Origin: a virus
Length of the DNA: 35,962 nucleotides
Reading direction: 5' to 3' (one strand)
Virus record (IMG/VR): IMGVR_UViG_3300043409_001660
Span: 1-35,962 of that record
The notes below the pieces were generated by a model. The model was not told the DNA's origin. It searched no databases and saw nothing but the letters and a program-made list of their open reading frames with translations. The position numbers were made by a program, and so were the translations under genes. Shown here one piece after another: positions 1-35,962 of the stretch (its first letter is position 1; each line of letters begins with the position of its first letter).

Positions 1-8
1 TTACAGCC

Positions 9-191
9 ATGCTTGTGCTATCACGGAAGAAGAATGAAACCATCGTTGTCGGCAATGCACGGATCACCATCGTTGAGATTCGTGGCGACAAGATCAAGGT
101 CGGGATTGAGGCTCCGATGGAGGTCAATGTGGATCGGCTGGAAGTTTGGGAAGCGAAACAAAGGGCATTAACCAATAAGGCAATATCATGA
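9..191 (+). CDS. csrA: CsrA/RsmA-type translational regulator, allele A copy
   Basis: This 60-aa protein matches CsrA along its whole length. It has the MLVLSRK N-terminal strand, the RGDKIKVGIEAP core and the VDRLEV strand. Leu4 and Arg43 occupy the positions of the RNA-contacting Leu4 and Arg44 of E. coli CsrA. The family forms a domain-swapped dimer that binds GGA motifs in mRNA leaders, usually blocking ribosome access. Its own leader lies off the left edge, but the second copy at 34431 shows the upstream sequence. The TGA stop overlaps the next start as ATGA, so the two genes are translationally coupled. It differs from the other copy over shared sequence only by a silent change at base 104, then diverges in the C-terminal tail after base 161. 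The family call is firm; its targets are unknown. Confidence 0.93.
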   Translation: MLVLSRKKNETIVVGNARITIVEIRGDKIKVGIEAPMEVNVDRLEVWEAKQRALTNKAIS

Positions 192-778
192 GCGATTTTC
201 AAACAGTCAAAGTCAATATTCGTGGAGTGCGTCCTCTCTTGATGCACAGTGCAGCCGGTGCCGATCCGCTTTCTGAGTGGGCCAAGGCTCGGAAGCTGGT
301 TTCAGGCAAGAAAAACAAGACAGAAGCCGATCACCTTGAGTTGGCCAGAATCGACTGGTATTCATCGTTCTATTGCGACGAATCCAAAAGGCCAGTCATT
401 CTTGGAACCATGTTGGAAGCCTGTTGCGTGGCGGGTGCCAAGCGATCAAAGCAAGGCCAGATTGCCAAGGCGTCCATCCTGATTAACGACAATCCGATCA
501 TTGTTCACGATCATCCGGCTGGCAAAAAGGCGACAGCCGACGACTTTTGGCCTATGCAAAAGTATCGGGACGTTCGCGGCGTAATGGTCAATCGGTCCAG
601 AATCATGCGTTACCGACCGGTTTTCTCGGTCTGGAACTGCACTTTTGAGGCGATGCTGTCCGATCTGGACGCTTCCACATTCAAATCAATTCTTGAGACT
701 TCAGGCCGATTCATCGGCATTGGTGACTATCGGCCTAAGTTTGGGCTGTTTGAAGTTATTGAAGTTAAGACGATCTAA
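188..778 (+). CDS. Conserved phage protein of unknown function (allele A cassette)
   Basis: This 196-aa protein overlaps the csrA stop by 4 bp. It carries a pattern I associate with a recurring family of uncharacterised phage proteins: an N-terminal strand with RGVRPLLMH, a central RSRIMRYRPVFSVW block (about residues 135-150), and a C-terminal glycine-rich GIGDYRPKFGLF segment (about 175-187). The C-terminal loop loosely recalls the glycine-rich loop of RAMP/ferredoxin-like folds, but that is only a resemblance. It has no signal peptide or membrane segment. It lies between csrA and the pentameric repeat and has no counterpart in allele B, where a ParB-like gene takes the same place. Function not recognised. 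Confidence 0.75.
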   Translation: MSDFQTVKVNIRGVRPLLMHSAAGADPLSEWAKARKLVSGKKNKTEADHLELARIDWYSSFYCDESKRPVILGTMLEACCVAGAKRSKQGQIAKASILINDNPIIVHDHPAGKKATADDFWPMQKYRDVRGVMVNRSRIMRYRPVFSVWNCTFEAMLSDLDASTFKSILETSGRFIGIGDYRPKFGLFEVIEVKTI

Positions 779-1307
779 CTGGGCTTGGCCAGGCGGGGTG
801 TGGCAAGGCTAGGCGAGGCTTGGCGGGGTGTGGCGAGGTGTGGCGAGGCAGGGCGAGGCAAGGGCTGCACTTGGTGATGCGATATTCATCGGTGCAGATT
901 TGCAAGGCCGTGCGGGGCGGGGCATGGCTTGGCGGGGTCAGGCGGGGTCTGGCAGGGCATGGGCCGCACATGGTGGTGAGAATCCATCGGTGCGGATTTG
1001 CGAGGCACGGCAAGGTCGGGTTTGGTGCGGTGCGGTATGGTACGGCGGGGTCTGGTTCGGCGAGGCAAGGCTTGGCCGGGTATGGCAAGGTTTGGCATGG
1101 CTCGGCGAGGTTTGGCAAGGGCCGCATGAGTGGCGAAATATTTACTTATGCGGATTTGCAAGGCACGGTACGGTCTGGTGGGGCCGGGTTGGGTCTGGCA
1201 AGGCGGGGCGGGGCAAGGTCTGGTCGGGCGAGGTCTGGCAAGGCATGGGCCGCATGAGTGGCGAAATATTCACTTATGCGGATTCGACAGTTGAGGATCA
1301 ACACATT
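779..1307 (+). repeat. G-rich pentameric repeat tract with four longer embedded repeats
   Basis: About 530 bp with no convincing gene. Most of it runs in 5-nt steps of the form NNGGC or NNGGT (units such as TTGGC, AAGGC, GAGGC, GGGGT). This gives strong G enrichment on the + strand. The tract is interrupted by four related elements of about 45 bp at 862-907, 961-1006, 1119-1164 and 1247-1290. Each begins GGGCYGCA and the first three end in CGGATTTGC-like sequence (one has CAGATTTGC), with a middle that varies. Overlapping open frames on both strands translate only into low-complexity Gly/Ala/Arg/Trp or Pro-rich strings, so I do not call genes here. The tract ends just before a strong Shine-Dalgarno for the 1322 gene. 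It is absent from allele B. Confidence 0.85.
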
Positions 1308-1321
1308 AAAGGAGGTTTAGC

Positions 1322-1759
1322 GTGGCAGACTTACATTTCATTCATCATCTTGCAAAAGGTGACGTGATCGAAAACGAGAACGTTTTGAGGATCATGAATG
1401 TTGACCCCAATGAAGAGCAATCTGGCGCGATGCCTCCAGATGTGCAGCTTGCAGGCATGATTGAACGGGAATTGCATCGAATCGGTTTGCAGTGGACAGT
1501 AAAGGCTTACAAAGGCTCTGTACACGTACTGACCGATCTGGAAGCCTACGAGCACAATTGCAAGCGACAACGAAGCGGATACCGCAAATACAAGCGTGCT
1601 GTTGCTGGGATGGGCGGTGTAGATATTAGTCATTTCTCAGCAGAAAAGCGGCGTGAATTCGATTTAGATTCTCGCAAACTTTCAGCTCAGTATATGGCAT
1701 TAAAAACCGTAAAGGTCTCCCCTGCTGACCTCCTGAAGCCAGCACAGGTTGGGCGATAA
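1322..1759 (+). CDS. Hypothetical early protein, 145 aa (allele A cassette)
   Basis: It starts at GTG 1322, chosen because an excellent AAAGGAGG lies at 1308-1315. The protein is soluble and charged. It has an acidic stretch (DPNEEQ), a segment ending AYKGSVHVLTDLEAYEHN that looks like a small alpha/beta domain, and a basic C-terminal half (CKRQRSGYRKYKR). There is no signal peptide or membrane span. It stops 3 bp before thyX. I do not recognise the family. Its place in a cassette with DNA-metabolism genes suggests an early-phase role, which is inference from position only. Confidence 0.72.
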   Translation: MADLHFIHHLAKGDVIENENVLRIMNVDPNEEQSGAMPPDVQLAGMIERELHRIGLQWTVKAYKGSVHVLTDLEAYEHNCKRQRSGYRKYKRAVAGMGGVDISHFSAEKRREFDLDSRKLSAQYMALKTVKVSPADLLKPAQVGR

Positions 1760-1762
1760 CTC

Positions 1763-2521
1763 ATGAACATCATCACCAAACCCACCGTCTATCTGGTCGG
1801 TAAACAGCTTGGCAGCGTAACCGAAATGGATCGCTTTTTAGGCGACCATGGCGTGCCGGAGTTTTCGACTACGGCTCAATCGGATAGCGAAGCTCTGGTC
1901 GAGATCGCTGGCCGCCTGTGCTACATGAGCTTTGCAAATCCCAGACCGGGCGGAAACAAGGCTTATATCGAGCACATTCTTGAAGTTGGCCACGGCTCAG
2001 TTCTAGAGCATGCTGTTTTTAGCATGATTTTCACCGGTGTGAGCAGGTCACTCACTCACGAGCTGGTCAGGCATCGTGCTGGAATGAGTTACTCGCAGTT
2101 GAGTCAACGGTATGTGGACGAAGTCGTGTTTGTGCGACCACCTGGTATCAAGCCTGACAGCGGTGCTGAACTGGTTTGGACAAGTAATATCGCTTTGGCT
2201 TTAGCATCTTACAAGTCGCTGATCGAGACTTTGGAATACAACGACTTCGCCGACATCGACAATAAAACCCTGAGACGAAAGCGAGCCAGAGAAACCGCTC
2301 GATCTGTCCTGCCTAATTGCACTGAAACCAAGATCTTTGTAACAGGTAACGCTCGAGCCTGGCGGCATTTCCTTGAATTACGCGGCTCAATTCATGCGGA
2401 CGCTGAGATTCAACGGCTGGCGATTGCAGTGCTGGACGTGCTTCAAAAGGAGTCGCCGAATCTGTTTGGTGATTACACAGTGACGGATCAAGGCATTGAA
2501 ACAGCATGGAGGAAGGTGTGA
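1763..2521 (+). CDS. thyX: Flavin-dependent thymidylate synthase ThyX, complete copy (allele A 5' half)
   Basis: This 252-aa ThyX is close to the usual family length. ThyX makes dTMP from dUMP using FAD, NADPH and methylene-tetrahydrofolate, and phages use it to raise the thymidine supply. The signature region reads [15 protein letters not shown] (residues 103-117). This keeps the RHR and the downstream Ser and Arg, but the spacing is RHR-X8-S, one residue longer than the classical RHR-X7-S. The flanking GRLCYMSF and [17 protein letters not shown] blocks are also typical. From base 2057 to 2183 the DNA is identical to the right end of the window, while the 5' half diverges from the second copy, so the gene is mosaic between alleles. 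Its TGA overlaps the next gene's GTG start. Confidence 0.93.
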   Translation: MNIITKPTVYLVGKQLGSVTEMDRFLGDHGVPEFSTTAQSDSEALVEIAGRLCYMSFANPRPGGNKAYIEHILEVGHGSVLEHAVFSMIFTGVSRSLTHELVRHRAGMSYSQLSQRYVDEVVFVRPPGIKPDSGAELVWTSNIALALASYKSLIETLEYNDFADIDNKTLRRKRARETARSVLPNCTETKIFVTGNARAWRHFLELRGSIHADAEIQRLAIAVLDVLQKESPNLFGDYTVTDQGIETAWRKV

Positions 2522-2964
2522 AGTCAATCACATTTACAATTCTTGGCAAACCCTCTCCCTCTGGCTCTAAAAAAGCCTTTCAGCACAGCAAGACCGGGCG
2601 TATTGTTGTGGTCGATACCGCCAAGGGAAAGGCAAAATGGCAAAACATCAGCAAAAGAGCAGCACTTGCAGCGGCTAAATCTGCGGGCTGGGAATGCACA
2701 AATGACGCGGTGAATCTGCACGTTCATTTTGTGTTTGCTCGACCTAAATCGCATTATGGTACTGGAAAGAATTCAGCTATATTAAAGCCTGCAGCTCCAT
2801 TTTGGCATATCCAAAAGCCTGACAGAACAAAGCTGTTGAGATGCACAGAGGACGCATTTAAGGGTGTGCTCTGGAAGGATGACAGTCAAGTGGTCAGCGG
2901 CCTTGTCTCGAAGGTTTGGGGCAAAGAGGATCTAGCCATTGTCACCGTCGAGATGACTCCATGA
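2518..2964 (+). CDS. rusA: RusA-family Holliday junction resolvase
   Basis: RusA-type endonuclease of 148 aa, expected to cut Holliday junctions made during phage recombination and replication. The N-terminal ITFTILGKPSPSGS strand, the central IQKPDRTKLLRCTEDAF block (from about residue 98) and WKDDSQVV (119-126) match the family. In E. coli RusA the metal-binding acids include Asp70, Asp72 and Asp91. Here the KPD aspartate and the DD pair are present, but the second aspartate of KPDxD is Thr. Nearby Glu/Asp of TEDAF may compensate. I place the start at GTG 2518 because GGAGG at 2508-2512 precedes it at good spacing and it overlaps the thyX stop as GTGA. An in-frame ATG at 2506 is the alternative. 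Confidence 0.85.
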   Translation: MKSITFTILGKPSPSGSKKAFQHSKTGRIVVVDTAKGKAKWQNISKRAALAAAKSAGWECTNDAVNLHVHFVFARPKSHYGTGKNSAILKPAAPFWHIQKPDRTKLLRCTEDAFKGVLWKDDSQVVSGLVSKVWGKEDLAIVTVEMTP

Positions 2965-3293
2965 AGTATCACTCCAAGTCCAAACGGTCAGAAATTAAGT
3001 TCTCACGGACTGAAATGGAAGTCATGACGACCGATCAGCTCTTGGAGCTAAAGCGAAATGGCACGGAATACGAGCGGATGCACGCCAATTCCATTCTTGA
3101 TGATCGTTCCAGCGGAAATACAAAGGCCCACGGATGCCCATCAGTTCCTGATCTGATGGGACCGGCTAAAGGCCAACGCTCGGTGAACGGCATACCAGTG
3201 AAACAGAATCGTTATGCGGATGGATATCACCAGAACAAGAAGGTGAAACATGCTTACAGGGTTAGCAAGATTGATAAGGAGACTGACGCATGA
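2961..3293 (+). CDS. Hypothetical basic protein, 110 aa
   Basis: It starts at ATG 2961, overlapping the RusA stop by 4 bp (ATGA). A longer frame from 2916 exists but lies deep inside rusA. The protein is strongly basic and polar (MKYHSKSKRSEIKFSR at the N-terminus, NKKVKHAYRVSKIDKE near the C-terminus) with a VMTTDQLLELKRNG helix in the first half. It has no membrane span and no recognised motif. Its composition would suit nucleic-acid binding, but that is only inference. Confidence 0.65.
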   Translation: MKYHSKSKRSEIKFSRTEMEVMTTDQLLELKRNGTEYERMHANSILDDRSSGNTKAHGCPSVPDLMGPAKGQRSVNGIPVKQNRYADGYHQNKKVKHAYRVSKIDKETDA

Positions 3294-3622
3294 GCTGTCC
3301 TGATTATTACTTGCTCGCATCTGGTCGCGAGTTCATCGACTTTGCCAACAATGAGCTTTCAGCCTGGCTGAGGCCGCGAGTGACACATGAAGTGTATCAC
3401 TGCATCATCTCTGCAATGGAGCATCGGTTTCGATGCGGAAACAAAGCAGATGAAGCAGAGACTGATAAAGCGGCAGAAGGGTTCTGGCTATCACAGGCAT
3501 TGCGGACCCACACGACGACCAGGGGCGACCTCCCCTACTATCTGTCTGATGTGATGCCTGTGGTTCTCAAAATGGTAGATGCTGAACGGCACTTGAAAGA
3601 CAAGAAAGGGAAATCACAATGA
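3290..3622 (+). CDS. DUF3310-like small phage protein
   Basis: A 110-aa protein coupled to its neighbours by ATGA overlaps at both ends. The order CPDYY near the N-terminus, GREFIDFANNEL, then MEHRFRCGNKADEAETDKAAEGFWLSQAL resembles the DUF3310 pattern of phage early proteins: a PDHY box, an E-x-I-D-F stretch, then a G-N/Y-R-x-G-x-K segment followed by Asp and Lys-Ala and a terminal helix. Their function is not settled. The match is by eye and divergent, so the family call is moderate. Confidence 0.65.
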   Translation: MSCPDYYLLASGREFIDFANNELSAWLRPRVTHEVYHCIISAMEHRFRCGNKADEAETDKAAEGFWLSQALRTHTTTRGDLPYYLSDVMPVVLKMVDAERHLKDKKGKSQ

Positions 3623-3816
3623 TCACACTTGACGATATCGCGGCCATACCTGACAGCGAAGGCAAGGCGGTTGCTCTAAGCCTCTGGAATCGCTTGCAGG
3701 TCGTGGATAAGGCGTTCCGCAGGATGGCGGCTGAATTTGATTACACGGAGTTAAAGGGCATCGAAATGTACGAAGCCTATATCGCCTTGGTCGAGTCTCA
3801 ACTAAAAGGAGAATGA
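3619..3816 (+). CDS. Hypothetical small acidic protein, 65 aa
   Basis: This short, mostly helical and acidic protein is coupled to the previous gene by an ATGA overlap. The next gene begins immediately after its stop. I see no motif. The tight packing in a run of small early genes supports it being real. Function not recognised. Confidence 0.6.
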   Translation: MITLDDIAAIPDSEGKAVALSLWNRLQVVDKAFRRMAAEFDYTELKGIEMYEAYIALVESQLKGE

Positions 3817-4131
3817 GTGAATCAGCATATCGACTTTTCAGACATCATCGCCAAGGGCAAGATCAGTAAGCGACAGGCTGAAGAGGTTTCGGCTGTGCTT
3901 GCCGACATCCTGTTTCAGGATCTGGGCTACACCAAATTTGTGCCGCAGTGGGACAATATCGCCCAACGTATCGAGATCCTGTTCATGAGGGACGACGATT
4001 TGGGCTGGTTCCGTATCAACAGCCCGTCAGTCAAGACTGTCGAAAGGTTCATTGCAGCTCTGCCATGGCTTGCAAAACAAGAACCGCAGTTGGCTGATTG
4101 GCAGTCCTCCAAGTTCTTACGCACTACTTGA
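3817..4131 (+). CDS. Hypothetical protein, 104 aa, last gene of the early run
   Basis: The start is GTG 3817, preceded by AAAGGAGAATGA, and it directly follows the previous stop. The protein has a helical N-terminal segment (ISKRQAEEVSAVLADILFQDLG) and a mixed C-terminal part with several aromatic residues. No recognised domain. A hairpin terminator begins 6 bp after the stop, marking the end of the early transcription unit. Confidence 0.65.
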   Translation: MNQHIDFSDIIAKGKISKRQAEEVSAVLADILFQDLGYTKFVPQWDNIAQRIEILFMRDDDLGWFRINSPSVKTVERFIAALPWLAKQEPQLADWQSSKFLRTT

Positions 4132-4136
4132 CCATA

Positions 4137-4164
4137 AAACCCGTTGCAATCACAGCGGGTTTGT
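4137..4164 (+). terminator. Hairpin terminator closing the early operon
   Basis: The arms AAACCCGTTG (4137-4146) and CAGCGGGTTT (4153-4162) form a 10-bp stem with one G-T wobble and a 6-nt loop. It is followed by a short T-rich TTTGTT stretch. It sits between the last small early gene and the terminase genes, where a boundary would be expected. The T tract is weak, so efficiency is uncertain. Confidence 0.6.
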
Positions 4165-4189
4165 TAAAATGGGTGTGGTTATTACTTAC
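4165..4189 (+). promoter_or_regulatory. Late promoter/leader motif, copy 1 (terminase)
   Basis: A -10-like TAAAAT (4165-4170) is followed after 8 nt by TTATTACTTAC (4179-4189), 15 nt ahead of the small terminase start. The same pairing occurs before the portal and protease genes, and a looser form before the capsid gene. I see no good -35 at standard spacing in this copy. Confidence 0.4.
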
Positions 4190-4203
4190 CAGAGGCTTAA
4201 GAC

Positions 4204-4581
4204 ATGGCGCGAGCCAAAGACCGCGAAACACTGATCCCCATTATCTTGGACAACATTTCCAATGGTGGAACAATTGGGATTTCGTGTTGTGCGGCAGGTG
4301 TTAGCTACCGGACGTTTCAGAAGTGGGTCAAGGAAGATGTGCAATTATCGGCAGGTCTAAAAAAGGCTAACTCTGAGTTTGAACTGCGTCATGTTCGTAA
4401 CATTCAGACGATGGCGACCGACGACTGGAAGGCTTCTGCCTGGTTGCTGGAGCGTAAGTTTCCCAAACGATACTCGCGCCGGCTTGTGATATCGGAGCCT
4501 CCTAAGGTTACAGAGGATACAGGCATTCTTGTGAGAGTTCCACAGCCGAAGTCTATCGAGTCTGATATCACTGATGTTTGA
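4204..4581 (+). CDS. terS: Terminase small subunit
   Basis: This 125-aa protein lies directly ahead of the large terminase gene and overlaps it by 8 bp. The N-terminal half reads as a helix-turn-helix (ILDNISNGGTIGISCCAAGVSYRTFQKWV, about residues 14-42), the usual fold for recognising phage DNA at the packaging site. The middle has ASAWLLERKFPKRYSRR, a stretch typical of small terminase-like proteins. Its partner is the adjacent ATPase/nuclease, with which it would select and cut phage DNA for packaging. AGAGG at 4191-4195 is a plausible ribosome site. Confidence 0.85.
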   Translation: MARAKDRETLIPIILDNISNGGTIGISCCAAGVSYRTFQKWVKEDVQLSAGLKKANSEFELRHVRNIQTMATDDWKASAWLLERKFPKRYSRRLVISEPPKVTEDTGILVRVPQPKSIESDITDV

Positions 4582-5731
4582 CCTCACCCAGTGCACTGAT
4601 CCACAGGCTCACTTCTGGGCCGATCAAGCCAAATTCACAGCGTTTATTGGTGGCATTGGATCAGGCAAAACGTTTGCGGGTGCGATCAAGTGCTTGCAAA
4701 TGCCTGAAGACAGTTCCGGCATGGTGCTGGCTCCTACGTTCCCGATGCTGCGAACCGCATCGCTGAGAGCGTTTCTGGAGATCGCCAGACCTGCGGGATT
4801 GATTGAATCGTTCAACAAAAGCGATTACGAAATGGTGCTGAAAGGTAACCGAACGATTTACTGGAGGAGTGCCGACAATCCAGACAGGTTACGTGGGCCA
4901 AACCTTGGTTGGATATGGCTTGATGAATCGGCCATGATGAGTGAGGAGACCTGGTTGATTGCCATTGGTCGTTTGAGGCAGTCACCTGGTCAGGCATGGA
5001 TGACATCAACACCCAGAGGCACGCGGCATTGGCTTTACGATCTCGTCAAGAAGTCGCATGTGTCTGTGACCAACGCCACATCGGCCAGCAACTTCTTCAA
5101 CCCTGAAGACTTTGTTTCCAGTGTCTCCACAGTCGGTTCCGCAGATTGGCAGCGGCAGGAACTCTTGGGCGAGTTTGTCGAGCCAGGTGGAACGCTGTTC
5201 AAACGGCATTGGTTCACTTCCATTGAGGAGATGCCCAAGGGTGACGGATTATCCGTGAGGGCATGGGATACCGCAGCCACAAGTGGTGGCGGTGACCACT
5301 CCGTTGGTCTGCGGATGCACAAGATTGACCAGAAGTATTACATAGATTCTGTCATTCGTGGCCAATGGGGACCGGATGAACTCGACACCATCCAGCGCCA
5401 GACTGCCGAAGCCGATGGGCAGGATGTGACGGTGATCCTAGAACGTGAACCGGGATCAGCCGGGAAGCGAATCAACCAATACACCCGACTGGCTCTGGCC
5501 GATTATCACGTTGTGGAAGAATCGCACACGGGCGGGAAGTATTCACGCGCGATGCCATCGGCCAAGGAAACCGCTCGTGGCAATGTGGTGCTGGTCAAAG
5601 GCAACTGGATCACATCATTTCTCGATGAAGTGGCCGACTTCAATGGCGAGGATGGGCAGACGGATGACCAGGTGGACGCCTTCAGCCTGGCCTTCAATTA
5701 TCTGTTCCGAAAAGTGGGTGTTTCGCTTTGA
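4574..5731 (+). CDS. terL: Terminase large subunit (ATPase and nuclease)
   Basis: This 385-aa packaging motor has both domains. The ATPase has a Walker A loop GGIGSGKT (residues 26-33) and a Walker B WIWLDES with Asp115 and Glu116. The RNase H-like nuclease has AWDTAAT with Asp230, an ILERE strand near 286-290 and DDQVDAF near 362-368, giving the three acidic sites of the family. It is short for a large terminase but nothing essential seems missing. It would pump DNA into the prohead through the portal encoded next. Confidence 0.95.
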   Translation: MFDLTQCTDPQAHFWADQAKFTAFIGGIGSGKTFAGAIKCLQMPEDSSGMVLAPTFPMLRTASLRAFLEIARPAGLIESFNKSDYEMVLKGNRTIYWRSADNPDRLRGPNLGWIWLDESAMMSEETWLIAIGRLRQSPGQAWMTSTPRGTRHWLYDLVKKSHVSVTNATSASNFFNPEDFVSSVSTVGSADWQRQELLGEFVEPGGTLFKRHWFTSIEEMPKGDGLSVRAWDTAATSGGGDHSVGLRMHKIDQKYYIDSVIRGQWGPDELDTIQRQTAEADGQDVTVILEREPGSAGKRINQYTRLALADYHVVEESHTGGKYSRAMPSAKETARGNVVLVKGNWITSFLDEVADFNGEDGQTDDQVDAFSLAFNYLFRKVGVSL

Positions 5732-5743
5732 CTTTTTGTGTGG

Positions 5744-5769
5744 TACATTGGGTCTAACTTATTACACAC
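5744..5769 (+). promoter_or_regulatory. Late promoter/leader motif, copy 2 (portal)
   Basis: TACATT (5744-5749), then 9 nt, then TTATTACACAC (5759-5769). The layout matches copies at 4165 and 7914. A second TTATTAC lies at 5778-5784, just ahead of the portal start. The gap between terminase and portal is 57 bp, one of the few non-overlapping junctions in the late region. Confidence 0.4.
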
Positions 5770-5788
5770 GCTTAGGGTTATTACGCCA

Positions 5789-7084
5789 ATGCAGAACTAC
5801 TTCCAAACGATGATCGGTAGCCTAGCCACCGGCGTGAAGACCCTGTTTTCTGGCCGTGGTGGTGGCGGGTCTGTCTATGCCCAGCGAGCCAGACAGATAC
5901 CATCGGCACGATTTGACTGGCTCAGTGAGGCGGGCGACTTCCGGCAGAATCCGGTGGTCGCATTGGGCCTTGACTGGATCATCCGCAATGTCACATCGGT
6001 GCCGATGCGGCTTTATATCAAAACCAAGTATGGTGAAGAAGTCGAGCTGGAAGGTCACCCGATCCTCGACCTCCTGAAGAAGCCAAACCCGATCTATTCT
6101 GGTCACGCTCTGGTCTCGTCGTGGATCACAGATTTGATGTGTGCGGGAACGGCTTTCAGCTACATCGCACAAACAAACGGTGGAGGCGTGGGTGAGCTGT
6201 ACTGGCTGGATGCACGCCAGACGGCTCCTGACTTCCCCACAGACGGCTCCAAGTGGCTGAATCAATGGAAGTACATTCCGGCAGGAACAGGCAGAATCGA
6301 GACGTTCACTCCTGACCAAGTGATCGTGTTCAAGCGTGGGATCGACTCATGGAACGACCGGCTTGGCTATACACCCTTGATGGCCTGCTGTCGAGAGATT
6401 GCACTGGTCAACATGCTGTCAGGATACACGGGCGCTATCCTGAAAAACACGGGCGTCACAAACATTGTGGTCACGCCTGTTGGCGATAGTCAGATTCAGG
6501 ACAAGCAACGGGACCAGCTCAAGCAGTCGATCATGGAGTCGATTGGGATCGACCAGCAAGGCTCGCCACTAGTTTTCTCGGCTCCTGTCTCTGTCAGCAA
6601 CCTGGGCACCACTCCCAAGGACATGCTGCTTCAGGACGTGGACATGCACGCTGTCGCACGGATCACCAGCGCTATGGGATTATCGCCCATGCTGCTGGGC
6701 CTGCCTGATCCCGGCAAAACCTACAGCAATTATCGTGAGGCTCAGAGAGCTGCGTGGATCAACGCGGTGGTGCCGTTTCACAACCTGATTGCCAAGACGT
6801 TGGAAGATGTGCTGCTCCCGCTTTACGACCCCACAGGCCGAATGTGCCTGAAGTGGGACTATGCAAACGTGGAAGCCTTGGCAGAAGATCAAAAGGCTCA
6901 GGCGGATCGTGCTGTAGCACTGTATAAAAACGGCCTGATCACACGCAACGAGGGGCGAAGGATCGTCGCTCTTGAGCCTACCGAAGACGGCGACAACTAC
7001 GTATCTGATTCTGCTCCTGCTCCTATGGCGGGCTTCAACGGTGGCGAAATCGAAAGTCAGAATCAAGCCGAAGCGGCCTACTAA
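5789..7084 (+). CDS. HK97-type portal protein
   Basis: This 431-aa protein follows terL and precedes the Mu F-like head gene, the standard place for a portal. It has the family's features: an N-terminal RQNPVVALGLDWIIRNV segment, VPMRLYIK, HPILDLLKKPNP, then VIVFKRGIDSWNDRLGYTPLM and a long C-terminal helical part with SNYREAQRAAW. Portal proteins form the dodecameric ring through which DNA enters and leaves the head. I start at ATG 5789. A longer frame from 5738 would run through the probable promoter. Confidence 0.92.
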   Translation: MQNYFQTMIGSLATGVKTLFSGRGGGGSVYAQRARQIPSARFDWLSEAGDFRQNPVVALGLDWIIRNVTSVPMRLYIKTKYGEEVELEGHPILDLLKKPNPIYSGHALVSSWITDLMCAGTAFSYIAQTNGGGVGELYWLDARQTAPDFPTDGSKWLNQWKYIPAGTGRIETFTPDQVIVFKRGIDSWNDRLGYTPLMACCREIALVNMLSGYTGAILKNTGVTNIVVTPVGDSQIQDKQRDQLKQSIMESIGIDQQGSPLVFSAPVSVSNLGTTPKDMLLQDVDMHAVARITSAMGLSPMLLGLPDPGKTYSNYREAQRAAWINAVVPFHNLIAKTLEDVLLPLYDPTGRMCLKWDYANVEALAEDQKAQADRAVALYKNGLITRNEGRRIVALEPTEDGDNYVSDSAPAPMAGFNGGEIESQNQAEAAY

Positions 7085-7910
7085 GCCGTCTCTGCGTGCG
7101 ATTGTGCCAGCCAAAGACGAGGAACGACTTTATCGTTCCATGTCTGCGATTTTGTCGTCGTTCTGGTGGAGACTTCAGCCGATCTATAAAGCCAAATTTG
7201 CTATGGCGATGGGTCCGGTCCAGAAGCGGATGCCAGAACCGATCCGGGTTCAGCTCACCCACGATATCGAAGATCCTCTAATACGGCGATTCGTGCTCGA
7301 TATTGTGGGGATGTTTGACGCATCCGCCAGGCGAGCACGTGTCAAGGTCGGCCAGAAGGACGCGGATCAATGGGAGATCCGCAGTCAGTCGGTTTATGAG
7401 CAGATTAAGCAGCATGAAATCAAGCTGGCCGCATCGACCATCAATGACATGCAGGCCGCGACAGCAGACGAAGCCGAACGCATTGTTGAGCAGATGCGAA
7501 CCGAGCTGCTCGAAGGCCAGAAGGCAGGCGAAACGCTGGCGGCAAAAACCGAACGGCTTGCCAAGTTCTTCGCCGAAACAGCTCGATACAAGGCTCGCCG
7601 GATTGCGGTCACTGAATCGGCACGGGCACACAATTACGGCTATCTTGCGGGCACCGCAGATATGGACGTGGTCACAGGATACGAGTGGATCCTGTCGGAT
7701 GATGCCTGTGACGAATGTAAGCGGATCGGTCTGGTGGATGGTCGGCCAAGGCTTGTCAAAAAAGGATCACCGTTTGCGACAGGCCAGAGCAAAGACGAAT
7801 ATTACGCCACGGTTCAATGTCCTCCACTGCATCCCGGTTGCCGGTGTGCCGTAGCGGGCGTGCTGGATATCGAGCAACCTGAGAAATGGGATGACACTGT
7901 CAGCGGCTGA
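7041..7910 (+). CDS. Mu F-like/SPP1 gp7-like head morphogenesis protein
   Basis: Minor head protein of about 289 aa. A basic N-terminus leads into a long helical region, then RYKARRIAVTESARAHNYGYLAG, which is the conserved core of the family. The C-terminus has DACDECKR and CPPLHPGCRC, a Cys/His cluster typical of these proteins and suited to metal binding. GTG 7041 inside the end of the portal gene is the best start I find. An upstream TTG at 6972 would prepend a hydrophobic low-complexity stretch and looks wrong. These proteins sit in the head near the portal. Confidence 0.85.
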   Translation: MAKSKVRIKPKRPTKPSLRAIVPAKDEERLYRSMSAILSSFWWRLQPIYKAKFAMAMGPVQKRMPEPIRVQLTHDIEDPLIRRFVLDIVGMFDASARRARVKVGQKDADQWEIRSQSVYEQIKQHEIKLAASTINDMQAATADEAERIVEQMRTELLEGQKAGETLAAKTERLAKFFAETARYKARRIAVTESARAHNYGYLAGTADMDVVTGYEWILSDDACDECKRIGLVDGRPRLVKKGSPFATGQSKDEYYATVQCPPLHPGCRCAVAGVLDIEQPEKWDDTVSG

Positions 7911-7939
7911 TGATACACTGATGGAACCTTATTACTTAC
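7891..7939 (+). promoter_or_regulatory. Late promoter and leader motif, copy 3 (protease)
   Basis: This is the best formed copy. ATGACA (7891-7896) and TACACT (7914-7919) are separated by 17 bp, followed after 9 nt by TTATTACTTAC (7929-7939), 11 nt before the protease start. The -35 element lies inside the end of the preceding gene. Confidence 0.5.
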
Positions 7940-7950
7940 AGGGTTGCAAC

Positions 7951-8817
7951 ATGCTTAAGATGTCAGACATTACAGTGAAATCCAGCTCAGGCGGCTTTGA
8001 AGGCTACGCCAGCACGTTTTACACGCTGGACAAGGCGGGCGATGTCGTCATGCCTGGCTGTTACAAAGATGGCCTCAATGACTTCCTCGCTGATGGATTC
8101 ATCGGCGGATCCATGCACAACTGGACCGAGCCTCTGGGCAAATACACGGAAGCCTACGAGGACCGTAAAGGCCTGTACGTCAAGGGACAGTTCAGCGATG
8201 TGGACGCATCCAAGCAGATGCGAACCCTCATGCGTGACGGAGTGATCAAGAAACTCTCTGTTGGCATGGAACCACTCCAGACATCCATGGTCAGTCCTTA
8301 CGAGCTGGAGCAGATCTGGGAGCAGGCGGGTTATAAGCCTGACAAGGACGACCTGCGAAGGCTGAAGGCTTGCAAGACCATCCGCCTGATCGAGAAAGCC
8401 AAACTTCTGGAGGTTTCACCTGTGACGATTCCCGCGAACGATAACGCTCGCATCATGGCTTTCAAGTCTTGGGAGTCATGCCCACCCGCATTCAAAAACT
8501 TTGTCCAGCGTGCCCTGCAATCGGCTCGCCAGATGGTGGGTGCGGATCTCAAGGCTGGTCGAGTGCTCAGCTCAAAGAACGAGATGAAACTCCGAGCCAT
8601 GCTGGAAGTCTTATCCAGTGTGACAGAAGAGATTACCACCCTGGTCGGGCTGGTCAGTCAGTCCCAGATGGTGGAAGACGAGTCTGAAGAGACACCGGAG
8701 CACGAGCAGATGGAAACTCCTGAAGACGAGCAGACTGAAGACCAGGCCAAGAAGTCAGTCCCAGCGGGAGTGGTGGAAGCGGCTCGACTGAAACTGCTGA
8801 TGGAACTCTCCAAATGA
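7951..8817 (+). CDS. HK97-family prohead protease (peptidase U35/S78)
   Basis: This 289-aa maturation protease is expected to cut the scaffold-like delta domain from the capsid protein. The N-terminal half carries the fold: FEGYASTFYTLDKAGDVVMPG, MHNWTEPLGK with His56, and IKKLSVGMEP with Ser103, matching the catalytic His and Ser. The C-terminal third is charged, with an acidic Glu-rich tail (about 245-275), and may act as the scaffold part. I start at ATG 7951, after the promoter and AGGG. A longer frame from 7891 would overlap the promoter. In most HK97-type phages this gene is followed directly by the capsid gene; here 7 kb of other genes intervene. Confidence 0.9.
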   Translation: MLKMSDITVKSSSGGFEGYASTFYTLDKAGDVVMPGCYKDGLNDFLADGFIGGSMHNWTEPLGKYTEAYEDRKGLYVKGQFSDVDASKQMRTLMRDGVIKKLSVGMEPLQTSMVSPYELEQIWEQAGYKPDKDDLRRLKACKTIRLIEKAKLLEVSPVTIPANDNARIMAFKSWESCPPAFKNFVQRALQSARQMVGADLKAGRVLSSKNEMKLRAMLEVLSSVTEEITTLVGLVSQSQMVEDESEETPEHEQMETPEDEQTEDQAKKSVPAGVVEAARLKLLMELSK

Positions 8818-9176
8818 GCGCAGGTCTTTACACAATCAACGACATTGAACAGGGTGCCGACTGGGCCTTGTACTTGACGTTTCAAGAGGCAAACGGGACG
8901 GCCACGAACCTGACCGGATGTTCTCTGAGAATGAAGATCAAAACCGACTACACAAGCAACAACGGCACAACGGTCGCCAACCTGACATCCCCATCTGGCG
9001 GGATCTCGATCACATCGGCCATCAATGGCACGGTCACCTGCGCCATGCCTGCATCACAGACAGCCAACATCACGGCTGGCAATTACGTTTACGATCTGAA
9101 GCTGATCTCCAATACTGGCGCTGTGGACTATGAAATAAGGGGCGGGCTTGCAATCCTGCCGAGTGTGACCGAATGA
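8814..9176 (+). CDS. Phage virion-associated beta-sandwich protein, unknown role
   Basis: A 120-aa protein coupled by ATGA to both neighbours. The pattern of an N-terminal GADWALYLTF strand, LTGCSLRMKIK, ISITSAINGTVTCAMPASQTANITAGNYVYDLKLI and a final G-containing strand recurs in phage genes near tail fibres. It predicts an Ig-like or BppU-like beta-sandwich. The exact role is unknown. Position before the fibre gene suggests a structural or adaptor function. Confidence 0.7.
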   Translation: MSAGLYTINDIEQGADWALYLTFQEANGTATNLTGCSLRMKIKTDYTSNNGTTVANLTSPSGGISITSAINGTVTCAMPASQTANITAGNYVYDLKLISNTGAVDYEIRGGLAILPSVTE

Positions 9177-10795
9177 GCAACTCGATTGTCATCCGCAAGA
9201 ACTCCGGAAACAGCCTGACCATTGTTAAATCTGGGAGCGTTAGCACAACGCTGGTTCCAGCCACAAATACCACGCTCGGTGGGATCATCGTTGGGGATAA
9301 TCTGTCGATCACGGGCAACGGGGTGCTATCGGCCCAGCCGGGTGGCGTCACAGGGTTTAATAATCGCACAGGAAATGTATCGCTGACATCGAACGATGTG
9401 ACGACGGCTCTGGCATATATGCCATTAACTTCCACGACGCCTTACGGCAACATGTCGTTTACGGGGACATCAGCAGACAGTCCGTTTAACCTTAAGCTAG
9501 CAAACTCAAATGGATCTCGTTATGTTGGCATTGCTTCCGGTGGAAGCAATTACACTTACGGAAACGGAACAGTTGTACCGCAAGCCAGCTTTTTAGATTT
9601 CAACTGGGTCATTAATAACCCAAGGACAAACGGCCAGACAGATACTTACTACCCTTTCTTTAGGCTTTGGACTGACAGATCTTTCCCTGATATTAACGAG
9701 GCGTATCTTGGCTTGTACTACAATTACACGCCTAATGCGACCTCTGGGCCTTACTACAACTCTTCGTTAAGGGTGTACAAGACGAAGCTGGAGTTTTACG
9801 CATCTTCTTATACGTGGACAGATAACTCGCTGGTCACAAGGCTATACGCAGACAGTCGATACCTGACATCGGCCAATCTGACTCCATATCTGACAATTTC
9901 CGCTGCTGCTGCAACTTATCTTACATCCGCAAACCTGACCTTTGCCAACCTCACAGGCACGCCAACGACACTTGCTGGTTATGGCATCACTGACGGTTTA
10001 ACCTCGGCGAATCTGACTCCATACCTGACGATTTCCAGTGCCAACGCAACTTACTCAGTCTTGGGGCATACGCACAGCATCACCAACGTGACAGGCTTGC
10101 AAACCGCACTGGACGCCAAACTTGAGACAGCCAACTTCACCTATGCCAATATTACGGGCAAACCAACTCTCGCCAACGTGGCGACATCAGGTAGTTACGC
10201 AGATCTCACAGGTGCGCCAAACCTGACGGTCTATCTGACCACAGCCAATGCCACGGCGACTTATCAGCCTCTGGGCAACTATGCCACGACATCCTGCTTG
10301 ACGTTTGCGAACATCACTGGCAAGCCAACCACGCTATCAGGATACGGCATCACAGACGGCTACAGCACAAGCAACCCGTCCGGCTACATCACTGCTGGCG
10401 CAAACAGCTTCACAGGCGCGCAAAACCTTCAGGATAACGAGCTGATCAGAGCCAAACTTCGTGATTACAGCGAATCTGTCTCCAGCCCAGCGATCACCAG
10501 TGGAACGCTCACGCTGAATCTCGAAACGTCTAACATCTTCACGGTCAGCCTCAACGCAGCCATCACCACTATAACCATCACGAATGTTCCTGCAAGCGGT
10601 TCCGGTGCTTCATTCACTTTGATATTTACCGCAGACGGTACGCCCAGATCAGTCACTTGGCCTGCGGCAATCAAATGGGCTGGCGGCACTGCTCCAACAA
10701 TCACATCTGCGATAGGCAAAGCGGACTCGTTCGCATTCTTTAGCTCAGACGGTGGTACAAGCTGGCAGGGTTACGTTGGAGGTCAAAACTTCTGA
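9173..10795 (+). CDS. Tail fibre protein with GYGITDG repeats
   Basis: A 540-aa fibre-like protein rich in Thr, Ser, Asn and Gly. The central third has repeated units such as LTSANLTPYLTIS and TGTPTTLAGYGITDG (near residues 230-280 and 385-405). These repeats are common in phage tail fibres and form trimeric shafts. The N-terminus is a short SIVIRKNSGNSLTIVKSGS strand that could attach it to the tail. The C-terminal 100 residues look like a beta-rich tip. It is coupled to the previous gene by ATGA and to the next by a 1-bp overlap. It probably binds the host surface. Confidence 0.82.
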   Translation: MSNSIVIRKNSGNSLTIVKSGSVSTTLVPATNTTLGGIIVGDNLSITGNGVLSAQPGGVTGFNNRTGNVSLTSNDVTTALAYMPLTSTTPYGNMSFTGTSADSPFNLKLANSNGSRYVGIASGGSNYTYGNGTVVPQASFLDFNWVINNPRTNGQTDTYYPFFRLWTDRSFPDINEAYLGLYYNYTPNATSGPYYNSSLRVYKTKLEFYASSYTWTDNSLVTRLYADSRYLTSANLTPYLTISAAAATYLTSANLTFANLTGTPTTLAGYGITDGLTSANLTPYLTISSANATYSVLGHTHSITNVTGLQTALDAKLETANFTYANITGKPTLANVATSGSYADLTGAPNLTVYLTTANATATYQPLGNYATTSCLTFANITGKPTTLSGYGITDGYSTSNPSGYITAGANSFTGAQNLQDNELIRAKLRDYSESVSSPAITSGTLTLNLETSNIFTVSLNAAITTITITNVPASGSGASFTLIFTADGTPRSVTWPAAIKWAGGTAPTITSAIGKADSFAFFSSDGGTSWQGYVGGQNF

Positions 10796-12201
10796 TGTTA
10801 GCCAACATTATCCGCAATAGCAAAAAGTCTGTCGGTGGTGGTGGTGGAGGTATCGTCATAGATGGTGGCGACCCTTACTATTCAGCCGTTTCGCTGATGC
10901 TCAGCATGGATGGGACGAATGGATCGACCACGTTCACGGATAGCAGTTTAAATGCACTGACGGTGACGGCAACAGGCAACGCTCAAATATCCACAACCCA
11001 GAGCAAGTATGGTGGGGCAAGCGGATACTTTGATGGGACGGGCGATTATCTCACCCTAACAGATTCCACACAGTTTAACTTTGGCTCTGGTGATTGGACG
11101 GTAGAATTCTGGTTTTACAACTCAAATTCCGCAGACCAAAACAAGTGCTTGATAGCTTTGAATGACAACAGCAATCTCTATGCGGGCATCCGAGTCTACT
11201 ATAATTCTTCAAATGCGTTAGACACCTTAATTTCCGCAACCGGAACTTCATGGTCGGTAATCTCTAATAATGCTTCGGCTAATAGCGTCACGAAAAATGC
11301 GTGGCATCACTATGCCATTGTGCGTACCGGAAGCACGTTGAAGACGTTTTTAAATGGCGTACAGTACATGACGGACAAGACCATTTCAGGGTCAGTTTTT
11401 TCGTCGTCAACTCATTTGGTTGCGGCAGTAAGAAACGGTGGAACTGCAATCGACACATTTAACGGCTACATCGACGACCTCAGAATCTCCCGATTCGCTC
11501 GCTACGTCTCCAATTTTACGCCTCCCACAGCAGCATTGCCAACCTATCAGTCATCTACAGTGGCCGATCCATACTACAATTACACATCGCTCCTGCTGCA
11601 CATGGACGGGGCAAATGCATCGACAAACTTTGTGGATTCTGGGCCGAATGCACTGGCAGTGACTGCTGTTGGGAATGCACAGGTCAGTACGGCACAGAGT
11701 AAATACGGTGCGGCAAGTGGATATTTTGATGGTAGCGGGGATTATTTAACAACTCCAGCAAATTCTATAGTTCTGGGAAGCGGTGATTGGACTATTGAAT
11801 TCTGGCTGTTCCTAAACAACAGTGTTGCAAGCAATCTGATCGACCAAAGAAACACGGGATCGCAATTAGCCCCATCTATCTATTATAACGGATCTTCAAT
11901 TCGATATTTAACCCTTGGGGCAGATCGGATAATCGGGCCTAGCTTGCCATTGAATCAGTGGCATCACATCGCTGTAGTCAAGGCAAGTTCCCAGACAAAA
12001 ATGTACGTAAACGGGACTCAAACTGGATCAACGTATGCGGATTCAAACAATTACATCGGGCCAAACTTTGCAATCGGGGCTTATCAACCGCTAGGCAACA
12101 CGCCTCCAAACGGCTACATTGACGACCTCCGCATCACAAAAGGCGTTGCCAGATACACCTCAGCATTCACGCCACCGGCATCCGCATTCCCTAACGCATA
12201 A
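10795..12201 (+). CDS. Two-domain LamG (concanavalin A-like) protein, likely receptor binding
   Basis: This 468-aa protein has a short Gly-rich linker (GGGGGG near residue 16) followed by two LamG/ConA-like domains, about residues 28-245 and 257-465. Each carries GYFDGxGDYLT, GSGDWTxEFW, WHHxAxVK/R and a closing DDLRIxxxxARY motif. The two copies are related at DNA level too, so they arose by internal duplication. Such domains bind glycans. Next to a tail fibre gene this is probably the host-binding module. No signal peptide is visible. Confidence 0.82.
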   Translation: MLANIIRNSKKSVGGGGGGIVIDGGDPYYSAVSLMLSMDGTNGSTTFTDSSLNALTVTATGNAQISTTQSKYGGASGYFDGTGDYLTLTDSTQFNFGSGDWTVEFWFYNSNSADQNKCLIALNDNSNLYAGIRVYYNSSNALDTLISATGTSWSVISNNASANSVTKNAWHHYAIVRTGSTLKTFLNGVQYMTDKTISGSVFSSSTHLVAAVRNGGTAIDTFNGYIDDLRISRFARYVSNFTPPTAALPTYQSSTVADPYYNYTSLLLHMDGANASTNFVDSGPNALAVTAVGNAQVSTAQSKYGAASGYFDGSGDYLTTPANSIVLGSGDWTIEFWLFLNNSVASNLIDQRNTGSQLAPSIYYNGSSIRYLTLGADRIIGPSLPLNQWHHIAVVKASSQTKMYVNGTQTGSTYADSNNYIGPNFAIGAYQPLGNTPPNGYIDDLRITKGVARYTSAFTPPASAFPNA

Positions 12202-12210
12202 GGTGCAATC

Positions 12211-12789
12211 ATGCAATATTGCCAAGTCAGTCCAAGCGGTCAAATCTCCGGCCCGCAATGGCTCCCACAGTCATTTACGACTGTCAGCAATTTCAACGCG
12301 CTCGATGACGCATCACTGGCGACATATGGCTATTACCCATACAACCAGTCGCCCATTCCAAGCTACAACCCTGCCACGCAGAGGATTCAGCAATCATTCA
12401 CGTTTGATGGCACATCTGTATCAGATATATGGACAGTCGTTGATCTGACGGCAGAAGAACAAACTGCTTACGTGGTGGCTCGACTCACCGAAATCGGTAA
12501 CGGAATCGGCTCATTCTTGGATCAGCAGGTCTCTGTCAAGCAATACGACAGCATCCTGTCGGCTACAAGCTGGACGCTTTCCAACATCACGACCTATAAG
12601 TCAGAGGGTGAAGCAGCAACAGCCTATCGGGATAGTGTCTGGGGTCAGTTCTACGATATGGTTCAGGCTGTTCAGGCGGGTACTCAGGCAGTCCCCACAG
12701 TGGGCGAGTTCTTTGCAACAATCCCTCCTCTCTGGCCTGTAAACAACGGCAACGGAACATCCAACGGAACAGCCAACGGGCCAATCTGA
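12211..12789 (+). CDS. Tail-fibre-associated protein, unknown
   Basis: A 192-aa protein directly after the LamG gene. Its middle reads DIWTVVDLTAEEQTAYVVARLTEIGNGIGSFLDQQV, similar in style to short phage proteins that follow fibre genes, where a WxVxDLTxEE segment is common. The C-terminus is a low-complexity Asn/Gly/Thr tail. It may be a fibre chaperone or a small virion protein. The call rests on position and weak pattern only. Confidence 0.6.
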   Translation: MQYCQVSPSGQISGPQWLPQSFTTVSNFNALDDASLATYGYYPYNQSPIPSYNPATQRIQQSFTFDGTSVSDIWTVVDLTAEEQTAYVVARLTEIGNGIGSFLDQQVSVKQYDSILSATSWTLSNITTYKSEGEAATAYRDSVWGQFYDMVQAVQAGTQAVPTVGEFFATIPPLWPVNNGNGTSNGTANGPI

Positions 12790-12998
12790 TGACCTTCAAC
12801 GCCGCCGCCAAGAACTTTGTCTTCCTGATCACAGTTGCCATCGTGCTGCTGTTGGTTGATCTGATCAAATGGCAAAGCGGCGGCACAACTTGGTCTGAAG
12901 CAATCTGGGAAGTCAATCAGCACTCTCTAGGCTTTGCACTCGGCATCGGCGTTGTACTGGGACACTGTTTTACCGTTCCGAAGGGGCTTGATAAATGA
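12789..12998 (+). CDS. Small membrane protein, 69 aa (holin-like candidate 1)
   Basis: It starts at ATG 12789, overlapping the previous stop. A strong transmembrane segment spans about residues 9-26 (FVFLITVAIVLLLVDLI) and a weaker one about 46-62 (SLGFALGIGVVLGHCF). This two-span layout and size suits a holin, but many phage membrane proteins look alike. The next gene overlaps its end by 4 bp. Confidence 0.6.
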   Translation: MTFNAAAKNFVFLITVAIVLLLVDLIKWQSGGTTWSEAIWEVNQHSLGFALGIGVVLGHCFTVPKGLDK

Positions 12999-13240
12999 CC
13001 GGAAAAGAACTGCTCGACTGGCTCCGAGGCAAACGCAAGCCAACGCCCGAAGAACTGGCCCAACGAGCGGCACGACAAGCCGCAATTGAGCGATATGCAG
13101 CAGATAGTAAGCGTCACGCCCAGTTGCTCACTCAATTGATCAATACCCCTGCTCCAGTGCTTCAAAACTATCTGGATGATCCAAATTATCGTTGGAATCC
13201 ATCAGTGATCCCAGTGCCACCCAAACCAAGGCCAATCTGA
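12995..13240 (+). CDS. Hypothetical small basic protein, 81 aa
   Basis: A charged helical N-terminal region (DWLRGKRKPTPEELAQRAARQAAIERYAADSKR) is followed by a Pro-rich tail ending VPPKPRPI. It is coupled to both neighbours by overlaps. No recognised domain. It lies in the cluster of small membrane and nuclease genes. Confidence 0.6.
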   Translation: MTGKELLDWLRGKRKPTPEELAQRAARQAAIERYAADSKRHAQLLTQLINTPAPVLQNYLDDPNYRWNPSVIPVPPKPRPI

Positions 13241-13593
13241 TGCTTCCAGTCGTCAACTACACCTATGCAGCAAGGCTCGAGCGAATCATTGACGGTGATA
13301 CCGCTGTTCTGGTGATAGACTTGGGCTTTGACGTATCAACGCATCAACATGTGAGGCTCAAAGGCTACAACGCTCCTGAAATGCACAAGACGCACGCAGC
13401 AGACGGCATCAGGGCCAAAGCTGAACTAGAAATGCTGCTCTCAGGCAAGCAATTGGTGATCACGACGACCCAGGACTTTCAACAGACCTTTGCCAGATAC
13501 TTGGCGGATGTGTACGTGATCCATCAAACCGGCATCGAATCCGTTTCTGAACATATGATCCAGGCTGGATTCAACGTCCCACAAGGAGATTGA
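13240..13593 (+). CDS. Staphylococcal-nuclease-like (thermonuclease) protein
   Basis: A 117-aa SNase-fold protein with IIDGDTAVL (Asp18, Asp20), VRLKGYNAPEM (Arg39, Glu47) and FARYLADV (Arg86). These correspond to the calcium-binding acids and the Arg35/Glu43/Arg87 catalytic set of staphylococcal nuclease, so activity is likely. I start at ATG 13240, overlapping the previous stop; a longer in-frame reading from 13192 lies inside the upstream gene. No signal peptide is visible, so if secreted it would need another route. Its job among small membrane proteins is unclear: host DNA degradation, entry or lysis are all possible. Confidence 0.85.
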   Translation: MLPVVNYTYAARLERIIDGDTAVLVIDLGFDVSTHQHVRLKGYNAPEMHKTHAADGIRAKAELEMLLSGKQLVITTTQDFQQTFARYLADVYVIHQTGIESVSEHMIQAGFNVPQGD

Positions 13594-13595
13594 CC

Positions 13596-13862
13596 ATGGG
13601 CGAAGACCAACTCAAAGAGCTGCCTCCGATACAGGGCTATGTCAATCTCCAGGAGCTGCGGGCGATTGCCCTGAAAACACTGGGCGCAAGCTCATTCCTG
13701 AACATCTTCCTACTTGTCGTTGTCGGCATGTTTTCTGAGGCTCACAAGTGGTACATCGGCCCTGGAGCCGCAGTTGTGATCCCTGTCCTGACCATGATCG
13801 CTTCAATGATTCAGGCCCGCATTGTCAGCCTGAAATACCTGAAGGACGGTGAGCCGCGATGA
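13596..13862 (+). CDS. Small two-span membrane protein (holin-like candidate 2)
   Basis: It starts at ATG 13596 behind AAGGAGA, a strong ribosome site that decides the start. The 88-aa protein has two hydrophobic segments, about residues 30-46 (SSFLNIFLLVVVGMF) and 53-72 (GPGAAVVIPVLTMIASMIQA), and a basic C-terminus. This is compatible with a class II holin. It is coupled by ATGA to another membrane protein, so the two may work as a pair. Confidence 0.65.
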   Translation: MGEDQLKELPPIQGYVNLQELRAIALKTLGASSFLNIFLLVVVGMFSEAHKWYIGPGAAVVIPVLTMIASMIQARIVSLKYLKDGEPR

Positions 13863-14146
13863 ACCCGCCAGACGAACATCAATTCCGCGATTTGGGATGG
13901 TTGGCTGCTCCTGCATGGATGCTCTTCTCGTTCATCGAGATTGCAGGTGCGATCGCCGAAGGGAAAGGCCAGAACTACATTCATCACCTGATTGATGTTT
14001 CCCCAGGACTTGTTGCCGCTGGCATCGGTGTCCTGCACTGGTACTCCATCAAAGAATATCGCAAAGCCAAACTGGAGAACGATCTGAAGATCGCCCAGAT
14101 TGAATCGGTCTCCCGCCGCCGATCCGGCCCATCGTCGGGAGACTGA
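13859..14146 (+). CDS. Small two-span membrane protein (holin-like candidate 3)
   Basis: A 95-aa protein starting within the previous stop. Hydrophobic segments lie near residues 13-33 (GWLAAPAWMLFSFIEIAGAIA) and 45-62 (IDVSPGLVAAGIGVLHW), followed by a charged helical C-terminus (KEYRKAKLENDLKIAQIES). It may pair with the 13596 product as holin/antiholin or spanin-like partners. I do not recognise a family. Confidence 0.6.
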   Translation: MNPPDEHQFRDLGWLAAPAWMLFSFIEIAGAIAEGKGQNYIHHLIDVSPGLVAAGIGVLHWYSIKEYRKAKLENDLKIAQIESVSRRRSGPSSGD

Positions 14147-14183
14147 AGGGTCGGATTTCTACTCTAAACAGAAAGGCAACATC

Positions 14184-14414
14184 ATGTTCGCAGAATTTGT
14201 CATCTTTTCAGCTCAATCCTGTCAGTCTGGACAATGTCCAAAGCAGACAGTCACGACAACCACCACAATCGAGCAAAAAGAGGTCAAGGTTCAATTCCTG
14301 CCTCCCCGACCAATCAACGGCAAACCCCGGCCACCAAGATTCCTCTTGGCCAAACCTCGCGGCTTGTTTGGCCCCAAGGCGATCTATCTTTATGAAGTGG
14401 AAGCCAGCAAATGA
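14184..14414 (+). CDS. Hypothetical protein with SCQSGQC cysteine pair
   Basis: A 76-aa protein starting at ATG 14184 behind AAAGG. The N-terminal MFAEFVIFSAQSCQSGQC is followed by a Thr-rich run and a Pro/Arg-rich half. Short SCxSGQC pairs occur in small secreted planctomycete proteins, as far as I recall, which would make this a host-like element. A signal peptide is not clear. Function unknown. Confidence 0.5.
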   Translation: MFAEFVIFSAQSCQSGQCPKQTVTTTTTIEQKEVKVQFLPPRPINGKPRPPRFLLAKPRGLFGPKAIYLYEVEASK

Positions 14415-14599
14415 TCAGCAAGATCGTCATCCGGTTGTTGACTCCGATCATCGTGGAAGTGATCCGCGAGTTGCTCTCCAAACTGGCTAACGGCGAGCTG
14501 GTGAGCATCGACGAATCCAGCGTCAAAGCTGCGATGAATCAGCGCGAAGATTCAATTCAGGCCCAGCTCAAATCTGTGCAATGGGAGGTTGGACTTTGA
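14411..14599 (+). CDS. Hypothetical short protein, 62 aa
   Basis: It is coupled by ATGA to the gene before and overlaps the one after. The N-terminal half is an amphipathic or hydrophobic helix (ISKIVIRLLTPIIVEVIRELLSKL) and the rest is polar. It could associate with membranes. No family recognised. Confidence 0.5.
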   Translation: MISKIVIRLLTPIIVEVIRELLSKLANGELVSIDESSVKAAMNQREDSIQAQLKSVQWEVGL

Positions 14600-15090
14600 T
14601 CAGTCTTCTGATCGCAGTTCTGCTCGCTCAACAACCTATTCCCTCGACTCTGGTTCCGCCAGCAGCCGAGGAACGGGTCGTATTTAGCCACGCTGGCTAC
14701 ACCTACTTTGTGGGGAAGTCCAGCGGATCTGTCATCGCCATCGAGCAAGGTGGTGTTCGACCTATCCCGCCACCAGTACCAGACGAGGACGCGAAGCCTC
14801 AGCCGGTCACTGGAATCAAGTGGTTTTCGGTTGTTGTGGATGAATCCAAGCCGGAGCAACAAGCATGGCGAACCGATCCAGAGATCCGCAAGGCACTGGA
14901 ATCGCGTGGGATCCAGTATCGCTCGTACATCGCAGGGGAAACGGACATCGACAGGCTCGGGTTTCAGTCCATCGTTGGACAGATCGGTTTACCGACCGTC
15001 ATTTTGCAGGATCAAAACGGCAAGATCGTCAAGTCAGTCAGTCCCAAAACTAAAACTGACATCTTGAATCTTGTGGAGGTGATCAAATGA
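14596..15090 (+). CDS. Exported thioredoxin-like domain protein
   Basis: A protein of about 164 aa with a hydrophobic N-terminus (ISLLIAVLLAQQ) that looks like a signal peptide. After a Pro-rich linker, the C-terminal half (from GIKWFSVVVDESKPEQQAW to the end) has a thioredoxin-like order with a cis-Pro-like GLPTVILQDQNGK segment. There is no CxxC, so redox activity is unlikely. I prefer TTG 14596 because GGAGG at 14584-14588 precedes it and it overlaps the previous stop as TTGA. ATG 14581 is the alternative. It is coupled to the cysteine peptidase gene. Confidence 0.6.
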   Translation: MISLLIAVLLAQQPIPSTLVPPAAEERVVFSHAGYTYFVGKSSGSVIAIEQGGVRPIPPPVPDEDAKPQPVTGIKWFSVVVDESKPEQQAWRTDPEIRKALESRGIQYRSYIAGETDIDRLGFQSIVGQIGLPTVILQDQNGKIVKSVSPKTKTDILNLVEVIK

Positions 15091-15878
15091 CAAATCTTGA
15101 GTCGTGGGTCACTCCGGACGGCGAAACCCGTTACCTTGGCAACCACGAATCTTCGTTCAAGTTAGCCACAAACAAACAGCTCCCTGATATACCAGAGAGC
15201 GAGTTCAAAGCGTTTGACTTGCGGGATGACCCAAAATATCCGGTAAAGGTTAAAGATCAAAACGGCAAGGGGGCTTGCAATGGTCATGGAGCGGGAAGCA
15301 GCTTGGAAATCGGTCGTTACATTGCTGGTGCTGTTTACGTCCCTCTTAGCCCTTGGCTCATCTATGCTGATCTTTGCAATGGCTGGGATGTTGGGTCGAA
15401 TATTGCAGAGGCTTTGGTCTATCTGCAAAACAAAGGGACTTGCACTGAATCAATGGTTCCGTATGGAACGATTAACCCTTCACGAATTCCTCAGTCGGCC
15501 AGAGATGACGCCAAGCGGTTCAAGGTTGAGATCGGATACAGGCTCAACACTTTCAACGATTTATGTATTGCCGCACAGCTCAGAATGCCATTTAACTTTT
15601 CTGTGCCGGTCAACGCCAACTTCAACACGCTCGACAAAGATGGTGTCCCAGGCAACCGATCCGGAATGCACAATCACGCTGTCACCGGCGGGATGGGAAT
15701 GAAGCGATTGCCCAGCGGGAAGTGGGCGATCCTGATGCAAAACTCGTGGGGAACCCAGTGGGGCTGGAATGGCTACTGCTGGATCACCGAAAGGAACGTA
15801 GAAGGCAGAGGGTGGGATGCCTACTGCGTCAGTGCCACTGTGGCCGATCCGTCAAATCTTCCACCAGTTCTTGCATAA
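15087..15878 (+). CDS. Papain-like (C1A) cysteine peptidase
   Basis: A 263-aa peptidase with the papain catalytic set in order: Gln58 in KDQNGKGACNGH, nucleophile Cys64, His197 in MHNHAVTGG, and Asn219 in MQNSWGTQWGWNGYCW. There is no signal peptide and only a short N-terminal stretch instead of a long inhibitory propeptide. C1A peptidases are uncommon in phages. It closes the module of small membrane proteins, so it may be the lytic enzyme, or it may process virion or host proteins. I found no lysozyme, amidase or other standard endolysin elsewhere in the window. Confidence 0.85.
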   Translation: MTNLESWVTPDGETRYLGNHESSFKLATNKQLPDIPESEFKAFDLRDDPKYPVKVKDQNGKGACNGHGAGSSLEIGRYIAGAVYVPLSPWLIYADLCNGWDVGSNIAEALVYLQNKGTCTESMVPYGTINPSRIPQSARDDAKRFKVEIGYRLNTFNDLCIAAQLRMPFNFSVPVNANFNTLDKDGVPGNRSGMHNHAVTGGMGMKRLPSGKWAILMQNSWGTQWGWNGYCWITERNVEGRGWDAYCVSATVADPSNLPPVLA

Positions 15879-15916
15879 TCACAAAGTCAAGTGATAATGT
15901 AGGGAGATCTTTATTC
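15871..15916 (+). promoter_or_regulatory. Late promoter and leader motif, copy 4 (capsid)
   Basis: TTGCAT (15871-15876) and TAATGT (15895-15900) are 18 bp apart. After 9 nt comes TTTATTC (15910-15916), a looser version of the TTATTAC element seen in copies 1-3. It would drive the capsid gene separately from the upstream module. Confidence 0.45.
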
Positions 15917-15940
15917 ATGTCCCTTAACGGGCAGGACATG
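15916..15940 (+). other. Hairpin in the capsid mRNA leader
   Basis: CATGTCC (15916-15922) and GGACATG (15934-15940) form a perfect 7-bp stem, with CCC/GGG pairing possible inside. It lies in the predicted leader between the promoter and the capsid start at 15976. There is no T tract, so it is more likely an mRNA-stability or control element than a terminator. Confidence 0.45.
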
Positions 15941-15975
15941 AACTTAACTTAGCCCGAAGAAAAGGTTACCGAAGC

Positions 15976-17418
15976 ATGCAGAACTCTGAGATTGCACAGT
16001 TGCAATCCGAAGCCACCGCCCTTAAGGCTCGTGCTTCGGAACTCGTAAACAAACAAGGCCACACCGTTGACGAGGTGGCCGAGATGGGTCGGGCAACAGC
16101 TCGCCTGAGCGAAATCAACGAAGCTGTGACCAAGGCCACAGAACGCGAAAACACCGTGGCTGTCCTCAAGGCCAGCATTGAGCAAAACGAAGCATGGTCC
16201 GCACAGGTTCCTGCCTCCAATCGCCCTGGTCACGTTTATGACGTGAAGTCCGCTCCTGCTGGTGGCCACTACCCACAGCCGGGCATGATTCACCCAGGTC
16301 TGGTCAACAAGGCGTTCCGCCCAGAGATCGAACCCAAGGGCGAAACCGTTGAAGCCTACCTGGCTGAAGGCTACTCGCTCGACACAATCGAAAAGGCTTG
16401 TACCCCTGCTTACAAGCGGGAAATCCTGAAGTTCATGCGATCCGGTGGCCGTGATTACGCGGGCGCTGGTGAGATTGTCCGCAAGGCTTTCACCGAAGGT
16501 GTTGCCGCTGGTACCGCTGGTGGTGGTGCGGCTCTGGTTCCCATTCAGTGGTCCGAACTGATCATGACGCCTCCACAGGCTGGCATGCTTCAGGACGCGG
16601 TCCGCACGATCCCAACGACCACGCTCACAACTCGCTTCCCACGGGTCAAGACCACGGATACCAAGTATCCTGCTTATCCTGTGACCGTGTCGTGGGGCGG
16701 TGAAACACCTGCCAGCCCGACCGATCAAGGCTCGAACCTGACAGTCGAGCAAATCGACATCAACGTCAACGAAGTCTGGGCTTATGGCCTGTTCTCGATC
16801 AGCCTGTTGGAAGACAACGCTTACGGTCTTTCCACGCTGATTCCGGATATCTTCCAAAAGTCTTTGGCCGTGGCCACTGACCTTGCCATCATTTCCGGTT
16901 CTGGTTCCAGCCAGCCTTACGGATTGACTGAATCCGGTGTTGTGACTCAGATCACCGCCACCACAACCGGCGCCGTGATCACCTATCAAGACCTTTTGAA
17001 CATGTTCTACCAGACCCCTCAGCAGTTCCGTGCTGATGGTGCCTGGCTGATGAACTCATCCACATTGGGTGCCATCGCTGGTCTGGTTGATCTTCAATCA
17101 CGTCCTCTGTTCCTGCCAAACTACGGCTTCATTGGTGCCACACCTGGTGGTGGGACCACATGGGCCAACGGTAGCCTTTTGGGCCGACCAATCATCATCA
17201 GTGAGAACGTCCCGAGCCTGTCGGCCACGGCAGGCACTCTGCCTCTGTATTACGCCTCCTGGAAGGACGCTTATTACATGCTGGACCGCGTCAGCCCGAC
17301 CATCAAGGTCAACGATCAACCGGCATATAAAAACGGCTCCTACGAGTTCGTCCTGCGTGCTCGTCGTGGTGGTCGTGTGGTTCAGCCTAACGCGATCCGC
17401 GTGCTGAAGAGCAAGTAA
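15976..17418 (+). CDS. HK97-type major capsid protein with N-terminal delta domain
   Basis: A 480-aa capsid protein. Residues 1-75 are helical and charged (a coiled-coil scaffold or delta domain expected to be removed by the prohead protease). The HK97 fold follows from about residue 130, with GTAGGGAALVPIQWSELI, the E-loop and A-domain region, SISLLEDN, LATDLAIISGSGSSQPYGL, WLMNSSTLGAI and a C-terminal LLGRPIIISENVP and RRGGRVVQPNAIRVLK. It is flanked by its own promoter and a strong terminator, consistent with high expression as a near-monocistronic unit. Confidence 0.94.
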   Translation: MQNSEIAQLQSEATALKARASELVNKQGHTVDEVAEMGRATARLSEINEAVTKATERENTVAVLKASIEQNEAWSAQVPASNRPGHVYDVKSAPAGGHYPQPGMIHPGLVNKAFRPEIEPKGETVEAYLAEGYSLDTIEKACTPAYKREILKFMRSGGRDYAGAGEIVRKAFTEGVAAGTAGGGAALVPIQWSELIMTPPQAGMLQDAVRTIPTTTLTTRFPRVKTTDTKYPAYPVTVSWGGETPASPTDQGSNLTVEQIDINVNEVWAYGLFSISLLEDNAYGLSTLIPDIFQKSLAVATDLAIISGSGSSQPYGLTESGVVTQITATTTGAVITYQDLLNMFYQTPQQFRADGAWLMNSSTLGAIAGLVDLQSRPLFLPNYGFIGATPGGGTTWANGSLLGRPIIISENVPSLSATAGTLPLYYASWKDAYYMLDRVSPTIKVNDQPAYKNGSYEFVLRARRGGRVVQPNAIRVLKSK

Positions 17419-17426
17419 TCCCCGCA

Positions 17427-17472
17427 GGGATGGGTCATGAATCTCCTCACATGGCCCATCCCGACCTTTTTT
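17427..17472 (+). terminator. Strong intrinsic terminator after the capsid gene
   Basis: GGGATGGG (17427-17434) pairs perfectly with CCCATCCC (17455-17462), with CATG/CATG pairing inside. The stem is followed by a T6 run at 17467-17472. It begins 8 bp after the capsid stop and would limit read-through into the connector genes. Confidence 0.85.
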
Positions 17473-17488
17473 ATCAGGTTACTGCACG

Positions 17489-18043
17489 ATGCCCATCAGT
17501 CCTCAAGTCACTTACATGTATCCGCAGCTCGCCAACTTGGCGCCGGGTCCATTGCAGGCTTTGGCAAATGCGGCTGAGACTTATCTGGTTCAGGCATTGG
17601 GCCGCGAGATTTCATCAGGCACAAAAACGCAAACGTTCACTGGCAAGAATCAAACTTATTTATGGCTGAGTGCAACGCCAGTTTCCGCAGTCACTTCTGT
17701 CGTCTGCAGTGGAAACGCACAAGATATCAACGCTCTGCACTGGGACTCTGAAGGACGCCTGACGCGACAAAACAAAGGCTTCTGGAATCAGCTCCTTGGC
17801 TGGGATCCCGGTATCTCAAATATCGTGGTCACCTACACGAGCGACGGTCTCGACCAGAACACACAAGACATGCTGATCGGTGCGGTGATGACCTGGATGC
17901 TGGACATGCAGAACAAATCCTCTGTGGCATCCTCAGAATCCATTGGCGATTACAGCTACACGCTCAATACAGCCTTCATGAAGGGTTTGCCACCTTACAT
18001 TTCCACCCTGATCCAACCTTATCGCGTTTATACCGCAGGGTGA
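17489..18043 (+). CDS. Head-tail connector (adaptor) protein
   Basis: A 184-aa protein in the first position after the capsid gene, where gp6-like adaptors sit. It has an N-terminal helical part, a beta segment (KTQTFTGKNQTYLWLSATPVSAVTSVV) resembling the insertion seen in DNA-packaging/connector proteins, and a C-terminal helical region. It would attach below the portal. Assignment rests on synteny plus general pattern. Confidence 0.7.
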   Translation: MPISPQVTYMYPQLANLAPGPLQALANAAETYLVQALGREISSGTKTQTFTGKNQTYLWLSATPVSAVTSVVCSGNAQDINALHWDSEGRLTRQNKGFWNQLLGWDPGISNIVVTYTSDGLDQNTQDMLIGAVMTWMLDMQNKSSVASSESIGDYSYTLNTAFMKGLPPYISTLIQPYRVYTAG

Positions 18044-18047
18044 TGCT

Positions 18048-18458
18048 ATGGCAACAAATGTGAAAATGACGTGGCGTGGCGACAAATACAGCCAGTCTGT
18101 TCACCGGGAGCTGGTCAAAGCCATTGAACGATCAGCAATCAAGGTGGATTCGACCACCAAAAAGATGCTGAGCGTCTCCGGCGCTTTCCCTGGTCAACCA
18201 TCTCCAGCCGGTGAACCACCGCACAAGCAGTCAAACAACTTACGGGTTGGTATCGGCTTTCAGTTATCCAATGACAAGCTGTCAGCCAGAGTAGGCCCAA
18301 GAGACTTGATGGTCTATGGTCGAGTCCACGAATTTGGCACCAAAGCAGAAGGTGGAAACCTTCCCGCAAGACCATTCCTGCGACCATCGTTTGAAAAGTG
18401 CTTGCCTTGGATTAAGCAGGTCATTTCCAACGCGATGAAGAAAGCAGGTGCGTCATGA
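18048..18458 (+). CDS. HK97 gp10-like neck/tail component
   Basis: A 136-aa protein with the gp10 family layout: N-terminal helix (VHRELVKAIERSAIKVDSTTKKML), PAGEPPHKQSNNLR, a beta strand region, then VYGRVHEFGTK and LPARPFLRPSFE. The PARPFLRP box is highly typical. These proteins act in head-tail joining or tail completion. It overlaps the next start by 4 bp. Confidence 0.85.
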   Translation: MATNVKMTWRGDKYSQSVHRELVKAIERSAIKVDSTTKKMLSVSGAFPGQPSPAGEPPHKQSNNLRVGIGFQLSNDKLSARVGPRDLMVYGRVHEFGTKAEGGNLPARPFLRPSFEKCLPWIKQVISNAMKKAGAS

Positions 18459-18823
18459 GCCTGCCATCACACCTGCTCAACGCCACCGCAACGATCTATC
18501 AAGAAACCAACGGGCAAGGCCAGTTTGGTCAGGCTACGCAAACGCTTTTAAAACTGGGATCGACTCGATGCCGGGTGGATCAAAAGTCGAGCTATCGCTA
18601 CGTGGAAGACGGCAATTTCGAGCAGACGCAAGGGCGGTACATCGTCTATCTGCCCAAAGAATACGCTCAACCCATTGAAACCAAGTTCTGGCTGAAGATC
18701 GTTTCGGATTATGGAGTGACATTCACCGGACAGGTGGATTCTGTGCGATACCCCGGCCTGTCTGGACACCATACCGAAGTTAGCCTTGTGAGACGCAAAC
18801 CGGCACTGGCGGTGCCAGCATGA
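18455..18823 (+). CDS. Head closure / head-tail joining protein (SPP1 gp16-like)
   Basis: A 122-aa protein coupled to its neighbours by ATGA. It is a small beta-rich protein with TATIYQETNGQGQFGQ, RCRVDQKSS, GRYIVYLPKE and a closing FTGQVDSVRYPG strand, the pattern of head closure proteins that seal the portal after packaging. The order relative to gp10 varies between phages. Confidence 0.7.
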   Translation: MSLPSHLLNATATIYQETNGQGQFGQATQTLLKLGSTRCRVDQKSSYRYVEDGNFEQTQGRYIVYLPKEYAQPIETKFWLKIVSDYGVTFTGQVDSVRYPGLSGHHTEVSLVRRKPALAVPA

Positions 18824-19197
18824 ACAATCTTCCAAAGATGATTGCCGATTACTGGGCAGCCAATCGCGGCGCACTTCCCGCCCTTTGGCTGGAATATGCT
18901 CCGGCGTCAGATGATCCGCCCGTGGCAGTTTATCGGCCTATGGGCTTTTCCAGAGACTACGCCAATGTTGGCTTGATGATGGATACCCACAGGTACAAGT
19001 TCGACATGCTCGACACGGACCCTGTCGCAGCCTACGAAAATGGATTTAATGCCATCACGCTGCTCTATGCTTTCACCTGTCCAGGACTGATTGTGGTCAG
19101 TGCTGAGCCGGATGACTTTGCGACCCCGTCGGAAACTGGCCAGGCGAATGTCTGGTGCTTTGGATTCAATGTCGATTTCAAGATCACGCCCAGCTAA
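18820..19197 (+). CDS. Tail completion/terminator-like protein
   Basis: A 125-aa protein located between head closure and tail tube genes, where the tail terminator belongs. It has a helical start (MIADYWAANRGALPALWLEY), a central HRYKFDML strand, and a C-terminal strand WCFGFNVDFKITPS. Its size and mixed alpha/beta order fit the gpU-like fold. The call depends mostly on position. Confidence 0.62.
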   Translation: MNNLPKMIADYWAANRGALPALWLEYAPASDDPPVAVYRPMGFSRDYANVGLMMDTHRYKFDMLDTDPVAAYENGFNAITLLYAFTCPGLIVVSAEPDDFATPSETGQANVWCFGFNVDFKITPS

Positions 19198-19208
19198 AGG
19201 ACATCACT

Positions 19209-19661
19209 ATGGCCATAAAAGGCAATCCGCAAACGTTTAAAGGTGGCACCGTACTGCTGACTCCAATCACGGCAAACGGCGTGATTCAGGCGAATGCGAC
19301 CGCCATCAGCCTGATTATCAAGTCAGGATCTTTCGACGAGTCGGTCGAATCGGCAGAAGCGCCCACCAACACAGCCGGTACTTTGGTGGCCTCTGGAAAC
19401 GAAAAGGTTTCGATGGAGCTTTCCGGTTACATCTCGCAAAGCAATATGACCACGCCATTCGCCAACGGCACAACGTGGAACCTGAAGAAAGGTGATTATG
19501 TCACCGGCAATATTACGATTGGGAGCATGAACAAGGTTGGCACGTTCATGATCACGGATCAAAAGCACAGCCTTGATCCAAACGACATCGTAAATATTGA
19601 TCTTTCGCTGACCAATCACGGCGACCTGACCACCAACAACATGACCATCCTGGCCAACTAA
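19209..19661 (+). CDS. Major tail tube protein
   Basis: A 150-aa beta-rich protein in the tail tube position, directly before the tail chaperones. It has SFDESVESAEAPTNTAGTLVASGNEKVSMELSGYI, a strand pattern typical of tube subunits that stack as hexamers around the tape measure, and a C-terminal LSLTNHGDLT. No extra Ig domain is present. The start is ATG 19209. Confidence 0.75.
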   Translation: MAIKGNPQTFKGGTVLLTPITANGVIQANATAISLIIKSGSFDESVESAEAPTNTAGTLVASGNEKVSMELSGYISQSNMTTPFANGTTWNLKKGDYVTGNITIGSMNKVGTFMITDQKHSLDPNDIVNIDLSLTNHGDLTTNNMTILAN

Positions 19662-19669
19662 GGGGTTTT

Positions 19670-20149
19670 ATGCCTGTCTTTCATTTGAATGAGCTTGGTG
19701 ATGATTTCATGGAAGTGCAGGCAGGCGGGACCACTTACCGCCTGTCTCCTTTGACTTTGGGCGGAAGGTCTCGCCTTCAGGCAGTGGTAAGGAAGCTCGC
19801 AGACAATCCGATGGACCTGAGCAAAGAGGCCATGCGTGACATGCCGCCTCAAGTGGCCGCTGAGATCTTCAATCGGGCCTGTCAGCGAAGAGCCTATTGG
19901 CCACCAGCCATCGACTCGGAAGACGGTGTGGCTCTGATTCTGCGATCTTTGGAACTACAAACCGCAGTTGTGGGTGAAATGCTGGCAAAATTTCAGCCTG
20001 AACTGACCAAAGATCAGGTGGCCAAGCTGGTTGAAGGAATGGACCCGACAGCCTTTGCCACACTGGCAACCTTTGCATGGACCGGCAAGAGGCCAGACGA
20101 CCCAAACCATCCAGCGGATCAGGCGACCCAGTCAACTGGCACCTCTTGA
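19670..20149 (+). CDS. Tail assembly chaperone, gpG-like (0 frame)
   Basis: A 159-aa protein behind AAGGGG. It is mainly helical, with MPPQVAAEIFNRACQRRAYWPPAIDSEDGVALILRSLELQ in the centre, and lies between tail tube and tape measure. This is the place of the G and G-T chaperones of siphophages. The end of the gene contains a correctly phased slippery heptamer at 20101-20107, which would send some ribosomes into the -1 frame ORF ending at 20322 and give a fusion of about 217 aa. Confidence 0.82.
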   Translation: MPVFHLNELGDDFMEVQAGGTTYRLSPLTLGGRSRLQAVVRKLADNPMDLSKEAMRDMPPQVAAEIFNRACQRRAYWPPAIDSEDGVALILRSLELQTAVVGEMLAKFQPELTKDQVAKLVEGMDPTAFATLATFAWTGKRPDDPNHPADQATQSTGTS

Positions 20150-20322
20150 TCCGCCACCTCGTGACAGAGTTCCACATGCCTTATCGGGACGTAATGGACC
20201 TGACACCGCTGCAAGCCATCGCTCTTGTAACACCTGAATCAGATCCACCAGGGTTGTTGCAAACGCACACCAGGTTAGAGCTGATCAACTCGATTAAGGA
20301 GATTTATAAGCATGGCTGGTAA
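20077..20322 (+). CDS. Tail assembly chaperone T-part (read by -1 frameshift)
   Basis: This reading frame is -1 relative to the upstream chaperone and overlaps it by 73 bp. From the slip site on it encodes PSSGSGDPVNWHLLIRHLVTEFHMPYRDVMDLTPLQAIALV and more, about 71 residues, resembling the C-terminal part of G-T chaperones. An ATG at 20077 exists but has no ribosome site, so independent initiation is unlikely. Its end overlaps the tape measure start by 11 bp. The fusion would help assemble the tail around the tape measure. Confidence 0.78.
   Translation: MDRQEARRPKPSSGSGDPVNWHLLIRHLVTEFHMPYRDVMDLTPLQAIALVTPESDPPGLLQTHTRLELINSIKEIYKHGW
20101..20107 (+). other. Programmed -1 ribosomal frameshift site (CCCAAAC)
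   Basis: In the chaperone frame the bases read C CCA AAC, an exact X XXY YYZ heptamer. Slipping back one base places the tRNAs on CCC and AAA and continues into the downstream -1 frame. The shift direction, location and neighbouring genes match the conserved G/G-T arrangement of tailed phages. No structure downstream was tested. Confidence 0.75.
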
Positions 20323-21739
20323 CGAAATCTCCAATCTGTATGTCAAGATCGGCACCAATCTTTCAGGCTTGACCTCTGGACTATCCAAAGCCTTTGGAGC
20401 AGTGAGCGGGTTTGCCAAATCGGTTGGTGCGGTTGCTATCGGAAACCTGATGGCAAAGGGAATCGGCGGAGCTTTTCAAGCCGTTGCTGGGAATATTGGC
20501 AGCAGCATTGAAAATGCCAGCACTTTAAACGAAACGCTTTCCAAAACAGATGTGCTGTTGGGCAATAGTGCAGAGTCCGCCAAAAAGTTTGCGGCAGCAC
20601 TGGCATCAAAAGGACTTGGATCACAAGCGGAGGTCTTAGACAGCTACCTGAAAACAGTCACAGCCCTAACCAATCAAGGTATGTCAAAAGAGATGGCTCA
20701 GGGGCTGGCTGAGAAAGTGGAACTCCGAATTGGTGATGTGGCATCTCAGGACAATGCCGACCCAAATCAGATCAGAGCCGATATGGCGGCGGCAGCGGCT
20801 GGAGAATATCAGGTGCTGCGGAAGTACGGAGTCGATGCTTCAGCCGAGGAGCAGCAGGCGTCTGGCAAATCTCGGTCGCAGTACGCCATGGATAAGTTTC
20901 TTGCCAGAACGCAAAGAGCTGAAGGTGATTTTGACAGGACCAAATTTGGCTATGCCAACCTTGGGAGAGCGGCAGACACTAAAACCACATCCGCATCCGC
21001 CAGGATCGGCCAAGACCTTTTGATTGTGGGGCAAGCCTTCCAATACTTTCGTGGCCGATTCATGGACACCATCATGAAGGTGGCCGAGGGTGGAGCATTC
21101 AAGAAGCTCGGCGAAAACATTTACACCGCGTTTTCGTATGTCGCTCTGGCGGCTGAAGCCTTGATTGAACCGATTGTGAACGCCCTTACCAACGCTATGG
21201 CTTCTATTGCAGGCTTTGCCGCTCAGGTGGCCGCGTATCTGGCCAACCCTTTGGACACATGGCGATTGATCGTTAACAATATCGCAATCACGTTTCTCTC
21301 GATCTGGGAGACGTTGACTGGCATCGCCAATAAACTCAGTCTTGGCCTGATTGCCAAGGCTGATATGGGCGACGCCAAGCAGGGGCTTGCCGAAGAGAAC
21401 GAAGCCGCAAAAGCCCGCATCGCTGCATCCAAAGAGGCATACGACAAACAAGTCTCTGACATGAAGGAGAAGTTCACCGCCACGGTGACACCTTCAGCAA
21501 GCAATGCCGGCGCGTTAGGGATGAACGCTCCTGCCGCGACCAGCATGAAGGCCAGCTCCTCCGCCTTCAACTCGCTGCTTTCTGGCGTATTTGCTCAAAA
21601 GCCAGACAAGCAACTTTCCGTGCTTGAACAAATTGCGACCAACACCGCACCCAAAGACACCGGCGTTTCCACTGTGACGAAGAAGACAACGCTGGCCACC
21701 GGAAGTGCGCCAACGGCCTTGGGAGGTTTTGCCGGATGA
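20312..21739 (+). CDS. Tape measure protein
   Basis: A 475-aa Ala-rich helical protein behind GGAG. It has a hydrophobic Gly/Ala region near residues 26-65 (FGAVSGFAKSVGAVAIGNLM), an ETLSKTDVLLGNSAESAKKFA block typical of siphophage tape measures, and a second hydrophobic stretch near 270-325. The C-terminal part has a coiled region (AEENEAAKARIAASKEAYDKQ). At about 1.5 angstrom per residue it predicts a short tail of about 70 nm. It is flanked correctly by chaperones and tail-tip genes. Confidence 0.88.
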   Translation: MAGNEISNLYVKIGTNLSGLTSGLSKAFGAVSGFAKSVGAVAIGNLMAKGIGGAFQAVAGNIGSSIENASTLNETLSKTDVLLGNSAESAKKFAAALASKGLGSQAEVLDSYLKTVTALTNQGMSKEMAQGLAEKVELRIGDVASQDNADPNQIRADMAAAAAGEYQVLRKYGVDASAEEQQASGKSRSQYAMDKFLARTQRAEGDFDRTKFGYANLGRAADTKTTSASARIGQDLLIVGQAFQYFRGRFMDTIMKVAEGGAFKKLGENIYTAFSYVALAAEALIEPIVNALTNAMASIAGFAAQVAAYLANPLDTWRLIVNNIAITFLSIWETLTGIANKLSLGLIAKADMGDAKQGLAEENEAAKARIAASKEAYDKQVSDMKEKFTATVTPSASNAGALGMNAPAATSMKASSSAFNSLLSGVFAQKPDKQLSVLEQIATNTAPKDTGVSTVTKKTTLATGSAPTALGGFAG

Positions 21740-22935
21740 AAATCTTTCCGCTCTGGATCCCTCACACGGATGGCTTTGGATATTCCGGTGAAGCAAACAC
21801 CCTGACCTACTCAGGCCGCTGGCGGGCACCTTACACCACAGAGACACTCACCTACGCTCGGAACCTGATCGACCCGGCTGGCCGATTCCTTGCCGCAGCA
21901 AACGCCACATTATCAACCCCATCGCCAACGTATGCTTTCAAGGAACAGATCGAGCATTCTCTGATCCCCAGCCTGACAGCTCAGCGGATGTCGATCAAAC
22001 CGTTAAACGATTTTGCAGCCAACGTTATGGACTCTGTCTCAGGCAATTCCGGCGATGGAATCTGGACCTCGAATGCAACGGCTCAGAACATCATCCAAAA
22101 CGCGGGCAACTGCATTGTGGATGTCGAGTGGATGCTGAAGCCGATCAATTCGTTTGGGATCAACTGCGCCTACGTTTCGGTCAACGGAACAGGCGAGTTC
22201 CAAGAGATGGGCGCTGACAGGACTGGGTATTGCATCCAAGACACGCGGACTTCGACAGGCACCATATCCAATTCGACATTTCCGCTTGATACACCCGGCA
22301 AAGATGGCTTGTCCATCATCACGTCCAGCACACCCTCAAACACCACGAGCTGGGCTAATTCGACATGGTCCTACTTGCAGCTCTACCCGCTGTCAAAAGG
22401 TCAAACCCTGATTGAGCCAAAAGACTCCATCACAATTGAATATCCGTGGGTGGCTTCCAGTCGGGTCAACCTTTCCTTGATGCGGTCCCTGCGTGGAAAG
22501 ATCAACTTACACGACACTGTTCAATGGCCAGCAGGCTCGCTGCTTTATGAGGGGTCGGACGTTGAGTCTGCAATCTCACCACTTGGGATCATGGGCTATA
22601 AAATCACGCACCACTTCACCGCCAAAGATCGAGATTGGAACCTGATTCCAATCACACCATCCGCAGCGGCAGGCACGTCGAATATCACATGGAAGCAAAC
22701 CAGTTATGGTTGGGCCACCTATCGTCCTCCGATGATGACCAGCAACGGATCAAATACCACACTTCAACCGGCTGGCATGTATCCAAACCTGACGCTCACC
22801 AACAACTACGACAGCTACTTGAACCGTGTTTACCAATACGCTGACTTCTGGACATCCGCAGCCGCAACCTTGTTCTTCTACGGATTCGACCCCAACGCCA
22901 CCTGGGCAACACCTGCCGTTTGGCCTTACCCCTGA
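21736..22935 (+). CDS. Probable distal tail / tail-tip protein, 399 aa
   Basis: This gene follows the tape measure with an ATGA overlap, where the distal tail protein normally lies. It is rich in Ser, Thr, Asn, Trp and Tyr, has no helical coiled regions, and reads like a beta-structured virion protein. I do not recognise a specific domain, and it is larger than a classic Dit. Confidence 0.6.
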   Translation: MKIFPLWIPHTDGFGYSGEANTLTYSGRWRAPYTTETLTYARNLIDPAGRFLAAANATLSTPSPTYAFKEQIEHSLIPSLTAQRMSIKPLNDFAANVMDSVSGNSGDGIWTSNATAQNIIQNAGNCIVDVEWMLKPINSFGINCAYVSVNGTGEFQEMGADRTGYCIQDTRTSTGTISNSTFPLDTPGKDGLSIITSSTPSNTTSWANSTWSYLQLYPLSKGQTLIEPKDSITIEYPWVASSRVNLSLMRSLRGKINLHDTVQWPAGSLLYEGSDVESAISPLGIMGYKITHHFTAKDRDWNLIPITPSAAAGTSNITWKQTSYGWATYRPPMMTSNGSNTTLQPAGMYPNLTLTNNYDSYLNRVYQYADFWTSAAATLFFYGFDPNATWATPAVWPYP

Positions 22936-22944
22936 GGTTGACCC

Positions 22945-23454
22945 ATGCCAGGCATCGTTTATACAAATACGGTTTTCACTGGTGCCGGACTCAAGAACCT
23001 TGCAGGCCAGCGAGTCTCGTATCAATGGTTTGGATATGCGATTGATCCGGGCGACGGATCCATTCCGACCACTTTGACTTCGATCTTAAACGGCACGATG
23101 TCCATCGAGAAAAATACACCCGTGGCCACAGCCCCCACGACAGCCTTCAACGGGTTTGTTGATGGCTGGTCGGAGTGCACCACCATTTCAGGATCGGTCG
23201 AGGGTTACATTCAACCTTCTTCTGTCGTTCCAACGGTTTCCGGTACCGTGACACCTTTCACATCGCCTCGATATTATTTCAAGGTCTTGGTTGGCTCAGT
23301 TTACTATGCGGGTTTTGGCTACTTTTCCAATGCCAAAATCAGCGCCGATGTAAACGACATCGCCAAGATTGCATTTGATTTCACCTTGGTGGGAATCCCT
23401 ACCACTGCTCAGATGGCAGTCGTCACAGGAGGAGCGGCACCGCCGACAACATAA
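22945..23454 (+). CDS. Hypothetical tail protein, 169 aa
   Basis: It lies 9 bp after the previous gene with GAGG as ribosome site. It is a beta-rich Thr/Gly/Val protein with alternating strands (NGTMSIEKNTPVAT, CTTISGSVEGYIQPSS, NAKISADVNDIAKIAFDFTLVG). The layout recalls tail tube-like or baseplate barrel proteins. No specific family recognised. Probably a tail-tip component. Confidence 0.6.
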   Translation: MPGIVYTNTVFTGAGLKNLAGQRVSYQWFGYAIDPGDGSIPTTLTSILNGTMSIEKNTPVATAPTTAFNGFVDGWSECTTISGSVEGYIQPSSVVPTVSGTVTPFTSPRYYFKVLVGSVYYAGFGYFSNAKISADVNDIAKIAFDFTLVGIPTTAQMAVVTGGAAPPTT

Positions 23455-23455
23455 G

Positions 23456-23761
23456 ATGAGCCGAAAATCTTTAAACGTCTCTGGCATGCGTGCCTGCGTC
23501 ACTCCTAACGGACTCACACTCCAGCAGATCAGTGACGGTGAATTCCTGATTAAAGTCACAGCCAAAACTGTGGTTAATGGTGTCAGCCAGTACACATGGA
23601 CGCAGGTGACACGAGCCAGTGATGGTAGTTATCAGGACAGCACCCAAAGCGGTGGACCCGGCTATGATCCTGCGTTTGAATTAAATAATCAGGACGCCAC
23701 GCTTGGATGGGTTTATCGTGCCAAGCGAGATCAATCCACTGGCCAACCGCTTTTTTTTTGA
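23456..23761 (+). CDS. N-terminal part of a tail-tip protein, ending at a T9 run
   Basis: A 101-aa frame that ends in TGA at the end of a run of nine T (23751-23759). The last residues RAKRDQSTGQPLFF end abruptly, while the -1 frame continues with FFLRANSC and a long protein to 25557. The two probably form one product of about 700 aa made by slippage on the T run, or one gene broken by a homopolymer miscall (T10 or T7 would join them). The N-terminus has a VSGMRACVTPNGLTLQQISDGEF strand pattern. Start is ATG 23456, with no clear ribosome site. Confidence 0.65.
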   Translation: MSRKSLNVSGMRACVTPNGLTLQQISDGEFLIKVTAKTVVNGVSQYTWTQVTRASDGSYQDSTQSGGPGYDPAFELNNQDATLGWVYRAKRDQSTGQPLFF

Positions 23762-25557
23762 GAGCAAATTCTTGCACAGCTCCCACCGACCCCGGCTGGC
23801 CAGTCAGCCTGTTTGGTTTTGGCGGCTTGATGGAGTTTGTGTATCTCGACCAGGTTGACGCCTATGGCAATTACTACATCAATCCATCGGTGCCTGATAA
23901 GACACCTTTAAAGCACATTCAGGACTGGCGTGTGGCCGTCATGAAAGGTGATGACGGTAACACGTATCAAATTCGTGGATACTCCGGTTGGTATTTTCAG
24001 GCCAGCGCATCGACATCCGATTTAGACATCAACGCCACAGCCAACGATGAAATGGACGTTGTATACGGACGAACCGACTGGCGGGATTTTGTCATGTGGT
24101 GGGCCAATAAACCCGCAGGATACGCAAACCCGACCACAAGCACAGGGTACAAATTTTACGGTTTGGAACACCTGTTTATGGGCCTCACTGAGTTTGGCGG
24201 ACATTATTTTGTCTCAGATGGTTACACGCCAACAGGAAGTCCGCCTGGAACCATCTATTTTGACCGATACCCCGGCCCGATTCGCATGAGCTATTTATAC
24301 GGACCACACGGCGACAACACCGACCACAAGATTTACCACACGATGAAAATGGAATTGCTGAGCAAATGCACCATTGAACTGAGCGGCCAAACGCCAACGA
24401 TTCAAAACTGGAGTAATCTGGGATCGCTTATTCCGGCAGGCAACAAAGTGAAAATCACGCCGGGATCAGACACCCTTTTAATTATTGATGGTCAACGTGG
24501 CATCCGCATCCGTACCAACGGCTGGCATGCCCACTTTGGCGATCACATTATGAAAAACACGATCTCTCGGCAGTTCCGTTGGGGTGGCCACACGGAATGG
24601 GTTGTTGCCGCTGGTTTCTCTCCATGGCCTGACGAGCCAATCCAAGGAACATATTTATATTCAACCGATTCGACCACAGGCGTGACCACTTACGGATCCA
24701 CATTGCAACTGGCTGGATATCACCATTGGTACTTGCAGCAGTGGTGCGATAATTACCCTGGTCGGATGGATCGGTACAACATTCAAGCCAAAGCCAGTAT
24801 CTGGTACAAACGCACGACTCCAAGTTATCCCAACTCATGGAGCCTTCCCGATCCGCATCGGGTCGTGAAAGGGACTTATGATCTACCAGTCGCTGACGAA
24901 GTGGTTTATAGCAGTGCCGGTGTCTTTGAAACCATGCACGAACCACCTGACCCCGTGTTCAATGTCGATGCCAGTTTTGCCGACTCGATTGGAATTTCAT
25001 TCTCATTCACTCAGGCTTCCAATAATTGGCAGTACGTGCATATTGAATTCTTTTCTGGCGGTTCACTGATCGGTTCAAAGTTTCTGAAGTTTGACCAGGT
25101 ATCAACAGGCACCTCCTCTGGATATATCACTTTCACAGAACAGATCCCGTGGAAGCGTGCCACCGATAACGGACACTGGAGCGGCGGATATCCTGGCTCC
25201 GGTGAATATATACCAAATACTGCCGAGACTGGAGCCGCTGAATACGCCAACGAGGGAAACATGCTCTGTTTGCCGTTTGGAACGCGATTGCCATCCATCC
25301 TGCCAACATGTGGTATCCAGCTCACCACCATCGGATCGGCTGGAGTTGCTTTTACAGCGGCCCCTTACAGCACTCGCAAAACCACAGGCATCAGCAGCGC
25401 CTCGATTGCGTGGGGCGATGGATCATCCAGCTCCGTCACACTGGGCACAGCCATCAACCACACCTGGGCCAGCGTGGGAATATATACGGTAACCTGCATT
25501 GTCAATCATGCCGATGGCACCACCGATTCAGCAAATACTTACGTGACGGTTGAATAA
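23707..25557 (+). CDS. Large tail-tip protein with C-terminal PKD-like domain
   Basis: The open frame is 616 aa long from 23707, but the part upstream of the T9 run overlaps the preceding gene in another frame and is probably not translated as such. Realistic entry is by -1 slippage at 23751-23759, or at ATG 23830. The central region is beta-rich with many aromatic residues. The C-terminus (about 545-616) is PKD-like: SSASIAWGDGSSSS, HTWASVGIYTVTCIV. PKD/Ig-like domains on tail proteins often bind surface sugars. Probably a tail-tip or spike protein; it ends the late region. Confidence 0.75.
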   Translation: MGLSCQARSIHWPTAFFLRANSCTAPTDPGWPVSLFGFGGLMEFVYLDQVDAYGNYYINPSVPDKTPLKHIQDWRVAVMKGDDGNTYQIRGYSGWYFQASASTSDLDINATANDEMDVVYGRTDWRDFVMWWANKPAGYANPTTSTGYKFYGLEHLFMGLTEFGGHYFVSDGYTPTGSPPGTIYFDRYPGPIRMSYLYGPHGDNTDHKIYHTMKMELLSKCTIELSGQTPTIQNWSNLGSLIPAGNKVKITPGSDTLLIIDGQRGIRIRTNGWHAHFGDHIMKNTISRQFRWGGHTEWVVAAGFSPWPDEPIQGTYLYSTDSTTGVTTYGSTLQLAGYHHWYLQQWCDNYPGRMDRYNIQAKASIWYKRTTPSYPNSWSLPDPHRVVKGTYDLPVADEVVYSSAGVFETMHEPPDPVFNVDASFADSIGISFSFTQASNNWQYVHIEFFSGGSLIGSKFLKFDQVSTGTSSGYITFTEQIPWKRATDNGHWSGGYPGSGEYIPNTAETGAAEYANEGNMLCLPFGTRLPSILPTCGIQLTTIGSAGVAFTAAPYSTRKTTGISSASIAWGDGSSSSVTLGTAINHTWASVGIYTVTCIVNHADGTTDSANTYVTVE

Positions 25558-25570
25558 CAAAAAGCAAATT

Positions 25571-25728
25571 AAAACCCGCCAAAATTACACCTCGTAAAAC
25601 CGGCGGGCAGCAACCGATGTCTAAGCGCATATGTCCGTAGCTGTCCAAGCGACCTCCTTTGTTTGCTGATCACTGGTGGGCGAACATACCCGCCAACAAT
25701 CCCGCTCTGGCCTTCGCCAGTTGTGTGA
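25571..25728 (-). ncRNA. Candidate minus-strand small RNA between the late region and accessory genes
   Basis: On the minus strand there is a perfect TATAAT -10 (complement of 25735-25740), though its -35 is poor. Downstream, 25707-25720 forms CTGGC-GAAG-GCCAG, and 25674-25695 forms a 7-bp stem with one mismatch (TGGCGGG/CCCACCA). A GGCGGG/CCCGCC pair (25575-25580 with 25602-25607) then precedes a T-rich stretch on that strand, like an intrinsic terminator. An exposed AAAGGAGGTC (25651-25660) lies between hairpins. The open frames across this stretch look spurious. This is my reading of the 370-bp gap after 25557; transcription is unproven. Confidence 0.4.
25575..25607 (-). terminator. Possible minus-strand terminator of the candidate small RNA
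   Basis: A 6-bp CCCGCC/GGCGGG stem with a long 21-nt loop, followed on the minus strand by TTTTAATTTGCTTTTT. The stem is short and the loop large, so it is a weak call. On the + strand it has no T tract and is unlikely to end the late operon. Confidence 0.35.
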
Positions 25729-25928
25729 GATTGGATTATATCAGACCTGAAAATTTGTTCCATAGTTAACATAAAATATGAAGTATGTGATGTCACAAGT
25801 CGATAATCAGGTTAGGCGGAATCACTTGTCACTTGCATGGAGGCCAAACACATGGCATCTTGGACTGTCACACTATCGTTTTTCGGGGCCAGCATCACTC
25901 TGGCCCAGCAACCTGGCGAACAAGACTC

Positions 25929-26141
25929 ATGGACGGACCCAAACGAGCCGGACGACCTAAAACCCGAGAGGCCAAACCGCCGACGAAGACGGCCAAGCTA
26001 TCGGATGCGCCGGGGCGTGCGTCCAGGTTCACAATCTCGATCAGCTCAGAGCAACGCATCAAACTGGCGAACATGGCTGAAAGAAACGGTATCTCTGAAG
26101 CCGAACAGATTCGGAGGCTGATTGATGAAGCAAAGTTATAA
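25929..26141 (+). CDS. Ribbon-helix-helix-type DNA-binding protein
   Basis: A 70-aa protein with a basic Lys/Arg/Pro-rich N-terminus and a C-terminal RHH-like domain: a short strand (SRFTISISSEQ) followed by two helices (RIKLANMAERNGI and SEAEQIRRLIDEA). Such proteins dimerise and bind operators through the strand. The start is uncertain. ATG 25929 has no good ribosome site, whereas GGAGG at 25839-25843 leads into a different frame at ATG 25852. It probably regulates a neighbouring phage promoter. Confidence 0.6.
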   Translation: MDGPKRAGRPKTREAKPPTKTAKLSDAPGRASRFTISISSEQRIKLANMAERNGISEAEQIRRLIDEAKL

Positions 26142-26147
26142 ATAAAA

Positions 26148-26171
26148 AATGCCAACGTGTCCGCTGGCATT
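26148..26171 (-). terminator. Minus-strand terminator of the membrane-protein operon
   Basis: AATGCCA (26148-26154) and TGGCATT (26165-26171) form a 7-bp stem. On the minus strand it is followed by a TTTTTTATT run. It lies about 60 bp beyond the last gene of the minus-strand membrane pair. Confidence 0.65.
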
Positions 26172-26227
26172 GGGCCAAGGATAGAATCCTTGGGGAGGCT
26201 TTAGATATTATCCACATGAATGATGCC

Positions 26228-26785
26228 TCATGCAACCGAACCAGCTTCAGACCACGAAATCCAGTCTAGATTTGGCCAGACTCTACGAGTAATTGACAGG
26301 GCTGTTTTTTGAATTTGAAGAAACAGAGACATGAAAATTAGTAGAGATACGATAGGCACGCAGAGCAAGGAGAGTACAGGCGATCGCTTGACAGCCTGAG
26401 CGGCTATAAGAACATGATACTCACGATGAACTTCTTTTAAGTGGTTAGCGACTTCCAAAGGCAGGTCGGCAAGCGAAGAATCCCAAAGTCCCTGAAATTC
26501 TCTTACGAACTGATCGTCTTCTCGGTGCGATGAGTGATCTATTGCAACCAAAAGAAAGTAAAGCAAACTGGTTCGATCACCAAATCGAATGCCACCGTTG
26601 ATCATGGTTCTCAAGATTCGATAAGCCGGATGTTCAAAGCTAATTTTTCCTGATCCTGCATAGTCGAAAAATTCATCGCGGAGCTTGAACAAACTTTGCC
26701 TGTGGCTATCGACTAACTGCTTTGAATACGTTTTCGTCGAAACGTAAAATAAGGCAGCCAATCCAATCCATGTAAAAGGCGCCAT
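26228..26785 (-). CDS. Membrane protein, second gene of accessory pair
   Basis: A 185-aa protein with a hydrophobic N-terminus (about residues 3-16), a soluble middle of about 110 residues rich in charged helices, and a strong C-terminal membrane segment (about 136-158, LSLLCVPIVSLLIFMSLFLQI). It starts 2 bp after the upstream gene's stop, so the two form an operon. No family recognised. Genes at this position next to phage integrases are often lysogenic-conversion or superinfection-exclusion genes, which is inference here. Confidence 0.62.
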   Translation of the reverse strand: MAPFTWIGLAALFYVSTKTYSKQLVDSHRQSLFKLRDEFFDYAGSGKISFEHPAYRILRTMINGGIRFGDRTSLLYFLLVAIDHSSHREDDQFVREFQGLWDSSLADLPLEVANHLKEVHREYHVLIAAQAVKRSPVLSLLCVPIVSLLIFMSLFLQIQKTALSITRRVWPNLDWISWSEAGSVA

Positions 26786-26787
26786 TT

Positions 26788-27186
26788 TTATATCCTGTCT
26801 CTAGGGTTCGTATCGCCTGACGGCGTGATCTCGCTTGAAGTTCGGCTCGGATCTATTTTCAGTTCAAGGCCAGTGACTCGATTGGTCAATCGTTCCGTGG
26901 TTTCTTTTCTGAGTCTTTTTTCGGAACGGTAGAGAAGGAAGCATCGACCGGCCACGGAATAAGCGATCACCTGTTTATAGTCTATGCCAAAAAACGCGTT
27001 TACGCCAAGGTCAGCTAGAGTGGTTTTACCGGCAAGTGATTCAACAGACACTTTGGCAAAATAGGCCATTACCGTAAAACAAAGCCAAGGGAAAGCCTGA
27101 CTGCAGAATTTGAATATGTAAAGGTTTCGCCTATCGCGAGACCGAATCTTTTCTATTTCCAATTCGTTTTTCGTCAATTTTGACAT
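26788..27186 (-). CDS. Membrane protein, first gene of accessory pair
   Basis: A 132-aa protein. A charged N-terminus (MSKLTKNELEIEKIRSRDRR) leads into a membrane segment at about 22-45, with a second weaker one at 68-85. The C-terminal part is polar (RLRKETTERLTNRVTGLELKID) and may be coiled. It lies on the minus strand downstream of the integrase gene and 117 bp from a C18 tract. No family recognised. Confidence 0.62.
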   Translation of the reverse strand: MSKLTKNELEIEKIRSRDRRNLYIFKFCSQAFPWLCFTVMAYFAKVSVESLAGKTTLADLGVNAFFGIDYKQVIAYSVAGRCFLLYRSEKRLRKETTERLTNRVTGLELKIDPSRTSSEITPSGDTNPRDRI

Positions 27187-27248
27187 TCAACTTGTGTCCG
27201 CTCGCATGTCTGCTCTGGCACGTAATCACTTTTTTAATATACAGCATA

Positions 27249-27263
27249 ACGTAACGCACGTTG
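27249..27263. promoter_or_regulatory. Inverted repeat upstream of the membrane operon
   Basis: AACGT-AACGC-ACGTT is a perfect 5-bp inverted repeat. It lies about 63 bp upstream of the first membrane gene, close to a TTGCAA/TGTATA promoter-like pair on the minus strand, so it may be an operator. Its short arms make chance occurrence possible. Confidence 0.35.
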
Positions 27264-27302
27264 CAAAAAATCAACATCCTTTACAAGCCCTTGCCTCAAC
27301 TA

Positions 27303-27320
27303 CCCCCCCCCCCCCCCCCC
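27303..27320. repeat. Homopolymer tract of 18 C
   Basis: An uninterrupted run of 18 C (G on the transcribed minus strand) sits between the integrase stop at 27356 and the promoter region of the membrane pair. Such tracts change length by slipped-strand mispairing. Its exact length here may not be reliable. Confidence 0.85.
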
Positions 27321-27355
27321 TTGAATTAGGTTGCGTAGGTTAACGAGTGGGGTGT

Positions 27356-28567
27356 TCATCCGAGTTTCTCCGCAACTTCAATCACAAGCGCCATGTCCTT
27401 CTCGGCATAGACTTGCGTAACATCCGCATGTTGATGACCTAACGCGACCTGGGCGGCATGTAACCCAATCTCGGATCTGACTCTCGTAGCAAAGGAGTGG
27501 CGGATCCGGTTCGGCGACCATCTTGGAAGTCCGGCCAGTGCGGCAGCGTCACCAACTCGCTTTCCAAAACTTGAAGCAGTGTAGGCATCACCCGCAATCT
27601 TCAGAGGTTTATCAACCGTCCTGTCAGACTGTGACGGTTGAACTTTAGTTTTACGGTTTACACGCATCATTGCGCGTCTCTCCGCTTCAGATTCGGCTGG
27701 CGAAAAGATTGGCTTGTCAGGCGGTCTATCCACCCACTGCAATAAAACTTCTTGCGCCTGCTTCCCAATTCCAATATGTCGCTCAATATCTTGATAATCC
27801 GTTTTGTGCTTGTTCGGCGAATAAATCCAGACGGGCTTGGATCGGTCGATGTCTTGCCAGGTGATCCGGCAAACTTCGCCTGGCCTCATGCCGGTATGCC
27901 ACATGAGCAGGACCATCGACCACACCTGACGTGAGACATGAGGTTTAATTGCAACAACATGTTCCCAACAGACAGGCTTCACTTTCTCTGGTTCACGAGC
28001 CGCAGACCTGCGTTTCTTCAACTTCTCCAAAGCTCTGAGCGCGTCCCAGGACGATGCCGGGATTCGCTCGTTTGAAACTCCCCAGCGGAAACACCGGACA
28101 ACATATCGCTGATACTTGGTAATAACTCCACGAGTCAGAGGTTTTCCGGTATTGCCTTTAACAATCCACATCTCTCTCACAGCGGTCATCTGAGGTGCTC
28201 GAAAATCCTTGGCAGGGATTGAGCCAAACAAGGCGACAACCCCACGCAAGGCCAGCTCGTGGTTGCGTGGCTCAGATGATTCAACATCATATTGCGTTTT
28301 AATCCACTTCAAGAATCCGTCCACGAGTTCTTTGGTAGATACCAAACTATCGGGTTCAACTTTGATTTTCCCCGTTGCAAAAAAGAGTGCCAGAGTTTGC
28401 TGGTAGGCAGCAAGGCTTTCAGGAGTGCCATGTTTTCCCAAGTAAACAGTCACATCGCCCCAGCAAGTGCGAGCATTGCCGGTTTTCTTGTGTAACATGT
28501 AATTGGGTATAGTGTTACGCTTGCGTCCCATGAGTTCAAAGAATTCGCTAGAATGGTAACTTACCAT
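27356..28567 (-). CDS. int: Tyrosine integrase
   Basis: A 403-aa site-specific recombinase expected to insert and excise the phage at attP. The N-terminus has a basic arm-type DNA-binding segment (GRKRNTIPNYMLHKKTG), then a SAM-like core-binding domain (about 75-185) and the catalytic domain. Catalytic residues visible: Arg228 in TGMRPGE, Lys255, Arg356 in NRIRHSFATR, His378 in LGHQH, and Tyr387 as nucleophile. The first His of HxxR is Asn, as I expect in planctomycete-type integrases. The start at 28567 has AGAGGGGA upstream. An internal ATG at 28531 would shorten it by 12 residues. The start codon lies in a palindrome. Confidence 0.93.
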   Translation of the reverse strand: MVSYHSSEFFELMGRKRNTIPNYMLHKKTGNARTCWGDVTVYLGKHGTPESLAAYQQTLALFFATGKIKVEPDSLVSTKELVDGFLKWIKTQYDVESSEPRNHELALRGVVALFGSIPAKDFRAPQMTAVREMWIVKGNTGKPLTRGVITKYQRYVVRCFRWGVSNERIPASSWDALRALEKLKKRRSAAREPEKVKPVCWEHVVAIKPHVSRQVWSMVLLMWHTGMRPGEVCRITWQDIDRSKPVWIYSPNKHKTDYQDIERHIGIGKQAQEVLLQWVDRPPDKPIFSPAESEAERRAMMRVNRKTKVQPSQSDRTVDKPLKIAGDAYTASSFGKRVGDAAALAGLPRWSPNRIRHSFATRVRSEIGLHAAQVALGHQHADVTQVYAEKDMALVIEVAEKLG

Positions 28568-28568
28568 T
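28552..28568. promoter_or_regulatory. 17-bp palindrome over the integrase start codon
   Basis: AATGGTAA-C-TTACCATT is a perfect inverted repeat with 8-bp arms around one base. The integrase ATG (28565-28567, minus) lies in it. It could be an operator or an mRNA hairpin limiting integrase translation. Confidence 0.5.
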
Positions 28569-28646
28569 TTATCCCCTCTGTTTTCCGGTTTTAGTTGGGA
28601 AGGCAGGTGGAATATAACATACTATTTTCAGAAGGGTTAGAAAAAG

Positions 28647-28688
28647 TGCCCCCTGAAGGACTCGAACCTTCAACCCGCTGATTAAGAG
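28647..28688 (-). other. attP: Probable attP: 3' half of a tRNA-Lys(CTT) gene
   Basis: On the minus strand these 42 bases read as the anticodon loop onward of a tRNA. The order is CTCTTAA loop with anticodon CTT, TCAGC stem strand, GGGTT, a perfect T arm (GAAGG, TTCGAGT, CCTTC), and an acceptor strand AGGGGGC plus A. The 5' half of the tRNA is absent, and the upstream bases do not pair with the anticodon stem, so it is not a functional tRNA. It lies 80 bp upstream of the integrase start. Phages that integrate into tRNA genes carry such a 3' segment, which restores the gene after insertion. Confidence 0.8.
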
Positions 28689-28763
28689 AATCACGCAAGG
28701 CTTATTTGATAGGGTTTGATGACGATTTTGTACCAAACTATTCGGTGGTTTGCCGAATCGGTG

Positions 28764-29051
28764 TTAGTTAGTGGAGCTTACAGTTTTTGGCTTTGGTGAT
28801 GGTTTCACCAGCTTTTCAAAAGCCAAGGCGTTATTCTCCAACTTGTCTATCCACGTTTCCTGCCCAGACGCATAAAAACCCGCAACTAGGGAATTTATGA
28901 AGTCCTTTTCCGTGAATGACCTGCCGTTCAGTTCCAAGCGATTCATCTCGGCCCAACCGACAATCTGTTTGATCGCACCATGCACAGCATCAGGAGCGGC
29001 AAACGAAATTTTTCGGTCTGGGAGAGATGTGAGCCGCTTCGTTACGGCCAT
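28764..29051 (-). CDS. Small repressor-like protein of the lysogeny switch
   Basis: A 95-aa basic protein transcribed away from the early genes. The start at 29051 is chosen because AAGGAGA lies 6-7 nt ahead. A start at 29084 would add 11 residues. The sequence (LPDRKISFAAPDAVHGAIKQIVGWAEMN, then FTEKDFINSLVAGFYASG) resembles RHH or repressor-like proteins with a strand followed by helices. Its place opposite the early promoter suggests it represses early transcription. It has its own good promoter. An excisionase is another possibility. Confidence 0.6.
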   Translation of the reverse strand: MAVTKRLTSLPDRKISFAAPDAVHGAIKQIVGWAEMNRLELNGRSFTEKDFINSLVAGFYASGQETWIDKLENNALAFEKLVKPSPKPKTVSSTN

Positions 29052-29101
29052 ATGACTCTCCTTGTTTGAGTTGATAGGTATCATGGTTACTACGCTCCTT
29101 T

Positions 29102-29130
29102 ATACTATTATGTGTTTTCCCCAAAGTCAA
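29102..29130 (-). promoter_or_regulatory. Sigma70-type promoter for the repressor-like gene
   Basis: On the minus strand TTGACT (complement of 29125-29130) and TAGTAT (complement of 29102-29107) are 17 bp apart. Transcription would start about 20 nt before the upstream possible start and 40-50 nt before the chosen start at 29051. Confidence 0.7.
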
Positions 29131-29210
29131 TTGTACAGTAAAGGTGGTTTGTGACTAGTGCCGAGTCCACAACAATCTTTTGTGTCGTGGCAAAAAAGCC
29201 ACCTTTTAGG

Positions 29211-29239
29211 TTGAAAGTACCAAGATACCTTGGTATATT
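29211..29239 (+). promoter_or_regulatory. Early promoter
   Basis: TTGAAA (29211-29216) and TATATT (29234-29239) are 17 bp apart, facing the RHH and replication genes. The spacer is almost filled by the palindromic operator at 29218-29235, so a bound repressor would exclude RNA polymerase. Confidence 0.7.
29218..29235. promoter_or_regulatory. Operator palindrome in the early promoter
   Basis: TACCAAGATACCTTGGTA has perfect 7-bp arms (TACCAAG/CTTGGTA) around ATAC. It lies between the -35 and -10 of the early promoter, extending into the -10. It is the best candidate binding site for the divergent repressor or the RHH protein. Confidence 0.7.
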
Positions 29240-29280
29240 TTCTTAGTCGGTTAACTAAAGCTCAAACACGGAGAAGAACT

Positions 29281-29457
29281 GTGCCAAAGAAAAAGCTCAT
29301 ACTCTATGTCGATTCCAATGTTTATGCCGCGATTCGCAAGCAGGCATACGACACGGAACAGTTTCGTAGCCACATCATTGAGTCGATACTGGCAGACGCT
29401 TTAGGAGTTACGCTGAGCGACAAGCCTAAAGCTAAACAGGAAGAAGTAAAGGTTTAA
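29281..29457 (+). CDS. Ribbon-helix-helix early regulator, 58 aa
   Basis: It starts at GTG 29281 behind GGAGAAG. A basic start (MPKKK) leads into a strand (LILYVDSNV) and two helices (YAAIRKQAYDTEQFRSHIIESILADALG), the RHH order, with a Lys-rich tail. It is the first gene after the early promoter. It could act as a Cro-like switch partner of the divergent 28764 gene. Confidence 0.68.
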   Translation: MPKKKLILYVDSNVYAAIRKQAYDTEQFRSHIIESILADALGVTLSDKPKAKQEEVKV

Positions 29458-29460
29458 CTT

Positions 29461-29637
29461 GTGACTAAAACAACACCAAATCTCTACAGCCAGTCTGTCA
29501 AAGCTGGCCTCACTTGGGAATTGCCACTTGGCACTATTCGCGGCCAACTTGAAGAACCTGGGCCACGGTTTGTGGATCCTTATGACAAAGAAGAGCGGGA
29601 AGCGATTCAGGCTCTTTTAAAATTAGAGAAAGGCTGA
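29461..29637 (+). CDS. Small hypothetical early protein, 58 aa
   Basis: A short frame from GTG 29461 to TGA 29635-29637, with AAAGG upstream. It begins 3 bp after the RHH gene and ends 5 bp before the primase gene. Translation gives a Leu/Pro-rich start (TKTTPNLYSQSVKAGLTWELP) and a charged helical end (YDKEEREAIQALLKLEKG). The tight packing supports it. Function unknown. Confidence 0.55.
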   Translation: MTKTTPNLYSQSVKAGLTWELPLGTIRGQLEEPGPRFVDPYDKEEREAIQALLKLEKG

Positions 29638-29642
29638 ATGCT

Positions 29643-31622
29643 ATGTCTTGGCCTGAATATTTTGACTCCTGCTCAAACAACGATATCTTCGCGTCCTTTG
29701 AAGCAATGGCCAAGATCGGTTTATTGCCAGTCGTTATCGGTGAGGATAAGAAGGGCAAGATCAAACGCCCGATGGCTGCTGCCGGCGAAGCCTGGCAGAA
29801 TATCACAACTGATGAATGGAGGACTCGGCTGATCAAGTACCTGCAAAACGGTGTTCCTGTTGGTATTGGATGCAAGCCGGTCGGACATGTCGTGATTGAC
29901 GTTGACACTCTGGATAAAGACACAAGGCGACTGCCAACCGCTTGGAAAGAGGCGGCGCAGCTTTTGTTTGGGTCCGACGACTGGCCACGTTCGATGGTGT
30001 CCAGAACTGAGGGGGGCGCTCACGTCTGGTTTGTGGTCACAGACTCGATTATGAAGGCTTGGAATCGCGAAGGCAAACTGAAGATTTATCTTTCGTCAGG
30101 AGACGCAATCGAAATCTTTGTGGGTTTGGCGGACAAAGGGAGTCAGGTTGCCTGTGCTCCAAGCGAAGGCAAACGAATATCTATCCCAATGGAGCCGATT
30201 CCGCTGCCTGAATCGGCAGAGCAAGCCATCTTGCGTGCACTCACGCGACCAGAGAAGACAAAGGATGAATCGTCGAAAGTCATCGGCAATGTCTCCAGTG
30301 ATTACGAATGGGCGAAAACGGTACTTGCTAAAGGATATCTGGATACTGAACTTGCCGACTATGACAAGTGGTTGGCTGTTGGCATGGCGCTTACCCACAA
30401 GTTTGGCGAAGAAGGTGCTGAACTTTGGGAGGAATGGTCAGCTCGTCATGACAAGCACATTGATGGCGAATGTGGAGTTAAGGTCAGATCGTTTAAACGG
30501 ACTGACGGCGATAAGCAGATCCGGTTTGGCAGTTTGATCCAGATCGCCAAGGCTAACGGCGCAGCTGCACCGCAACTGTCAGTTGAGCCGTTGCCGACAG
30601 AGTTTTTTGAAGGATTGCCAGACGCAGCAAACGCAACGGACATTCTCGGATTGATGAAAGAACGAACTTGGCTTTGGGGCAATCCAGAAACCAATGTTGG
30701 CTGGTTTGTCAAACGTGGCCTTCACCTGGTGGAAGGCAAGGAAGGAACTGGGAAAACGCGATGGCTTATGGATCTGTGCCGCAGATGGTCAAATGATCTG
30801 AAGTGGCCAGACGGCACAAGCATCGAGATGGACATTGATTCTAAAGTTTTGTTTGTCGCTGCCGATTCGCACTGGGATCAGGTTGCGATGTGTAGCGAAT
30901 CCTTTGGGATCAATCCTGAGAACGTGATCTTCACGGGTCCAAAGAATGATCCTTATGGGTTCACAAACCTAGACGACCCCAAGACCATCGCAATCATTCG
31001 ACACTGGTGCGAGCGATACAAAATTGGTCTGGTGGTGATTGATACCCTTATGGCTGCATCCTCGCGTCCTCTGGTGGATCCGCAGGAGGTCGCCAAGATT
31101 GCAACACCACTTCGCGAACTGGCTCGCGAAATGAATGTAGCGGTTGTTCTGGTCGGCCACTTGAACAGCCAGGGCGAAACATGGGGACGGGCGATGGGGC
31201 GAACTTGTGACAATGTGATTCGGATGGAAGCAGAAGACCACGACGAACAAAGCATCACTATCAAATCCGTAAAGGCACGATGGAATAGATTTGCCTTGCC
31301 AGTGATCCAAGGCCGTCAGGGTGAATGTGGGTGGGAATACTCAACGACCGGATCAGACAGCAGTGATGATAAGCAGGTAAAGCCACGAGCGGCAGCGGAA
31401 GAAGCAATCAGGAAGTATCTTACGACCTTTGGAAAAGCCGCTTGGGGAGAGATACAAGCTGAACTTCAGGAGAACTGTCACACCAAGAGCACCGTCAACC
31501 GAGCTTTAAAAACGATGGTCTCAACTATGGAACTCATGACTTGGGATGAAAAATATCCTTCTGGGAAATCATGTAGTTTCTATCAACTTGACCCAAAGTT
31601 CCAGTTCCAAACAGAGAGTTAG
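29643..31622 (+). CDS. Bifunctional primase-polymerase and RecA-like helicase, replication initiator
   Basis: A 659-aa replication protein with three visible parts. An archaeo-eukaryotic type PriPol domain has VVIDVDTLD (Asp86, Asp88), RTEGGAHVWF (His127) and AIEIFVGLADKGSQVACAPS (about 155-174). A PriCT-like segment follows at about 235-305. A RecA-like ATPase domain has Walker A GKEGTGKT (365-372) and Walker B LVVIDTL (463-469), with a downstream VVLVGHLNSQG strand. The C-terminus (about 560-650) looks like a winged helix. It would open the adjacent iteron origin, prime and unwind. Plasmids and phages that use such proteins replicate theta-style without a host primase. Confidence 0.88.
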   Translation: MSWPEYFDSCSNNDIFASFEAMAKIGLLPVVIGEDKKGKIKRPMAAAGEAWQNITTDEWRTRLIKYLQNGVPVGIGCKPVGHVVIDVDTLDKDTRRLPTAWKEAAQLLFGSDDWPRSMVSRTEGGAHVWFVVTDSIMKAWNREGKLKIYLSSGDAIEIFVGLADKGSQVACAPSEGKRISIPMEPIPLPESAEQAILRALTRPEKTKDESSKVIGNVSSDYEWAKTVLAKGYLDTELADYDKWLAVGMALTHKFGEEGAELWEEWSARHDKHIDGECGVKVRSFKRTDGDKQIRFGSLIQIAKANGAAAPQLSVEPLPTEFFEGLPDAANATDILGLMKERTWLWGNPETNVGWFVKRGLHLVEGKEGTGKTRWLMDLCRRWSNDLKWPDGTSIEMDIDSKVLFVAADSHWDQVAMCSESFGINPENVIFTGPKNDPYGFTNLDDPKTIAIIRHWCERYKIGLVVIDTLMAASSRPLVDPQEVAKIATPLRELAREMNVAVVLVGHLNSQGETWGRAMGRTCDNVIRMEAEDHDEQSITIKSVKARWNRFALPVIQGRQGECGWEYSTTGSDSSDDKQVKPRAAAEEAIRKYLTTFGKAAWGEIQAELQENCHTKSTVNRALKTMVSTMELMTWDEKYPSGKSCSFYQLDPKFQFQTES

Positions 31623-31872
31623 TTCCAAGTTCCAAACAGGGGTTTATATACCCCCCTGTGTTGGAACTAACTAGGCTGGAACTAAGTTGGAACTAAGTTG
31701 GAACCAATTAAAAATAGATGTTTCGTGAAATGTGGAACCATTTTGGAAGTAGTTTCACCACGGTTTGGAACTAAGGGGTGTGAAACTAACTTTGGAACCA
31801 ACTTTATAAAGACACCTTTATGTTTTATCAAAGAAAGTTTTTTTCATAATTTTATGTTTTTGGTATTGAAGG
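31598..31872 (+). other. ori: Iteron-type replication origin
   Basis: The gap after the primase gene, including its last codons, holds many copies of TTGGAAC(T/C)AA. Four are inverted (GTTCCA at 31598, 31604, 31622, 31628). Forward copies lie at 31661, 31676, 31687, 31698, 31732, 31764 and 31791; those at 31676-31698 are spaced exactly 11 bp. A hairpin ACAGGGG/CCCCTGT (31636-31642 with 31653-31659) separates the two orientations. An AT-rich stretch at 31806-31872 could be the unwinding element. The initiator gene ends inside the array. No gene starts until 31951. Confidence 0.82.
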
Positions 31873-31950
31873 TGGAAAGGTGGCAAGGTATAAATATACG
31901 TGTCGCCCAAATGGTGGCAATCCAACCAACAACTCTTCACCGAGGTATCC

Positions 31951-32263
31951 AATGAACGTTTTGCTTGACCAAGAACTATCGGATGACCATCAGGCCCGTC
32001 TCCGTGACGGGCTGAGGGACTATGACAACCAGTGCATTGAGGATGAACGCATGGCACAGGATCTTGCCAACCGTTACGAATCTGTGAGGCGGCAGGAAGA
32101 AGAGCAGATCGCTCGCCTGCTGGACACGATGTTCCAATCCGAACAGCGTCTTATCTGCACAATCCAAGGTGGTCGCCTTAATGACGACGATGTTGCTAAT
32201 TGCTCGCATGCGGCTGTGACCATCGCCAGAGCACGTTCTGTGATTCAGGAGATGATCCGATGA
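31951..32263 (+). CDS. Hypothetical early protein, 103 aa
   Basis: The start at ATG 31951 has GAGG close upstream. A longer frame from GTG 31880 would extend into the end of the origin. The protein is acidic and helical (DDHQARLRDGLRDYDNQCIEDERMAQDLANRYESVRRQEEE), with a coiled-coil look. No recognised domain. Confidence 0.6.
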
Positions 32264-32457
32264 GAATTACACGCGCCGATATCAAGGCGTTAGAGGTCAA
32301 GATTGTTAGCCTCAAAAGCCAACTGACAACGCTTACCTGGGCGGCTCACATTCCGCTTTCTTTGTCTGATTCTTACGGCTCGCCCATGACACCGCATGAT
32401 GTTGCTGTCCTGAGAGCGGAAGTTAAAGCCTCTGAAGCGTTACTGGAGTTAATCTGA
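32260..32457 (+). CDS. Hypothetical early protein, 65 aa
   Basis: It starts at ATG 32260 with AGGAGA upstream and overlaps the previous stop by 4 bp. It has two helical segments (ADIKALEVKIVSLKSQLTTL and HDVAVLRAEVKASEALLELI) that could form a coiled-coil hairpin. Function unknown. Confidence 0.58.
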   Translation: MRITRADIKALEVKIVSLKSQLTTLTWAAHIPLSLSDSYGSPMTPHDVAVLRAEVKASEALLELI

Positions 32458-32765
32458 TGAGTACAGACACTGACTGCATCAAGGCCGAGCTGCGGGACAT
32501 TGTTGCACGCACTTGGGAGCAACAAAAGCTGATCAACCGTGTGATGTCACAACGGTTGGAGCGAACACAGGAGACCATCGACGATTCTCGCTGGATCCTA
32601 AAATTTATCTCGCTTGCCGAAGCTGGCCAGAAACTCGATTGGATCGAGTCAGAGCTGAGCTGGCTGGAAGAGGACGGGTTACCCACTGTCCGCAAGCATT
32701 TAGTTGATCACGCTATCAGCCTGGCAAAACAGGCAATAGCCAACAACACACCGTCATTGGTGTAA
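32457..32765 (+). CDS. Hypothetical early protein, 102 aa
   Basis: It begins at the last base of the previous gene's stop. It is a helical charged protein with three predicted helices (IKAELRDIVARTWEQQKLINRVM, WILKFISLAEAGQKLDWIESEL, VDHAISLAKQAIA). The gene is directly followed by a strong terminator, so it ends this early sub-operon. No family recognised. Confidence 0.6.
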   Translation: MSTDTDCIKAELRDIVARTWEQQKLINRVMSQRLERTQETIDDSRWILKFISLAEAGQKLDWIESELSWLEEDGLPTVRKHLVDHAISLAKQAIANNTPSLV

Positions 32766-32774
32766 CTCGGTGAA

Positions 32775-32809
32775 CCCTGGGCCAGCTTGTTTGGCCCAGG
32801 GGAGTTTTT
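32775..32809 (+). terminator. Strong intrinsic terminator in the early region
   Basis: CCCTGGGCCA (32775-32784) and TGGCCCAGGG (32792-32801) form a perfect 10-bp stem with a 7-nt loop, followed by T5 at 32805-32809. It separates the replication genes from the SSB-like gene, which therefore needs read-through or its own promoter. Confidence 0.88.
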
Positions 32810-32849
32810 CCGGCTCCACAACACCCTCTTTTTAACACGAGGAAATATC

Positions 32850-33473
32850 ATGCCGATCCCAACACTGACTGCTGCTGCTCCAAAGAAAAAGTATGAGCTA
32901 TGCCCTGAAGGTTCATATCAAGCATGCCTGACTCGCGCCTATTACTGCGGCACGCATGCCAACAAGTTTGACCCCAAGAATCCGCCTCAGAAAAAGATTG
33001 TCTTCATGTTTGAGCTGGACGAACCATTGTCTGACGGGTCGGGCAATCATGTCATGTCAACAACCGTGACATTCTCACTCAATGAAAAGTCTGGACTCAC
33101 CAAACTGCTCAAGCCAGTGATGGGATCCAGTTACCCTGACAAGCCTGGCCAGAATCTGGATATCAACAGCCTGCTGGACATGCGGGTGATGGTGGGTGTC
33201 ACTCACTCCAGCAATGGCGACAAGAAGTACGCCAACATCTCTGGATTAACGCGGGTGCCACGGGGCATGGTGCCATTCAATCCCACGATGGACTCCTTTG
33301 TCTGGTCGTATGACGACCCTGCTGACAAACGGGTGCCTGAATGGGTTGTTAAGTTTGCGGCTGAGTGCAACGAGCTGGGCGGAGTAAAGACACCGTCAAA
33401 GCCTGATGCCACCCGCACCAATGGTCACGCCATTGACCATGCGTACGACAGCATTGACGGGGTTCCTTTCTGA
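32850..33473 (+). CDS. ssb: Single-stranded DNA-binding-like protein
   Basis: A 207-aa protein behind GAGGAAA, starting at ATG 32850. The beta-rich central part (EGSYQACLTRAYY, KKIVFMFELDEPLSDG, VMSTTVTFSLNEKS, LDMRVMVGVTHSSNGDKKYANISGL) fits an OB fold. The last residues IDGVPF match the acidic-hydrophobic tip by which SSB proteins recruit partners. Similar phage proteins accompany replication genes. The call combines the tip, strand order and location; sequence identity to known SSBs is not obvious. Confidence 0.68.
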   Translation: MPIPTLTAAAPKKKYELCPEGSYQACLTRAYYCGTHANKFDPKNPPQKKIVFMFELDEPLSDGSGNHVMSTTVTFSLNEKSGLTKLLKPVMGSSYPDKPGQNLDINSLLDMRVMVGVTHSSNGDKKYANISGLTRVPRGMVPFNPTMDSFVWSYDDPADKRVPEWVVKFAAECNELGGVKTPSKPDATRTNGHAIDHAYDSIDGVPF

Positions 33474-33844
33474 TGGCGACCTCTTTGCAGATCATCATCG
33501 CTGCCAGAACAGGTCAATCTGTTCTGGCGGGATCTGAACGAGCCAGGCACCGCGAACGACTGCTCGCGGAAATGGACAACGTGAGATCCGCCGATCCGGC
33601 ATATCTGCTGACTCACAATGTGCGATGGCGGCAATGGATTAATGCGGAGCTGCTCGCGACCAGAGCGACATTGAGAGCGGAACATTCAGAGTGGACCGAA
33701 GAAAAGCTGGATTGGGAAACCTCTCCTTACGCTCCTGAAAAGCTGGTAAGTGTTGGTAAGGGCAAAGACGGGACTGATTTTCTTGTAGGCGAATCGCAGG
33801 CAATGGGCCGGTGGTCGCCTTATCCTGGCATGACATGGGACTAA
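33473..33844 (+). CDS. Hypothetical early protein, 123 aa
   Basis: It starts inside the previous stop. It is rich in Arg, Glu and Trp, with a helical first half (ERARHRERLLAEMDNVR) and a segment WTEEKLDWETSPYAPEKLVSVG followed by a Gly-rich part. No motif recognised. Confidence 0.6.
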   Translation: MATSLQIIIAARTGQSVLAGSERARHRERLLAEMDNVRSADPAYLLTHNVRWRQWINAELLATRATLRAEHSEWTEEKLDWETSPYAPEKLVSVGKGKDGTDFLVGESQAMGRWSPYPGMTWD

Positions 33845-34047
33845 TGATGACAAAGACGCAACTCGAATATGCTCTTGAAGATATGCAACGCATGATAAAA
33901 AGGTGCACGCCAGTTTTGACCAGTGCACCTGGCGAATATATTGCAGCACAAGAGGAAGCCATGATCAATCGCCTCTCTCTGGATGTCACCAGAGCTTTGA
34001 AAGACTTGAGAGCAGAGGCGACCGAAACGGTCCCGTCAGGTCGCTAA
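33844..34047 (+). CDS. Small hypothetical helical protein, 67 aa
   Basis: It starts at ATG 33844 at a TAATG overlap; ATG 33847 is the alternative. A helical charged protein (LEYALEDMQRMIKRC, IAAQEEAMINRLSLDVTRALKDLRAEA). No recognised domain. It is the last gene before the 380-bp leader of csrA. Confidence 0.55.
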   Translation: MMTKTQLEYALEDMQRMIKRCTPVLTSAPGEYIAAQEEAMINRLSLDVTRALKDLRAEATETVPSGR

Positions 34048-34188
34048 GGGTTAGTGAGGCTTTCGACGCCTGATGGTTGGTTGGACGAGAGCGACGGCAT
34101 CTGTGGCGTACCTCATGAGCGCAATCAGCAACTGAGCAGATGTCAAACGGAATTCAAGGACGGGCGTGATGGCCACGGATGGCAATTT

Positions 34189-34253
34189 GTCGCGGCTGGG
34201 CAATAGCTCCTTCAAAAACGGGCTTTCGGTAGGTTCGATTCCTACTCGCGACT
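34189..34253 (+). tRNA. tRNA-like element with shortened middle
   Basis: Bases 34189-34195 (GTCGCGG) pair with 34246-34252 (TCGCGAC), giving a 7-bp acceptor stem with one G-T pair. A perfect T arm (GTAGG, TTCGATT, CCTAC) lies at 34229-34245. The total length is about 65 nt, shorter than a normal tRNA. Two middle folds are possible. One is a D arm GGGC-AATA-GCTC with no proper anticodon arm. The other is a single AGCTC/GGGCT arm with a 10-nt loop and no D arm. I assign no anticodon. It may be a degraded tRNA or a specialised tRNA mimic. Confidence 0.4.
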
Positions 34254-34430
34254 TGTCAGGGGTTAAATCCATCCTGCTGACAGACTCCTAGTTGGTGCAA
34301 TTCGAGTTTGTTCATGGGCAATCAGCCTGTCGAACTCACAAGGATACCAGGGGGAGTTGACCGACCATACTCGCGCCGGGAGTTTGACCACTCCCGGCAT
34401 CAAATCAAACGCATCACGGAGGTTACAGCC
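34254..34430 (+). promoter_or_regulatory. csrA leader with hairpin and several GGA motifs
   Basis: The stretch from 34048 to csrA has no convincing gene. Its second half contains GGA at 34341, within GGGGGAG (about 34351), within a perfect 9-bp hairpin GCCGGGAGT/ACTCCCGGC (34375-34383 with 34390-34398), and in the ribosome site CACGGAGG. CsrA binds GGA motifs, often in hairpins and over Shine-Dalgarno sites, so this leader may allow autoregulation. GGGAG-TTGACC-like sequence occurs twice. Confidence 0.5.
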
Positions 34431-34619
34431 ATGCTTGTGCTATCACGGAAGAAGAATGAAACCATCGTTGTCGGCAATGCACGGATCACCATCGTTGAGA
34501 TTCGTGGCGACAAGATCAAGGTCGGCATTGAGGCTCCGATGGAGGTCAATGTGGATCGGCTGGAAGTTTGGGAAGCGAAACAACGGAATCACATTTCAAC
34601 AGAAACGAGCAGCTCATGA
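34431..34619 (+). CDS. csrA: CsrA/RsmA-type translational regulator, allele B copy
   Basis: A 62-aa CsrA identical in its first 51 residues to the copy at position 9, with Leu4 and Arg43 kept. The C-terminal tail differs ([10 protein letters not shown]). CGGAGG at 34418-34423 is the ribosome site and is itself a CsrA-type GGA motif. It overlaps the next gene by ATGA, as the other copy does with a different gene. Confidence 0.93.
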   Translation: MLVLSRKKNETIVVGNARITIVEIRGDKIKVGIEAPMEVNVDRLEVWEAKQRNHISTETSSS

Positions 34620-35545
34620 GCCAGTATAATCGTATCGCAAATACTATCGAAAGTTCTAGCAAGCCAGAATCTTCGACAATTGCAAATAAGATAGTAATTA
34701 CACCGCTGATGGCAAAGGCATGGATTACAGGCAGTAAAGATTTCCGGAACCGAACTTTAAACCATGCTTTGGTTAAAAGTTATTCCGAAACCATGAAGAG
34801 CGGACTTTGGAAATATAATGGTGAGCCAATCATTCTCGACAAACAGGGCGATGTCATAAATGGTCAGCATCGTCTTCATGCTGTTGTATTATCTGGGGTA
34901 AGTATCCAATCTCTTGTTGTCTATGGTGTGGACAGAACAACGTTTGACACTATGGACAAGGGGAGAAGAAGGTCAAACTCTGATGTACTGCAACTTGCAG
35001 GGTATAAGAATACTTATGGCTTATCAGCAACAGCGTCTGCTGTCTATCACTACATTTTTGCGGGAGACTTCAGCGCCGTTTCAAGCAGCCGTAAAACCAA
35101 TGTGTCTGGTGTGATTATAAAATTTCTTGAAGAGTACCCTGATATGGTAAGTTCTCAAAAATTTATACATCTAAATGGACAGCGTGTCGAAGGGTTGTCG
35201 CCTCCAGGTATAATTGGCGCAATCCATTTCCTTTTTGGCTACGTAAATGAAAAAAAACGCGACAGATTTTTTGATGAATTTATTAACAATCAGGCATCTC
35301 CCGGAAGTCCAGTCTATGCTTTAATACAAGCAAATCGGTCAAAACAAACAGCTCTTGCGATGAAGTCTTCTATTGATCTAAGAACTGCTTTGTGGATTAA
35401 GGCATGGAACCTCTTTAGTTCAGGGCTTTCTATAAGCCAATTGAAATGGTCAAAAGAACATCATGCTTTCCCAGATATTACAGGGCTTAATCGAGAGGCT
35501 CTTAAATTCTCCCTAAGAGCAAGATTGGATCGACCAACATCATGA
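34616..35545 (+). CDS. ParB-like nuclease-domain protein (allele B cassette)
   Basis: A 309-aa protein starting at ATG 34616 within the csrA stop. The N-terminal half matches the ParB/Sulfiredoxin-like family of phages: [53 protein letters not shown] with the GQHRL box at about 86-90, then [27 protein letters not shown]. The C-terminal half is helical. The GQHR-type box is the nucleotide or DNA-binding part of ParB-like proteins. The DNA is clearly richer in A+T than flanking genes, suggesting separate acquisition. The stop overlaps thyX. Confidence 0.8.
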
Positions 35546-35962
35546 ACATCATCAACGCTCCATCCGTCTACCTGGTCGGCAAACAAGAACTCAACAGCCT
35601 TCATTGTGCCGAGTTCTTGGAAGCCCACGGAGTCGAACACTGGAACACCGACACTGACAACGCTGGCGAGCAACTGGTCGAGATTGCTGGCCGCTTGTGC
35701 TACATGAGCTTTGCCAAACCTCGACCAGGCGGAAACAAGGCTTATATCGACCACATCTTGGAAGTTGGCCACGGCTCAGTTCTGGAACATGCTGTTTACT
35801 CGATGATCTTTACAGGGGTCTCACGCTCGCTCACGCACGAGCTGGTCAGGCATCGTGCTGGAATGAGTTACTCGCAGTTGAGTCAACGGTATGTGGACGA
35901 AGTCGTGTTTGTGCGACCACCTGGTATCAAGCCTGACAGCGGTGCTGAACTGGTTTGGACAA
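35542..35962 (+). CDS. thyX: ThyX, allele B copy, cut by the window edge
   Basis: The first 140 codons of a second thyX. It starts [15 protein letters not shown] and differs from the 1763 copy over the first 55 residues, then becomes nearly the same. From 35836 the DNA is identical to 2057 onward, including the [15 protein letters not shown] motif. The frame would continue at 2184 if the window is circular, giving a full-length ThyX. Confidence 0.9.

Follow-up and report, generated by a model that had tools for sequence, protein, structure and literature searches.

A one-strand GGYNN repeat tract in a viral contig is very likely the guide-RNA array of a type II-like VIPR system

A long G-rich tract with a five-nucleotide period lies between two genes near the start of a viral contig, and the question that it raises is whether it serves as DNA, as a control site on its own mRNA, as coding sequence or as a source of separate RNAs. 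The window analyzed here is the whole 35,962-nt stretch of IMG/VR record IMGVR_UViG_3300043409_001660. Between positions 782 and 1286 of its + strand are four blocks of GGYNN pentamers with a hairpin of about 40 nt behind each; counted back from the hairpins, the blocks contain 16, 11 (one irregular), 23 and 17 units. The tract begins directly after the stop codon of ORF 188-778, and the ribosome-binding site (RBS) of ORF 1322-1759 comes after it.

A system with this kind of repeat has been described in a 2026 preprint under the name VIPR, for Viral Interference Programmable Repeat (PMC13142463). In that account, VIPR is proposed to be older than CRISPR, Vipr is a RAMP protein, and the guide RNAs (vrRNAs) are built from 9-16 YNNGG repeats and end in a structured 3' tail, the NN dinucleotides recognizing double-stranded DNA with one base skipped between them. 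The complex represses transcription, most of the natural targets predicted for it are competing satellites or prophages, and phages seem to use VIPR to switch off the genes of rival phages. Expression, the RNP and the target rule are reported there for SUSP1, and a tail pseudoknot for the SUSP1 clade. Given a GGYNN tract next to a protein that matches SUSP1 Vipr and is predicted to share the RAMP fold, the tract is very likely an array of VIPR guide RNAs; the system would be type II-like, with the operon order csrA-vipr-[four vrRNAs]-vap. The features of the locus are as follows.

9-191, + strand: csrA, CsrA-family regulator (Pfam CsrA, E = 3e-18), upstream gene of the operon
188-778, + strand: vipr, 196 aa, predicted RAMP protein (PDB 36pp match; PHROG 4652; RAMP fold)
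782-861, + strand: putative vrRNA1 guide, 16 GGYNN units
862-903, + strand: putative vrRNA1 3' tail hairpin (fold z = -2.9; covariation in 39 distinct tails)
906-960, + strand: putative vrRNA2 guide, 11 units, one irregular (TGCGG)
961-1001, + strand: putative vrRNA2 3' tail hairpin (folding and covariation)
1004-1118, + strand: putative vrRNA3 guide, 23 units
1119-1159, + strand: putative vrRNA3 3' tail hairpin (fold z = -3.9; covariation)
1162-1246, + strand: putative vrRNA4 guide, 17 units
1247-1286, + strand: putative vrRNA4 terminal 3' tail hairpin, GGGCCGCATG class (folding and covariation)
1322-1759, + strand: vap, predicted Vap1-family accessory protein, 145 aa (GTG start; RBS AGGAGG near 1311)
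34610-35545: phrog_5931 gene, function unknown, in the far-end copy of the csrA-thyX region

The original prediction, made from the sequence alone, had described a G-rich tract with a 5-nt period on one strand, carrying four related elements at 862, 961, 1119 and 1247, and both points are borne out. Runs of six GGYNN steps match the window 45 times, always on the + strand and always between 782 and 1244, against 0.00 expected from dinucleotide shuffles; neither the reverse strand nor the pattern read backwards gives a match. The starts given for the four elements are exact, and each element folds as a hairpin, better than shuffled sequence (z = -2.1 to -3.9). The tract was also said to be confined to one of two alleles, and the far-end copy of the region indeed lacks it. 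Positions 1-164 recur at 34423-34586 (99%) and 1895-2183 at 35674-35962 (90%), and the DNA between these repeats differs, with the VIPR locus at the start of the contig and the phrog_5931 gene at its end. The two ends hold the same csrA-thyX region with different contents, which suggests that assembly has joined two strains and that the VIPR cassette can be swapped for other contents between csrA and thyX. An assembly artefact had been named as a way in which the tract itself might prove false; this is not the case, since the same layout recurs in 10 other contigs. Short tandem repeats elsewhere in the window, at 12750-12779 (12-bp CAACGGAACAGC) and 31669-31704 (11-bp AACTAAGTTGG), are unrelated to the array.

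The protein encoded just upstream of the tract belongs to PHROG 4652, whose function is unannotated, and a Pfam search with it gave no match. Against the PDB it has a single match, entry 36pp, "SUSP1 Vipr protein" (E = 1.9e-28, or 1.1e-44 when searched as a profile). Its AlphaFold2 model (pLDDT 96.7) finds Csm3/Cas7-type RAMP subunits of CRISPR complexes by Foldseek (E = 3.7e-6), so that, as modeled, the window Vipr folds as a Csm3/Cas7-like CRISPR RAMP. Searches of 60 Vipr proteins with Pfam and NCBIfam returned nothing convincing, the best being a Cmr6 RAMP model for one member (E = 0.0047), and PADLOC made no call for vipr, vap or csrA. When 133 Vipr proteins are placed in a tree, the window and SUSP1 share a clade of 49 rows (support 98/98), 42 of which have a vap1-family gene. 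Homologs of ORF 1322-1759 follow vipr in relatives both close and distant. BLASTP alone gives no link between this ORF and SUSP1 vap1, but profile searching iterated from SUSP1 vap1 reaches it; a structure model of Vap has no convincing neighbor in the PDB. A DNA-binding role for Vap is taken from PMC13142463. On the basis of the grouping with SUSP1 and the vap1-family neighbor, the window system is assigned as type II-like. The third gene, csrA, has a stop codon that overlaps the vipr start (ATGA, 188-191), and it lies directly upstream of vipr in 11/11 close strains. Few of the other VIPR loci looked at have it (L018, L021, L076), and a functional link between csrA and VIPR is no more than a possibility.

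Additional evidence for the association of the tract with vipr came from a scan of IMG/VR by DNA pattern alone, using ten GGYNN units, which returned at least 120 DNA stretches. Counting the window and the matches listed, 87 of 121 tract-bearing records encode a homolog of ORF 188-778, invariably on the tract strand and mostly within a few hundred nucleotides of the tract. The remaining 34 tract-bearing stretches among the matches listed have no Vipr gene in their DNA; several are short or end near the tract, so some may be truncated contigs. One Vipr-less stretch looks different, with 50 perfect units near a 10-nt repeat, GGTYCGGCCA (L104, 5739-5988, numbered on the reverse complement). In the converse test, where Vipr homologs were found by protein, 22 of 23 viral loci and 18 of 23 cellular ones had a tract close by on the same strand, and none of these 46 had one on the opposite strand; away from the tracts near vipr, the rest of these loci contained just two GGYNN runs. 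Loci differ in whether the tract precedes vipr, follows it or flanks it on both sides. Vipr genes with same-strand tracts also occur in records labeled archaeal (the MAGs L293 and L298), Bacteroidales and Elusimicrobia (L286, L294), a wide host spread. The GGYNN pattern by itself is a simple, annotation-free detector of VIPR arrays.

The identification of the tract as VIPR is near certain, and what the locus does is inferred by homology to SUSP1 VIPR, from transcription and RNP formation through DNA recognition and repression to a role between phages. Transcription of the + strand would yield four vrRNAs, each with a GGYNN-repeat guide and a hairpin tail. Vipr, assumed to bind as one subunit per pentamer, would coat the guide and keep the GGY steps unpaired, leaving the NN pairs to read double-stranded DNA as NNxNNxNNx, with a 1-nt skip. 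A complex settled on a gene of a rival phage, satellite or prophage would block its transcription, and Vap1 may assist this repression.

The division of labor within each vrRNA was examined in the window and ten close relatives (L245-L254), which together hold 62 vrRNAs with 39 distinct tails. GGY is present in 909 of 935 units and all 16 NN dinucleotides are represented; where units of homologous guides have changed, the NN is altered in 15 of 17. The 12-pair tail hairpin is paired in 95.3% of cells, and 8 of its 12 pairs have changed on both sides. None of 500 shuffles reached the covariation score, and slid controls lowered the paired fraction to 23-43%. By analogy with the described system, GGY would be the scaffold, the NN dinucleotides the guide and the hairpin the 3' tail. 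The last pentamer before the hairpin probably belongs to the tail rather than to the guide, because its NN is AA or AT in 60 of 62 vrRNAs. The terminal tail of the array starts with GGGCCGCATG in 11/11 strains and most internal tails start with GGGCCGCAC; an invariant GGA occurs once per vrRNA tail, at the foot of the stem.

The same strains reveal how the arrays change. The Vipr proteins of the ten relatives are 90-91% identical to that of the window, and the arrays of these close strains contain 3-10 vrRNAs with mostly different guides, some as long as 25 units. Certain guides are common to two strains at other positions or with other tails, as for the fourth guide of L252 and the sixth of L253, the seventh of L253 and the second of L254, and the ninth of L249 and the third of L251. 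The first guide of L249 is chimeric, its 5' part being that of the first guide of L248 and its 3' part that of the second guide of L252 and the fifth of L253. In the window, an unbroken run of seven NN units toward the 3' end of guide 3 also occurs in the eighth guide of L249, so this 23-unit guide is possibly a fusion of two; among simulated random guide pairs, 0 of 200,000 reached 7 of 9 units. We infer that guide modules are exchanged by recombination in the tails and tracts, and the shared and chimeric guides indicate a turnover similar to that of CRISPR arrays. We found nothing on array turnover in the main text of PMC13142463. A further proposal is that the arrays are a heritable, actively renewed memory, with new guides captured or built and then shuffled between co-circulating strains. 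This would amount to a CRISPR-like adaptive archive within phage genomes without Cas1. We consider it rather improbable: turnover, sharing and chimerism of guides are observed in the data, and the 11-strain series gave no sign that guides had been acquired from a target. What this natural series of 11 close phages adds is a set of arrays in which guides have been gained, lost, relocated and recombined, which makes the origin and spread of VIPR guides directly testable.

Under the 1-nt-skip rule, the searches turned up no target. Within the window, self-targets at skips of 0-3 were not above shuffles. Scans of IMG/VR with 8-11-unit NNx patterns from a few window guides, exact matches only, gave none or chance-level numbers. 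The best candidate matched ten units of guide 3 exactly and lay where a gene begins in a group of related phage contigs; it was rejected, since 0.1-0.5 such matches by chance are estimated for a collection of this size. The 84,980 genomes scanned with 11 units of one shared guide gave 0 matches. In sibling phage genomes, targets at skips of 0-2 were at shuffle level; a skip-3 signal proved to be the arrays themselves, unmasked on reversed records, and an apparent enrichment at skip 1 was set aside, as skip-1 patterns had themselves been used to fetch many of the loci concerned. Because the collection scans covered few guides and exact matches only, this null result is weak evidence either way. 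The points against the VIPR reading are that no target was found, that there are guides longer than the 9-16 units reported and that no hammerhead is present. Rfam searches of positions 700-1400 found no hammerhead up to E = 5, with chance lncRNA matches only, and a scan of 16 other arrays at the gathering threshold found no hammerhead and one int-alpA RNA, unrelated.

Of the readings without trans-acting guides, the one that survives best makes the tract a cis-acting leader, a binding site on its own mRNA that would let Vipr or CsrA control how the gene after it is translated. The tract does lie between two same-strand genes, just upstream of an RBS, in an operon that includes csrA. However, its position on either or both sides of vipr in other loci does not fit such a role, nor does the variation from 3 to 10 vrRNAs, with guides shared as modules, in close strains whose genes are conserved. 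The GGA core of CsrA is excluded by GGY, and the SUSP1 tracts are discrete RNAs that co-purify with Vipr (PMC13142463). A cis-acting leader is therefore very unlikely. Less probable still, to the point of being scarcely credible, is a role as DNA without any RNA function, in which the tract would recombine or form G-quadruplexes so that the cassette can be swapped. GG every 5 nt would be expected to permit two-tetrad quadruplexes, the two contig ends carry different cassettes and guides are shuffled between strains; against this stand the compensatory pair changes in the hairpins, the placement of the tract on the vipr strand without exception and the report in PMC13142463 that homologous tracts are expressed guide RNAs. 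Equally far-fetched is a low-complexity protein, for although open frames of 145 and 179 aa span the tract, the 5-nt unit moves the codon phase at each step. Between strains, moreover, vipr and vap keep their frames, whereas the arrays vary in units and guides and their hairpins show compensatory pairs.

The tract is thus best read as a VIPR array, and this selects among the four roles originally offered for it. Structured RNA is partly right, as an array of small RNAs with covarying tails, and so is a protein-binding array, in the form of the Vipr binding predicted by homology. Such arrays do recombine, but this looks like a consequence and not an evident purpose. A G-quadruplex is unneeded to explain the pattern.

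CsrA-sequestering RNAs of the CsrB/RsmZ type also combine repeated G-rich motifs with hairpins, and the core recognized by CsrA is GGA. The likeness is increased by the csrA gene that adjoins the window array. Doubt about a CsrA sponge had been voiced from the outset, and rightly for the tract, because GGY excludes GGA: in place of many GGA cores, the repeats have GGC or GGT and never GGA, and the tracts go with vipr throughout, csrA being a neighbor in this subgroup only.

CRISPR-Cas systems of class 1 (type III, Csm3/Cas7) are similar to the window system in their RAMP fold, in a guide array with structured units between the guides and in turnover from strain to strain. One difference is that CRISPR spacers are contiguous, whereas the code of the window guides consists of NN pairs set apart by GGY steps. 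Neither Cas1/Cas2 nor a multi-subunit effector was found beside the array, where the neighbors are csrA, vipr, vap and thyX and their best matches are not cas families. With GGY/NN units in place of spacers and no cas genes adjoining, the locus was rejected as a member of CRISPR-Cas.

The closest parallel is the type II VIPR of the Escherichia phage SUSP1 (PDB 36pp), which like the window system is phage-borne and has a RAMP-type Vipr, GGY/NN guides with structured 3' tails, several vrRNAs and a vap1-family gene. In SUSP1, one vrRNA lies upstream and three downstream of both genes, whereas the window array is between vipr and vap; the window tails differ in sequence, csrA is upstream and sister strains carry arrays of up to 10 vrRNAs. 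Two of the four window guides (23 and 17 units) exceed the reported 9-16 units, and the other two (16 and 11) fit. One kind of VIPR array has hammerheads interspersed between vrRNAs; none was found in the window by Rfam at 700-1400. VIPR as a kind was already described in 2026, and what is new here is another member, an independent example reached from raw sequence.
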